A DNA stretch of 64,000 nt, taken from contig BCKE01000004.1 of NCBI GenBank assembly GCA_001600495.1, positions 316,631 through 380,630 on the forward strand, written 5' to 3'. Position 1 is the stretch's first letter; every line of letters begins with the position of its first letter. The DNA comes from Pilasporangium apinafurcum (Eukaryota; Oomycota; Peronosporomycetes; Pythiales; Pythiaceae). A program made the translations under genes and the position numbers. The notes beneath the pieces were generated by a model that saw only the letters and a program-made list of their open reading frames with translations, was not told where the DNA came from and did no database searches. Shown here piece after piece: positions 1-64,000 of the stretch.

Positions 1-125
1 TATAAAATAAGGTTATTAGGCTAAATAATTAAAGCTTGAAGTGTTGCATTCCGTTTTAGCGATTTAGGGGATCGCTTCGTTTTGGGTATTTTGGGTATCT
101 TGATCGAGAGGAGAACGTCACCAAC

Positions 126-1001
126 ATGACGGAAGAATTTGGAGACGCGGGTGCTGCTGCAGGTGGCGCGTTTGAACTGGAGCAGACACTCTTCCAGACG
201 AACTGTGTTTGGTTTTACCAGGTCCCACCTGGTCAGGTCACAACGCTCTCGCCGCGTGCAGACAGTTGGGATCCGGATCACCCATTTCTCACTGGCTCAC
301 TTCATATCATTCAGAAAGGCGATGCCTGTTGGATCAAATTGTACGAACCATTGGCTAAAACAGATACTGCTTCTGCTGCGGATGAATCAACGTTAGATAC
401 GCAAATCAAGCATACGTTATTTGCGCAGTGTCCATTAGAGATCACGAAAGATTTGACGCTGGAAGTCTACGTGCAAGATTGTGTCGACTCGTCGCGGTAC
501 TTTATGATTCGGGTCGAGGATGAACAGACGAAGCGCCGTGCGTACGTTGGGATTGGATTTCCAGATCGCATGAATGCATTTAATTTTAAAGCGACGTTGC
601 AGGACTATGTCAAGTACTCACTGCGACAACTCGAGGCGGCAGCGATGGCTGCAAACTCCTCGAATAACGAGAGTGGCAGTACTGATGCATTGCCGTCGCT
701 GCAGAAAACGCAGGATTACAGTCTGCCTGAAGGGACGAAGATTCGGATAAACCTAAAAGTGAACGGTGAACGAGTGGAGCGCCGTCGCAGTAGCAGTGGT
801 GGTGGTGATGGTACTGCTGCTGGAAATAGTGGAGTTAGTGGGCCGATGAAAATCCCGCTGATTCCGCCACCACCAGGGGATCAACCATCAGCATCTGCGG
901 CAGTTTCGGCAAATTCACCGGCCAAGACTGTCCAGACTCAAGAAGCGAGTGTGGTTGCTGATGTGGCAGATGAAGACTGGGGTGATTTCACGTCAGCGTA
1001 A
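126..1001 (+). CDS. NECAP-family endocytic adaptor
   Basis: Single-exon gene for a 291-aa protein, close to the usual NECAP length. Residues about 18-165 match the PHear (PH-like) domain: an early VWFYQVPP strand and a SRYFMIRVED core. A Ser/Gly/Pro-rich tail follows. The protein ends in an acidic WGDF, the WxxF-acidic motif with which NECAPs bind the ear domains of AP-2 and AP-1. The expected role is in clathrin-coated vesicle formation at the plasma membrane and endosomes. The start is the first in-frame ATG. The family call is firm; interaction partners are inferred from the family. Confidence 0.9.
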   Translation: MTEEFGDAGAAAGGAFELEQTLFQTNCVWFYQVPPGQVTTLSPRADSWDPDHPFLTGSLHIIQKGDACWIKLYEPLAKTDTASAADESTLDTQIKHTLFAQCPLEITKDLTLEVYVQDCVDSSRYFMIRVEDEQTKRRAYVGIGFPDRMNAFNFKATLQDYVKYSLRQLEAAAMAANSSNNESGSTDALPSLQKTQDYSLPEGTKIRINLKVNGERVERRRSSSGGGDGTAAGNSGVSGPMKIPLIPPPPGDQPSASAAVSANSPAKTVQTQEASVVADVADEDWGDFTSA

Positions 1002-1231
1002 TTGATGAGAAATCAAATGGGAAAACGAGTGCCAATCTGGTAAAGCGAGTAACTAGTGTATGTGTACGGCTACGAAGTAGAGCATGATAAATAAACAAAA
1101 AAATCTTGATTTCACGTGATGAACAATGCTTGTGAATATTTTGAACGACAAAGATGGTTCAGTGACGTAACAATAACTAGTCGCGACGGTTCAGCCATCG
1201 GTCATTTGAGCTCACGCGTACAGCACTGGAG

Positions 1232-3981
1232 ATGCCACTCAGGCGGCTTGTGGTCAATCCTCCTTCTGCTTCATCACCACCTTCGTCCTCGTCGAATAGT
1301 AGCTCTTCTGACGAAGACAATCATCGAAGATATATATGCGGTGCTAATAATTTGCATCAATCACCAGGTGACTTGCTTGATTCCAGAGCTAGGACTAGCT
1401 ACTTGAGCGAACGGGAAGACTCGGACTGGCGTCAACGTGAACTCAATGCGACATTTGCGTCAATGCTTCATCGCAAATCAGAGTCTGTAAGCCATGGCGA
1501 CCGCCAAACGAAATGTGGAAGCCAGAATGACCTCGATAAATTGCACAATATTTCCAATGGAGAGACATTTGACATAGAGGACGAACGGCTGATTCAAGTC
1601 GCTGTGCGATGTCGACCGCGCAAACGGCGCCGAAATGAACGGCGAGCAGCGATTGCCGCAGAGATCCGACGAACAAGCGATTGGATGATGAAGCGACGAT
1701 CGTCTGTTACTTCGCTGGAGAATAGCGAGAGCAGTAGCAGTGACGACGGCAATGGGGACCGAGGTAACGGACCTCGATACGGAGCAACCAGCTACAGAGG
1801 AACACTTGAATATTCTCACGAAACAAGCGATTCGAGATTTCATAAAATAGGACAGTGCAGGAAACCAAGGTTGACAGTCCAAGGCATTTCCCAAAACGGA
1901 AGTGTCGGCATCAGGCGACAGTTCGAGTACGATTTCATTTTTCCACCGTGGAAATCTCAAGCGGAGGTGTACGATGAATGCGTTCGAGGTCAAATCGCTC
2001 ACGTCTTGCAGGTACATGAGCACTATGGTGAGCCTGTGCATGCCACTATCGTCGCGTACGGACAAACCGGTACCGGCAAAACGTACACCATGGGAATGTT
2101 GAGTGATACCAGGGATGAAGCTGTGAAAGGCATCATTCCTCGGGCATTCGAGCAAATAATGCAATATGCCGATAATTGGAACGATCGTCAGCAGCAGCAA
2201 CAGCAGGACGTGGCTAACCCCAAATTCCCTGGAGATAGCGGCTGTGATGGAATGCTTGTTGTCACCATGTCATTTCTTCAAATCTACCTCGAAACCGTCC
2301 AGGATTTGCTTACATTCCCTATGGGTTCATTTTATGAAAGTTCAGGAACAGCACGAAAACGCCAAGGCAAAGTCGGGGAGCTTCAAGTTCGTCAAAAGCA
2401 AAATAAATCATTTTATGTGGAAGGACTAAATGAATACGAGATCAAAACCATAGAAGATGCCCGCTTATTGCTCGAAACGGCGACACAAAATCGAATTTTG
2501 GCAACGACAGCACGTAACAAAACCTCGTCACGCAGTCACACTTTACTCACTGTGTCCTTGAAACAGACCAAGAAACGAAGAAATCAAAGGAGTAAACACC
2601 GAGAAGAATGGGTGGATAGTGATGTAGATGACTGTGTTGACGATTCATTTAATTCAGAGGACGGATATGAAGACGAAGAAAAAGCATTTACGATTTCATT
2701 TGTGGACTTAGCCGGGTCAGAGCGTGTAGATGGCGCTTTACATTTCCTTCGATCCACCAGGAAGCGTCAGGAGCTGCGGATTCGAGAAGCCAAATTCATT
2801 AACCGATCTCTCAGCGCATTAGGCAGTGTGATCTCTGCTCTCGCACAACCAAAGCTACAACCACGAGGTACACAAACAATGGCTCCAATTAAAAGTGGAC
2901 GGCATCATCAGCCACCGCGAGCACACCAGTACCATTCACAGAGACACATTCGCTTTCGGGACTCACAACTCACAAAGCTGCTTCAAGGTCGTCTGATGGA
3001 TGGCAGGGGTCGATTAGTATTGATCGCAACTGTTGACGACCAGCCAGGGAATATACCTGAGACACTGTCAACGCTCAAGTTTGCAGCTCAATGCCGCCGG
3101 GTGGATTTCCAGAGTTCACGCTCGAAAGCTGCAGCAGAACGTAAAGAATCGTTGCTTAATCAAGTGTTTCAGGAAATGAAGACGATGTATGAAGAACGCG
3201 AAGCTACTTTACATGTATGTGCAACGTTCAGCGGTTGGTACTGGAAAAGGCTCTCATCTGCATTTATGCGTGTATTTGCTCTGTTGTTGTTGTTTTCTAA
3301 ATACATACTCAGTGCGACTACCAAGCACGGATTGAAGCACTCGAAAATGAGCTGCAAGCCTTACGGAAAACGTGCAACGCCAACCCAGTGGTCGATATTC
3401 CAGCTTCTGAATCGCATCAACCGAGTTCCAATTCGCAAAAGTTACATTTGGCATCATATCTTGCTCTGTGTTCGCTTGTGGATCACTTAAAGAGTAACAC
3501 GGACCAACAGCAGTCAAACGGAACCAGCCATCCCAAGTTTGAATCATTTGCGACCGAAAGCGCAAGGATCCAGTACGTCGGAGGGTTGTACCACACGCTG
3601 AAAAAAGCCTTAACGCGAAAAATTGTATGTATGTATATCCAATAAACCGAATCGTGTGCATACTAATTGATTGGTAAAATTTTCTACGTGTAGGGGTCCC
3701 TCGATCCAACTCCAACAAATGAACCTTCGAAAACAGTTGAAGCACCGTTGAGGGTTACTGCAGTCGCTCTAAATGGCTTGCAACAGCATGAACAACCACA
3801 ACAGCAACCTGTTAATCGAAATAAACTACAGAAGCTGACAACAACGCAGGAAACGGACTTTCGCACCATTGCTCGTTATTTAGTAGGATCACCCGGACTT
3901 CTGGACGATATGTCGGTGAGCTCAGAGGACGAATGCGAGGAGTCATTCAGTCAATTAGAATTCTACGCAAAAGGACACTGA
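1232..3981 (+). CDS. Kinesin motor protein
   Basis: Modelled exons 1232-3214, 3313-3624 and 3694-3981 (860 aa). Introns of 98 and 69 nt keep frame; the second has a CTAAT branch-site-like sequence. The N-terminal 125 residues are Ser-rich. The motor starts at IQVAVRCRP and carries the P-loop GQTGTGKT (about residue 277), switch I NKTSSRSH and switch II DLAGSER, then a neck and a short coiled coil after the first splice junction. Acidic and basic insertions lie inside the motor, notably between switch I and switch II, so the class is unclear. It is a microtubule motor; cargo is unknown. The ATG is the first in the open frame, but a non-coding or extra 5' exon is possible. Confidence 0.88.
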
Positions 3982-4154
3982 GCAAAGAAAATCAACACAA
4001 TGCAATAATGGAAATAAAGTGAGGCTCATTTATCATAGTATTGTGGTATTTAACATCGAGCCATTGAGTTTCATAGCCAAAGAGTTAGTCGTTCTTTCTT
4101 GTCTTTGTCAGCTGATGCCAACAATAACCATTGAAACTCGATTATACAGCATAA

Positions 4155-4781
4155 CTAATAGGGAACCGTGCCTCTTGTGATCATCATGGCCGTATCCCGT
4201 GGGATACGGAACGAATGCTGCATGGACGTGAGGCATTGCTCTTCGAAGAAATCGCGGATCAAGAGCTTGAGGGATTTGCAGGTGTATTTGTACAAATCCT
4301 GGTATGATTCCGGGCGGGCCTTTAGCTGGTCGGGTGAGATCGCCCATTCCGCCTTGCATAAGTTATACCAATACAGGTCATTCCCACCAAGCCTGTGAAA
4401 GGATCGGTTTACGCGCTGCACTCGACAGAGCGACACTCCATCCAAGAACCCAAAAATCTTCTCGATGTTCTCGTCGCACGTGAAATCCAAAAGGCAGAGT
4501 CGGGGTTTCTCAGTAATTACATACTGCTGCTGTTGTTGTTGCAGTTGCTGCTGCTGGTCGTAAAGTGCTAGAGCTTCCTGTTTTTGAAGATTGTACGCAG
4601 AGAGAAACCACTCATGTGAATAAATGGGTGAGCTTGTGTTGCTGTAGAGCGACATTGGGTGAATGATGAGTGCGGAAGATGGGACAGCTGGGTCTGAAGA
4701 CACAGAAGAATCGTTTGCAGATGCGTGTGCATCACTTCGCGTCGCATCAAAATCTTCCAGCGGTGGACGAGAGGTCATCAT
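4155..4781 (-). CDS. F-box protein with polyglutamine tract
   Basis: 208-aa protein if translation starts at the ATG at 4781. The frame is open further upstream only through a (GA)n tract with no ATG. An acidic/Ser-rich N-terminus is followed by a Gln-rich run (about residues 75-90) and then an F-box: ENIEKIFGFLDGVSLCRV followed by VNRSF and a WYNLC segment. F-box proteins link substrates to SKP1-cullin ubiquitin ligases. No LRR, WD40 or Kelch substrate domain follows, so the target cannot be guessed. The Gln run is encoded by CAG/CAA codons and may vary in length between isolates. Confidence 0.75.
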   Translation of the reverse strand: MMTSRPPLEDFDATRSDAHASANDSSVSSDPAVPSSALIIHPMSLYSNTSSPIYSHEWFLSAYNLQKQEALALYDQQQQLQQQQQQYVITEKPRLCLLDFTCDENIEKIFGFLDGVSLCRVQRVNRSFHRLGGNDLYWYNLCKAEWAISPDQLKARPESYQDLYKYTCKSLKLLIRDFFEEQCLTSMQHSFRIPRDTAMMITRGTVPY

Positions 4782-5215
4782 GCGTTTCTCTTTTTCTTCC
4801 TGATCTCTCTCTCTCTCTCTTCTCTTCTCTTCTTTAAAGCAATTCGACAACTGAAGTGCTTTGAGAAAAACTTCAATCCCGAAGAGCTACGTACAGAATG
4901 GGGTTACATCTTGACATGGATGATGGGATGGGTTACTCTTGCTTTATTTTGGGTAGATATAACCCCTGTATTTTGGTCAACACAGAAATGACCCAAATCT
5001 ATTTGGGTGAAATCTATTAAACCCATTTACACATATGGTATTTTATAAAACAAGATGTAATATTTTTGAATAATTAAAACACGGTTATATGAGAATGGAA
5101 AAGTTGATTTGCATTTTTGAACACAGTAGTGTAAGGCAGGTAGAGCAGTCCCGAACAGGTAGAGTAGAGGCGGACTGTAAAGCCATCGCGGTAGAGCACA
5201 CGAAAACCGAAGGAA
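4782..5215. other. Divergent promoter region with (GA)n tract
   Basis: Spacer between the divergent F-box and DOT1-like genes. Near 4804-4834 there is a pyrimidine run (CT)n/(CTT)n, purine on the F-box gene's sense strand. Around 4920-5030 several short GGGTTA/TAACCC and CCCAAAT/ATTTGGG inverted pairs occur, and three GGTAGAG copies lie at 5140-5200. No gene was seen. Confidence 0.5.
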
Positions 5216-6640
5216 ATGCCAATAGCAGGGAAGAAACACAGTGAAGTTCTCGTCGGCGATGGCGTACTGTTCAGTACTCCTGTGCGTTTGGGCTCCTCTT
5301 CTCGCAAGGACATGACCCCAAGTGGTGGTATTAATAGCGGCTCGTCGTCTAAGACCCGTCCTCCTCCCTCCTCAGACTATGGCATCAACCCAACCGAGAT
5401 TGACACGATGACCACGACAAGTGGCAGTGATTCAGAACCTTCACTACTTTCCACTGATCTACCAAGTGATAAAATTTCGCCCGCTACCACGCCCTCGAGA
5501 AAGCGCAAGAGCATTAGCACCGTCAATACGAGCGCCACGAAGGGTAGCAGCACCAAAAAGCGTACAAGAATGTCGATCGGCACACCAGGGAAGGCAACAG
5601 CCATGGGCGTTGAACGCGAACAAGATGTGGCGAAGCGATTCGTGGAATTGGAAGTGACCGAGGTGTACAGGGCGATTCGCAAGCAAACGGGCGCGTTGGG
5701 TGGTAACGCTGCTGGTGGCGCCATTTACGGAGAAGTCACACAGGCGTCATTTCAGCGCATCGTGGACTACATGAAGGAACATTGTGAGCTGTCATCTGCA
5801 AGTTTATTTCTGGATGTTGGGTCTGGATTGGGCAAACCGAATTTTCACGTCGCCATTGACCCAGGTGTTGAGGTGTCCTACGGAATTGAATTGGAAGAGC
5901 TTCGTTGGCATCTGTCGCTGCATAATCTGAAGAGCGTATTGTCGCTAGAGATCAACAAGCATAGACGCAACCCCACCATGTTCACTGCGGGGGATATCAC
6001 TGATGCGCAGACGCTCAATCCGTTCACGCACATTTACAGCTTTGATGTGGGCTTTCCGCCCAACGTGATGGACCAACTCGCGGATATTTTCAATCGTAGC
6101 TCGGCGCAGTATTTTGCGAGCTTTCATGCACCACGGAAAGTGATCGAGATGTACGGCTTTGAAGTCGAAAACCTTGGACGTGTCGCGACATCGATGGCTG
6201 GATCGAGTGAGGGCCATATGTGTTACTTTTACCGCCGAGTCGCATCTTCGTCAAACAGCGATGGTAGCGGTAGCAAAGCTGAGAAGAAGAACGAGTCCAG
6301 TTCGAAAATGCAGAAGAAAACAAAAGTTGAAGAGAATGAGAAACCTTCGACTAAAGAGAGTGAGCAACCAGAGTTATTACACATTGATCCGCTCTTTCGT
6401 CCAGGTTTCGATGTTCTCCAGCGTGGTAGGGATGGTGTGCTCGCATGGATTGTGTCGTTCTTTGGGGAAGAGGTGTACAGTGGGCGTACTCGTCGGCAGA
6501 AAGCCAACAGCGTGCAACTACGCAAGCGTCAAGAACGTCCCATGGAGTCGTATTACCGTGTAATAGGCAAACCACACGCTGAGACGACCAAGACGCCAGA
6601 ACCCAAGAAACGGCGGACGCAATTGGTGTCGGCGCACTAG
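5216..6640 (+). CDS. DOT1-like SAM-dependent methyltransferase
   Basis: 474 aa, single exon. A basic Ser/Thr-rich N-terminal 140 residues is followed by a DOT1-type fold: YGEVTQ (about residue 171), the SAM-binding motif I DVGSGLGK (about 200-207), an acidic GIELEE strand end, then SFDVGFPPNV and YFASFH. In DOT1 enzymes this domain methylates H3 Lys79. A Lys-rich linker and a basic C-terminus (KKRRTQ) suit a nuclear protein. The fold is well supported. Histone K79 specificity is inferred, because the usual NF motif near motif X is replaced by DVGFPPN. Confidence 0.72.
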   Translation: MPIAGKKHSEVLVGDGVLFSTPVRLGSSSRKDMTPSGGINSGSSSKTRPPPSSDYGINPTEIDTMTTTSGSDSEPSLLSTDLPSDKISPATTPSRKRKSISTVNTSATKGSSTKKRTRMSIGTPGKATAMGVEREQDVAKRFVELEVTEVYRAIRKQTGALGGNAAGGAIYGEVTQASFQRIVDYMKEHCELSSASLFLDVGSGLGKPNFHVAIDPGVEVSYGIELEELRWHLSLHNLKSVLSLEINKHRRNPTMFTAGDITDAQTLNPFTHIYSFDVGFPPNVMDQLADIFNRSSAQYFASFHAPRKVIEMYGFEVENLGRVATSMAGSSEGHMCYFYRRVASSSNSDGSGSKAEKKNESSSKMQKKTKVEENEKPSTKESEQPELLHIDPLFRPGFDVLQRGRDGVLAWIVSFFGEEVYSGRTRRQKANSVQLRKRQERPMESYYRVIGKPHAETTKTPEPKKRRTQLVSAH

Positions 6641-6851
6641 GATGTGCATGTGCAAATATATCAATTTTCGTTTCATAGAACTTGATGAGGGAGCTTAGTG
6701 ATCCGAAGTGGATGGAGTTGCTCGTGGGTGCTCCATTGAGACTGAAAGCAATAGTTGAACCAATAAGGTACATAGGGATGGACTCAGCATTTGACTTTTG
6801 GAAACATGAAAACTCTATTTGTATTATCTTTTGTCAAACGTGCAGCATCCT

Positions 6852-7670
6852 TCATGTTTTGCTTGCGTTCACTGACTCGACAAACAGCTTCTTTTGTAAT
6901 GGGGTGAAAATGTCGCCTCCTGCGTGGATGCAGGAGATTAAATATGTGACGTCTTTACTTTCAAAGCGCTCCTCGTGGCGAAAATGGTCCAATTCATCGC
7001 CAAACGCCGATGTGAACTCTTCCATGTACAAATCACGGAAATCGTCTTCTATGGTGTTGCGTTTGTCAGTGGTGCCATTCAGCACGTCCATCGATTCCTT
7101 CAGATTCTGTTCTGCGGTTGAAAGCAACGCGCGACTGGCACGCGCTGTCTTCGATACCACACCCAGATGTGCGTACTTTTTGCCCATTTCTTGCACTTCA
7201 TCAGCTACAGCGACCAAATCTTCCAGCAGCAGTGCGGTCTTGGTTTCCTCTTCTTTTGACTCCTCATTCATGTCTACATCATCATCACTATCGTCGTCAT
7301 CGTCACCATCGTTATCACCATTGCTCTGTTGATACTTGTATGCATTAGTCAGCTTTTCTTGCACATGACTGAGTTTCTCAGAAGCTTCCAACGCTTGTTC
7401 CATCAGTTCCACACAGCGCTGACTCTTTTCAGTGGCCACCTTGATCAATTGTTTCCGTTCTGCTTCCACCGTGATGGCGTCGATCGTCGTTCCCGCATCC
7501 TCCGTACGCTGCCACAGTGCCGATGGCTGAAAAGGGTCTTCTCCAAGCGTTTCCAGTAGTCGATCATACCGCTCGACGATTCGGGAAGCCGCTGTGGCAG
7601 GACTAGAACTAGCACCGATAGTCGCCATTATCGCTGGTTGCTCGATGAGCTTTTCGTTGTGCCCACTCAT
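6852..7670 (-). CDS. Rsa3-like ribosome assembly protein
   Basis: 272 aa, single exon, ATG at 7670. The middle is helical with an acidic run (DDDDDSDDD) at about residues 125-140. The C-terminal 65 residues (DFRDLYMEEFTSAFGDELD, then RFESKDVTYLISCIHAGGDIF) resemble the Rsa3 domain of a yeast 60S ribosome assembly factor, whose hallmark is FY-x-T-x-EF-x-DLD followed by a helix and a GxxIF turn. The acidic stretch is common in nucleolar proteins. The start lies about 200 bp from the divergent NTE-like gene, so the two may share a promoter. Assignment is by motif only. Confidence 0.5.
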   Translation of the reverse strand: MSGHNEKLIEQPAIMATIGASSSPATAASRIVERYDRLLETLGEDPFQPSALWQRTEDAGTTIDAITVEAERKQLIKVATEKSQRCVELMEQALEASEKLSHVQEKLTNAYKYQQSNGDNDGDDDDDSDDDVDMNEESKEEETKTALLLEDLVAVADEVQEMGKKYAHLGVVSKTARASRALLSTAEQNLKESMDVLNGTTDKRNTIEDDFRDLYMEEFTSAFGDELDHFRHEERFESKDVTYLISCIHAGGDIFTPLQKKLFVESVNASKT

Positions 7671-7876
7671 CGGCGTTTAGCCCATTTCTGTAATATTTTT
7701 CTATTTTTACGTCTATATAGTAAAATATATGAAAACTGGTTCAACTGGAAGCCATTATACGCATAGGAGTGATGGTCGTGTATAATTGTCGGATACCGAT
7801 CCGCTTTCTGGAACTTCTACCGAAACTTTTCATTTCGCATTTCCCTTCAAGAAGAACAAAGAGTAGTTGACACCAC

Positions 7877-10800
7877 ATGGCAGTCACGTGGGTCGAGGTG
7901 TCGCCATGGATGAAGGATATGGCGGTGTTAGAAAAAAGCACGATCACTTACCAGTTTATGCAGCTGCTGCGACGCCATCACGAGATCGTCAGCATCGTCG
8001 CGCTGCTGACGATGCTGCTTGTCGGCGGCATCACCGTGCTGTACGTGTGGGTGGCATCACGGCAAGTGCGGCCGAGAAAGATCCCACTAGCAAGAGAAGA
8101 ATTGCCGATATCGCCCACATCAAAGCGCAAACGACGCTCCAAATCGTTCTCCGACCTACTGGACATTAAACGGGAAATTCGGGACGAGAATGCGCGATTG
8201 GAGCAACATGACCACATTACAGTTCCTTCAACGTTGCAACAAAAATTTCAACCGGAGCAGCTTAAACTCGTCTATGATGCGCTATCAAAGGTAAGCATTA
8301 GGTACCAATTGATGTGGATGACAATATGTAGATACTGATTAGTGGTGGCGATATGTCAGGTGTTTTCGTTCTTGAGAGGCGAGTTTGTGGAGCCATTAGC
8401 ACAGTACGTTACTGTTTACACTTTACTGATTTGATACCGCATTACTTTATAACTAATCGTTGATATTATTATTTGTTCTTGTAGTGAACTGCGAATCTTG
8501 AAGTTCCAAGAAGGCGAGGAAATTTTTAGCAGAGGTAAGCATGATGGCTCCATATTCCTCGTTGCATCAGGAAAAGCCTCGTTGATCATCCACGACGAGA
8601 ACGACCAACAATTCCATAAAACTATTAGGCGAGGAGATACGATCACGTCGTCGTTGTTGCTTTTGACAGCGTTGATAAATAGCATGCAGCATGAAGAATG
8701 TGCGGCGCAGATGGAGAACACGTGCGGAAACTTGTCGGCAGTGGCTCTGATGGACCATACTGTGATATTTCAAATCCCTGCAAATGCCATTCACAAAATC
8801 GTGGAAGATTATCCTGAGAGTTTTTTTCGCCTTGCTCAAGCAGCGCTGAGTCAAGTGGAAAAAATTACGGCGAAAGCCCTCGTCGATCACTTCGGGCTTG
8901 CATCCCAGATCATCAACCCTGTGCCGCTGGTTCACCCATTGCTGCTTGGAAACGATGAAGATTGTCTTCAGCCTTCGAATATCGCTGCCTGTGTGGAAAG
9001 CATAGCAGAAGTCATTGAATTATATGATGAGGATATGCGTAGCTCATTGATTGACTGCACTAAGGTTATTGTACGGAAGCAAAATCAAATGATTGAAGAT
9101 CAAGATACAAATGGAGGTGTCTATATTGTACTAGAAGGGTCGGTGACTGTCCAGATATACACCCGGCAGCATCAATATGTGGATATGTACACAGCTACAA
9201 AGGGATGTGAAATCGGTTTTTCAGCGTGCTTTGTTGGAAACCCACCTGCTACGCGAAATATTTGTCAAGAAAAAACGATACTGCTTTGGATTCCGGAGGC
9301 ATTGTTTTGTAGCCTCCTCCATATCAATTCAGTTGCTGTTAAGTGTGCCCGTCATTTATTGGAACAACTGTCTGGCTTAGTGTGCATTACCGATAGCTCC
9401 TTCGACTGGCTTCATCTGCAGGGAGGAGAGAGTTTATTTGATCGAGGTGGTCTTTGTGATTCTGTGTTTACGGTTATCAGTGGACGTCTTCGTGCAATTC
9501 AAGTTCATTCTTATCGAGGGAAAGAAGTCGAAACAACAAATGAACTAGGTCGTGGCGCAACATTGGGTGCGTTGGATATGCTTTCTGCTGGACGCATCAA
9601 TTCGTCTGTGTTTGCAATTCGTGATTCGCAAATTTCGCAAATGCCTCGGAATGTTTTTGACTATGTGGTCAGCAAATATCCAAAGGTATTGATTCATTTT
9701 ACAACAAATCTCGCTCAACACTTGCCGACTTTCAACAGTGACGCTGGGAAATCTGATAATCAAAGTGTTAAAGGGCGGAATAACTATTTGCTATCCCTTG
9801 GATCGACGATGTCACTTTCGCCAAATCACTCAAGTGGCCAAACTCTGCCGCTCGGAACGGTTGCTGTGCTATCGCTCACGAAAAAGGCGAAGATCCGGAC
9901 CTTCTGTTCGTATTTACAACTTTCGTTGAAGACGCTTGCAGCGACAGATGTTGTATCGTCTCAAAAGGCTCATGCATTTCTTGGGGACCAATGGATTAGC
10001 GATTCTCGTATTGCTCGCGCCAATCTTATCTCATGGTTAGGCGACATTGAAAGTTCAAATGAGATAGTCATTTACGAAGGTGACCAGGAAGAAACCCCTT
10101 GGACAAAGCTATGCATCCGTCAAGCAGATCATATACTACTACTGTGCTCGGATGCACAACCTCAGCATGCATTCATCAAAGAGATGGTGCCAATCTTACA
10201 AACCGCATGGGAAAAGAAAGATATACCCATTAGTGTCGTGCGAATCAGAGAAAAGAATTGGACACTATCTGCTATTGAAACCGCCACAAAAGCTGCAGCT
10301 TCAGATTCTTCACGAACGAATTCATTGAAGAAAAAGTTGCGTTTGCTGAAAGAGAGCCCAATGCTACCTCGTTTTCTTCTCCCGATGGAGAAATACGAGT
10401 GGATCAATGGTTTTCATAACGTTCAGGTCCCGTTTAAAGATCATGAAGATGACTTTTTGCGATTGAGTCGGCTAATTACAGGCAATGGTGTCGGTTTGGT
10501 ACTTGGTGGTGGTGGTGCGCGAGGTTTGGCTCATATTGGTGTATTGCGTGCTCTTGAAGAATGTGAAATTCATGTTGACGTGGTTGGTGGAACTAGTATT
10601 GGAGCATTTATCGGCGCCATGTATGCGCTACATCCTCATGACTTATCTCTTGTGCAGTCAAAAATTTTTTCAATGTCAACAATTTTGAGTAGTATTGTCG
10701 AGAAATTGAAAGACCTGACACTACCTATTTCGTCGTTTTTCAAGGGTGCCCGTTTCAACAAGAGTATTCAAGACTTCTTTTTTGAACTTTCGATCGAGGA

Positions 10801-11458
10801 TTTAATGTTGAACTACTTTTGTGTCACAACTGATATCGCCAAGTCTCGGATGAGTGTTCATCGAAGTGGTCCTGTGTGGAAATATGTTCGAGCGTCTATG
10901 AGCCTGCAGGGGTATCTGCCACCTATCTCGGAGGATGGTTCGCTGCTCTTAGATGGTGGATACATGAACAACTTACCAGCGGATGTTATGAAAGAAGAAG
11001 GAGGCATCAAGTACATTTTTGCTGTTGATGTGGGCAGTGAACCTCGCCGAGAGTATTACAGCTATGGAAGCAGTCTGTCTGGTTGGTGGCTGCTGTGGAA
11101 CAAGCTCAACCCTTTTGCAAAAACTGTAGTTGTTCCGTCCATGGGTGATGTCTCGGCAGCATTAGCGTATGTGTCGTCAGAGCAACATAAAGATCGCATG
11201 AAGGCCGAGTGCATTGACCTCTATCTACGACCACCCGTGAAAGACTATGGCACACTGCAGTTCGACAAGATGGAGGAGATTATTCAAGCTGGCTATGAAT
11301 ACGCACTGCCTAGAGTACGTGAGTGGGCAAGACGTGTGCTATCTGAAGAACCTGATGCAGATATCGTCGATTCAACGGTAAAATCGGCGAAGAAAGCAGC
11401 AAGTGAAGGAAATATGTGGAAATTTAGTAAAGAATTCACGAATAGTAAAATCAAATAA
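7877..11458 (+). CDS. NTE-type patatin lysophospholipase with cyclic-nucleotide-binding domains
   Basis: Modelled exons 7877-8290, 8360-8403 and 8485-11458, giving 1143 aa. One transmembrane helix (about residues 38-60) would anchor the protein in the ER. Cyclic-nucleotide-binding-like modules lie between about 160 and 550. The C-terminal patatin domain has GGGGARG (about 825), the nucleophile elbow GTSIG (about 857) and the catalytic-dyad motif DGG (about 974). Neuropathy target esterase/Nte1 proteins deacylate phosphatidylcholine and lysophosphatidylcholine. The order TM, CNB repeats, patatin is diagnostic. The 44-nt middle exon is unusually small but is needed to keep frame and joins conserved segments. 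Confidence 0.93.
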
Positions 11459-11564
11459 ATAGATTAAAGCCATGCCTTCTTCACGAAAGTGCTATAAAGG
11501 CAAGCTGTTCGATACATCTTTTGTGGTGTTTCTATGTGTGCTCATCTTTTATGAAAAAAATAGC

Positions 11565-13781
11565 TCAGGAGAACAGAGGACAAGTATCACAGGAGTCGCG
11601 CATGTCATCTTCCGAAATGCGTGGGAGATCATCAATGCTTCTGGACTTGACCATCGCGATGACGGTGTCCTTTGCCGATTGAAGGAACAACCGTCCTACG
11701 AAAGGATATTGTTGCATGAGTTCGACAAACTCCGTTTCGTTCACTTGCCACTTAGTTTCTTCTTGCTCAAAGGTGGAGTTCTTGGTTTGGTGATCATTGA
11801 TGGACTTGAAGAAATATTTGACAAGTGGTTCTGGGCAATCCAGTTTCTTGAAGGCAACTTCAAAGTGCTCACGTGTCAGAACCTCGGATGGCTTCCCAAA
11901 GATCTTCACCAACGCTGCAAAGACAATCTTTGCAAACGCGGGATCACAAGAACGAAGCGCCTTCACACCTTCACAGAAGTCGTGAGCATCAATGTACCCA
12001 TCTTTGTTAACATCCATGAAATTTACAAATGCTTCTTCGTCCACGTAAGGGGATAAGCCAAAACCACGGGACAACAAGTGAGCATTGGTTAGTGGGATGC
12101 GGTCCGTCCCCCGAGAGCAAACCTGACGAATCATCATTTCAATGGTCTTGATGTCCACCAACGCTGAATATTCCTCTTCGTTCACGTCCATCAGCATATG
12201 GCCAACGAACGTTCCCATGTTCACCGACTTACGCGCAAAGTTAAATTGCTGCAACCGTTCCATCGTTTGGCTCAGTTCACGATCGGCATTTGCTTGCACA
12301 ATCCACGGATGTTTCAAGATTTCGTCCACAGTGATGCGTTCCTGCGCACGCACGGCGAGCATTTTCGAGACAAGTTCCTTCGCTGGTTGGGAAATATGTC
12401 CCCAATCTTCGGCATGGAATTGAAAGTCCCCACGTGCGATCTTCAACAAAATCTCCACTTCCGTATCACCGAAAAACGGTGGGTACCCCACTAACAAGAT
12501 GAATAAGATCACACCAGCGCTGAATACATCGGCTGCTTCAGAATACATGTGCGAAGTAATCACTTCAGGTGCGATGTAGCCGACAGTGCCAGCCATGCTT
12601 TTTCCCCGTTCGAGTGGGTTCTGTTTCCCGTTTACCATACGCGCCAAGCCAAAGTCTGTCAGTAAGATCTTCGCATCCTTCTCATTTGATGCGAATAAGA
12701 TATTCTCTGGCTTGATGTCGAGATGAAGGATATTGTGTTGATGAAGTGCTTGTAGTGCAGAGATGAGTTGCTTCATAATCCGTGCGGCATCCGCTTCGCT
12801 GTATCGACCGCGTTGCACGATGCTGTCGTAGAGTTCGCCACCCGCGCACAATTCGAGGATAATATAAATCTTCTCTTGCTCTTCGTAGACCTTGTGAATC
12901 TTAACGAGGTTCGGGTGCTTGATATTATTAGTGATGTTGCGCATAATCTCAACCTCAGCGACTACAGCGTCGCGGTCCTTAAACTTGGAAACATCAATGA
13001 CCTTGACGGCAAATCGCTCACCATTACGCTGGTCGACGAGCTGCTTCACGACACCGTTACCACCGACACCGAGCACGTCACCTACTGTGTAGTGCTGCAG
13101 CCAGACGAGGATGTCGATGCAGTCCGAAAGCGCTTTGCACCATGTGAGTTTGGTCTTGGGGTCCTTGGTTCTAAATACCCACGGCTTTTCGTCGGCGGTG
13201 GGGGTGATCGCAAACGTGAGCGTATCCAGGTCTTCTAGCACCGCGTCAGCTGTGAGATGCACTTGTCGACGTGGCTCTGCGTGTCGCTGCGAGCGTTGTC
13301 CGCGTCGTCTAGAGGTTGATTCCAACTCATAGTACGACAGCACGCGACCATTTAATTCCACGAGCCGCGTTTTCCATTTCTTGCGCCATCGAAAGCCTTC
13401 TTTTTCTAATTCGCCCGTGAGCACAGGCGCCTTGACCCACAACTCTCTGCCACCATGGCGTTCAGTGATAGAGTGAGGTAGCGCTGTAAACGCGCGCTTG
13501 GACGAAGTCGAAGAGCGAGATGAAGAAGATGTATTGGATGTGCTGTGCTGTTGTTGCTGCTGACCGCAGCCTTTCCGGAGCGAGTTTATCATCTTCGGCC
13601 GGCGTCGTTGGTTATTGTTCTTATTGCTGTGTGTGGGCGTGGAGGCACCTAATGTGAGTCGGCCAGCAAGCTGTTTCTCGGCGTCGTCGCAAATCCCACT
13701 ATCGCTGGGACGTTGTTTCTGTTGGGAGAAAAAAGACACGCGTGCTGACGACTGGGGCTTTGTCGACACTAGTTCCATCAT
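11565..13781 (-). CDS. PH domain-protein kinase-EF hand protein (CDPK/CaMK-like)
   Basis: 738 aa, single exon, ATG at 13781. After a low-complexity N-terminus, a PH domain spans about residues 120-225 (LTGELEKEGFRWRKKW to the WCKALSD helix). A CaMK-type Ser/Thr kinase follows (about 231-495): glycine loop GVGGNGVV, ATP Lys260, catalytic HLDIKPEN (Asp355), DFG at 376-378, and APEV. A canonical EF-hand loop DVNKDGYIDAHDF and degenerate EF-like segments lie C-terminal. PH-kinase-EF hand fusions are typical of oomycetes and differ from plant CDPKs, which lack PH. Expected: calcium-regulated, membrane-lipid-recruited kinase. Catalytic residues are intact. Confidence 0.93.
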   Translation of the reverse strand: MMELVSTKPQSSARVSFFSQQKQRPSDSGICDDAEKQLAGRLTLGASTPTHSNKNNNQRRRPKMINSLRKGCGQQQQQHSTSNTSSSSRSSTSSKRAFTALPHSITERHGGRELWVKAPVLTGELEKEGFRWRKKWKTRLVELNGRVLSYYELESTSRRRGQRSQRHAEPRRQVHLTADAVLEDLDTLTFAITPTADEKPWVFRTKDPKTKLTWCKALSDCIDILVWLQHYTVGDVLGVGGNGVVKQLVDQRNGERFAVKVIDVSKFKDRDAVVAEVEIMRNITNNIKHPNLVKIHKVYEEQEKIYIILELCAGGELYDSIVQRGRYSEADAARIMKQLISALQALHQHNILHLDIKPENILFASNEKDAKILLTDFGLARMVNGKQNPLERGKSMAGTVGYIAPEVITSHMYSEAADVFSAGVILFILLVGYPPFFGDTEVEILLKIARGDFQFHAEDWGHISQPAKELVSKMLAVRAQERITVDEILKHPWIVQANADRELSQTMERLQQFNFARKSVNMGTFVGHMLMDVNEEEYSALVDIKTIEMMIRQVCSRGTDRIPLTNAHLLSRGFGLSPYVDEEAFVNFMDVNKDGYIDAHDFCEGVKALRSCDPAFAKIVFAALVKIFGKPSEVLTREHFEVAFKKLDCPEPLVKYFFKSINDHQTKNSTFEQEETKWQVNETEFVELMQQYPFVGRLFLQSAKDTVIAMVKSRSIDDLPRISEDDMRDSCDTCPLFS

Positions 13782-15505
13782 TCACGGAGTTCGCGAGTTA
13801 GTTTGTTAGTTCAAGTAGTCGTCTCGTCTTGACCAGTGGCGAGTGAAAAGAAAAATGATGAATGTGCCCATCCATTTTGTCCACCTACCTTTGTCTTTTA
13901 CTATGGAAAGGGTGGCCACTCCGCTTCGTGGGGCCGTGCAGCTCTTTCTTATTGGCTTGAGCTTCACCGAGTAAGCCTGGAGATGATGATGCAGATTCGC
14001 TTGGCCATCATCCTGAAGTAGCACCTATTTGACCTAAACCCCGCAATCGAATTACCATGATTGGATCATAGCCATCATCATCATCTGAGCTTATGAGTTA
14101 ATTAAATCAGTATATTTAATGCATTAAAGAGCTATAATTAAAATATACTTGATATTTACATACCAATAAACTAGGATTACTATATTAAGTTATTTTAAAG
14201 AGCATTGTTAGATTGTTGGTACAGTGCGAACATTCATTCATTCATTAGAAAACAAAAAAAAATAACACCCAAAACAGATTTTTGCGTTTCCGTGTAAAAT
14301 TGCCAGCCGTGACTATTCCTACCCCATGTAAGCACCGTGTCGCTCTCGGATATCATGCTATGAACTCTTCTTTCTTGCTGGATTTTATCCATTACACAAA
14401 ATGAATTTGAGATCGATGGCTATGGTGGCTACATTTTTGCTGGGTACTAAAAGCAAATGATTTAAGCCATGGTTCTTTGTCATTCTACTTGAATCTTTCT
14501 TATCTACCTTTCAAAATTGTGGGTACATAATACTGCAAATTTCAAAAGAATACCATCTCAAAAGTTAACGAATGGGATGGGATGAATAGATTATGTCTTG
14601 CGTCATGGCAATCTAATCCGTTACCAGTCGAATTGTACCACACTGCTTCATTCTCCCTCGTATCCTTCAGTCAATACAACAGACAGTCTAGAAATCATGT
14701 TTGATAGAAATTGTTTGGATGGCTCACAAATGCTAATCAGGTTCATATTTGAAAGCTAAAATTATTCACTTCATGCTGCCGAATCGGAAAATCAATGTAA
14801 AAATTTCCTCTAAAGTCAAGCCATGAGATGGGTGGAAAAGTTATCCACATGCCACTGGCGCAGATTCTTATGCATTCAGAAGTTGACTGAACGGGAGAGA
14901 TATCGATTTCTTCCTCAGGTGTTTGGAGCGAATGGCTCTAAAGTAACATGTTTCATCAATCAACCTTTTCATCCCACTCATGTCTCTTCATTTTGCCCAA
15001 CTGATAACGCTGCTGAGTAAACTGAAGAAAAGTGTAGATAAAAGCCAAAGCACCCGGCTCTGCTCATTCATTTATTCGTCGACGACTCATTTCTATACCA
15101 ATATGCTCTACCAATGTCAAGTATGACGCGCCTTGCATAGCGACACGAGTTGAATTCCTTTAATTTGATGACAAAATGCCACAAGATTCATGACATAAAT
15201 GGCGCTTGTGACAAAATCGATGGTTCGCACGCATGGCAATCTGCCTGTGTCGCCACCTGTTTCAGATCAGCATGTATGCGTGATTGTCTGTTTATTGGCC
15301 ATTCTGGACAAGCGACTGCACGCTGGCGTGTGGTAAGGTTATGAAACAATCCATCCTCATTCATCTGTCTCAGCAGCAGTCGTCACTACATAACATGACA
15401 CTCCAGCGTCGAAATGAAGCAAAATGGAGTCTTGACACGCTCGCATCGGCTCGTCGGCCACATTATTGATGTTCTCCATTCATTCATGCCAAAAAGTTCG
15501 TCAGC
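13782..15505. other. Long AT-rich spacer
   Basis: 1.7 kb between the start of the PH-kinase gene and the 3' end of the LRR-IQ-WW gene. It holds the kinase promoter side and AT-rich sequence around 14100-14300. Only short, unconserved open frames occur (for example 14823-15020 plus). No tRNA, repeat family or clear exon was recognised. Confidence 0.5.
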
Positions 15506-18500
15506 TTATCGAGGAGTCTGAAAGTTTAGTGGGCGGATAAACGTGCTCTCCTGCGTAGTGCGCTTGTAGTAGTACGGATAGCCACTCGCTGGATCCAAAA
15601 ACTTCTCCCAGTCATCATCACCACCACTGCTGATCGTCTCCTGTACTCCCTCTAAGTGCACACGTGGAGTGACAAACCCAGTCGGCCGCGTGTAAGCGCT
15701 TTCTTGTGTCCTGCTGTTGTAATAGTACTCCACATTCTGGGTTGCATCGTAGTACTTGGCCCAGCTATTGTCACCATTCTCAGCTTCCCCTGAGACAGAA
15801 AAGACCGCAGGTGGAATGTACGTGTGCTCTTCTGTTTCTCTGTTATAGAACCAGTCTTGACTACTAGTAGCATCATTGTATCGTTCCCACGTGCCTCGAC
15901 TCTCCACTGGCTGGCGTTTTGGGAACGTCCGGAAGCTCCAACCGTCCATTTCGTCCTGCTCGATCTCTGAGGGCCAGACTGACGGGAAGTCGCCGTCATT
16001 GTAGTCGATGCGTCGGTCGTAAAAATCGTAAATTGTACGGAACGCATGGAATTTCCTCCTACCCCCAGCATGAACGTTGTGCCAGCACTGGTCACAGATG
16101 AAAGTAACAAAGAGTTCGTGATGGTTAGACGATTTTTGTACAATATTTCACCATCTAGCACAAACAAGCAGACGAGATTTACCGTATTGCAAAACATTTC
16201 GCCACAATCGCGACATTCTACGTGTGCAATACTGACTGTAGGAGCTACTGCGAAGCCATCAAATAATAAAAAGATCCAGATGAGTGAATTGCAGTTGGCT
16301 GAAACATCTGCGCCGGTCCGAGGTTGAGAAAAGACTTACAGCAATTCTCGCAGAGAGGCTTCGGCAGCAGATCCAACACATCCTGTGGCCGCCGAAAGCG
16401 TACTTCTCCTGTTGCTTTATTCTATCAAAACATCAACGAGAATAATAGGCGTGATTAATCCCGCATATATGCGCTCCATATTCCCAAGATTTGCACCAGG
16501 ACATGGCCATATGCTACACTTACGTAGTAGAATCTTTGGCCGTTTTCTGGCTGCACAATCTCCTTCCATCGTTTTTTCTTGAGTAATAGCATCTCCCGAT
16601 ATTGCTTGCGTCCTCTTCGACCACGGTAATGTGCCTGCACGCGCGTCGCAGCCCGATGATGCATCTTTAGCTCTGCTATGAGTTTTTCCATCGCAAATTG
16701 CTTTATTGCTGCCATTTGTTGTCGCGATCGTTTGCCACGCCAATTCGTTTGCACCATCAGCGCCGCTTGTACCATTCGCTGCTGTGCTTGTTGGTGCATC
16801 AGACGCAGCAACTTGGCATCATCCTGCCCTTGTTTACGTTTCCAGGCCCCCTGTAGTTTTGTTGCAGCCTCATATTCTTCTTTATGGCGCCGGGCGAGCA
16901 GTGCCAGTTGTCGAGAATTCCAGCGTTTCTTGTTTCGCCAACGCCGTTGGATCTTGAAGGCTGCATCATTTAGTTGCTTAGCACGGATTATCCGTGCGCG
17001 GAGCTCTTTTTGGGCGCGTCGACGACGCACAAGCTTCTGTATCATCAACGCCGCATCCTCTTGACGTTTTTGCTCTTTGCGGAGCTGCTGACGCTTCCGA
17101 TTCACCTCCTGCCGCGCTGCACGCGCACGAAACAGGGTCTGCATCTTGTTAGCGGCCGCATCTTCTTCCTTTTTCTGTGCGAGCGTCGCAGCGTGTCGTA
17201 AACTCAATCGGTTGCGTGCCTGCTTGCGCCGCCACTGCCGCTGGATGAGCGTCGCTGCACGGTGTAGTTTTTCTTCATATGCGAGTCTGCGTAGGTGTCG
17301 GCCATGCAGACGCACACGCAGTTGTCTTCGGCGCCACGCCAATTGAATAAAGCGAGCAGCCTCATGAATCTGTTCTTGATAGCGTAGAATGCGCAGTTGT
17401 GCGACATCTTTCATCGCTTTTCGCTGTCGGTAAATGGACTGAATGAGCTTTGCAGCATGGGTTTCCTTGTTGAATTGCAGTCGACGGATGATTGCAGCTT
17501 TCCGCGCCTGTCGGCCTCGATACACACTCTGTAGGCGGGTAGCGACCCACTCAATGAGTTTCTCTTCGCGTTTCTGCTGTGCACGTCGGCGCGCGACACA
17601 TGCACGATACATACACTGGATATAAATCGCAGCTCGCCAGCAATCGCCGTATTCTTCAATGAACAGCCAGTCTTCGGCGCGGTGCTTGGGCATCATCCCC
17701 TTAAACTGGTCGGTGTGGCTATACCTGGTAAATTTCCATTGCGACTCCAAAGATTTGATCGAAAAAGAGCGAATTTGCGAACATCCTGTGAGGTCCAAGA
17801 GCAGCAGCTTCGTACACTTTTCTGCTACCCATGAAAGCCCTGTTTCGGAAATCTGGGAAAGCTCTCGTAACCACAAGTATCGTAATGTGACTGCCATTGG
17901 TGATTCGACGAGCGTAAGAATGCCGATATCGGTAATACGTACACATCCTGAGACGTCCAGTTCACGGAGACAAGGGGCGGACAAGCTGAGGTACTTGAGC
18001 ATTGTATCGGATATGCACGGGCAATTTCGTAAGCGCAGTGTCACTAAGCGAGTTAAGACAGAAATAGTTGACTCGATTGTTGAACCTGTTTGAGTGTTGA
18101 ATTGACCTTCATCGTGATGATGATGGTGGTGGTGGTCGGCTGAAACAGTCACCAGATGGAACGCCCGATCACTAATTTTCTCGCAATCGCTCATGTTTAG
18201 TGATGTCAACTGGCGGCAGTTGGTCAGGATATCGTTGACACCAGTGTTGGTGATACGATGACAACCCACAAGCACTAACACTGATAAATCCGGACATCCG
18301 CTCGCCAATTGGTGCAACGACTTGTCTGTGACCGATGGACAATTGGAAAGATCGATGTGCCGAAGACCATGGCAGTGAGCAGCCAGCGCAGAAATCCCCA
18401 AATAAGATAGATTATCACCACTCGAGCTGTATGCTACCATGTCACTCGAATCCTGCGGGAGATGGACGAGAGTACGAGTGTCTGACAAAAGAAAAACGCC

Positions 18501-20066
18501 AGCGGTATCCAGATACCCCAAGCCAGGGCAACCGAGTGCCACATAGCGAATGCCGACGTCTGATATACGAACGCACTGTCGGATGTTGAGGTGTCGTAGC
18601 TGTACTAGATTTTCACCAAGGGAACGAAGCGAAATGTCCGTGAGTTTCGAACACCTTGAAATATCTAAATGCGTGAGTGCAGGGCATCCAGACACTAACC
18701 AGCTGATTCCGACATCAGTCAGCATATCACAGCCTGTCAGTATAAACGTCTGTAGCATGCGGCACTTTTCTGCAATTGATAACAGCGAAATGTCGTTAAG
18801 CTTGTACTGCAGATCAAACCGCGTGAGATCCAGCAATTCTAGGTTGCCAGCTGAGGCATTGACAAGTGCCACAATGCCTGTGTCTGAGACTTGTCGACAG
18901 CCGCGAAGTTTAAGCTTTTTTAATTTTTGACACGACTTGCCTAGAGTAAGCAACAGCTCGTCTGTTACAGCACCGATAAACGAGAGGTCAAGCGACTCAA
19001 GCGTGGAACAGCCATGAAACACGCGAAGGAGTGCTTGTTCAGGCACACGTACACATCCAGCAACTTCGAGTTCTAGAATACGATGACTAGTAAAGTGGGA
19101 ATTGGCAGGACGATAACGAATATGAAACTTCAATACATTTACCTCGTATTGGTAATCGCAGCTCACCGATGGTGCTGATGGCAGCGCTTTGTAAGCTAGT
19201 GACATAGTTTAGATATATCGCTTGAAGCCCTCGACAGCAACTCACGATATGCCGGACACCAATGTCTGTTAGCTTTTCACATATGAAAAAGTAGGGAGAG
19301 GTCAGTGAACAATTCAAGCCCACTACCAGCCATTTTCATTGTTGTTCTTGTGTCCACGTACTCTCGTAGCCTTGTCCAAACGAATAGTCCTCAAAGATGC
19401 GCAGGAATTTCCGATTTGAACCGCTGCCTCATCGGTGATCTGGTCTCTCAACACATATATGTTATTTAAACTCATCTACACTATGTCTAAGGATACCAGA
19501 GCGCGTTTTCTCTCTTCAGCTTACATTTTCCGCTCCAGATAGGTTAAGCGACACGATCGATAGAGAATATGAAAGCGGTAATGGCATAGCTGAACCTGGA
19601 GTCGAGGCAGTTCGTCGCACTTCAGATCCAGCGGTGGCGGATGACACAAAGTCTGCCAATTGATTAGACAGAGGCGTCTTCGTTGCTGATGTACGATTCG
19701 TCGATTTCTCCATGACACTGTTCTTACGCCCGTTGAGCCGCAACATACATGCGTCTGTAGCCACTACTGACCACAACTAACATCACAAAGTGAAGTGACT
19801 CCAGCAAAAATCAGTCAGACGAGTTGTTTAATTTCTGCGCTTACCGACAGATCCAAGTCCGTGCCCATGAGCACTTCATCCGGAATTTCCTGGTATGCAA
19901 ATGCTGTGTCTGGTTCCGACTCGAACTTTGTGTGTTGTGGCAGCCCGAGACGGACTGAAGTTGGTGAGCAGTTTACGCTATCATCCAGTTTTTGCTTCGC
20001 TAGTGGCAATTTTTGCAGTCGAATGCCGCTGTGGCTCTTCTTGGTGCTAGTTTTCTTGTATCCCAT
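15506..20066 (-). CDS. LRR-IQ-WW-B-box multidomain protein
   Basis: Eight modelled exons (minus strand): 19845-20066, 19525-19776, 19362-19439, 19143-19272, 16524-19072, 16340-16421, 16183-16235 and 15506-16087; 1315 aa. About residues 145-535 are AMN1/F-box-type LRRs of about 26 residues (for example LSGAENITD, LDISRCSKLTD). Eleven IQ motifs follow (about 570-1060; calmodulin-binding type, such as ATRLQSVYRGRQ). Next come a canonical WW domain spanning the fifth splice junction (WKEIVQPENGQRFYY joined to NKATGEVRFRRP), a Cys/His cluster resembling a B-box (CENC, ECRDC, FCNTCW, HNVHAGG), and three WW-like repeats with Tyr in place of the second Trp. A polyhistidine stretch interrupts the LRRs. 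Every junction keeps frame and rebuilds a conserved repeat. Function unknown; likely a calmodulin-linked scaffold. Confidence 0.82.
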
Positions 20067-20791
20067 CAACTACTGCTCTTGTGTTTCGTCATAACATGCG
20101 CGAGACTGCTACATCATTCAATAAAAAAGCAGGTGGTAACTCGTGTGCATATTAATAACCGCCACTCACTGTTGAGATTCGTCGTGGTGGCTAGTGCGTC
20201 AGTCACTTGGCAGACGAAGAAACACTAGTTGCATACATCGTTCAGATGAATGGCCAAATAATTGACAGACTTGACGAGGTTTGACGTATAGTTACGACAA
20301 CTGAATCGGTAGACTGAATTGAGGCGATTGTTAAGATTTTCCAGGATGTACCAACTTCTGGGATGTGCCAATATACAGAATTGCCTGCTCGCATATACTT
20401 CAGAATCTTTTTCAAGGAGGAGACATGGGGCCGACATAACGAAGGCAAGCACCTGTGTTGTGCCAATACCCAACACCCGGTTGTATTTTAGTGTTTGCAT
20501 TATTTTTGTTTTTCTTACCTCTTTCTATCTCATCATTCCTTTTGACATATTTCTACAAACGCGAATTTGTGTTTCTCATTCTCTTCATCAAGCACAGGGC
20601 GAAGGAATAGTGAACAAAAGAAAGCCACGACGCACTAACCTATTTATCCAACGGACGCTCCAGCTGCACCCTTTGCCTGTGTTGTCACTCGTCCTGCACT
20701 TAGTCGAGACAGGGGAACACTATAATAACAATCTCGAACGCTTCTCTGTTGATCGTTCGACGCTTGGTAATTTGGGAGTGTGCTAGAGTTC
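20067..20791. other. Spacer upstream of the LRR-IQ-WW gene
   Basis: 725 bp between the 3' end of the POT transporter and the modelled start of the LRR gene. A minus-strand open stretch at about 20240-20466 encodes a plausible beta-rich segment (GNSVYWHIPEVG, SWKI) but has no clear splice link to the next exon. It could be a missed upstream exon. Nothing else was recognised. Confidence 0.35.
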
Positions 20792-22756
20792 CTATCCTCT
20801 GGATAAGGATATGCTTTCGAATGATGAATGCCGAGGGAGAGAATTGATATCCATGCCATGACTATCTCTTACTGCACCATCGAGTAGCTCGTCATCCGCA
20901 TCAAATCGCGCCATCCCAAACTCCATCCATTGCATCACCACGACGTACCCCACAATATTCACAAAGCTCAGCGCTCCCAACGTGTAGTACATGTATTCGA
21001 AATGGCCATCATTGAGATTTTCTGGAATGTAGTTTTGAAAGAGCAGTGTAAACGTTGACGTAAGATTACTACCCATCGCAACCATAAACAAGTTGATGGC
21101 TTGGCAAGTACTCTTGAGATACACAGGCACTTCCGTGTAGAAAAGTTCGTATGCCGTGACATTGATCAGGCATTCCGCAACAGCGACAAAGATATACATC
21201 GGCACGGCATAGACCCAATATATATCGTTCATCGGCTGGTTCGATCCTGTATCCCGTATGGGTAGACGATCACCATTTTCGTCAATGTAGTACAGTTCGC
21301 CGCTTTGCCTTCGAATCACTTCGAAGGCACCCGACCAAAACATTGTCAGCATGGCCACGATGAGACCTGTGAGCACTTTACCATAAGCACTAGGTGAACG
21401 CCCAAACACCTTCTGATATAATGGGTACATGACACCATCCAGTACCGGGATAAGCAAAATAATCGTCAATGGATCGAAAATACCGAGACTGGCACCAGGT
21501 ACTTGAACGTTATGGTCACCGTCGGAACTAATCCGGAGATCACATTGTTGTGCAATCGACTGGAAATTCGCATCCAGTTGATCGTAAGCACATTCCCAAA
21601 TGATCATGAATGATGCAAACGGGAGCACACGAATCACCATCTTGATCTCGTCCACAGTCTCGTCATTATATTTACCGCCATTCGACGCCTTGGACTTGTC
21701 CATGTAGGCAGTGGTCATGCCGTAACGAATCCACGCGTACATGCCTATAAGGCAGCATGCCACCACTAGATACGATAAGTACTGACCCAGCGACAGCGAA
21801 TCCGATAAAAACGCCGCAAGCAAATTCAATGGAAACGAAACACCGAACGCGACGAGTCCATAATAAAGCATGCGAGCTTCGTAACTGTACTGGCAATTGC
21901 CTTTTACGATCGAGAGCAAATTGGAGAGAGCACTGTCCTGTGCTGCAAAATGCACATACCGTGGTGCACCAAACAAGAACAGCGCGTAGGCGAAGATCAT
22001 AACACCGCCACAGATCGCAAACGTTGCAAAATAGCCGTATTCATTCGGGATCGCGCCTGTACCCTGTACACATAGCACCGACAGGTAGCCGTAGGAGAAA
22101 ATGGCGCCAAGGTTGATCACGATATAGAAATAGCTAAAGAAGTTCTCTTTCTGTGTCACTTCGTTTGGGTCATTTGGATCGAACTGATCGGCGCCAAACG
22201 TGATGACATTTGCCTTGATGGCGCCTGTACCGACTGCTACACCACCAAACAGGCCGATGTGGCAGATGACATTGGCCAAAACGTGATCGCTATCGTCCAA
22301 CATCAAATCTGGATGTGCAGAAACCGTCAACAGCAATGCACCGATAGTGTACCAAATGCCAAACACCCAGAGCGTCTTGAACCGCCCCCATTTCTCATCG
22401 GCAATGTATCCACCAAGCAGCGGACTCAGATAACAAATAGACGTCCACGTACTCTTGAGCGAATTGGACCCGACCTGCGACCAGCCGAGTTTGCCCATGA
22501 AATTCTTTAGCCCTTGGTTGATACCATAGTAGCTTACACGTTCTGCGAATTCAAGGATGAGGATGAACGAACAGACGTGCAATAGCACGTTCTGGAAATG
22601 GCGGTTTCGCTGTTCCCAGGGTCCATCAATGTAGTAGGACGACCCGTCCGCATCGGGCGTGGAGTCGCGGTTGTCTATGCTGCTAGATGTGATGGGCGAT
22701 TCTGCCGCTGACTTGGACTGAGAGCGGGACTGCGTCGAAGACTGCGAGCCGTGCAT
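20792..22756 (-). CDS. POT/PTR-family proton-coupled oligopeptide transporter
   Basis: 654 aa from the ATG at 22756 (the open frame extends further but only through a GTG). After a Ser-rich N-terminus come about 12 hydrophobic segments. The first carries the POT signature ExxER (EFAERVSYYG), which couples proton and peptide transport. LSPLLGGYIADEKWGRF matches the next conserved loop. Members import di- and tripeptides or related solutes using the proton gradient across the plasma membrane or vacuole. Single exon. Substrate cannot be read from the sequence. Confidence 0.92.
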   Translation of the reverse strand: MHGSQSSTQSRSQSKSAAESPITSSSIDNRDSTPDADGSSYYIDGPWEQRNRHFQNVLLHVCSFILILEFAERVSYYGINQGLKNFMGKLGWSQVGSNSLKSTWTSICYLSPLLGGYIADEKWGRFKTLWVFGIWYTIGALLLTVSAHPDLMLDDSDHVLANVICHIGLFGGVAVGTGAIKANVITFGADQFDPNDPNEVTQKENFFSYFYIVINLGAIFSYGYLSVLCVQGTGAIPNEYGYFATFAICGGVMIFAYALFLFGAPRYVHFAAQDSALSNLLSIVKGNCQYSYEARMLYYGLVAFGVSFPLNLLAAFLSDSLSLGQYLSYLVVACCLIGMYAWIRYGMTTAYMDKSKASNGGKYNDETVDEIKMVIRVLPFASFMIIWECAYDQLDANFQSIAQQCDLRISSDGDHNVQVPGASLGIFDPLTIILLIPVLDGVMYPLYQKVFGRSPSAYGKVLTGLIVAMLTMFWSGAFEVIRRQSGELYYIDENGDRLPIRDTGSNQPMNDIYWVYAVPMYIFVAVAECLINVTAYELFYTEVPVYLKSTCQAINLFMVAMGSNLTSTFTLLFQNYIPENLNDGHFEYMYYTLGALSFVNIVGYVVVMQWMEFGMARFDADDELLDGAVRDSHGMDINSLPRHSSFESISLSRG

Positions 22757-23808
22757 CTTGGCATATCCCCCGTCAATCACACACACGCGCACTCCACTTA
22801 TCGTACCGTACACACACCGATTGGAGAGAGAGAAACACCACGCAGATAGAAGAAGCGCTAATTTTCTGTTCCTTGCTTCCTTCCTCTTCCTCCTTCCTTT
22901 TTCCCTGGCTTAGTGTTTCTTTCTTGCGTGCAAAGCGAATACTTGTCTGATATTTTATATCTAAACTAGACAGAATACAATAGGTATATTTTAATATTAT
23001 ACTGTATCAAAGCAGAATATTTCAAAAATATACAGTATATTTCTGGAAACCATTTCAAATGACCAGGGAGATGGGGGAGAGGGGAGATGAGGCGATTGAG
23101 CAATTCGAAGTTAGGTGGCGTCGACAAGAACAGGGAGTGGCGCGCCCTCCCTCCCCCTCTTGTCCACCAATCAGCGCTTTTGAGTGGACAAGGGCTATGG
23201 CAGGATGGCCCAATCAGCAACACAGACCAACGGTAGGGGGAGGGGAAAAGAACCCTAATGAGATACAGATGAGCCCCCATATCTGGAGCCGATTGGTGGG
23301 ATTTGCCTGAAAACTAACGTTATGTTGGAACTGTGTCTCTGTAGGCTCATGAAGAAAAAAAAAAAGGGAGGAAGGTTTGTAATGATCACTACTTCTATTT
23401 GATTAGCACGCCTGGTAAACGAGGAAATTCTTACCCTCCCGCTTTTGGTTTCCTATCCACTCGACTTCCCCACCATCTAAAAGGATACTTCTGTAATGAC
23501 TGGTGGCACACTATCACCTATGGAAGCCTGGCGCATGGTGAATAAGTCAAGTGTGCTGGGCAGTTGATCCGTATATGGGGGTCGGCGTAACCGTCAGTAG
23601 TCAAATCAAACACCAAATATTTGTCACGTATCCACCCTCAGTTAAGTACGAATATATTTGTTCTTGCTGCTAAATACCGGTAATTTACCGGTATCTGACT
23701 TTTTTCTCTCTTTCTTGTCGCAGTGCGTGTCATCTTCCGGTCTCAGCAAAGATGAGATTTGTCCAAAATGAGAGCAGCTATTAAAAGAAAAAATCAGAGC
23801 TGGAGGCG
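22757..23808. promoter_or_regulatory. Divergent promoter region with three CCAAT boxes
   Basis: 1.05 kb between divergent genes. CCAAT pentamers lie at 23167-23171 and 23210-23214, with the reverse form ATTGG at 23292-23296; three within 130 bp suggest NF-Y-type control. The POT-side 5' flank (22840-22910) is a strong pyrimidine run. A perfect 21-nt palindrome sits at 23674-23694 (separate entry). No convincing gene lies within. Confidence 0.45.
23674..23694. repeat. Perfect 21-nt palindrome
   Basis: Arms ATACCGGTAA and TTACCGGTAT are exact reverse complements around a single T. It lies 114 bp before the ATG of the 568-aa protein gene, so it may be a binding site for a dimeric factor or a small 5' UTR hairpin. 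Confidence 0.7.
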
Positions 23809-25515
23809 ATGACGAACGACCAAGCAGCGCGTCTGAATGAACGCAGCAGCTCGACCGATGGAGATGAAAGCGGTGGTGGTGGTGGTACATTGCAGCGAAC
23901 GCTCGGGATGGCGTCTACAGCGGCAAGTTTAGTGCTCTACCCGTATGTCGCTGCTGGAAAAGTGGCGATTGAAGCCACATCCTATGCCGTGCAAGCTCCT
24001 CGAAAGATTACCGAGCACGTCACAGCGTCGCTAACAAACTCGTGGCAGGGTCAGCAGCATGAAGAACAGCAATTGAAAGACAAGATAATAATAGATGATG
24101 GAGACGAGCAGGAAACCAGTGATCTCTTTGGAGAAAGAGCTGTGGAGCGACTGCAGCAGTGCGATCGAGAACAGCATGATGGGAAAGTCCACGCAGCATT
24201 TATGTCTCCTGTTGACATAGCCACGGATCTTTTTGGCGAGAAGGAGACATCTACAGAATATCAGGAAGATGGCTTAGAGGCAGGAGATGAAATACAGGAA
24301 GCAGTGGTGAATGTTATACTCCAAGAATCAACTGACGATATCTTGGACACTATCGAAATGGTCGAGGAAACTACGACAAACGAGGGTGGCGCAGTATCAC
24401 ATTTGCTGTTTTTGCCTGTGCGGCTGGTGTCCAATGGTGTCTCCACCGCAGTATCAGTTCCCAAGAATGTCCTATCGTACAGTGGGAAGAAGATCTCAGG
24501 GGTAGTATCGACGTCACATTCACTAGCGTCATCCGCGCTCATGGCGTCCACTGGCGCTGTAGCAAGGACATCACTGCATGTCGCCCAAGGACTGACACAT
24601 GGCGCGTTCACAACGGCCAGTTTCACGGCGTCAACATTATCCAGTGCGGTCGGGAAGTCTGTTCGCACCGCGCGTTATGTTATCCCTCCGTCGGTCTCGA
24701 ACGCGGTATGGCAGGGCATGGGCGCCACGAGTAATGCCTCAGTGAATCTCCTCTCCTTCGCGATCGCCGTCCCGGCGTATCGGATGATGCACATACTGAT
24801 TCCAGAAGTCACCAAGTACATCACTGAGCATCAGTGCGTCGAGTATACGAGGGATACCGTGCATCTGTTGATTAAAGTGCTCGGTCCACAGAATGCATTC
24901 TATGTGCTCAAATTCATGTATGAGACAGTGAACAGTGATGAAGTGCATGATTTGTTCCTGCTTTGTCAAGATATAGTACGTGAAACGCTGGATGGAGATA
25001 ATTATCGCAAGGCTGGCAAGTCTGTCTGTGATAACACAGGTATTACCACGTTGGTGCCGGTTGTGAAAGAAGCATACAACATCCTGCCATCGTTTGCTGA
25101 GATCTTGGACATTGTTTTTCTCGTGACTGATGTCTCTACGGAAGTAGTTGGATCAGTGGTCAGTGAGGCAATGCGAAGCAAGCAAGAATGCGTTTCAACT
25201 GATCGCTTTGAATATTTAGATACATCCAGTGATGGCGAAGCGAATGACAGTGAAAGCAGCCACAGTACTTTGTCAGCGGACGATTATGAGCGTTCAGACA
25301 ATGTGAGCGACACTGATGGAACTACGGTGAATTCAGCAGTGGTAGTGGAAGAAGCCTTTGGTGAGCCGTGCATAACCTCTGGCTCCTCAAGTGATCCGAA
25401 TGGTATTTTTGAAAAGGGGCTTTCATTCTTCACGAGTGTGTGTGACAGTGAAGAAGCGACATCGTTTTTCAACACCGTGGGTGATTTCCTTGATGTGTTG
25501 GTGGATACGAAATAG
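23809..25515 (+). CDS. Unknown protein with hydrophobic Ala/Ser/Val-rich repeats
   Basis: 568 aa, single exon; family not recognised. An N-terminal amphipathic/hydrophobic stretch (about residues 35-60, LVLYPYVAAG) is followed by an acidic Gln/Glu-rich linker with two similar DLFGE motifs (about 106 and 143). Then comes a long Ala/Ser/Thr/Val-rich region (about 200-320) with repeated short elements such as LPVRLVSNGVSTAVSVPKNV and ASSALMASTGAVA that could be amphipathic membrane-binding helices. A mixed alpha-helical part (320-460) precedes an acidic Ser-rich tail. No signal peptide or catalytic motif was seen. It could bind membranes or lipid droplets, but that is only an impression. Confidence 0.7.
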   Translation: MTNDQAARLNERSSSTDGDESGGGGGTLQRTLGMASTAASLVLYPYVAAGKVAIEATSYAVQAPRKITEHVTASLTNSWQGQQHEEQQLKDKIIIDDGDEQETSDLFGERAVERLQQCDREQHDGKVHAAFMSPVDIATDLFGEKETSTEYQEDGLEAGDEIQEAVVNVILQESTDDILDTIEMVEETTTNEGGAVSHLLFLPVRLVSNGVSTAVSVPKNVLSYSGKKISGVVSTSHSLASSALMASTGAVARTSLHVAQGLTHGAFTTASFTASTLSSAVGKSVRTARYVIPPSVSNAVWQGMGATSNASVNLLSFAIAVPAYRMMHILIPEVTKYITEHQCVEYTRDTVHLLIKVLGPQNAFYVLKFMYETVNSDEVHDLFLLCQDIVRETLDGDNYRKAGKSVCDNTGITTLVPVVKEAYNILPSFAEILDIVFLVTDVSTEVVGSVVSEAMRSKQECVSTDRFEYLDTSSDGEANDSESSHSTLSADDYERSDNVSDTDGTTVNSAVVVEEAFGEPCITSGSSSDPNGIFEKGLSFFTSVCDSEEATSFFNTVGDFLDVLVDTK

Positions 25516-25688
25516 ATGGTGAAGACGATGGTCGAAGTCGCCAGCGCTTTTGATTGATTAAAAGTGAAAAACCAAATACATATATTTAATAGTGATAATG
25601 AAGAGCTGAGGAGAGAGGTTTTGAATTGTTACCTCTCTTTCACTATATACCACCTGATCCGTTGTAGTTCATCTTTTCATCCCCATTA

Positions 25689-26270
25689 TCATGCAAATGA
25701 AACAAAGAGTGCCGCGATCGTAATAGTTATCATTAACGCTATTGTGTTGAGGTTTGATGGGTTAGCAGCAGAAGCTGCAGCTGCAGGTGAATCGGTGGCG
25801 AATGCTTCGACGCAATATTCTTGAATCTCTTCAAAAAAACCCTTTACAGATATCGTAGTGTTGTCCACAACCAATGTGCATGTCGGCAAACCCGCGTCCT
25901 CCAACTCATTTGCTAATCGGGTGCAATTAGAACTCGCGCAATATTTGTCGAGTGATGAGTCACTTGGGTACGTAAGCTGCTCGGTAGTTATGTCATAATC
26001 GCACTCTTCGGCGCACTGCGTGATGGCTGGCAAGAGTACGTAGAGCTTCTGGAAGAGCAACTCGGCGTCACAGTGCGTAGAGGATGCGGTCGTTTTAGTG
26101 GTGGAGCCGGAGCTGTCAGCACTCACTACAGCAGATCCAGACGATGAAGATGACAAGGACGACATCTCTTGAGCGAAAACTGAAGTATTTGCGGGAGGAT
26201 ATGCGTATATTAATGCAAGCGCCACGGCCAGCGAACTGCTGCGCTTGCGCGTGTTGTATAGCGCCGCCAT
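25689..26270 (-). CDS. Elicitin-like GPI-anchored protein
   Basis: 193 aa from the ATG at 26270. A hydrophobic signal sequence ends near VFA (about residue 33). A Ser-rich stretch precedes the elicitin domain, recognised by its Cys spacing: HCDAE, QCAEEC, KYCASSNC, PTC and EYC. The CASxxC pair and the LPxC and YC positions align with Cys51/56/71/95 of classical elicitins. One extra Cys (QCAEEC) makes seven rather than six. A small-residue linker and a C-terminal hydrophobic tail indicate a GPI anchor. Elicitins bind sterols and are known from oomycetes, so this gene is the best taxonomic marker here. It converges with the 568-aa protein gene. Confidence 0.85.
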   Translation of the reverse strand: MAALYNTRKRSSSLAVALALIYAYPPANTSVFAQEMSSLSSSSSGSAVVSADSSGSTTKTTASSTHCDAELLFQKLYVLLPAITQCAEECDYDITTEQLTYPSDSSLDKYCASSNCTRLANELEDAGLPTCTLVVDNTTISVKGFFEEIQEYCVEAFATDSPAAAASAANPSNLNTIALMITITIAALFVSFA

Positions 26271-26579
26271 GTTCTGTGGTGAATTATTGGAACCAGCATG
26301 GCGTGGAGGTTGATTGAATGCTCGTTTTTGATGTTTTGATTGGTAGAAATGCATATGTGTTATCAGATCATTCCACAAACAGACGAAAGCACACCATTTA
26401 CCCAGAACCAAATCCATGGAATATGATCACAACTTTCACCTAATGGCGTCTTCATTACACCACATATTACAGTTGTATCCATTTCATGTAGCCTAGCGAT
26501 CTCGTTTTCTCATGTATGTCAATTAAGTTCTAAAGGCAGCGCCACCACCCAATATGCCATTATCTATGTAAGTACAGAT
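26271..26579. other. Short spacer
   Basis: 309 bp between the elicitin start and the end of ELP1, holding the elicitin promoter. The elicitin frame is open upstream of its ATG, but that part looks non-coding. Nothing else was seen. Confidence 0.4.
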
Positions 26580-29500
26580 CTATCCTTGCAATGCAGCAAG
26601 TTGCCACGACTCATTTGCCTCAGCATTCACTGCATCACTTGATCCATCAGTGACTTCTGCAAACGGAGAGGATTTATCAGCTACTATACGTTCTTCAAAA
26701 CTTCGTAATTGCGACTGCAACCGCTGGGCTTTGGTGAGATGCCCAAAGTACACCAGCATTTGTAATAAACCCTTCACTTCCCGTTTCAGTGCTGCGTTCG
26801 GTTGACACTCAACTACCTGCTTGGCAATATACTGCTCTTCTTCGACACTACCTTCCTTCATCCGATTCCGACGCTCTCTTCTCGACAGCATGCCGCCATT
26901 TTTCTCCTTTTTGGAATTTCCCGCAACGCTTTCTCGTCCGCTTAATGTCTGTGTTGCGTAGAAATGACTTGACGTAGCTTGAGCGAGAGATTTCATGGAG
27001 AAATTACCGATACTAAGTGCACTGTTGTGACTGCCAATGGATCGCATCGATGCATTAGATAGCGCACTGTGTGCAGCACTGGATGCACCAGAGTACACAC
27101 TGTCGCCATCACCTGCATCTCCGTCCTGTTGCCAACGGCAGCCATCAATGCCATGTAATTTGAAGAGCCGCTTCTGTTCCCGAATCGTACTCAGGCGCTT
27201 CCAATGTTTGGCATATCGTGCTTCGTTGTCTGTTAATTCTTCCAAAATGTCGTCGTAAAGTTGCAGCACACCGCTCTCGATATCACTTTCAATGAGATCA
27301 GGTCGGTTGTGAAGGTATGCGAGCCGTAAACTCTCTTCCCATTGCTTATTCAATACCAATAATGCGATCGCTTCATCCATATCGTCACAATATTCCACGT
27401 AAATTCGAGCAGCAGCAAGTATGTCACTTATTGATGCTTCTTGTTGGTTGATCAAGTCTTGCGCAATTTGATATGCCATACTTTGACGCTCTTCTGCGGT
27501 TTTCTGGACTTTACAGGCCAATGACAGCGCCATTTGCCATTGTTTGGCAGCTAGGAACGCATTCATCGCCTGAGACCATGCAGCCACAGACAGATATATG
27601 TAAGCCGCTTCTTTAAACTTCTTTTCGTTCTCCATATACTCAGCCTTTAAGATAAGAATGCGTTGACGAAAAGCTTTTGCAGCTGGGGACGATGTAGAGG
27701 GGAATAATTGTAGCGCCAGATCGTAGAGAAAACCTTGCTGAACTAGTTGTATCGCGTCTGCTTCGTACTTCTGTTGCAAGGCATCATCTTCCGTGTGAAG
27801 AAGAAGAGCACTCAGATGTGTCAGAGCACGTTCATGGCGGTTGAGATGAACATCTATGCGATACTTCAGTAGATTTTTATCTTCGATCTGCATTAATTCA
27901 TCCAATAATGGGGCATATTCCTTCGGATCGCGCTGTGAATAGGTGGCGACAAAACGAACCAAGTCTAAATCGTACAAGCCCAGAGCTTCGTCATATAGGA
28001 CATCCACTTGTGTCAGTAAAATCAGGTGTTTGATTGCACGTTTAGCTATCCCATGTGTTGATGCCTCCCTGTGAAGCGCTTGGATCCGTAGTAATGCCGC
28101 AACATATTGAGGAGGTGTTTGCTTGACGGTACACGTCAAGAAAGGCAGAAGAAGAGCATCTTGATCAGACGCTGCTTGTATGCTATCACGATTATCTTCA
28201 ATTTTCTGTATGGCCACCATCATAGCTTGGCATACAACAGTGATCTTGTCAACTATATCATTTGGTTCCTGGAGGTTAGTGGTACTGAGAAATGGCTCGA
28301 CCTGAGGTTTGTATTTCGTTCTCCAAACATCAACTGGATGCAAATTTGTAATGAACAGGCACAACCGATCACTCGTGATCACCCCACGCTTTGTAGTCAG
28401 AAAAGTACCAATCAGTTGGCTTTGGAAATGCTTGAGAAATGCTTCAGAATTAAAATCCACAAGTAAATTCAAATCAAGTCGATGCTTTCGACACATTTCT
28501 ATCGCAGTGACATACTCGAGTCGCTCGATGTGCTTGATTACAAGCAAAAGAACTAAGAGACGTGGAGTGATGCACTCCAGGTTGCCACGTGGCATTTGAA
28601 CGACCACGTTTGCACGGGCACCAATGACAGCAACCAGCTTGGCTCCGCGTTCGATCATTCGCGATTCATACACGTCCATTTTAAATTCTCGCAGCGCATT
28701 CAGTGGCATCATTCGAAGTTGAGCCTGGCCACCAAGCAGTGTGTACAGCAATACCGATGCTAAGGCATCATATCGGAATGATGAGCATGCAGTCGTGATG
28801 AGCTTGTCATTCACATACAATTTCGATGTGCCATGAAGACCAACGACTAAATATTCTTCATCTCCGCTCTCAACTACAATAAACTGAGAAAAGACCGGGC
28901 AACTGACATGCAGTTTTGTCACACGCGCGTTCGCATCCACTGGTTTCACCACATAAACTGCGCCACTATGAGACTGTATGGCAAATGAAGCCGATGTCAG
29001 AGATTCTTCACGATCGGCATTTGAGACAGTTTTGTGAATGGGACCTGCTCGCCTCACACCGTCATGCAGACTAGAAAATTCACTGATAGCGACTGTTTCG
29101 CCAATTCTGGTAGAACAGAAGACCAATTGATCTCTCCATGTAGACTTTAACACAAATGACAAATCGCGTCTTTCTGTATCGAACTGCATCCACAGGAGGC
29201 TGACGAACTGATAATGAGCAGAACAAATTACAGTAGTCCGTCTCGTATCCGAATCCATAAGGTAGTTTTCAACCAGTACTATATCACCACTTGATAAGAG
29301 TACAAGCAACGTCTCGTGCTGAGAATCAAAAACCACTGAATTTACAATGGCTTCAAACTCTATCTGCCGTAATGATGATGGTGGTGGCACTAGAGCTTCG
29401 TGTAGCGGCGTCAATAACAACTTCTTTCCATCAATAATGCCTGTTACGACAATAGACTTGTTCCAGATCTGGTTGTTTTTATCAGTCATTACGCTCTGTC

Positions 29501-30623
29501 GCTCGCAGCGAGAGACATCCGACGTGAACTCTTCCTGTTGAAGGGTGAATATAGGTTGTTGTGTAGCTTCGCCAGTTACAGAACGAGTAAGAAATCGCAC
29601 CAGCGTTGCATTCTCCTCATCCCATGCTAAATGTATAAGTTGCTTCTTCTCCAGGTGAAAGCAAATTTCCTGCTTTAAGTACCAGTGATAGTTGTTTCTC
29701 GTCCACAATTGGAAAATGGACCCTTCTTGGTCATCATGTTTGCTGCTCAACGCCACCGCCAGAATGTCCGATTCAATATTCCATTTTACTAGATCGACCG
29801 TATACAAAGACGCGCGATATGCGGTTGGCAACGCAAACTCGCCGTGACGTAGTCCATTGCGCTCGAAAAATACCACAAAAAGCGCATCCTTACGCACTTC
29901 GCTGGTAGCAATTAGCGACTGATTAGGGCTCCAATCCAAACACCCACCAAGATACGGGATAGCTCGTCCGTCTTCCAGTCTTCCCAAAGCATGAAATTCT
30001 AGCTGACCAGTAAAGATCATCACTTGCTGGGATATTGTGTTGCCTATGTGAGTGGTGACATTGATGACGAGATACTGCGCATCATCTCGCCAGCAAACCT
30101 CACAGTTTGAGCCTTCTACTCGCGTGGCATCCGCAGGCAGAAACGCATCCAATTGGATCTCGTGCAGTACCTCCCATTGCGTGTTCATGATCAAAATTGT
30201 GCCTACACCCGTAACAACCGCGACCATTTCCTGATTGGTGCTCCATGCAATGCCACGAATACCGCCACTCATAGTGCCGATTTCCTCAGCTTCGCGAGCA
30301 TTCACATCCACAGTGACCAACACACCGCTTCTGGAAGCACAAACCAGTGCGTCTAGCTCTGCCAGGTAGTATATCCATTTCCATGATGACAAACTGTTAT
30401 CATTGTCACCACTACTCTCCATCACAATGCATTCTCGCAAGTCGATGAGAAGCTCCTGATGCCCATTGTTGGTGAAATCGAGAGTATCTATGCGCCCATG
30501 CGCATGTAGCAGATAGCCCTGTTGCTCACCGATATTCAAAGCAAAGGTGGAGTAGTCGTGTTGGTCTTCTGCATCGCTCTCCAATGGCCACAATTGCCGC
30601 CGCAGCGATACGAGATTCCGCAT
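26580..30623 (-). CDS. ELP1: Elongator complex subunit ELP1 (IKAP/IKI3)
   Basis: 1347 aa, single exon, from the ATG at 30623 (MRNLVSLRRQ). Length fits the family (about 1300-1350). The N-terminal half is WD-like beta-propeller sequence. The C-terminal half is a helical repeat domain with the conserved ARIYVEYCDDMDEAI, WEESLRLAYLHNRPDLI and ARYAKHWKRL segments, then a basic linker (RRERRNRMKEG) and a final helix. Elongator makes the cm5/mcm5 modification on wobble uridine of tRNAs; ELP1 is the dimeric scaffold. Identity is firm. Confidence 0.93.
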   Translation of the reverse strand: MRNLVSLRRQLWPLESDAEDQHDYSTFALNIGEQQGYLLHAHGRIDTLDFTNNGHQELLIDLRECIVMESSGDNDNSLSSWKWIYYLAELDALVCASRSGVLVTVDVNAREAEEIGTMSGGIRGIAWSTNQEMVAVVTGVGTILIMNTQWEVLHEIQLDAFLPADATRVEGSNCEVCWRDDAQYLVINVTTHIGNTISQQVMIFTGQLEFHALGRLEDGRAIPYLGGCLDWSPNQSLIATSEVRKDALFVVFFERNGLRHGEFALPTAYRASLYTVDLVKWNIESDILAVALSSKHDDQEGSIFQLWTRNNYHWYLKQEICFHLEKKQLIHLAWDEENATLVRFLTRSVTGEATQQPIFTLQQEEFTSDVSRCERQSVMTDKNNQIWNKSIVVTGIIDGKKLLLTPLHEALVPPPSSLRQIEFEAIVNSVVFDSQHETLLVLLSSGDIVLVENYLMDSDTRRTTVICSAHYQFVSLLWMQFDTERRDLSFVLKSTWRDQLVFCSTRIGETVAISEFSSLHDGVRRAGPIHKTVSNADREESLTSASFAIQSHSGAVYVVKPVDANARVTKLHVSCPVFSQFIVVESGDEEYLVVGLHGTSKLYVNDKLITTACSSFRYDALASVLLYTLLGGQAQLRMMPLNALREFKMDVYESRMIERGAKLVAVIGARANVVVQMPRGNLECITPRLLVLLLVIKHIERLEYVTAIEMCRKHRLDLNLLVDFNSEAFLKHFQSQLIGTFLTTKRGVITSDRLCLFITNLHPVDVWRTKYKPQVEPFLSTTNLQEPNDIVDKITVVCQAMMVAIQKIEDNRDSIQAASDQDALLLPFLTCTVKQTPPQYVAALLRIQALHREASTHGIAKRAIKHLILLTQVDVLYDEALGLYDLDLVRFVATYSQRDPKEYAPLLDELMQIEDKNLLKYRIDVHLNRHERALTHLSALLLHTEDDALQQKYEADAIQLVQQGFLYDLALQLFPSTSSPAAKAFRQRILILKAEYMENEKKFKEAAYIYLSVAAWSQAMNAFLAAKQWQMALSLACKVQKTAEERQSMAYQIAQDLINQQEASISDILAAARIYVEYCDDMDEAIALLVLNKQWEESLRLAYLHNRPDLIESDIESGVLQLYDDILEELTDNEARYAKHWKRLSTIREQKRLFKLHGIDGCRWQQDGDAGDGDSVYSGASSAAHSALSNASMRSIGSHNSALSIGNFSMKSLAQATSSHFYATQTLSGRESVAGNSKKEKNGGMLSRRERRNRMKEGSVEEEQYIAKQVVECQPNAALKREVKGLLQMLVYFGHLTKAQRLQSQLRSFEERIVADKSSPFAEVTDGSSDAVNAEANESWQLAALQG

Positions 30624-30949
30624 TTTGGCAGCACCACCCAAATGGTTCAAGTTGTTCTAAGGAAACAACCAATTGATCAGCAGCAGAGTGTTTTATCCTC
30701 GCTTTAGTGACATAACGGATGACAAGGGTGAGGCGCTAGTGCGATGATGGTTCAGACGCATGTTCCTGACTTTCATCATCAGTGCTATGACAAAGCTTTA
30801 CTTTATATATGTAGATACATTTTTCTTTGTGTTATCTTCAGCGAAAAAAAAAAACAGAGATCGCTTCGCTACAGCATTACTGTGTCGGCCATATTCTCCC
30901 CATGGAGAAGATAGGATCCGTCACGTCCATTCTTTTAGATGGCTCTCTC
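30624..30949. other. Short spacer between ELP1 and peroxiredoxin genes
   Basis: About 330 bp holding the ELP1 promoter and the peroxiredoxin 3' flank. It contains an A-run near 30843-30853. No gene was seen. Confidence 0.4.
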
Positions 30950-32149
30950 TTACAACTTGCTAGCGTGGTTCTTGACAAACTCCAACCCCTTGGCAACACT
31001 ATCTTGTGGCGTGACATTGTGTGCAATCTCGCCCACTTTTCCTCCAGGAAGGATAATCACGTGTGAGCGTTCCACTCGCGTCCCATTCTCTAGTGAACTG
31101 CCGAAAAACTTGATGAGAGTATGCTTCGGATCCGATAGAAGCGTGTAACCATACTTTTGCGATTCCTTCCACGCAAGAAGTTCCGCCGGTGAGTCTCCGC
31201 CCAGGCCGTACACATCAAACCCCGCGGCATTGATTTCAGCGAGGTTATCGTTGAAGCCACACGCCTGGATAGTGCAACCTGGGGTGTCCGCTTTCGGATA
31301 CATGAAGAAGATTGCACCACGATCCTTGAATAGATCCTGGAATTGTACTTTCTTCGATATTTCCGTTTCTAGTTCCACATTAAACGTAGTGACTTTACCC
31401 ACCGTTGGCTCCGTAGGTACTGCCTCCTCCTCAGCTGGAGCAGTAGTAGGAGCAGATGTAGATTCAGTGGTGAGTTCACTCGCTTCATTGCCATCGCTAC
31501 TGGTGCTGTTGTTCTTGACAAACTCTACAGCTCTGGACACACTCTCTGCTGGAGACACTTTGGCTTGGATATTGCCCACGACGCCACCTTTGAGAATCAC
31601 GACATGTGATCGTTGGGTCTTTGTACCACCGATGGAGCTTCCAAAATATTTGATCAATTCATGTGTTGGATCGCTCAAGAGATCGAACGGCAAGTTTTCT
31701 TTGGTCTTCCAGGAGCTCAACGCTTTTGGGCTGTCACCACTGAGCCCGTAGACCGTAAAACCCGCATCCTTAATAGTTTGGATATTATCACGGAATCCTA
31801 TTATTACAGAACAGCATGAGTGCGCACTAGGGGATATGTGATCATCAGTTAATAACTAGCCCATACCACACGCTTGCTTCGTGCAACCCGGTGTGTTTGC
31901 TTTAGGATACATGAAAAACACCACGCCCTTGTCTTTATAGGTATCAACGAAATGGACTTCTTTGCCATCTTGGTTGAACAGCGTGGCAGTTTTGTTCACC
32001 GGTTTACCTACAACGAAAGAAGAGCTCATGGCCGCAGGTTTCTTGGTGGCAGGTGCAACAGCTGATTCTGCGGCGGGGCGCTTTTTCGCAGGAGCGGCAG
32101 GAGCGGCAGCAGTGGGGGAAGAGTTCGTGCGGCTACGAGTGGACACCAT
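30950..32149 (-). CDS. Double-domain PrxQ/Bcp-type peroxiredoxin
   Basis: Exons 31867-32149 and 30950-31797 (69-nt intron, in frame), 376 aa. Two Bcp-type thioredoxin-fold domains are fused. Domain 1 has YPKANTPGCTKQACGF and domain 2 YPKADTPGCTIQACGF; the first Cys of each is the peroxidatic residue and the Cys five residues on is the resolving one. Both are intact in both domains. The N-terminal 50 residues are Ala/Lys/Arg-rich (STRSRT, AKKRP, TKKP), resembling a nuclear localisation signal. A Thr/Ala/Glu-rich linker joins the domains. Expected function: reduction of hydrogen and organic peroxides with thioredoxin. The upstream ORF lacks an ATG before 32149. Confidence 0.9.
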
Positions 32150-33538
32150 GATGATAAAGTAAGCGTTAGTTTGGCTCGCGTTTGTTGTTCTGGAATTGGC
32201 TTCTGACGACAGAAGATTTACAAGCAGCACCCAGCAAACGTCTAACTCTGCCAGTCACTCAGATGGTTCGCATGCATCCAGGTCACCTCCAAAATTGTCC
32301 AAGTTCAATGCAGGTGACAGGAAAGTAACGTAAAGAAAGATTTCAGATTTGTTTACGCTTGCGTACCTTCAAACAACCTCATAAAAGCTACTACTATGAT
32401 CGTCTACAGTACTGTTACAGCGAAAACCTGTCGCAGATTTTCGACAGACATGTAAACAGTCTACCATCGGAATAAAAAAACGAAAAGCGAATGGACGCGA
32501 ACGATATTATTGAAAAGCTCTAGCACGCAGATAAGTAGTATGCAAGGCAGAGAGAGAGAGAGAGAGAGAGAAGAAGAAGAAGAAAACAGCGCTCCACCAT
32601 CTTCTCTCTGTTCTTCTTCAACCTTGGCAATTGCAGAAACAGAACTTGGACGATCGAGCCAATTTTTTACTACTCATCGCTTTGTGGGCCGTTGATTTGT
32701 GGATCATCAATTCCTATCGGCCAATCATATTCGTTTATTTTATCGCTTCATCCCATATCGATGCTGTGATTGGTCAGTGCATCTACTAAAGATTTCTAGA
32801 GCTGCTCGGCCACCATTGATTGAAACGACACATGACCATGCAATTGATGAAAACCAAGAACAGGAGAGCGGCAGAGTTGAGACAGACAAACGTACACTGA
32901 GGTGCTATTAGCAATCCATTCTCTAAAGCACCAGCAAGAGTAAACGACACGAAACAACAGGCAGTCAAGATTAACGATAGGATGATGAACGTTTCCGAGA
33001 CGACACACTTCCTGGAAGACCTCAAACACATGCTCATTTCGGCATTCATGAATGCACCACAGATCGATGGCCGCACACAAGCACGTGTACCGGTGGATCT
33101 CAGTGTCAGATCGAAGACCGCACGTGCTCAGGTGATGAAGAAACAGGACGACGGAGCATATTGGGCTGCGTGCCCTCAAGTACCAGTTCCGACACCGTGC
33201 AGATAGACAACGACACAATTGCTCGATCAAGACGGTTCTCTTACGCGATCCCGTCAGTACCAGAAATTTCGATGTTTTATTTTTCAAGAACATATTCATT
33301 TAGCTGCCGTTGTCGGTAGCTATTTCACGATTAATTTCTTCATCAGGAGAATGTCGAGCGAAAGTGTACCCTTCCAACTTATTTAGCAAAGATTAAAATA
33401 AAGAAGACTAGACCTGGTTTTCCAGATGGTGCTGTTAGTTTCTTCATATTGAAGTGCTCAATGTAGACTTCATTGTGTTGCTTTCTTACGTACATTCAAT
33501 CAACGATTGTTATTTTTTTGTTTTCGTTTTAGTGTTGT
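32150..33538. other. Long spacer with microsatellite and CCAAT boxes
   Basis: 1.4 kb. A (GA)n/(GAA)n tract lies at about 32549-32585, and CCAAT/ATTGG elements at 32721-32725 and 32769-32773. A possible small plus-strand gene at 32982-33206 is listed separately. From about 33300 onward the sequence is AT-rich 3' flank of the protease gene. Confidence 0.4.
32982..33206 (+). CDS. Doubtful small ORF, possibly disrupted
   Basis: 74-codon frame starting MMNVSETTHFLEDLKHMLIS, helical and charged, unrecognised. Just after position 33154 another frame opens with a strikingly protein-like basic run (LRALKYQFRHRADRQRHN, on to KTVLLRDP) and ends at a TAG near 33302. Either the gene has a missed intron, or a one-base frameshift broke it, or both are chance. 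Two CCAAT-type elements lie 210-260 bp upstream. Confidence 0.25.
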   Translation: MMNVSETTHFLEDLKHMLISAFMNAPQIDGRTQARVPVDLSVRSKTARAQVMKKQDDGAYWAACPQVPVPTPCR

Positions 33539-35731
<2,193 letters not shown>

Positions 35732-36036
35732 CACGCTCCCACTCACTCACTCGCGCTCCTGCTCTCACTCGTTCGTCTTCTCTCTCAGGATCGTTTTTGC
35801 CAAGTGAGAAGATAATAAAGGAGATGTCACATCTTCAAGAACATCATTATGACCAATGAAAACGTCTAATTATTAAGGAAATCATTCTATTGGTAGAAAA
35901 TGTAAATTCTTTTTGTACTGTTTGTTCCTATTCGGACAAATCGCAAAAAAATTGAGGAGAAACAGGACAAAATTCGGGACACAACCTTCTAAAACAGTAC
36001 TTCCAGTCACAATTGATCCGCCACAACTGCAGCGCA
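35732..36036. other. Divergent promoter spacer
   Basis: About 300 bp between the protease start and the PREY-like gene; it has CACTCACTC repeats near 35745-35775. No gene was seen. Confidence 0.4.
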
Positions 36037-36378
36037 ATGAGCTGCTCCTCATCAGCATGGAAACGCATGATGCGCTCCTCCAATGCGTTATTTCATGTGA
36101 AGAGTAGCCACATTCGTTCGGTCGACGGCTGTGCTACCTATAGACAGCTGCGAGCGTTGAGCTCCAATCGAAATCCGGAAGTGCAAGCAAAGGAACGACT
36201 GGTGGACGAGAGCATTATGGACCATTTGGTCTGCCCCATTTCCAAGTACCCCTTGCGCTATGATGCAGAGCGTGGGTACCTCATTTGTGATGAGATTCGC
36301 GTGGCCTATCCGATCTACAAAGGTGTGCCTATGTTAGTACCTGCAGAGGGGAGAATATTAAACGACGATGAAGAATGA
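36037..36378 (+). CDS. PREY/Trm112-domain small mitochondrial protein
   Basis: 113 aa from the ATG at 36037. The N-terminal 40 residues are Ser/Arg-rich without acidic residues up to position 33, fitting a mitochondrial presequence. Residues about 65-110 (LVCPISKYPLRYD, then YPIYKGVPMLVP) match the Trm112/UPF0434 fold of human PREY and bacterial YcaR. PREY stabilises mitochondrial methyltransferases of complex I assembly and coenzyme Q synthesis; Trm112 proper does the same for cytosolic tRNA, rRNA and eRF1 methyltransferases. The presequence and short length favour PREY. It converges with the ELYS-like gene, 121 bp away. Confidence 0.8.
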   Translation: MSCSSSAWKRMMRSSNALFHVKSSHIRSVDGCATYRQLRALSSNRNPEVQAKERLVDESIMDHLVCPISKYPLRYDAERGYLICDEIRVAYPIYKGVPMLVPAEGRILNDDEE

Positions 36379-36499
36379 GGAAGTGCTATTGTGGCAATTG
36401 GTGGAAAAATCTGTGATGAAGAAATAAGCACCAATTAAAGAAGAATAACAAGCTCCTGTTGATTCGTCATCGCTAGTCTTTCTATCGCTTCGGCTCTAT

Positions 36500-39400
36500 C
36501 TAGAACTTTTTCCGCGCTGACCGTGGTGGGTTGCGACGCACTGGGACACTGGCAGGTTCCTTCCGTCGCACTCGCGAGCGCAGCACGGGTGTGCTGAACT
36601 CTTCATCAATACGTTCAAGCTCCATTTCCTCTAATTCAGCCGTCGCCGGCGATCGAGCAGCTTCTTCATTGTGCTTGGACATCGTCAGCCGTGAATCGGT
36701 CATCGGAGGTTCACGTACAAATTGGAAGCGCTTGGGCGTTTCCATACTTTCTTCCATTCTCGTAGTAAATGATGAAGCTGTCGACTGATCGACAGTTCGA
36801 CTTTCGACTGTATTGCGACGCGATTGCACCTGGACATCGACATGTGCCGCTCCAGCCAGAGCACTATCAAATAGCCTCGGTTTTAGCGTTAAATCTACAC
36901 AGATCATCAACATGAGGTAAGTTACAAATTATGTGTAGTCAAGTAGGGCCCATTGGAGAGAACGCACCATCCATAGATACCCCAGAACTTTGTGTGGAGA
37001 TATGAGACGACATGAACTTGGCGTTGAATTTAGAACGAATCGGAGTTCCTCCTACTTGTCGACGTTCTATCACAAGATAAATCATTCACATCAAACACGT
37101 TAGGCATCAACCATCTTGATTATGAATAGCTCTCATGCAAACTTGTACGTTACCTCCAAACAAATCTGATTTCTGTGGGAGTGGAGTGTTGGGCAGACTT
37201 GATGCTTTTTTGTTGGTGCTCACCGGGGACGACCCAAAGTCTAACGCTTGCACGACTTTCCGCGTTGCATCAGGATTGACTTGACGACGTGTAAGCATCT
37301 GGATTCCTGAATCTGGACTAGAATCGATCGAGCCGATGGGAACGGAGCCTGCAGCTGCCAATTTATTTGGTGTCGATGTGCCACGAATGCTGCTTTTAGA
37401 TCCTGAAAGTGACTCTCGCACTAATGGCTTTTTCGTACTTGATGATGGTTGTGAAGCACGACTCGAAAAGATACCCGGCGAGTAATCGAACGCACTAATA
37501 CCGGTCAACTCCGAGCTTTGATCCGTATCCTGACTTTGCGTTGTTGCTGAAGTACTGGCCGTTTTTGATGGAACTTCTTCCATTGAGGTGTCATGTGGCG
37601 ATCCATGTGCTACAGCACTTGTTGTTTTTCGCTTTCCGGGCTGTAGCAATAATACAGAATCATTGCCCCTCGCATTGGACATATTTATGTCTCTGTGCCT
37701 GTACTTGTGTGGCTTAGGAGTAGGTTCTGGGTACACATTCGCCAGTAAAGCGGATCGAATGCGAAAGCTTGGCTGACTCAACACGGTGGTCGCGAACTGT
37801 GTATCACCAGCAGTTATTTCGCGAATGATCGCCAAGTGTTCATGATGTACGTCCCATGCCGTTTCATACTTATTTCTCAACGCATAGTACATCACGAGCA
37901 AATCCACACGCTTGATATTTTCATCGTGTAATACATCTTCTCCCGATCCAATCTGATGATACATCATAAACTGATGAAATTTCGTTTCTTCTTTGGGCAA
38001 TAACGTCGTACCTTGCACCAATTCTTTCACACGATTGCTTGTCAAGAGCCAATTGAACAATACCTCAAGCAAATCGTCTCGAGCTTGAGAGCGAAGAAGC
38101 GTCAGTGCGCGTTCCCACAGATTTAACTCAAGTGAAATAACCATTGCCAACTCTGTTGCGGCTGGAACAGACTCATTCAAATTGACGCCAAAAGTGTTCC
38201 ACACTTTCCACGCAAAAACACTTTCGCCTCGGTGCACCAGTGTCTCTAACAAGTGCAAAATTAAATCCGGCTCAAGATCATACTTCTGATGGAGATGCAG
38301 CGCACTAGACTGCTGAAGCAGATTGATCGCGTGCTCATAGATTACAGCGACCTGGTCACGGTTTGACGTTTTCACTACAACAGCATTTTCCACAAGCCAA
38401 AGCGCCAAGAGCGTCAGCTTCATATCGTCCCGAACGGTGAGTTGCGATGCCAATGAGTCGGCGATGGCGCGCATCTTGTGTACAATACGAGCTCCCGTAT
38501 GCGCATGCGGTAACAGTTCACTCAAGTACGCGCGATCCAAACAGAAATACATGAGTAAAGCCACTTGGATACGAAAGTAGCCTTCGATAGGTTCACGTTC
38601 AATTTCTTCCCCGTAAAAATTCATCACGTCCTGTTGAATACTAGGAGCGCGCAAGATTTGTAAAAGCTGATTCAAGTGAATTGGTGGGGAACTTCCTCCC
38701 AGATCGTCCAATGAGATATTGGCGCTTTGCATCACATGTTCAATTAGCAGCATCGGCTCGTCCACACCACTCACTGATGAAAGTGTACTGCCGTAGGTTG
38801 TTTCAAATTCCTTCCGATACGTTTTGCGGAGCACACGTGCTTGTTTGTAAAATTCTTCATATGTTGACAAACTAATGTCAATATTGTTCTCTTCCAGCCA
38901 ATGCATGCAATGGCAGGTAGATGCTACAGTCTGAATTCGTGTGAGCAGCTCCAGTAGATTCTGAATACCCTCGCGCGTCAGCTTCACCAACTCCGTTTCT
39001 TCAAGCGCGTCAACTAGACTTTCTCTACCTGTCAACCGTAATTCACCATCGTTGGTGACACCATTCTTACCAATACCGTGGGCAAACTGTCGCGATCCAT
39101 TTTTCAACCGCTCGATGAGAGCCATAACAATCGACCGCAACGCATTCAGCAGACGAATGTCCTGATCTAACGTGGTTTCCGTCACATGGTCTGTGATCAC
39201 CATGTGGCCATGTGCGACACCTTCATTCACCTTTCGCTCGATCGCTTCCAGTTGCCGCCGTACCCACTGTTGGACAGCTATCGGTTCCTTCAGCACGTAC
39301 TGCTGCACGTCCACTCCTTGATGGAACACGCTTTGTTCCTCGGCATGAATATATGCAACAATTAAGTGTGCCAGTCCGCTCTTTATACAAACTTCAAAAA

Positions 39401-39671
39401 GTGCGTTCCGTTGTTTCAGTAGCTGCTGCTGCGAGCCACCGTTTTTGCCTGGTAGTACTACAGGAAGCGTCGCATCCACTTTGGCGCGCTTGAATACTCC
39501 GGAAACGGCGAAGAACTCGTAGGTTTCGGCGGGTTCCACGAATGGCTGCCAGCCAGACTCGGCAAAGCGTTCCAACACCTATATATTTCACATACAGTCG
39601 CGTTCAGATAAAGATCATTTTCATCACAGAAAGAGAGGAATGAGATCGGTACGCACTGGCAGTAGCATCAT
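36500..39671 (-). CDS. ELYS-like nucleoporin
   Basis: Exons 39657-39671 (15 nt), 37154-39578, 36968-37066 and 36500-36894; 977 aa. The central helical solenoid matches the ELYS/AHCTF1 domain, notably FAWKVWNTFGVNLNES, a LLEVLFNWLLTSNR helix and VDLLVMYYALRNKYETAWDV. The N-terminal beta-propeller of animal ELYS is absent, as in shorter homologues. The C-terminal 330 residues are disordered, Ser/Pro-rich, with basic patches (RRQVGGTPIRSKF, RNPPRSARKKF) that could bind chromatin. ELYS seeds nuclear pore assembly by recruiting the Y-complex. The first exon encodes only MMLLP and is the least certain part. Confidence 0.7.
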
Positions 39672-39972
39672 CCTGTGTTGCTTTTTTCCCTCCGTTTGTT
39701 TTCAACCAAAAAGGATGCGACTTAACGGAGATTGGACAGCCTCCAGTGCGTACTTAACAAAGAGCTACCATGCAAAAAGCTTTTTGGGACAATAACAAAA
39801 TAAGGTATATATCGAACACAAAGTCATTAGAAGAGGGTTCAATTACAAACTTGAACGCAATACACGATACATTGATAACAATGCTTTAGTACAACTGGAG
39901 GTAAAAGATATCCAGTTTAAATAGTGATATTTCGACCTAGCACTAAGTTATTTTGCGGTTCTACAGTAGCTA
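39672..39972. other. Spacer between ELYS-like and PX-RING genes
   Basis: About 300 bp, AT-rich, holding the ELYS-like gene promoter and the PX-RING 3' flank. Nothing else was seen. Confidence 0.4.
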
Positions 39973-40767
39973 TTAACCGGTGTTAGATGGTGAAATAGTG
40001 GGTTCCTCACGACACATTGGACAATGAATGTTGCCCTGAAGCCATTCCATGAGACAGTCCTCATGGAATGCGTGGAGGCACGGCAGTTTAACGACGTTCA
40101 TGCCAGCACACTCTTCGTCGTTCCATTCACCCAAGCAAATGCTACAGCACTCGCTTAAACAGTTGTCATTCTCAAACAAGTTGCTCTTAGAATCCACCAC
40201 GACGTCCTCCAAGGAAAGCACGGCCAATTTGAGCTTTGCTTCACTCTCGATTTGTTTGTCTGGATACTCGAGAAAGTCGCGTAAGATCTGGTAAAGTACA
40301 ACCATCGCTTCGGCGTCACGTGTGTTGACAGTTGTAACGCTAGAATCCGATAGAGGGATCGATGAGATGACTTTGACCAGTAGTTGCACGAACGCTTCAA
40401 GCAATGGTTTCCTCTCGTCGACAATTGCAGGTGTGTCATTGCGGAAATGCCGACGAGGAAACGTCGCGACTAATGCTGCTTCTAATGCCTTCAGCGGCAT
40501 TGGACAGTCATCGCTCTCCACAGGGCACTTGTACTTCTTGAGGAACATTTGTAGTTTGCGGCGGATTTGGTAAAACTCGGAGTACCGCTTGGCGATACTC
40601 CATTTATTGCGTGTGCAGCGAAAGGAGATGTCCATCTGATATATCGTGGCCGGTTGGACATGCGCAACTCCGGTGTAACCCTGATGACACACCTGGGTCT
40701 CAATGTTTAACGATTTCTTCGCATTTTCATAGAGGCGCTGCAGTCGCAACGACTGAATGTCCGACAT
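39973..40767 (-). CDS. PX domain-RING finger E3 ligase-like protein
   Basis: 264 aa, single exon, ATG at 40767. Residues about 28-170 form a PX domain with the phosphoinositide-binding RYSEFYQIRRKL and an FPRRHF loop. Residues 207-252 form a RING-H2: CCSICLGEW, C, CLHAFHEDC, then CPMCR, with all eight zinc ligands visible. PX binds PI3P on endosomes and RING-H2 recruits E2 enzymes, so an endosomal ubiquitin ligase is expected. The combination is simple and well defined; the substrate is unknown. Confidence 0.88.
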   Translation of the reverse strand: MSDIQSLRLQRLYENAKKSLNIETQVCHQGYTGVAHVQPATIYQMDISFRCTRNKWSIAKRYSEFYQIRRKLQMFLKKYKCPVESDDCPMPLKALEAALVATFPRRHFRNDTPAIVDERKPLLEAFVQLLVKVISSIPLSDSSVTTVNTRDAEAMVVLYQILRDFLEYPDKQIESEAKLKLAVLSLEDVVVDSKSNLFENDNCLSECCSICLGEWNDEECAGMNVVKLPCLHAFHEDCLMEWLQGNIHCPMCREEPTISPSNTG

Positions 40768-42085
40768 GATGCTGTTTGTTGTCTGTGCTGTCGCTTGGCC
40801 GTCGAAAGTGACAAGCAGTCAATCAATCAGTCAGTCAGTGTGCACTTGGGACGAAGAATCGGAAAATGTTCATCAGAAGCAACGTTGAAGTGTGGGAATA
40901 AAGAAAACACTTGGAAGAGTATACTCACACACCCCAGTGAGTTATTTTGGCATCCACTCTATGAAGATTATTGTGATAGTGGATGTGCTTTTGTCGCAAT
41001 ATCAACAAAAAAACGAAGGTTTATCTGCCCGATATGATGGACCAGGTAAAGTGGGACAATTCGATCGCTAGCAAATTCTTACCCACCAAAAGAGCGATAA
41101 AGGTCACACATACCCTTGAGGTAATTTCTTGAAGAGCAGCTGATCAGAACCCGAAGAAGAAAAGGAGCTAAAGATAGCCTATAGAAATTCTATTTGAAGT
41201 ATGAGGAGCCTGTAGGCGCTTAACCAGTAGCTAGTTGGTTTATTGTTGTGGCCAGTCATCGACTCAGTCAACTAACACTAACACAATATTTGCTTAAAAT
41301 AGAAAAAGAAATATTCAAAAATGACATGGGATTAGCCTGATCCTTTGTTCAGCTCCTCACTATAGTACTAGAATTTGGAGATTATACACTGGGTTATATG
41401 TTTTTTAAAAAATATAAGGCTGAACAATATTCCTAAAATTTGTAAAGTTATTAAAGAAAATGCGGGTTTAAAAGGGATAGGTAAATCAGACAAGTTGCCG
41501 GTTTGGGTTAAAATTCCGGTTGGCTAACCGCTAGTCAAGTCTGGCGTGTTTTAGCCACCTCAACGTACTCTTCTTCAGATTTACGGCATGGAGTCACACA
41601 TCAAAAGCGACTTAAGTGGTGTTCTTTTTGGAGAAGAATGAACCTTTAAAGATCGCGTCTGAAGAAACAGTGCGGAGAGAAGATGGAGAGGAGAGTGGAG
41701 TCAAGTGTGACGCGGGGTCTTCTCTGGATGAGGAACGGCGTCAATTGAGAGTGTATTGCTTTGGTTGGATGAACATGAGATATTCAAGGAGGAGGGTAGT
41801 AGCAGAGACACGAGGCAATGCACTCTAATTGGAGATGGGATTGTTGATGCCTCTTCCACATTTTTCTTTTGGGAATCACCATCATCAAAGAAGTCATCAT
41901 GATGCCCAACGTCATCCTGACATTAAGCCATCCTTACAGCAAAAGACATTTTAGTTCAAAATACTGTTTATGACTAAATAATATGTATTTGTGTATGGGT
42001 GGGTTTACATGGGTTTTAATTTCGTCAAATATCGGCCCGCGATTCCAATTGGATCAAGTTCAGCAGCTAGGAATCGCGATCGAAG
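40768..42085. other. Gene-poor AT-rich spacer
   Basis: 1.3 kb before OST4. Features: a T6A6 palindrome near 41402-41412, and short repeats of GGTTTGGGTTAAAATTCCGGTTGG type around 41495-41530. A minus-strand open stretch (about 41700-41910) encodes an acidic start (DDFFDDGDSQKKNVEE) with no recognisable continuation. No gene could be supported. Confidence 0.4.
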
Positions 42086-42326
42086 ATGAGCAAGTAAGCA
42101 TGGCAAGCGCGCAAACACGTGGCTGCAGAAGATTTATAAAGCTTTATGAATGTGCATAGTCATTGACGTTCTGATATGGTGTTATCTCTGTTTATTTTCC
42201 TGTTTCTTCAGCGACGAGATGGACGAGATGTTGATGACCTTTGTCAATTGCCTTGGCGCTGTGATCATGGTATCTCTTGTGGGCTTTCATTATTTGACGG
42301 CATCGCCCAAGGACGCAGAGCATTAG
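42086..42326 (+). CDS. OST4: Oligosaccharyltransferase subunit OST4
   Basis: A 40-aa membrane miniprotein. Exon 1 is 8 nt (42086-42093: ATG AGC AA), the intron 42094-42211 has GTAAGC and a TTTCTTCAG acceptor, and exon 2 is 42212-42326. The product is a single hydrophobic helix with acidic N-terminus: NDEMDEMLMTFVNCLGAVIM followed by VGFHYLTASPK. The FxNxLG, YH and PK positions and the length (36-40 aa) match Ost4 of yeast and animals. Ost4 stabilises the STT3-OST3/6 subcomplex of ER N-glycosylation. It was found by joining the two exons; neither alone is a notable ORF. Confidence 0.85.
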
Positions 42327-42938
42327 AAGGAATGCAAGACGCTTAATGAACTGGTAATGCTTGCTATTCTCTGTGGTCTACAAATGCATCGATTACAATT
42401 TGATCCATGCTATCAAAATTGGCTTGCTTGTTCGGATCTCGATACAGCAATATCTCACCGAATGTATATGCTTGTTGTGACGACAGGAAAGACGTGTGAC
42501 TGCAAGCTGAAAGCCATGTAGAAAAACCAGCGAAGACGTTAGATGATTGGTGAAGGATATCGTGTGGGGGAGAAAAAGTCTAAAACTGAAAGTCATTGCG
42601 ACCAAGCCATACAATCATGCATTGTCCGTTTGTTTGAAAATGTTAAGATGTCATTGGGAATGATCCTGTGTATGCGAATGTAATGTACGTGAATCCATTT
42701 CTTCTTTTTCTAATCATCTCGAACGCATATTCCGTCGGGCCACGTAGCAGTTCTAGAAGATCACCTATTTCACCTTGTTTTGATATATGCGAATCAACTC
42801 ACCGTATTTTAAAAAAATTGTACTATTTTGGGCTATTGTGCGATTGGTGGAGTGTTTGCCAGTGGCTGAAAAGCGGAATTGACATTCGAGAGCGCTAAAG
42901 TCGTTGTCTCTGTGTAGGTAGTACGTGGAAAAACTGAC
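42327..42938. other. Spacer between OST4 and DnaJ
   Basis: 612 bp with no convincing coding frame; it holds the OST4 3' flank and DnaJ promoter. Both genes run in the same direction. Confidence 0.4.
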
Positions 42939-44507
42939 ATGCATCGCAATCTCTGCGGTCGTGTAGTGCGCAAGCAGACTCTGCTGGTACCCTCGACTCG
43001 TGGATTTCGCAGCAAAGCTGCTGTTGTCAGTGGACGTTACGCGACCACGAGAACCGCTGCCAACAGCGTCTTTGGTGTGCCTGAGTTGCTGCATCACCAC
43101 AAGAACGCATCTGCTGCTGCGACGAGTCAATCGTTTCATAGCACACCTGTGTCTAACCAGTCAAAGCGTGACTACTACGACATCCTGGGTATCTCGCGAG
43201 ATGCTGATAAGAATGAAATCAAGAAGAAATACTACCAACTCGCCAAGAAATACCATCCAGACACAAACAAGGATGATCCAGACGCTGCCAAGAAGTTTGC
43301 TGAAGCTACAGAGGCGTGGGAAGTATTAGGTAATGAAGAAAAGCGTCAGAAATACGACAATTTTGGTCATGCAGGCGTAGATGAGAATGGCGGGTTCGGT
43401 GGTGGTCCGGGCGACTTTCAGAATTTCGAAGACATTTTTGCGTCCATGTTTGGTGGCCAAGCAGGTTTTGGTAGCCGTTCACGCCAAGCGGCAAACCAGC
43501 CGCAACGTGGTGCGGATATTCAGGTCAACATCACGCTCGAGTTCATGGAAGCAGTGAAAGGCACGACTCGTGATTTGAATATCACATCAAATGAAGAGTG
43601 TGGCACATGCAAAGGCAGTGGCGCGAAGCCAGGCACGTCTAAGAACAAATGCCGTACGTGCAATGGGTCAGGTGTCGAAATCCTGCAACAAGGATTTTTT
43701 GCTGTGGAAACGCCGTGTCGGCGCTGCCATGGTGAAGGTTTTACCATTGAAACTCCATGTACGACGTGTCGCGGCAAAGGAACGGTCAAGAAGCCGCGAA
43801 CAGTAGAGGTCAAGGTCCCCGAAGGCGTGGATAACGGCATGAATCTGCGCTTGGCACACCAGGGCGAACCTGGCTCGAGAGGTGGACCATCGGGACATTT
43901 GTACGTTGGCATCAACGTGCGACCTGATCCGTTCTTCAAACGGCGAAAGACAGATGTGCACGTGGACGTCCCGATTTCGATTGCTCAGGCCGTGTTGGGT
44001 GGCACTATCATTGTGCCGACACTGACGGGTGAAGTGGAAATGAAGGTAAGTGCGATTGTCTGTAGTATTGAAAATGATGAATATACGAATTTATGGTTGT
44101 TGACGATTGCTCTTCTGTATGATTTGCATAGGTTCCACGTGGAACTCAACCAAATACAGTGCTGCAGATGCGAGGCAAGGGCATTAAAGAGCTCAACTCA
44201 AACCGTCGTGGCTCCCAATTGGTGAATCTGCAAGTGAATGTACCACGGTACGCTCATTATCGCTGTTCATGGACTCTCTTATGTGAAGAAAGCATGTTTA
44301 CTCATTTGATTTTATGCCTGTAAATACTCTAGGACACTGACACCGCGTCAAGAGGAATTGATGCAAGAATTTTTGAAGGAAGAGGAAGAGCGCGCAGCGA
44401 AGGGAGAGTCGGATTGCAAGTCGCACACTTTCAGCCAAACTGTGCGAGAGACCGTCGATCGGATAAAGAATTTTATTAAGAGTAAAGGCACCGACTCCTC
44501 CTCCTGA
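42939..44507 (+). CDS. Mitochondrial type I DnaJ (Hsp40) chaperone
   Basis: Exons 42939-44045, 44132-44247 and 44333-44507; 465 aa. The N-terminal 65 residues are Arg/Ser/Thr-rich and lack a run of acids, typical of a mitochondrial presequence. Then a J domain ([20 protein letters not shown] with HPD in KKYHPDTN), a Gly/Phe region, and four CxxCxGxG zinc motifs ([32 protein letters not shown]), all intact. The C-terminal substrate domains continue across both introns. It matches Mdj1/DNAJA3, co-chaperone of mitochondrial Hsp70. Confidence 0.93.
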
Positions 44508-44702
44508 ATGCTCAACGTAGGGATGTCAGGATCTCATAGGAGCGCTGTCTGTTTTGTTTTACCATCATAGACCACATATACTTGTCAGAAAAGCAGGAGA
44601 TCAAGATTTGACTGCACATACTCAAATACAAAGCATCAAACATACACCATACTATTCAATTATCATTTTGCATTGTTAACATGCTCTAATTGCTATGCTG
44701 CT

Positions 44703-45103
44703 CTATAGGAGGAAGACATCATCGTTAGGTCTGCGGAACACGCGCGTGTGCAAGCCAGGGACATCCAACAGCTCATTCATCTGTTGCGTGCACTCTTTGA
44801 ACTCGTCGCTCTCCACCCATCGGTCATAGTCTTTCTTTGATCGCCACTATGCGTGATGACCAAAAACGTTCCCGTTAGCTATAGCATTTACCTATAGATT
44901 ATATCTGCCTCTGTAATCAGAGTACTCACCTCTGAGAAAACGACGTATTTGTGGGAATTGTCCACTTGGGCGTACGTTTCCACCGACAGCAATCCTGGCT
45001 GCACACGCACTTTCGCCTTGACATTCTCCATTAGTCGCGCCACCGCCGGCTCGTACCCTCGACTCATGATCCGCTCGCTGATGACACGAATACGTCCGCT
45101 CAT
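44703..45103 (-). CDS. ABM-domain protein, copy 1
   Basis: Exons 44930-45103 and 44703-44846; 105 aa. Compact alpha+beta sequence of the antibiotic-biosynthesis-monooxygenase (ABM, dimeric ferredoxin-like) type: IRVISERIMSRGYEPAVARL, VQPGLLSVETY, HKYVVFSEW and a KKDYDRWVESDEF helix. ABM proteins are small dimers; some oxidise or degrade aromatic or heme-like molecules, others have no known activity. It has a close paralogue at 47501-47995 on the same strand, across the Hsp70-like gene. Conserved ends (DDVFLL versus DDIFLL) suggest recent duplication. Confidence 0.8.
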
Positions 45104-45350
45104 GGCTGTCTGTCTGAGATCTCGTTGATCAGCAACTGTTCATTTGTTGTAGCTGTTCAAGCAGTTTTGCTGTCAAGCCGCACAGTAATCATTTCGATTA
45201 GAGGATGGAGATCTCGATGTGCAGTTTACTTCACGTGAAAGAAGTAACGCAGAACAGTTAAAGCTACATCATCCGCTTACTTCTCTAGATTTTGAATCCA
45301 TTAGGAGAAACAATTGAACACATCAATCGCAAGAGCTTCATGATCAGCTG

Positions 45351-47150
45351 ATGATGACATCAGCTCCATCAGAGAAAGACCCCAACAATCTAGAAGCAGC
45401 ACCAATCATCGGGATTGACTTCGGAGCGGCGTTTTGTTCTGTTGGGGTGTATGTAGACGATCACGTGCAGATCCTGGTGGATAACGAGGGCCGACGCACA
45501 TTTCCCACTGTTGTGACATGGGATGAACAAGGAGAAGCGGTTGTTGGCTATGAAGCAATAGCGCAGGCGATTGCAAATCCTGACCAAATAGCTGTCCATG
45601 TTAAATCGCTTATTAGCAACGAGCTAACTGATACGAATCAGAAAGCAAATGTGGGTGTTGACGTGATTGACAAGAATGAGAAGCCGAGTACTGGTATCTC
45701 TGTGGTGATAAGAGATGAACAAAAGCACTTTTCTCCAGAGGAAGTCGTTGCCATGTTACTAAGGAAGGTGAAGCAATTGGCAGAAGCACATTTATATTGC
45801 GAAATCAAGAAAGCGGTTATAGCCGTTCCATTACAGTTCAACTACAGGCAACGTGAAGTCATGAAAACTGGTGGATCCCTCGCGGGGTTAAACATTTCAT
45901 ATGTTAGGAATGACCCTTTTGCTGTAGCGATTGCATACGATCAAATGGCAAAACATCTTTTAGAGGAGCGCAAGTTCCTTGTGATTGACTGTGGCGGTGC
46001 AAATTTTAGAGCCACCGCCATGACGTTTGAAGAGGAAGTTTATGAAGTTAAATCTCAAAGCAGTACTACTGGCGGTGGTGTGGACATTGATGAGCTCATT
46101 GCTGATCATGTTGCTAGAGAATATAAAGCAAAAATAGGAATTGATATCCGTCAACGCAAGGGTTTATTTCAGACACTTCTGGTAGAGGCAGAGCGTGCAA
46201 AAAGAAAACTTTCTGTTGAAGCAGAGGCTCAAATAGCAATACCACCATACAAGGACGGTGACAAAGAGATTCACCCGTTACCGGCTTTACTTAATCGAGG
46301 ATCACTAGAGAAACTCATTGGTGATATCCTTCGCGACCTTCTGACCAGCGTAGAAACGGTGCTGAAGGACGCATACTTTTCCAAGAAAAGTTTACAGGAT
46401 ATTATCGTTGCCGGTGGAAGCAGCCACATTCCAGCGGTTCAGCAATGTATAAGAGAGTGTTTCCGAGATGAGATTGATCGCGTTCGTTTCCTTAGCGATC
46501 CAGAGGAGGCTGTTGTGAGTGGTATTGCCATTCATGCACATGAATTGAGTTGCGTAAAACCGTTGAGCTTTGAAGAACTTATCTTCAATGGGTGCATGTT
46601 CAATATCTTCGCGTTGTCGATGGGTATTAAGACAGTCAGCGGTGTTATCACTACCGTAATCAGGCGTAACACAACCATCCCAACTAAGAAGAGTGTGATG
46701 CTGACCACTTCCTACGATAATCAATCGAATATGGAGATCACGATCTTCCAAGGAGAACGCCCGTGGGCGGAGTGTAATCATTTCCTAGTGGCGGTGGAAC
46801 TCACAGGCATACGACCAGCTCATCGTGGCGTGCCACAGATCCAAGTGACTTTGGATATGGATTACTATGAACAATTGACAATTTCCGTGGAAGAAGTTGG
46901 CACGGACAACGTTGTTAGTTGCGTTGTTGGCCGAAACGAGAACTGCTTATCAGCGAGGCTCATAGAGCAACACATCAACGACGTTGAAAAACATACTGAA
47001 GAAGATACGGCAATCCGAGAGCGGATCGACGCATGTACGAGTGTCGACGAGTATTTGGCTACATGCCGTGCCGTTAATGGTTATCTACATGTGGATGATG
47101 ACCAAAATACAAAGAGTCCCAGTGTGTATTTCGCAGAGGTAGTCAATTAA
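45351..47150 (+). CDS. Divergent Hsp70-like protein
   Basis: 599 aa, single exon. The whole sequence follows the Hsp70 fold, but the nucleotide-binding loops are altered: phosphate-1 reads GIDFGAAFCSVGV (usual GIDLGTTxSxVGV) and phosphate-2 VIDCGGANFRAT (usual DLGGGTFDVS). The adenosine motif VAGGSSHIPAVQ is near normal. A substrate-domain-like part follows (NTTIPTKKS), but the C-terminal lid is short and there is no EEVD or KDEL end. ATP hydrolysis may be reduced. It could be an Hsp110/Ssz-like nucleotide-exchange or holdase protein. It lies between two ABM paralogues that share the opposite orientation. Confidence 0.85.
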   Translation: MMTSAPSEKDPNNLEAAPIIGIDFGAAFCSVGVYVDDHVQILVDNEGRRTFPTVVTWDEQGEAVVGYEAIAQAIANPDQIAVHVKSLISNELTDTNQKANVGVDVIDKNEKPSTGISVVIRDEQKHFSPEEVVAMLLRKVKQLAEAHLYCEIKKAVIAVPLQFNYRQREVMKTGGSLAGLNISYVRNDPFAVAIAYDQMAKHLLEERKFLVIDCGGANFRATAMTFEEEVYEVKSQSSTTGGGVDIDELIADHVAREYKAKIGIDIRQRKGLFQTLLVEAERAKRKLSVEAEAQIAIPPYKDGDKEIHPLPALLNRGSLEKLIGDILRDLLTSVETVLKDAYFSKKSLQDIIVAGGSSHIPAVQQCIRECFRDEIDRVRFLSDPEEAVVSGIAIHAHELSCVKPLSFEELIFNGCMFNIFALSMGIKTVSGVITTVIRRNTTIPTKKSVMLTTSYDNQSNMEITIFQGERPWAECNHFLVAVELTGIRPAHRGVPQIQVTLDMDYYEQLTISVEEVGTDNVVSCVVGRNENCLSARLIEQHINDVEKHTEEDTAIRERIDACTSVDEYLATCRAVNGYLHVDDDQNTKSPSVYFAEVVN

Positions 47151-47500
47151 GAATCAATGGCGAGCAGATTTAAATGTTATTAGGCTATAAACCATAATGG
47201 CAGCCATATTCTTCGTATTAAACATTAAATTTTGCACGATTTGCCATGGTGATGCGGTGAATTTGGTTTGCTGTTGAAAATGTACATATACTTATTAATT
47301 TCTGTTATGGATAGGAGCTAATGTCTCCATTTTCTCACATCAAAACAATGTTGCACTTTGAGCTTTATATCGACGAATTGGACTGAAGTAAGAATCTACG
47401 CATTGTTTTCGTAATTCCTTCAACTCTTCATCATGTGCAAGGCAACGAAGATGCTCATCCCGCTCACTCAAGCATGCGCAATTGGTTTTGGTTCGCTGAT
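47151..47500. other. Spacer between Hsp70-like gene and ABM copy 2
   Basis: 350 bp, converging 3' flanks. Nothing recognised. Confidence 0.4.
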
Positions 47501-47995
47501 CTACAACAAGAAAATGTCGTCTTGCGGCCGCTTAAAGATCGTCGTGCGCTTGCCCGGAACATCAAGAACTTCGTTAATCTTCTCTGTGCAGTCTTTGAAT
47601 TCTTTGCTGTTCACCCATGCGTCGTAATCCTTCTTTGATTTCCACTGTTATAGACCAATACGACACAATCAGCATTCTGAAGAGCAATCAAACCATCCAT
47701 AACCCAGTCTAGCACAGAATTTCCAACCCACCTCCGACAGCACAACGTATTTGTGATGATCGTTCACATCACTCAGTGTCTCCACTGAAATCAATCCAGG
47801 TTGCTTCTTCACCACATTTTGCACCTAACCAACACCCATATATCCGCAAATATATCAATCTCATCATGGCGACGTATCTTTCGGTTCAAGTGGCTATTCT
47901 TGACAACGTACATGTTCCATGAGTCTCCCAACCGTCGGCTCAAAGCCTCGGCTCATTATGCGTTCACTTAGCACACGCACGGGTTTATTCATCAT
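47501..47995 (-). CDS. ABM-domain protein, copy 2
   Basis: Exons 47912-47995, 47732-47824 and 47501-47644; 106 aa. Paralogue of the gene at 44703-45103: VRVLSERIMSRGFEPTVGRL, KKQPGLISVETLSD, HKYVVLSEW, and the same 144-nt last exon. Copy 2 has an additional intron after RLMEH that copy 1 lacks; the other intron is at the same place (after SE, before W). The frame stays open upstream of the ATG at 47995, so a longer N-terminus is possible but not supported. Function unknown, as for copy 1. Confidence 0.8.
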
Positions 47996-48732
47996 CTTCC
48001 TTGGTCCGACTGGCTGCTTCTTCCTTTCGCTTCTGCTCAACTCAACTGCAAAGCTGAATTTTGCGATGGCGTGGTTTTCTGTAGCTGCCCGTGGGAAATT
48101 TTGTGCTGCGTCTACAGTGTTACCCCGAGGTTTTTTATTCATACAATAAAAAACCTCGACATTGCGCAAACGTGAAATTCTGATGTGGTGTTTGACGGTG
48201 GATCTGATTATTCCTGTGGCATCAGCTCAGCACAACGCGGAAGTTTCTGCCGATTGGTACAAGGTGATCTCCATATCTTCGCTCTTTTCTCCTCTTATAA
48301 TATTGCTACCTTTGCTGCATACAGACTTTTAAATCAATCATATTATAAACTAAATATTGAACAACATATAACTATCTTACAGGAATATCATTCCGGTGCT
48401 CTTGTTGCTCTTGATACTCATATGGTTCTTTCTCGGTTCCTGCATCTTGCTTACAAAAAAGATCGATTAAATTTTACCGAGTTGAGTTGACCGCAGGCCG
48501 TAGATATATGTCTTCCTCTGCATGTTCTCGTTTAAACTGTACTGGGCTTTGCTTGCTTCGGGCTTGCAAATCAATCTGTAAGCACGCAGTTGACGCGGTC
48601 ATTACGCTTGTCTTTATACACTAACACTCAATTTCATTACACTCCTTTGGGTCTATGAAGATACTTGGCAGCTATCATGTTTTTTGTAGGACTAGACACC
48701 ATTGTTTCTATACAAAGAGTGGATTGGCCAAA
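47996..48732. other. Spacer with hairpin
   Basis: 737 bp between divergent genes. It holds the hairpin at 48126-48158 and an open frame (48185-48490 plus) with no family likeness and no ATG at its start. No gene could be supported. Confidence 0.4.
48126..48158. repeat. Perfect 14-bp inverted repeat, 5-nt loop
   Basis: Arms CGAGGTTTTTTATT and AATAAAAAACCTCG flank CATAC. It lies about 130 bp upstream of the ABM copy 2 ATG. It could be a 5' UTR hairpin, or the trace of a small inverted-repeat element. Confidence 0.75.
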
Positions 48733-50693
48733 ATGTCTACGCCTTATCCTGCCCCTCCTAAGCTATTCCAATCGATTGACACGGGGCTTTTCAAGATCCA
48801 ACAGCCTCGTCCATCTACGTGGGTAGGCAAACATGCAGGCTCAAACCAAATCTACCAACCACGAGGAATACATATCAGAGCACCTACGCATGCAAAAGCA
48901 TTCTATCGCTGTTGGTCGCTTAGGACGTCTCTACAACGCGCTGGATACTAACTCGTAAAGTTGCACTGAAGAGTGGCGTGCTCTTTTCATTAATCTGGGA
49001 AGTGCTAACGCGCAAAACCTCACAATTTGGTCGATAGCGGACGGTTACTCACGGTGGAGAGCATCGATGTCACCCAGGACGAATGCAAAGATGCTAATCT
49101 GGTCGTGAAGAATATTTTAGAAGCCGAACTGCAACAACTCCACATGAGTCACCGTCACCCCAATCTCTTCTACTACGATTCAATCCACTGCATGCAAAAT
49201 CGAATCTTGTTGTGCTCTAACACAGCGACGACATGCGTTCTATCCAAGTAAGACAGATCAAACCAATGGGTAAAGTTGTTTAAAGTGTTAGAGTGACATC
49301 GTTCATGTTATCGTAGCGTTCTGAAGAATTTTGGTAGTCTCCATGGCATGGTCGTGCGGCAATATATCCAGGCCATCGTGAAAGCTATTCAAGCACTACA
49401 TAAGGTAATATGTTTTCTCTACTCGTGAGGCCTGCTGCTGAGTGAAAAAAATAATTGAGTATTAATTGTACCAACGTAGTCTGGAAACTACTACGGCGGG
49501 GTAAAGTGTTTTTGACCTGTACACGTACACATCCAAGACAATGAGTAATTCACACGATACTGCTGTGCGTTCGTAGCTGTCGTTATCGTCAATATTTGTC
49601 TATGAAAGTCGAACTGTGAATTTGGCGGCATGGTTTCCTTCTGTTCATTCTATCCAATTACTTCAAACCCATGGGTACGTCAACGCCCATAATGTGTTGT
49701 CTTATGTGAATTCATGCGCTGAGTACTCTTGGTTTCGCCATTTTTTTGCAAAGGGTGCTGACAGATTTACAGTTTGGGCGAGCTGCGATGCAACGGCAAA
49801 CGGTAGGCCAAGAGACTGCACAGGATATTCGCAGTATAGGCTACGTCATGATTGAGATGCTCACAGGCACCCGAGTGCGAGGTCATCTAGTTGACAAGCA
49901 TCACTTGCTCAGGATACTTGCTCCAGATTCAATGGAACAACATTTTCTTCGTGCTCTTCTCAGTGCTAAATGCTTAGATGACGTCATCGACCACCAATAT
50001 CTTCGTGGCAATCCTCATCCAACTGGAGGCATTGTGCTACAAGGATCCCAATCGTTGATCGAGCAGCGACGGATCATCGAAACTCTGACAGAGCAAGAGC
50101 TGCATAAATGCCAGGAGTTGCAGCGACAGCACACGCTCGAGATTCGTGCGTGGTTTGCACAGTTTGAAAAGCGATATCGTCGAAAACCAAACATGACAGA
50201 GCGACCGACTAGTGTTGTCCGTCTGCATGGACGATTGCAAATGTTATCTGAACGTATAGTGATGCTGGAGACGCGTCTTCAAACAGTTCACAAAAGCTTT
50301 TATCGGAGCAAAAGTGAGACTAAGGGAGAAGATCTGATTCTAGTCCACACACATGAAATGCTAGCGATTCCTTCAGACGTCATCCCTCCAGACGAATATA
50401 AACGGCAGGATAAAAAGCTACAAACTATCGACGTCAATATTGAACCTGTGAGTCCACGAGACATTGATGAACGAAGGAGATCTCCTGCCCAAAAGGCATT
50501 CCTCAAACGTCTTAGTGTGTCATCCCAAGCGAAGACGGGTAGCCAATCATTAATAGATAATGCGGAAGAAGGCCTACATACGCACAAAAGCGCTCATAGT
50601 CGTGATACTGGTAATCAGCTCATGCATCAGCGAAAAGAATTATTACACGTTATCGATGATCTAGAAGCACGTAATATAGCATCAAAGGAATGA
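48733..50693 (+). CDS. STE/MEKK-like pseudokinase
   Basis: Six modelled exons: 48733-48822, 48899-48954, 49038-49247, 49317-49404, 49577-49674 and 49754-50693; 493 aa, in frame throughout. N-lobe: HSIAVGRLGRLYNALDTNSG in place of IGxGxFGxVYxAxDxxTG. The ATP lysine (VAIK) is Glu in LLTVESID. The helix region VVRQYIQAIVKAIQALHK is well kept, but the HRD and DFG motifs are not recognisable (LHKLSLSS, NLAAWF). The C-lobe QDIRSIGYVMIEMLTGTR is clear. About 250 basic, helical residues follow. It is most probably a catalytically dead scaffold or regulator. The fifth exon is the least certain. Confidence 0.65.
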
Positions 50694-50739
50694 TAGTGCA
50701 GACAAGAATGCTTATCCATGTTGGCGCTTCGGCGGCTCT

Positions 50740-52828
50740 CTAGTGAGGGATATAACAATTCCCGAATATGTCGGGATCTTCTCGCGCGATATCCCACACC
50801 CACGGTTCATCGCGCTTGGGATTGTACGTCTGGAGTGGGAATTGATACGGAAGTGGTAATAGCATAGAGTTCGACTGATGGTCCTTCACATTGTGACTAA
50901 CTTTTGTCTCCATCTTGCTCCCAATCACAGCGATTTCTTTCAGTGACGATGCTTTGGTATCCCAATTGGGTAAGTCTCCAGGAAGGAAAATAACACCGAG
51001 CTCATACGATCGGATCATGAACTGCGATCGGTTCTTTTGATATGATCCCCAAGCGGCTTTACTCAAGTTAGAGCTTGTTAAGATGGCCCAGTCGAGCGCT
51101 CCAGCGCGTTCTTCGCCTGGATCGAATCGTGCATAGGTCTTAATATGAGGCATAGCATTTTTGCGATGAAGTACATCAGATGGCATCCATTTCCGAAGGT
51201 ACTTGTGAAGAAATGGCTTCATATTCTTCAATGGGCATGGTACAGCGCGGCCTGCATTCCACCCTTCGATTGAATTGCGCTACATGAATGTATATATGAG
51301 GCTTTCTATAATTACCTTACATAAATCGCGAAAGTAGTATATTTCAAAAACTTACCACATCTTCGACGGATGGCCAAATAATATGAAAGGATTGCACAGG
51401 TAGGGAAGTTGCACCTGGTACGACTTTTTTTCCAGGCAACAAACTTTGGCAGAATTCCCCAAATAGCCATTTCTCATCCAGCGATCCCATGCTCGAGAAC
51501 TAACACGATAGTAAGGATAAGTTACCAACAATAAAGTCTAGTGGTATAGACACGTCGTGACTATGTCGTACCTGGCAAATTAATGGATGATCTGTTTCCG
51601 GGACTTTAAGTACCTTCAGCAGTCTATTCAACATGTACAAATCACATACGTTCGTTGGTGACAGAAATAGTTATTCAGATTGTATCAGGAATCATGATAC
51701 TCACTTTCGCACGCGCAAATGCCCATATTTCTCCATATCTACTCAAGATTCAGAGCAAAACAGCAGTTATTACGGAGCAATAACTACACTGGTGTTCGAA
51801 TATATCGCACCTTTTCCTTTGTGAACACCAGGCACGGATGGAATCAGTGCCACTCGAGCCGATGAAAAGTCAAATCGGCGTAGTTCTTTGCAAAACGTTG
51901 CCACTTTTTTGCCTAATCTTGATAAATAATCGATCAAATCTGTCTCGAACCACTGAATTAATGTTGATTTTGCATCGCTCTTTTCATCGCCGCTACCACC
52001 ATCTTCACTGCTTCGAGCTTTGAGGTGAAAATCTTGATGCCACACCCCTTGGGTCTTGTTATTCCAATCGATTGGGATGAAATTAGCAGTAAAGATAGCC
52101 ACTCGGACTTTAGTAGGGTATATCACAACCTGTTATGCACATGCACTTGGCTTTAGCGTATTCACGTGGGCCAATACCATCAAAACTTTAAAGTGAAAGC
52201 ACACCATCATCTTTGTGTGGTGCGTGCCGTATGGAATGGGTAGCGATGGTGTCACCAGCGTCACATTTGTGTAGTTGCGGCATTCTTGCGCTATCCTACA
52301 TTAGATTAATAGCATCATTGACACCCCTTAAAGTTAACGAGCGATGTAATAGTAGGCGTAGTGTTGGATGTAGAGATTACTCACGCATGCTGGTCGCGTT
52401 CGCCATGTACCAGAACTATCGGTACATCTTGCAACCGCGGACACTCACCAAAGAGCCACGGTATGTCAAACACGTAGCTGGTAAGTAAGCAGCTCGTAAA
52501 CTCGCCTTCTAACAGATCTTGAATCCCAATGGCATACTCTAAGCAAGGAAAGCAACTGTGTTTACATGATATCACTTCATTTGCTACAAACAGAGCATGC
52601 ATTGTGATTGCATATTAAGTTACGATTATGCGCTGCAGGGGCGTTCTTTAATCGCGTCAGGTGGAATCCCATACTATCACCACGCACGGTAAGCTGCTCA
52701 TCATCACTGTTCCCAGTAAGATCTACAACAGTATTCGCTGTCCGAAGCCGCCTTGGAGGTCGTTTCTCCTCTTCTACATCTCCATCTGCGTGTGGACGTT
52801 TGGATGCATTTCCACCAGCATCAGCCAT
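50740..52828 (-). CDS. TDP1: Tyrosyl-DNA phosphodiesterase 1
   Basis: Eight exons: 52624-52828, 52385-52538, 52205-52295, 51811-52129, 51705-51738, 51572-51623, 51356-51499 and 50740-51279; 512 aa. Both HKD half-sites are present: YGTHHTKMM (about residues 143-150) and PHIKTYARF (His378, Lys380), the latter with TSSNLSKAAWG. FTANFIPIDW and the KTQGVW segment match the core. The N-terminus has a SUMO-interaction-like VVDLT followed by acids. TDP1 removes stalled topoisomerase I and other 3' adducts from DNA ends. The gene is split by seven introns, the most in this window after the LRR gene, and converges with the pseudokinase 46 bp away. Confidence 0.92.
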
Positions 52829-52970
52829 TGTGTCAAGTTCAATTCAATTTCTTAGTTGCAATAAACACACTATTTGGTTGGTATCACGCCAAGAAAAAAT
52901 AGTGTATATTCCGTATCCATTGAGTTCAACAAAGTCAAATCTCTAAATGGAATTCATAAGAGTGCGTACG

Positions 52971-54057
52971 TTAATGGTCGAAGTATTCGATAACTTTGTC
53001 GATCGACAAAGTTGACGCGTCCTCTTCCCCTTCTTGCACGAACGCAATGGCGTTGAGCGTCTCATTCTCGCTGAAGATCAACGGTTCATTCAACATCGCG
53101 CGCTTAAGGTATGCGGCACTCACTCGACCAGTACCTTCGTCATGGCCCTCGACCAGCGATCGAATCATATTGACTTGCAATTGTGCGCGACGAAGTGGTA
53201 CTTCACCCTCAGGGAAAGAATGCAATCGATAGATCGAACGATACTTGCGCACGTACGCCTGGAAATCCACATCCAGCTCCTTCAGTTCGCCCGTATGGAT
53301 ATTGTAGACCACACCATGGATCCGAGGGAAGCCGTACTTCACTTGATGTCGCTGCACGAGCCCAATCTTGAAGACGTTGATGCACTGTTCAATAGTATTT
53401 AGCTCAATCATGCGATTGAGGCTCTCTTCGCTGTCATCAATTTTTTGAATTTCATCAAAGTGCAATCGACAGACTGATCAAAGTAACAGATATAACGCAG
53501 TTACATGAGTATGAGTTATTGTATCTTAGAAACATCTTAGAATCCATACACTTACCGTCACGAATGTTGCGGAGCCAGTTATCCAATAGCCCCATGTGCT
53601 TGTTGTCCATAGCTGCACGCACACCACCACAGCCATAATGGCCACAGATGATGATATCCTTGACCTTTAAGTGCTCCACGGCATATTGAACAACCGCGAG
53701 ACTGTTGACATCGTTCGCTACGACCATATTCGCAACATTTCGATGCACAAACATCTCACCCGGCGCGAGCCCCGTGATCTCTTCAGCAGGGACACGCGAG
53801 TCCGAGCAGCCAATCCACAAATACTGCGGATGCTGGCCTTGGGAAGTCTTGTCGAAGTAGTCGGGATCCAGCAGCTTCTTGCCTTCGCGCCACTTCTTGT
53901 TATTATCAAACAATCGCTGCAGCGAATGCGGACGTTCCTTCGACGTGCTCATCAGTCGATCAGCAGTAGCGACAATACCAGGACGAAGGCTGAACGCGCC
54001 ATTTCCGGCAAGCGGGCGAAGTAGCAGCGAAGACGTGGAGACAGCACGGTGCCACAT
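52971..54057 (-). CDS. Beta-carbonic anhydrase, probably mitochondrial
   Basis: Exons 53556-54057 and 52971-53473; 334 aa from the ATG at 54057. An Arg/Ser/Leu-rich N-terminus ([15 protein letters not shown]) fits a mitochondrial presequence. Zinc ligands and catalytic dyad are intact: CSDSR (Cys84, Asp86, Arg88) and HYGCGG (His140, Cys143). It interconverts CO2 and bicarbonate. After the normal end (about residue 250) there are some 85 extra residues, acidic and helical, ending in [10 protein letters not shown], with no family likeness. The promoter faces that of TAF12. Confidence 0.93.
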
Positions 54058-54484
54058 TGTGCTATTAAATGGTGGTGGGGAGCGTGAGTAGATGGGAGCA
54101 AATCTGCAAGTGGTGGGCAATGGGTAGCACCAGCTGGGAGTTTGCTGCTGTAAGATTTTGAGGGTGGGGAGGATGATTCAGATACGCAAGAGCGTCATCC
54201 ACAAAAATTCCTTATTTTATCGAATGAAAACGCTTTTATCTTTTGATAAATTCGTATTTTATCCAATCAAAACAATTTGCATTTGCGCAACTGCAAAACA
54301 GCGACGTCATCGCCAGAGAGTGTCATCGTCAAGAATTTTTTAACAGTTACAAAATCAGGCCAATGAAGTTTTTTGTGCTATCTAACCTGCTTACTCAATT
54401 ATATTATAACTGATATGATGCAGCATACTTTTCAGTTAATTGTTTTGTAGAGTTGCAACACCAAAGTCAAATTGTCGGTCCAAT
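54058..54484. promoter_or_regulatory. Divergent promoter region
   Basis: 427 bp between the divergent carbonic anhydrase and TAF12 genes, AT-rich from about 54200 on. No specific element could be assigned. Confidence 0.4.
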
Positions 54485-55150
54485 ATGCCAGCGGACAGCT
54501 CCACCAAGAAACAGCGCCCCGCCCCTGGGTCAATGTACTTCCCTCCGACTACAACAGCTACGATCGCTTCTCCTACCGCTGCGAGTGCGAATGGATCCAG
54601 TCCGCGTAAAACTTCTCCTTACAATTCGTTCGCGAACGCCGCCACCATGACTAAGGCGCTCACTCCAAACAAACCACTCGGCGATCTCTTGCGATCAATT
54701 GAACCACGCTATGCCTTCCATCCTGGTGTAGAGGAATTGCTGCTGGATATGGCGACAGATTTTGTGACCGACGTCACCGAGTTTTCGGGTAGACTCGCGA
54801 AACATCGTCGTTCGACCGTATTGGAGGCAAAAGATTTACAGTTTTCCTTGGCCAAAAACTATGGTATTTCTTTGGCGGGGGTGAACCTGAATATCCGACC
54901 AGGAACAGCTTCTGCTAACGTGGGTGCGCTGACTGCAGCAGGAGGTGACGTATTGAACCCATTGGGACAAGACTTACTTGTACGCGCACGACCGTCAAAG
55001 AATTCGTTGCATATGCATCGAATGGCGCTGAAACGAAAAACATTACAGAAGACCAAAGCGAAATTGAAGAGCGCGAGACCAGTCAAGATATCGGACGGAA
55101 CACCCCGGAAGCTGATACGGAAGAATAGCACATCTATGGACGCAAAGTAA
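54485..55150 (+). CDS. TAF12: TFIID subunit TAF12
   Basis: 221 aa from the ATG at 54485. After a Ser/Thr/Ala-rich N-terminus, residues about 75-145 form a histone fold: PLGDLLRSIEPRYAFHPGVE, then the long FVTDVTEFSGRLAKHR helix and VLEAKDLQFSLAKNYGIS. This order is typical of TAF12, the H2B-like partner of TAF4 in TFIID and of ADA1 in SAGA. The C-terminal 75 residues are basic (KRKTLQKTKAKLK). Single exon. Confidence 0.9.
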   Translation: MPADSSTKKQRPAPGSMYFPPTTTATIASPTAASANGSSPRKTSPYNSFANAATMTKALTPNKPLGDLLRSIEPRYAFHPGVEELLLDMATDFVTDVTEFSGRLAKHRRSTVLEAKDLQFSLAKNYGISLAGVNLNIRPGTASANVGALTAAGGDVLNPLGQDLLVRARPSKNSLHMHRMALKRKTLQKTKAKLKSARPVKISDGTPRKLIRKNSTSMDAK

Positions 55151-55644
55151 TGATACAGGAGGTACAACAGCACAAAGATAAAAAACGATCACTATCGATG
55201 GGTCAGAAGTTGAAACTGAATGATACTGGAGGCAGGAGCAACAGCACTGTACTAATTCCCCGCATATTTATATCTGCGAGTATTTAGTGCAGTGCTGTTG
55301 CTCCATATGGAATGCTCATGCCTCTTTTGAATCACCATTCATTACTATAAGGACTTATTCCATTTGTACTTGGAGTAATCAATAGGATCATTGTATTCGT
55401 AATATTACGACAAAATACTTCGTTATCTCTGATAACCACCTGTGAATTCATTTTCTTCCACTCGTATTCACTTTTGTATACACATGATCACCTCTAATGA
55501 ATCGAAAGGACACAAGATATAGTCCAAGAAGCCAATCGACATTGCACTCGTAACCTCAACATCGTACAGCAAATTTTCAATTCAATCACATAAACACACA
55601 CTTCATCTCCATCATTCTGTTATCTCATTTTCTCATTGACATAA
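55151..55644. other. TAF12 3' flank
   Basis: 494 bp between converging genes, probably the 3' UTRs of both. Apart from the hairpin at 55235-55304, nothing was recognised. Confidence 0.4.
55235..55304 (+). ncRNA. Hairpin with 21-bp stem, pre-miRNA-like
   Basis: Arm 1 (55235-55255) GGAGCAACAGCACTGTACTA+A and arm 2 (55284-55304) are complementary along all 21 positions, with a single G-U wobble when read on the plus strand (an A-C mismatch on the minus strand). The 28-nt loop holds a further CGCA/TGCG pairing. The 70-nt size and 21-nt arms resemble a microRNA precursor. It starts 85 bp after the TAF12 stop and so may be part of its 3' UTR. Pairing is seen directly; the RNA role is inference. 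Confidence 0.4.
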
Positions 55645-58485
55645 TCATACCAACTCCGTTAGACCAGTGACAACATCAGCATCAAACTCCAATCGCGGGG
55701 CCTTCGTCACGTGATGACCACCGCTTCCACTTTCCATATCACTTGCTGTAGTAGCGCTGCTGCGGCTACGTTTCTTATACTTGGTACCCTTCAGCGACAC
55801 AGCAGGAAGAATCGTACTGTCCTTATGCAGGTCTTCAGCCGCAGGAATCTCGATCCGCAGGTTGCGATTCACTTCGGCGTACGTTGCAGCTTTGTAGATC
55901 GAATCAAAGCCGTCCATAAGCGCCGCTTCACTCGCAAAATGCAACGATACTGCAATAAAATGGCGACAAGGAATGCCCACTTGGTACATTTGACCACATG
56001 TGCAGGTTCGTAGCGAGAGATCGACTCGGTGCGTCACTTTTGGCCGAGCACCAGTTCGCCATGTAAATGCCACCTGTTCATCACACAACCGAACGGTGTA
56101 GGCTTCGGATTCCTGCAGCTCCTGACGGTACATCGCATCAGCACCAGGCGTCAACAAAGGGTTTTCAGTTATCAACTTGGTAGCGAGCTGGTTTTTCTTA
56201 AAGATGAAATCCATCAAGAATGCCAGGAAAGTATAAATCAAATCAAAGGGCGCTTCGTCACTAAACTGTACATCGGATCCGGTGATAGCTTCTTCAGCAC
56301 TCGTACTCGACCACTTATACAAGCGAATAGAGCGATTGAGGTAGTACGCCCAGTTCTTCGGGTGAATAGAACGAATGAAAGCAGCAGCTGGGCCATTCAG
56401 ACTATCCAGTTGATTCAATACCTTCAAAAAGCCTTCTTCTGTTTCTTGGCTCTGCATGCCCCACACCAAATCTTCCAAACTGCCCAACGCAGGAATGTTC
56501 TTATCCCGTTCCATTTCCTCAATGAGGCTTCGAACACAAAACATAATCTTTGCATTACGTGCTTCACTCGCGAGTGCACGTAGCAGTCCATTTTGACTGT
56601 GACTACAAAACACAGGATATCCATCAAAGCGTGCACCACCGCTCTTTGCCATCGCCAAGAACCATTTCATATGTTCCATCTCGCTGTTAGGCATCAACGC
56701 AAACGCAATGACTTGGCTCTTAAGATTTCCGTCGCATCCGATCAGCAATGTTAAGCAACCATTGTAACTAACGTTGTCATAATTGATGACCTTGATTCCG
56801 AATACTTGCTGCATGCACAACAACGCAAGAGACGTAGCGTTAGGCATAAGGAATGCGCGAACAAAATGACCCTGGTCATCTTTCTCATAAGAAATCGTGG
56901 AACCAGGATTCTTCTTGGCAAACGAATCCAGTAAACTCGGAATAAATTTGTAACTCTCTGTGAGATCGTCGGTGGAAGTCGCCACCACAAGCCGCTGCGC
57001 CCGGTAAGCCATCCCACGAGGGATCTTAATCCCCGACTCGGAATTGAGCAAGAATGAATCTGTCAAGAGCTTCCCGGTAGATTTCGAGTGAGTGATCACT
57101 GCTTGTCGGAAGAAACGCATTTCAGCAAGCTGCCGCGCTGTGGGCTTAGCTACACCAGTGCAGTTATCTGAGTGCTTCAGATTCATAGCCGAGATCTTCC
57201 AGTTCTTGGATTTCCACCCTTTGACCAACTGCACAAACCAAAGGCAGTGCTCATCAGAACACACATACTTTTTGTTGCTTCCACCGTTATTTTTCTTGCA
57301 GAGTTTCGATCTTTTCCGCTGCACTACTAGCGCAAAATCACTAATGGCTTTGGTGGCTTCTTTTCCTGTGCTCCAGCGCATTTCATGGGTGAGCTGATAC
57401 TTGGAGACGTCGTCCACTAACAGCGATGACGACGGTGCTGAGTTATTTTGACCAAGCATAAGATGGTCATCCGCTGAACCACCGCCCATATTCCCGTTGT
57501 TCCCATGATGGGATGCACTGCTCATTCCTCCTCGCATCGTCGATGCAGCGACTGCTTTCCGCCGTGCGTTGAAGTTACATGTTTCTAGGCATTCTTTCGA
57601 GTGCAGTAAGTGCATTGAAAGCACCGTGTATTGGTCTGCAACAGTCTGAGACTCTTCCAGCACGATCATCCACTCACAGTTGGAGTTGCGATGGTTCTGA
57701 CAGACGACACGGCGCACTGTGATGCTCTTACCCTGGAAAATCATCTGTGTCGCCTTTTCTGCAACCGCACGGCGTCCCATTTGATGTGCCAACCCTCGGA
57801 TGGCGCCAATTGCTTCCTTCCAGCTCATAAAGACCATGTTCACGTGCACATGCGAGCCTAACGCGCCAACATTTCCTCCGGCGATTGCAGCCGTGGCATC
57901 CGGAATCTGCGGCAGTGCTATACCCGACGAGTGAGGATGGTGGTGATTACTATCTGATCCATCTCCTTGCCTCAATCGCTGGAAGGAAGTAGTAATAGAT
58001 GAAGACGAAGGAGTCGGCAATGATGCAGTGTGACTTGCTGCCAGCCGTTGTGTGGGTTCAGGACAATTTGTCTTGTGATGCGCAATATTCATGCTCGAGA
58101 TTTTCCACTTCTTTTCGCTCTTGATGTACGACAAGCGCACAAACCATTTGCACTCAGGTGCGTTTTCGCATTCTACCACGACTACATTGGGTGACGCACT
58201 TGATGTCGAGGATGTTGAGTAGAAATTTCCACCGGTAGATAGCGTCGTCACATGTGTGCTTCCATCGCCAGCACCGCTCGCTTCGTCTTCTCCGTCTACC
58301 TGACCGGATGAAAGCGAACCAGTTGTCGGTCCACCGTCGTGGTCTTCGGAGGAGATTCCGGTCACTGTGGCTTCTGGTTTCTGTTGGATACGTACGCGGC
58401 GCTGTTGTGTCTGCTCCGCAAAAGTTTCCACGACCGCGACTGCGTCAGCGATCGTCACATATCGTTCTTCCTTTCGTAACGCCAT
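55645..58485 (-). CDS. Domesticated MULE (Mutator-like) transposase with SWIM zinc finger
   Basis: 946 aa, single exon, ATG at 58485. Three N-terminal repeats of MuDR/WRKY-GCM1 type, each with CxxxxCxW(F/M) and a C-terminal H-x-C (for example CKWFVRLSYIKSEKKWKISS, CLWFVQLVKGWKSKNWK). A MULE transposase core follows (INYDNVSYNGCLTLLIGCDG, SEMEHMKWFLAM), then SWIM (CTCGQMYQVGIPCRHF). The second catalytic Asp seems lost: the usual SDxxxGLxxA reads CSHSQNGLLRA. An intact long frame without terminal repeats nearby suggests a domesticated DNA-binding protein, comparable to plant FAR1/FRS or MUSTANG genes. Confidence 0.75.
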   Translation of the reverse strand: MALRKEERYVTIADAVAVVETFAEQTQQRRVRIQQKPEATVTGISSEDHDGGPTTGSLSSGQVDGEDEASGAGDGSTHVTTLSTGGNFYSTSSTSSASPNVVVVECENAPECKWFVRLSYIKSEKKWKISSMNIAHHKTNCPEPTQRLAASHTASLPTPSSSSITTSFQRLRQGDGSDSNHHHPHSSGIALPQIPDATAAIAGGNVGALGSHVHVNMVFMSWKEAIGAIRGLAHQMGRRAVAEKATQMIFQGKSITVRRVVCQNHRNSNCEWMIVLEESQTVADQYTVLSMHLLHSKECLETCNFNARRKAVAASTMRGGMSSASHHGNNGNMGGGSADDHLMLGQNNSAPSSSLLVDDVSKYQLTHEMRWSTGKEATKAISDFALVVQRKRSKLCKKNNGGSNKKYVCSDEHCLWFVQLVKGWKSKNWKISAMNLKHSDNCTGVAKPTARQLAEMRFFRQAVITHSKSTGKLLTDSFLLNSESGIKIPRGMAYRAQRLVVATSTDDLTESYKFIPSLLDSFAKKNPGSTISYEKDDQGHFVRAFLMPNATSLALLCMQQVFGIKVINYDNVSYNGCLTLLIGCDGNLKSQVIAFALMPNSEMEHMKWFLAMAKSGGARFDGYPVFCSHSQNGLLRALASEARNAKIMFCVRSLIEEMERDKNIPALGSLEDLVWGMQSQETEEGFLKVLNQLDSLNGPAAAFIRSIHPKNWAYYLNRSIRLYKWSSTSAEEAITGSDVQFSDEAPFDLIYTFLAFLMDFIFKKNQLATKLITENPLLTPGADAMYRQELQESEAYTVRLCDEQVAFTWRTGARPKVTHRVDLSLRTCTCGQMYQVGIPCRHFIAVSLHFASEAALMDGFDSIYKAATYAEVNRNLRIEIPAAEDLHKDSTILPAVSLKGTKYKKRSRSSATTASDMESGSGGHHVTKAPRLEFDADVVTGLTELV

Positions 58486-58745
58486 TGTTCCTTCCGAGAC
58501 ACGCGCGCTCCACCGCGACGGCTTTTGTGAAAGGCACTCTCCACTTTTCAATGCGGGTTCCCCCTCTTTTTCTTCTCTCCTTCTCTCCGCCTGCTCTATT
58601 TTGAATTAATAAAAAAACCTCACGATGGGTCCAAGTTTTTTCAAAATAAGTGAAAAAAAAATGCCATTGCCACTAAAACGAGGTATAAAACCTTATAGTG
58701 ACATCGCTCCTGTTGCCAGAATGCGGTCACAGTTGGCATCAGTAG

Positions 58746-59408
58746 ATGGCGGCGAAAACAGCGATTGGGTGCGGTTTTTGCTGTTGCAAAACGCTAAGAC
58801 AGCGCAACACAATCGTCTATGAGGTCTGAAGAAATATATAATTATCTCAGTAATTAGAGCTATCGCAATAACTGCATGAGTGGGCTTGACAGGATCCGTC
58901 TGTGTTGGCGATAGTGGATTGGAATCCACGCGCCACGAAGCATTTACTGGTGATTCCGCGGGAACATATCCCTTCAGTCGACGATCTCACTGATACACAC
59001 TACGAATTATGTACCGAGCATGTGCATCTATGGTTATTAGGATAATATCGTGCTATGAAGACTGATTAGTTGTGCTGGCCACATGTAGTAAAACACATGA
59101 TTGCGACTGGAACGGAGCTCTTGGAGAAAGATGGCTACACTGATCCAGCGAACCGCCAGTGAGTCCATAGCATTATAGGCGGTGCATGCGTCCACCATTT
59201 TTACGTTCAAACACATGCATTGTATAGACTTGGCTTCCATCGACCACCATTTGCGTCTGTCAAGCACCTCCACCTTCATTGTCTGGGTCTTCCCTTCCGT
59301 CCCAGTTGGAACCGATTGCGCTTTACCGAGTCATTTCTGCATTCATACGTTCATGCCGATAATGTTTTACAGACGATGCGTCCTAACACAAATTATACAA
59401 CGAGATAG
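58746..59408 (+). CDS. HIT-family hydrolase, HINT3-type
   Basis: Exons 58746-58823, 58893-59010, 59089-59158 and 59228-59408; 148 aa. Built from four small exons: GCGFCC near the start, then TIVYE joined to DPSVLAIVDWNPRATKHLLV, then LLKHMIATGTELLEKDGY, then LGFHRPPFASVKHLHLHCLG. The histidine triad H-x-H-x-H (His102, 104, 106) is intact. HINT-type enzymes hydrolyse nucleoside phosphoramidates such as AMP-lysine. The HMxxxG helix and FHxPPF before the triad resemble HINT3. An in-frame TAG just upstream fixes the ATG. The donor of intron 1 (GAG|gtctga) is weak but is required by homology. Confidence 0.88.
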
Positions 59409-59546
59409 ATTGCATTAAAGTCCAATACTCTATGTTGAGTAGCGAAGTGTAAAGATGATATGCCAGAGGAGATAATATCATATGATTAAAATCCACGTCT
59501 AACCTCCCTCAAAGCCGGTTTATCACTTCGATTTCTTCGTTACACT

Positions 59547-60143
59547 TTACTCGTACGACCCCGACTCAATAAACTTAAACTGTTGGTTCTGTGTGCTTTG
59601 TGGTTTCGTCTTCACCACGTACTTGTTGACTCTAATAGACTTGAGCAAGCCCTCCGACATCTCCCGAAACGTTTCCTCCAGACTCTCGATCGTTTCGTTG
59701 TGGGAATTTACCAGTTTCTGTAGCGTCTCGATATTTTTTTCACGTGGCTTGTCGAGCATCAGCTGTCGATCTTCCTCTTCCATCTCCGGATCCTCCCTAG
59801 TGCGCAATAACAATGGGATATCCGCCGGATTGGGCGTCGCCATTCGCGGAACGCACGCAAAATGCTGCACTAAATCCGGAATTTCTTCATTCATGTTCTC
59901 CAATTGTTTTGCGATCACCATGTACTGACTCAGCAATTCCGGCCTACACCAGACAATTAATGATGGGTTTGTTTCCAAGCAGTGCTATTGATCAATATTA
60001 TGTAGTAAACAGCGGTTTTACCAGGTGCTGGCAGGATTCCACGCCAAGTTGTGCTCTAAGCGTGCGATTGTGTGTCGCAGGTGGTCTGCACGCGCGCGGA
60101 TACTACTCAACGCGCGGTCCACATCACCTCCGCCGCTTTGCAT
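59547..60143 (-). CDS. MED8: Mediator subunit MED8
   Basis: Exons 60022-60143 and 59547-59943; 172 aa. Helical protein: a first helix HLRHTIARLEHNLAWNPAST, then WPELLSQYMVIAKQL created across the splice, a hinge with VPRMATPNPADIPLLLRTRE, and the DPEMEEEDRQLM helix. This order matches MED8 of the Mediator head module, including the LRT(K/R)xDPExEE motif. Mediator links transcription factors to RNA polymerase II. Length is near the fungal and plant minimum for the family. Confidence 0.8.
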
Positions 60144-60771
60144 CTTATCAGCAGTATGGGCAAATCGTTCGTTCTGCAACTGTTAGGTTTCTTGTAACTA
60201 GGCAGTCTCTAATATCTTATAAGCCCTTCAAAATAGTGCGATAAAGCTACCATGATTGGCAGGTCCTACTTATTACAGAGGACAGTGAAAATGTTACGAT
60301 ATTTTTTTCAATAACATGCGATCACGTGAGGAAAGAGAAATTTGTTTTCGTCCGCGGGTTCAACGACTTCACTTTGTCAAGGCTGAGATATTAATTTGGG
60401 TAAATTGATAGATTTTTGTAGAGAGTAGCGCAGACAGATAAATTGTGCGTAAGGAGCTTTACTACACGAGCACACATGGTGTGTTCTGTACATTGTGAGT
60501 AGATGTGTTCTTCAAAAGTAAGATGAGCACAGTCGCTGAAGGAGGGTGACATTCTCATTGCCCTCCGTAATAAGGAAAGTATCGCGATTCATGTCGAATG
60601 CTAGCTTGACTTGCTTTGTATGTTTCAAATGCAAACATTCAATCTTGTTATACTCCACTATATCAAGAAGACATTCTTGTCTGCGTAATGGAGCGCTTAT
60701 GACTAAGATGTTTATAGTAAGAATTTAACATCTCGAAATGCTTACCACATTTTTCACATATCTTACTTTTG
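60144..60771. other. Spacer with repeat copy A
   Basis: 628 bp between MED8 and the oxygenase-like gene. It contains a 30-nt repeat at 60544-60573. In one frame this repeat lies within a short peptide-like stretch (LKEGDILIALRNKESIAIHV), which may be a remnant of a mobile-element gene. Confidence 0.4.
60544..60573 (+). repeat. 30-nt direct repeat, copy A
   Basis: GGGTGACATTCTC-AT-TG-C-CCTC-C-GTAATAA. It matches copy B at 61791-61820 in the same orientation at 26 of 30 positions. The pair flanks the oxygenase-like gene. Confidence 0.6.
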
Positions 60772-61509
60772 TCATTTTATGCTCTGTATTGAGCCACAAT
60801 ATCTGCTTTTTTTGGATTGTTGGGACAAATGCGGGCATGATTCCGCACCTTGAGACGTGTATCCGCAAAAAAATGGGCAATTGGCACACTTGTATGTCTT
60901 GAATGGCACAGCTTCTGTCACGTTTTCTTCCCATTCGATGCCTTTGACTGCGAACGTACAATAGATACAATAATTGATGGGATCGAATGATGCACCAGCA
61001 TGTACAAGATCGTCTCGAAAGATAAGACAATCACCAGGACCGAATTTAATTACCCTACGATTCAGAGGATCTGCCTCAGCAAAACATGTCTCGTGCACAA
61101 CCAAATTGGTTTCCGGCATCATGCTGATTATGGCACTAGCTTGAATGGTCTTGAACTTTGTACGAGCCCGACCAATCTTAGAGCTTGGAATGTCATGATG
61201 GGCTTCTTGTTCAGTGCCACCTGGAAGACTCTTGATGACAACCCACTGCTTCGCAATCCAATGCATGTTGGCTTTATCAATCACATTCTTCATTATATTC
61301 TCCAAATCCGTGAAGGTCTTGATTGAAGACTTCATGAATGGAGCTTGCATTCGATATTCATCGTACCCATTGCTATACACTTCTTTCAAAATAGCATCGT
61401 AGTTTAAGTTTTCAACTCGTTCCAGTGCTGCTTCAACAACATCAGCTGAAACAATACCATTGAGAAGCACATAACCCTTCTCCCAAAAATTCTTGAGATT
61501 CGTTTCCAT
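60772..61509 (-). CDS. 2OG-Fe(II) oxygenase-like (PhyH-type) protein with Cys-rich tail
   Basis: 245 aa, single exon, ATG at 61509. The fold follows phytanoyl-CoA dioxygenase relatives: an N-terminal WEKGYVLLNGIVSADVVE, iron ligands H-x-D in EAHHDIP and the distal His in DDLVHAGASFD. The usual 2-oxoglutarate Arg after the distal His is not obvious. A C-terminal Cys cluster (YKCANCPFFCGYTSQG, SCPH, RYC) may bind zinc and is not part of the usual domain. Flanking 30-nt direct repeats suggest that the gene sits in or next to a mobile or duplicated segment. Substrate unknown. Confidence 0.6.
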   Translation of the reverse strand: METNLKNFWEKGYVLLNGIVSADVVEAALERVENLNYDAILKEVYSNGYDEYRMQAPFMKSSIKTFTDLENIMKNVIDKANMHWIAKQWVVIKSLPGGTEQEAHHDIPSSKIGRARTKFKTIQASAIISMMPETNLVVHETCFAEADPLNRRVIKFGPGDCLIFRDDLVHAGASFDPINYCIYCTFAVKGIEWEENVTEAVPFKTYKCANCPFFCGYTSQGAESCPHLSQQSKKSRYCGSIQSIK

Positions 61510-61958
61510 TGTACTTGCCGTTGATGCTGAAAATGAAGAAATGAGGACGACAACTTATGGCATTGATCAATTGTCCAATCAGCGGGTTAACCAGTATATG
61601 TCATTGATCTATTGTACAATCAGTGGACCAACTAGCAGACTAATCAGATTTGATTGCCTGTCTTTTGCAGAGAGAGAATGTAGGAAAAAAGAATGTGTTG
61701 TCTAGTGTTGTAGAGTATTTTACTCGCAGTGGCTAGACGATAGCTGGATCTTCACCACTCATGGGTGAAGAGCTCCCACATTATTGCTCGGGGTGACATT
61801 CTCGGTGTCCTCTGTAATAAATGTGAATAAAATCGGAATGCATATCGGTGTTCATGATATCAGGAAGTTATGCCATGTACGGCTTCTAATTCCTTCTTAA
61901 TGCGTTCATAGACGCAATTGACGAAGACGGCAGTGCTCCTACTAATGTAGATGTCTTC
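61510..61958. other. Spacer with repeat copy B
   Basis: About 450 bp between the oxygenase-like gene start and the Rab1 3' end. Repeat copy B lies at 61791-61820. No gene was seen. Confidence 0.4.
61791..61820 (+). repeat. 30-nt direct repeat, copy B
   Basis: GGGTGACATTCTC-GG-TG-T-CCTC-T-GTAATAA, the partner of 60544-60573, 1247 bp away. Flanking bases diverge quickly, with only patchy likeness (ATCGGAATGCATATCG versus ATTCATGTCGAATG). Confidence 0.6.
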
Positions 61959-63067
<1,109 letters not shown>

Positions 63068-63196
63068 GGTAAATCAGCTAAATGGATCGATCTCGAATGA
63101 TTTAAAGTTGGTCGTTCAGCACACTGCGATACAAGAGCGTTTTATGCTCTATTTCGCGGATTACTTGGCAAGCTAGTAATGGAAGCTACGCGTGAG

Positions 63197-63468
63197 TTAG
63201 TGCTTCTTCCTGTGTGCAGCTCCGTCTGCGTTACTTGCTTCTTTTGGTCTGCTATGCTCTTGTGCCACTTGGGGATTCTTCTTGCTTTTTCTGCTAACCT
63301 ACAAAAACAAGAACATAACCATCAGTAATAATCGTTTTACGAAGGGTTATTCATTATAAAAGTATTAAACAATTACATATTGTTAATAGTAAAAGCGTAA
63401 CGACAAAGTATATATTAAAAGAAAGAGGCTTTCCGTGCACCTACCTGGTTTGAGCGGTCCAGATCCAT
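63197..63468 (-). CDS. Possible 41-aa basic protein
   Basis: Exons 63445-63468 (MDLDRSNQ) and 63197-63298, separated by a 146-nt AT-rich intron with a strong acceptor (TTCTTGTTTTTGTAG). The second exon encodes VSRKSKKNPQVAQEHSRPKE and ends HRKKH. The frame is open with an upstream TGA before the ATG. The product is highly basic and probably disordered; no family was recognised. It lies 130 bp upstream of Rab1 on the same strand. The alternative is that this is non-coding 3' flank of the Fanzor/TnpB element, or a Rab1 5' UTR exon. Confidence 0.35.
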
Positions 63469-63479
63469 GATCTGGACCG
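63455..63479 (-). repeat. Perfect 11-bp hairpin with ATG as loop
   Basis: Arms CGGTCCAGATC and GATCTGGACCG with a 3-nt loop, which on the minus strand is ATG. The loop would be the start codon of the putative 41-aa protein. The hairpin is 180 bp downstream of the Fanzor/TnpB stop. Confidence 0.75.
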
Positions 63480-63658
63480 ATCTACCAACCGTCCCACAAT
63501 TGCATCATGGTACGTTCCGTGTTTTGTTGCGCCTAAGGAGATCCGCATAGATGCCAAAGATACCAAAGTACCGGACACCTACTCCCTCTTGGGCCTATAA
63601 CACCAGTAAANCTGGCAGGACTCCTCGAAGAAGGCGACTTCGATATTTTTTTGNTTTA
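63480..63658 (-). other. 3' flank of the Fanzor/TnpB gene, possible guide-RNA end
   Basis: 180 bp between the nuclease stop and the hairpin at 63455. In TnpB and Fanzor elements the omega RNA and right end lie just here, overlapping or following the 3' end of the gene. The stretch has two ambiguous bases and no gene on the minus strand. No element end could be placed by eye. Confidence 0.25.
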
Positions 63659-64000
63659 TCAGGCGAAGTGTTCGCGCAAGATAGATCCGCCGATATTCTT
63701 GTGGAAGATGTTCTTTGCGGCACTTACATCACGATCGTGATCAAANGTGCACTTCTTGCATTTGAATGTCTCGCTTCCACTGAGTCTCTTGTTGATCTTC
63801 CCGCAGCGTGAGCACGAGATGGACGTGTATCTCTCACAGACTTCTTCCAAGTGTCCGCCTGTGCGCTCCATCTTCTGTGTTAGGAGCATTCTAAACTGAT
63901 AATGTGACTGAGCCAACATCATCCGCGTCGTCGGACTTGAAATCTTGCGCTTGCGTCCACGTACTGTCAGCATCTCCTCTGGCTCCCATAAGTTTCTTGG
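63659..64000 (-). mobile_element. TnpB/Fanzor-type RNA-guided nuclease homologue, C-terminal part
   Basis: The frame runs off the right window edge and ends at a TGA at 63659. At least 110 residues are visible. They show the RuvC C-terminal block: a helix with MMLAQSHYQFRMLLTQKMER, the catalytic-Glu strand VCERYTS, a zinc ribbon SCSRCGKINKRLSGSETFKC then KKC, and the DRD motif in HDRDVSAAKNI. This order (E-x-YTS, CxxCG, CxxC, DRDxxAAxN) is diagnostic of TnpB and its eukaryotic Fanzor relatives. The Glu and Asp of the RuvC triad are present; the first Asp lies outside. Ambiguous bases occur at 63611, 63654 and 63746, the last inside the zinc ribbon. Confidence 0.8.

What the first reader, a model, noticed from the sequence alone, without database searches (positions are those of the whole stretch)
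63480..64000. TnpB/Fanzor-type RNA-guided nuclease in an oomycete-like genome
The visible C-terminal RuvC block keeps the catalytic Glu (ERYTS), the zinc ribbon and the DRD Asp, so it may be active. Fanzors are the eukaryotic relatives of TnpB and use an omega RNA encoded at the element 3' end. Here the 180 bp after the stop is short, gene-free on that strand, and bounded by a strong hairpin. It is the only clear mobile-element enzyme in the window that still looks catalytic.
Basis: partly seen in the sequence, partly recalled or inferred. Interest (0 to 1): 0.8.

Follow-up and report, generated by a model that had tools for sequence, protein, structure and literature searches.

The report
Multicopy Fanzor2 element with cut-and-copy scars
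The gene end at the window's edge belongs to a family of dozens of jumping DNA elements in a probably oomycete genome that encode Fanzor, an RNA-guided DNA cutter, and a few copies carry junction marks that look like traces of the cutter being used in nature.

Summary
63659-64000 (-) is the C-terminal 113 codons of a Fanzor2 nuclease; the next base starts an assembly gap, so this copy's N-terminus cannot be read. It belongs to a young family (55 left-end and 40 right-end matches listed). Two of eight gap-free copies keep one open frame with the Fanzor fingerprint. Copies sit after CCG (46 of 50 left ends), the TAM measured for Naegleria Fanzor2; the last 107 nt fold into a plausible omega RNA. 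No transposase is encoded, but the genome holds at least 150 IS607-type recombinase pieces. New point: 26 of 31 end pairs lack target duplication, but 5 carry, right after the TAM, 6-11 nt of their own right flank (the presumed guide), joined by 2-4 nt microhomology to a trimmed left end. Best reading: scars of Fanzor cutting the empty allele, with repair from the element (inferred). Chlamydomonas Fanzor1 elements reported in 2013 show a like pattern. Activity and host species are not established.

The parts
63659..64000 (-). C-terminal 113 codons plus stop of the Fanzor2 gene of this copy; the rest lies in an assembly gap beyond the window
63833..63835 (-). alternative RuvC-II catalytic Glu (ERYTS), six residues before the zinc ribbon
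   Evidence: fingerprint as described in PMC10711439
63749..63814 (-). C4 zinc ribbon (CSRC ... CKKC)
63728..63739 (-). RuvC-III HDRD block with the last catalytic Asp
63530..63636 (-). predicted omega RNA scaffold, 107 nt, closed by CGCCU...AGGCG and ending with the CG core; predicted from the fold of copy L010, not from RNA data
63530..63532 (-). right end of the element: last base of CTTAGG (63532), then the CG core dinucleotide (63531-63530)
63510..63529 (-). right flank, presumed 20-nt guide of this copy's omega RNA
   Evidence: inference from the boundary and from TnpB/Fanzor biology in PMC10432273 and PMC10711439

Best explanation
A TnpA-less, IS607-like transposable element that encodes a Fanzor2 RNA-guided nuclease. 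Copies are probably moved in trans by IS607-type serine recombinases through a CG core dinucleotide, without target duplication (inferred). The 3' end gives an omega RNA whose guide is the right flank (inferred). Fanzor2 with that guide recognises CCG followed by the guide sequence, which exists only in the empty allele, and cuts it some 15-20 nt downstream; repair from the filled allele copies the element in (homing; inferred). Because the cut is distal to the TAM, the left broken end keeps CCG plus part of the guide sequence; when that tail is only partly trimmed and joins the element by microhomology, a scar is left: TAM, a short copy of the right flank, and an element with a nibbled left end. 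Shown here: gene family, ends, CCG/CG sites, scars, and one empty-site comparison each for a scarred and an unscarred copy. Inferred: cutting, homing, transposase.
For: Fanzor identity. Multicopy: 44 matches to the window end, 55 left-end pattern matches with 0 in the reversed control. CCG stands before the core in 46 of 50 distinct left ends; the 4 others (L030, L035, L062, L071) differ by one transition. It equals the TAM of NlovFz2, which cuts after base 19 (passage of PMC10432273). Right ends: CG in 34 of 40 and TG in 6. Scars: 5 of 31 end pairs; at least 7 shared nt including the G in 4 of 29 true pairs against 0 of 812 mismatched pairs. Microhomologies 4, 2, 3, 4, 3 nt, P about 4e-5 under random joins. 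Empty sites: 37 of 38 other places found with the L046 (scarred) joint run across it in one alignment, ten of them read; the L043 (unscarred) joint fits the same repeat with no base gained or lost at the joint. Serine recombinase pieces: at least 150 places; phage-integrase-type recombinase: none. Like pattern reported for Chlamydomonas Fanzor1 elements: duplications of about 7-19 bp right after TTTT in mostly 5'-truncated copies, none in copies with the exact 5' end, and in only 1 of 200 copies of a Helitron family given as comparison (passages of PMC3627910).
Against: Only five scars; L030 counts only if its left end is paired with a second right end about 3.4 kb further on, a pairing chosen after seeing the match (with its nearer right end it shares 2 nt). 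No RNA or cleavage data. Lys to Ile at a nearly invariant site and pN/pS 0.81 with 4 stop changes give no sign that the protein is kept active copy by copy. Left cores vary in unscarred copies too (TACGG, CATGG, CTCAG and others), which the scar model explains only by later transposition of altered ends; a check on 3'-end differences was uninformative. Ends are unlike those of the TnpA-bearing family here (TTTTAACC...GGTTAA), and that family's Fanzor is only about 44% identical. The PF00239 profile alone finds 3 serine-recombinase places; the count of 150 comes from one family's own sequence and most of those pieces are short or carry stops. The IS607 core described in the passages read is GG, not CG. 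Changes in the omega RNA copies do not favour pairing (24 break, 15 keep it). In Chlamydomonas a few duplications are far longer (44-443 bp) than a cut at 19-21 nt allows.
Confidence: 0.55

Rival explanations
1. Ordinary variable-length target duplication: an unknown transposase makes staggered cuts, and the copies without duplication lost it by ectopic exchange or decay.
For: Five copies do have flanking repeats of about 7-13 bp. Fanzor2 elements with duplications and inverted repeats exist in an alga and molluscs (PMC10711439).
Against: 26 of 31 pairs lack a repeat; the unscarred L043 site shows neither duplication nor loss at the joint; repeat length varies, and 1-10 nt of the element's left end are missing with 2-4 nt microhomology, which a staggered cut does not predict.
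Confidence: 0.2
2. Tyrosine-recombinase style movement with a short non-homologous coupling sequence carried between sites (as recalled for Tn916 or Crypton elements), giving variable left cores and occasional matching cores on both sides.
For: Left cores vary while CCG and ACTTTACC mostly stay fixed; L025 and L046 match their right flank over just about that core.
Against: The core length is not constant (element loss 1-10 nt); no PF00589 recombinase in the genome (0 matches, 14 of 14 controls positive), though divergent eukaryotic types could be missed.
Confidence: 0.1
3. Dead passenger: Fanzor2 no longer cuts; the family was spread only by serine recombinases in trans, and the scars are aberrant recombination or repair unrelated to Fanzor.
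For: Six of eight gap-free copies have broken frames, pN/pS 0.81, Lys to Ile in a nearly invariant block.
Against: Two of eight gap-free copies keep a 648- or 724-codon stop-to-stop frame; the repeats start at the motif that is a measured Fanzor2 TAM.
Confidence: 0.25
4. Bacterial contamination or an assembly artefact.
For: The window's copy ends in an N gap and many copies contain gaps.
Against: Matches lie on 33 contigs with unrelated flanks; best named relatives are oomycete; the window copy lies between a Rab-type GTPase frame and a PHD-finger frame (named by eye, not searched).
Confidence: 0.02

Closest known systems
Fanzor2 in IS607-like elements, with one Fanzor2 family each listed for Phytophthora sojae, P. 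capsici and P. ramorum (PMC3627910, passages seen)
   Same: DPG plus alternative Glu, zinc ribbon, N-terminal HTH_OrfB_IS605; nearest named proteins are from Nothophytophthora and Phytophthora (47% and 44%)
   Different: no TnpA in the element, CG rather than GG core, many recent copies, long basic N-terminal region
NlovFz2 of Naegleria lovaniensis (PMC10432273, passages seen)
   Same: motif CCG before the target; P0046, a Naegleria lovaniensis protein with the same fingerprint, aligns (26%)
   Different: cleavage is measured there and only inferred here; whether P0046 is NlovFz2 itself was not checked
Mimivirus Fanzor2, PDB 9b0l
   Same: best structure match (E 7.9e-16) and best PDB sequence match (1.5e-9)
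   Different: viral; 20% identity over the structural alignment
CRe-1, CRe-2, CRe-3 Fanzor1 elements of Chlamydomonas (PMC3627910, passages seen)
   Same: variable duplications of about 7-19 bp that start right after a fixed motif and go with truncated left ends, absent from copies with exact left ends
   Different: Fanzor1 in Helitron2-type elements; duplications are commoner there (about 70% of CRe-1) and a few are far longer
TnpB gene drive in bacterial insertion sequences (PMC11870625, abstract and outline seen)
   Same: nuclease reprogrammed by the insertion site cuts the empty target
   Different: prokaryotic, IS200/605; junction scars are not mentioned in the abstract

Membership tests
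Fanzor (Fanzor1/2) | DPG motif at the first RuvC Asp | tested here: met
   ALDPGV in L013; not readable in the window copy because of the gap
Fanzor (Fanzor1/2) | catalytic Glu six residues before the zinc finger | tested here: met
   CERYTSISC in the window ORF and L013
Fanzor (Fanzor1/2) | C4 zinc ribbon followed by RD | tested here: met
Fanzor (Fanzor1/2) | encoded in a eukaryotic nuclear genome | tested here: met
   33 contigs with unrelated flanks, neighbouring frames of eukaryotic type (by eye); species unknown
Fanzor (Fanzor1/2) | omega RNA is expressed and guides DNA cleavage | not testable with these tools
   only a fold prediction, z -3.11
Fanzor2 | closer to Fanzor2 and TnpB than to Fanzor1 | tested here: met
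   Foldseek: mimivirus Fanzor2 7.9e-16, ISDra2-type TnpB 1.5e-13, SpuFz1 3.5e-5, GtFz 1.3e-3; no tree was built
Fanzor2 | N-terminal helix-turn-helix (HTH_OrfB_IS605) | tested here: met
   PF12323 E 5.7e-10 in L013
IS607 element | encodes a serine recombinase TnpA | tested here: not met
   none of the 3 places and none of the 150 listed places (150 of 243 candidates scored) falls inside the 8 gap-free copies; not known for copies with gaps
IS607 element | insertion at a matching dinucleotide, no target duplication | tested here: met
   CG/TG core; 26 of 31 pairs without repeat; empty site of L043. Five pairs do carry repeats
IS607 element | GG core as described for IS607 | tested here: not met
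   core is CG here; GG in PMC10711439
IS200/IS605 TnpB | canonical Glu about 50 residues before the zinc finger | tested here: not met
   the strand at L013 512-522 reads VLLPTFQTKKM, no Glu, with Pro 515 invariant in the 14 aligned proteins; that this is the RuvC-II strand is recalled
Fanzor2* in cut-and-paste transposons | inverted repeats and target duplications | tested here: not met
   no fixed-length duplication in 31 pairs; inverted repeats were judged only by eye on the ends

The most novel reading that the evidence does not exclude
The variable, TAM-anchored 'duplications' at left ends are fossil scars of RNA-guided homing by Fanzor in eukaryotic genomes, seen independently in an IS607-like Fanzor2 family (here) and in the Chlamydomonas Fanzor1/Helitron2 families described in 2013. 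If so, they reveal the native job of Fanzor and let TAM, guide start and cut distance be read from genome sequence alone.
Probability: 0.45. Interest if true: 0.85.

Novelty: new member of a known kind. Interest (0 to 1): 0.6.

Why it matters
Fanzors are proven RNA-guided nucleases in the test tube and in edited cells, but what they do for their elements in nature was not shown in the passages read here. A junction signature that starts at the TAM, contains guide sequence and ends in a microhomology join would be direct genomic evidence of homing, and can be looked for in any genome with a multicopy Fanzor. The host genome, with at least 150 TnpB-type zinc-ribbon places and at least 150 serine-recombinase pieces, offers much material.

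Tried and rejected
Hairpin as element end: rejected by 40 of 40 right ends. Extra constraint on the omega RNA: a first pass gave half the coding diversity; after removing divergent or gapped rows (33 of 41 kept) it vanished (0.0146 against 0.0122-0.0146), so no claim is made. Common descent of the TACGG-core copies: inconclusive. Naming the host through a PhyH-like neighbour gene: three unnamed proteins only. Database support for the in-frame L024 joint: none; its genomic search was unique. Empty site of the window copy: none found, its joint matched only its own two halves. Rfam: no match. Three more altered left ends (L064, L076, L081) could not be paired: the stretches fetched for their right ends were all N for two and held no end for the third. 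The 124-bp right-end pieces (L043-L046) looked like solo ends, but the rows are N beyond them. L048 was fetched without need and served only as background.

Full report
What is there. The window's last 342 bases on the minus strand are the C-terminal end of a TnpB/Fanzor-type protein (Pfam TNB 72.3 bits; NCBIfam guided_TnpB E 9.4e-18 for the fragment and 109.6 bits, over the cut-off of 100, for the full-length copy L013). The base after the window begins an N run of 1530, so the rest of this copy is not readable. Its left end reappears beyond the gap at G000:C4:382463-382489, equivalent to window position about 65.8 kb, 30-odd bases before the ATG of a frame that looks like a PHD-finger protein (named by eye).

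The family. A DNA search with the window end gave 44 matches on 33 contigs of the same genome (40 of 61 candidates scored); 40 of the 44 begin at query 225-233, that is at window 63524-63532. The longest matches are 95-99% identical to the window copy. A pattern for the left end gave 55 places and none for the reversed control. I fetched 39 loci carrying copies (L009-L047) and 20 short left-end stretches, so that 51 of the 55 left ends were read; 4 were not fetched. Eight copies have no gap between their ends (largest N run 1-2: L013, L014, L019, L020, L030, L031, L033, L047). Two of these eight, L013 and L014, have one uninterrupted stop-to-stop frame of 648 and 724 codons. L010, L019, L020 and L027 keep a start region (MKRRGRPPDF or MKGRGRPPDF) that L013, L014, L017 and L024 lack. 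The gap-free element is about 2.3-2.65 kb: some 400-470 bp without a gene, the Fanzor gene, and about 130 bp of 3' non-coding sequence. No serine-recombinase match or 83 falls inside the eight gap-free copies.

The protein. L013 matches HTH_OrfB_IS605 (5.7e-10), OrfB_IS605 (weak, below cut-off) and TNB (3.6e-19). Of the 89 protein files held (86 relatives plus the 3 unrelated hits), 71 carry both DPG and the late Glu by a simple pattern. The named relatives with the best scores are Nothophytophthora and Phytophthora. The model made from 14 sequences has mean pLDDT 67 and pTM 0.52, so only its core is reliable; the fold search puts mimivirus Fanzor2 first. The block YTSKT, nearly invariant in the alignment, reads YTSIS here, a warning about activity. 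A basic stretch (21 of 40 residues Lys/Arg) lies in the N-terminal extension. Among 33 comparable copies, codon positions 1, 2 and 3 and the 3' region vary alike (0.0132, 0.0122, 0.0146, 0.0146), pN/pS is 0.81 and four stop changes occur: the copies drift, as expected of transposons served in trans.

Ends and target. All 40 right ends printed stop at CTTAGG (or a one-base variant) followed by CG (34) or TG (6). Left ends begin, after the host flank, with CCG and a short core (mostly CTTGG) before ACTTTACC; CCG stands there in 46 of 50 distinct left ends, the other four being L030, L035, L062 and L071 (read from the list; a 51st, L067, also CCG, was dropped by the script because its last 14 bases equal those of L016). 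Two copies, L043 and L046, sit at positions about 20 bp apart in copies of one repeat, so other repeat copies show the empty site: 37 of 38 other places found with the L046 joint cross it in one alignment, and ten were read. L043, without scar, rejoins with no base gained or lost at the joint against L088; support to the left of that joint is short, 7-13 nt in 9 of 40 matches. CCG is present in 6 of the 10 empty sites read at the L046 position. It therefore belongs to the target. An insertion core contained in the TAM is what the IS607 TnpB of Xylella shows (TAM GGG, core GG; PMC10711439). CCG is the TAM measured for NlovFz2 (PMC10432273).

Omega RNA. The last 107 nt of copy L010 fold at -43.2 kcal/mol against a shuffled mean of -31.95 (z -3.11), with a closing stem CGCCU...AGGCG that takes in the CG core. 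This resembles the published finding that the right-flanking base is part of the IS607 scaffold. Changes among copies do not favour the paired positions (24 break and 15 keep pairing, 19 lie in loops), so the support is from folding energy alone. Rfam has no match.

Scars. For 31 copies both ends could be read; 29 came from the script, and L015 and L036 were added by hand. In 26 the bases after CCG share at most 3 nt with the right flank. In five there is a relation: L025 6 nt, L046 6, L047 9, L030 10, L029 11, counted after the YG. In a control that paired left and right ends of different copies, 0 of 812 reach 7 shared bases (G included), against 4 of 29 true pairs. L030 is the fifth: its left end matches the flank of a second right end about 3.4 kb beyond its first, a pairing made after seeing the match. 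In all five the left end of the element is shortened, by 1, 10, 6, 2 and 5 nt (L025, L029, L030, L046, L047), and the join shares 4, 2, 3, 4 and 3 nt with both sides; for random joins a sum of 16 or more has P about 4e-5, taking CTTGG as the donor's end. Right ends are precise in all five. For L046 the empty sites show a single copy of the repeated run.

Mechanism. Serine recombination at a dinucleotide does not make such repeats, and a fixed staggered cut does not make them variable, motif-anchored and joined by microhomology. RNA-guided cutting of the empty allele can. The guide is the right flank; the cut falls well inside it (after base 19 in NlovFz2); the left broken end keeps the TAM and up to that many guide bases, a tail with no partner at the left side of the filled allele. 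Clean trimming gives perfect homing and leaves no trace; partial trimming with a microhomology join gives the scar. The right side is fully homologous and stays clean. Shown: the pattern, the motif and an empty site for one scar. Inferred: that Fanzor made the cut and that the allele was the donor.

Literature. Bao and Jurka 2013 (PMC3627910; passages seen) list Fanzor2 families in three Phytophthora species and describe Chlamydomonas Fanzor1 elements in which copies with exact left ends have no duplication, while most others, 5'-truncated ones above all, have duplications of about 7-19 bp right after TTTT or a like tetranucleotide; about 70% of CRe-1 but 1 of 200 Helitron-1N1 copies have them, and the authors left open whether the Fanzor protein is the cause. 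The same explanation fits both, including the upper length of most of their repeats, though they also report a few much longer ones (44-443 bp) that it does not fit. Of PMC10711439 I saw the outline, part 1 of 3 of the Results and passages; of PMC10432273 passages; of PMC11870625 the abstract and outline; of PMC12633428 passages, which mention a Fanzor element as the most abundant repeat of an alga. Searches for Fanzor with homing (15 of 16 listed), target site duplication (58, 7 of 7), microhomology (90, 4 of 5), oomycete (19, 8 of 9) and Phytophthora (89, 7 of 8) listed no paper whose title or abstract start offers this reading; the full texts were not all read, and most subscription papers are not held.

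Genome setting. At least 150 places match the TNB profile (150 of 852 candidates scored). The PF00239 profile finds 3 serine-recombinase places, each next to a Fanzor match; the sequence of one of them (28.3 bits against PF00239) finds at least 150 (150 of 243 scored), most short or with stops. One TnpA-bearing, decayed family was outlined (L055, L056, L057, L061; ends TTTTAACC...GGTTAA). PF00589 gave none. The mobiliser of the present family is therefore unproven; a serine recombinase in trans is the likeliest.

Limits. The assembly is gapped inside repeats and carries ambiguous bases, so inner parts of copies may be mixed between loci; the junctions rest on mostly unique flanks and are safer, but long reads should confirm them. 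The species is not identified.

Noticed in passing
whole genome G000: At least 150 TnpB-type zinc-ribbon places and at least 150 pieces of an IS607-type serine recombinase in 36 Mb, many broken: a large IS607/Fanzor2 load.
   Followed up: partly
L030, reverse strand, about 3588 and 6992: Two right ends of the family downstream of one left end; the outer pair shares the 10-nt repeat, as if a compound block or an ectopic copy had been used in repair.
   Followed up: partly
right ends of the copies, about 12-16 nt before the end of CTTAGG (window 63544-63547): A two- to three-base spot that differs in many copies (AG, CG, TC, AC, GG and others) while its neighbours are nearly constant.
   Followed up: no
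window 55645-58551 (-): 968-codon frame with SWIM finger and a MULE match below cut-off: probably a second transposon-derived gene in the window.
   Followed up: partly
L041, left flank of the young copy: An older relative (about 80% identical) of the element's 5' region lies just upstream of a young copy.
   Followed up: no
L013, L014, L017, L024, 5' region: The start of the coding region is missing; in L014, L017 and L024 the loss lies between two CACGATG repeats.
   Followed up: no
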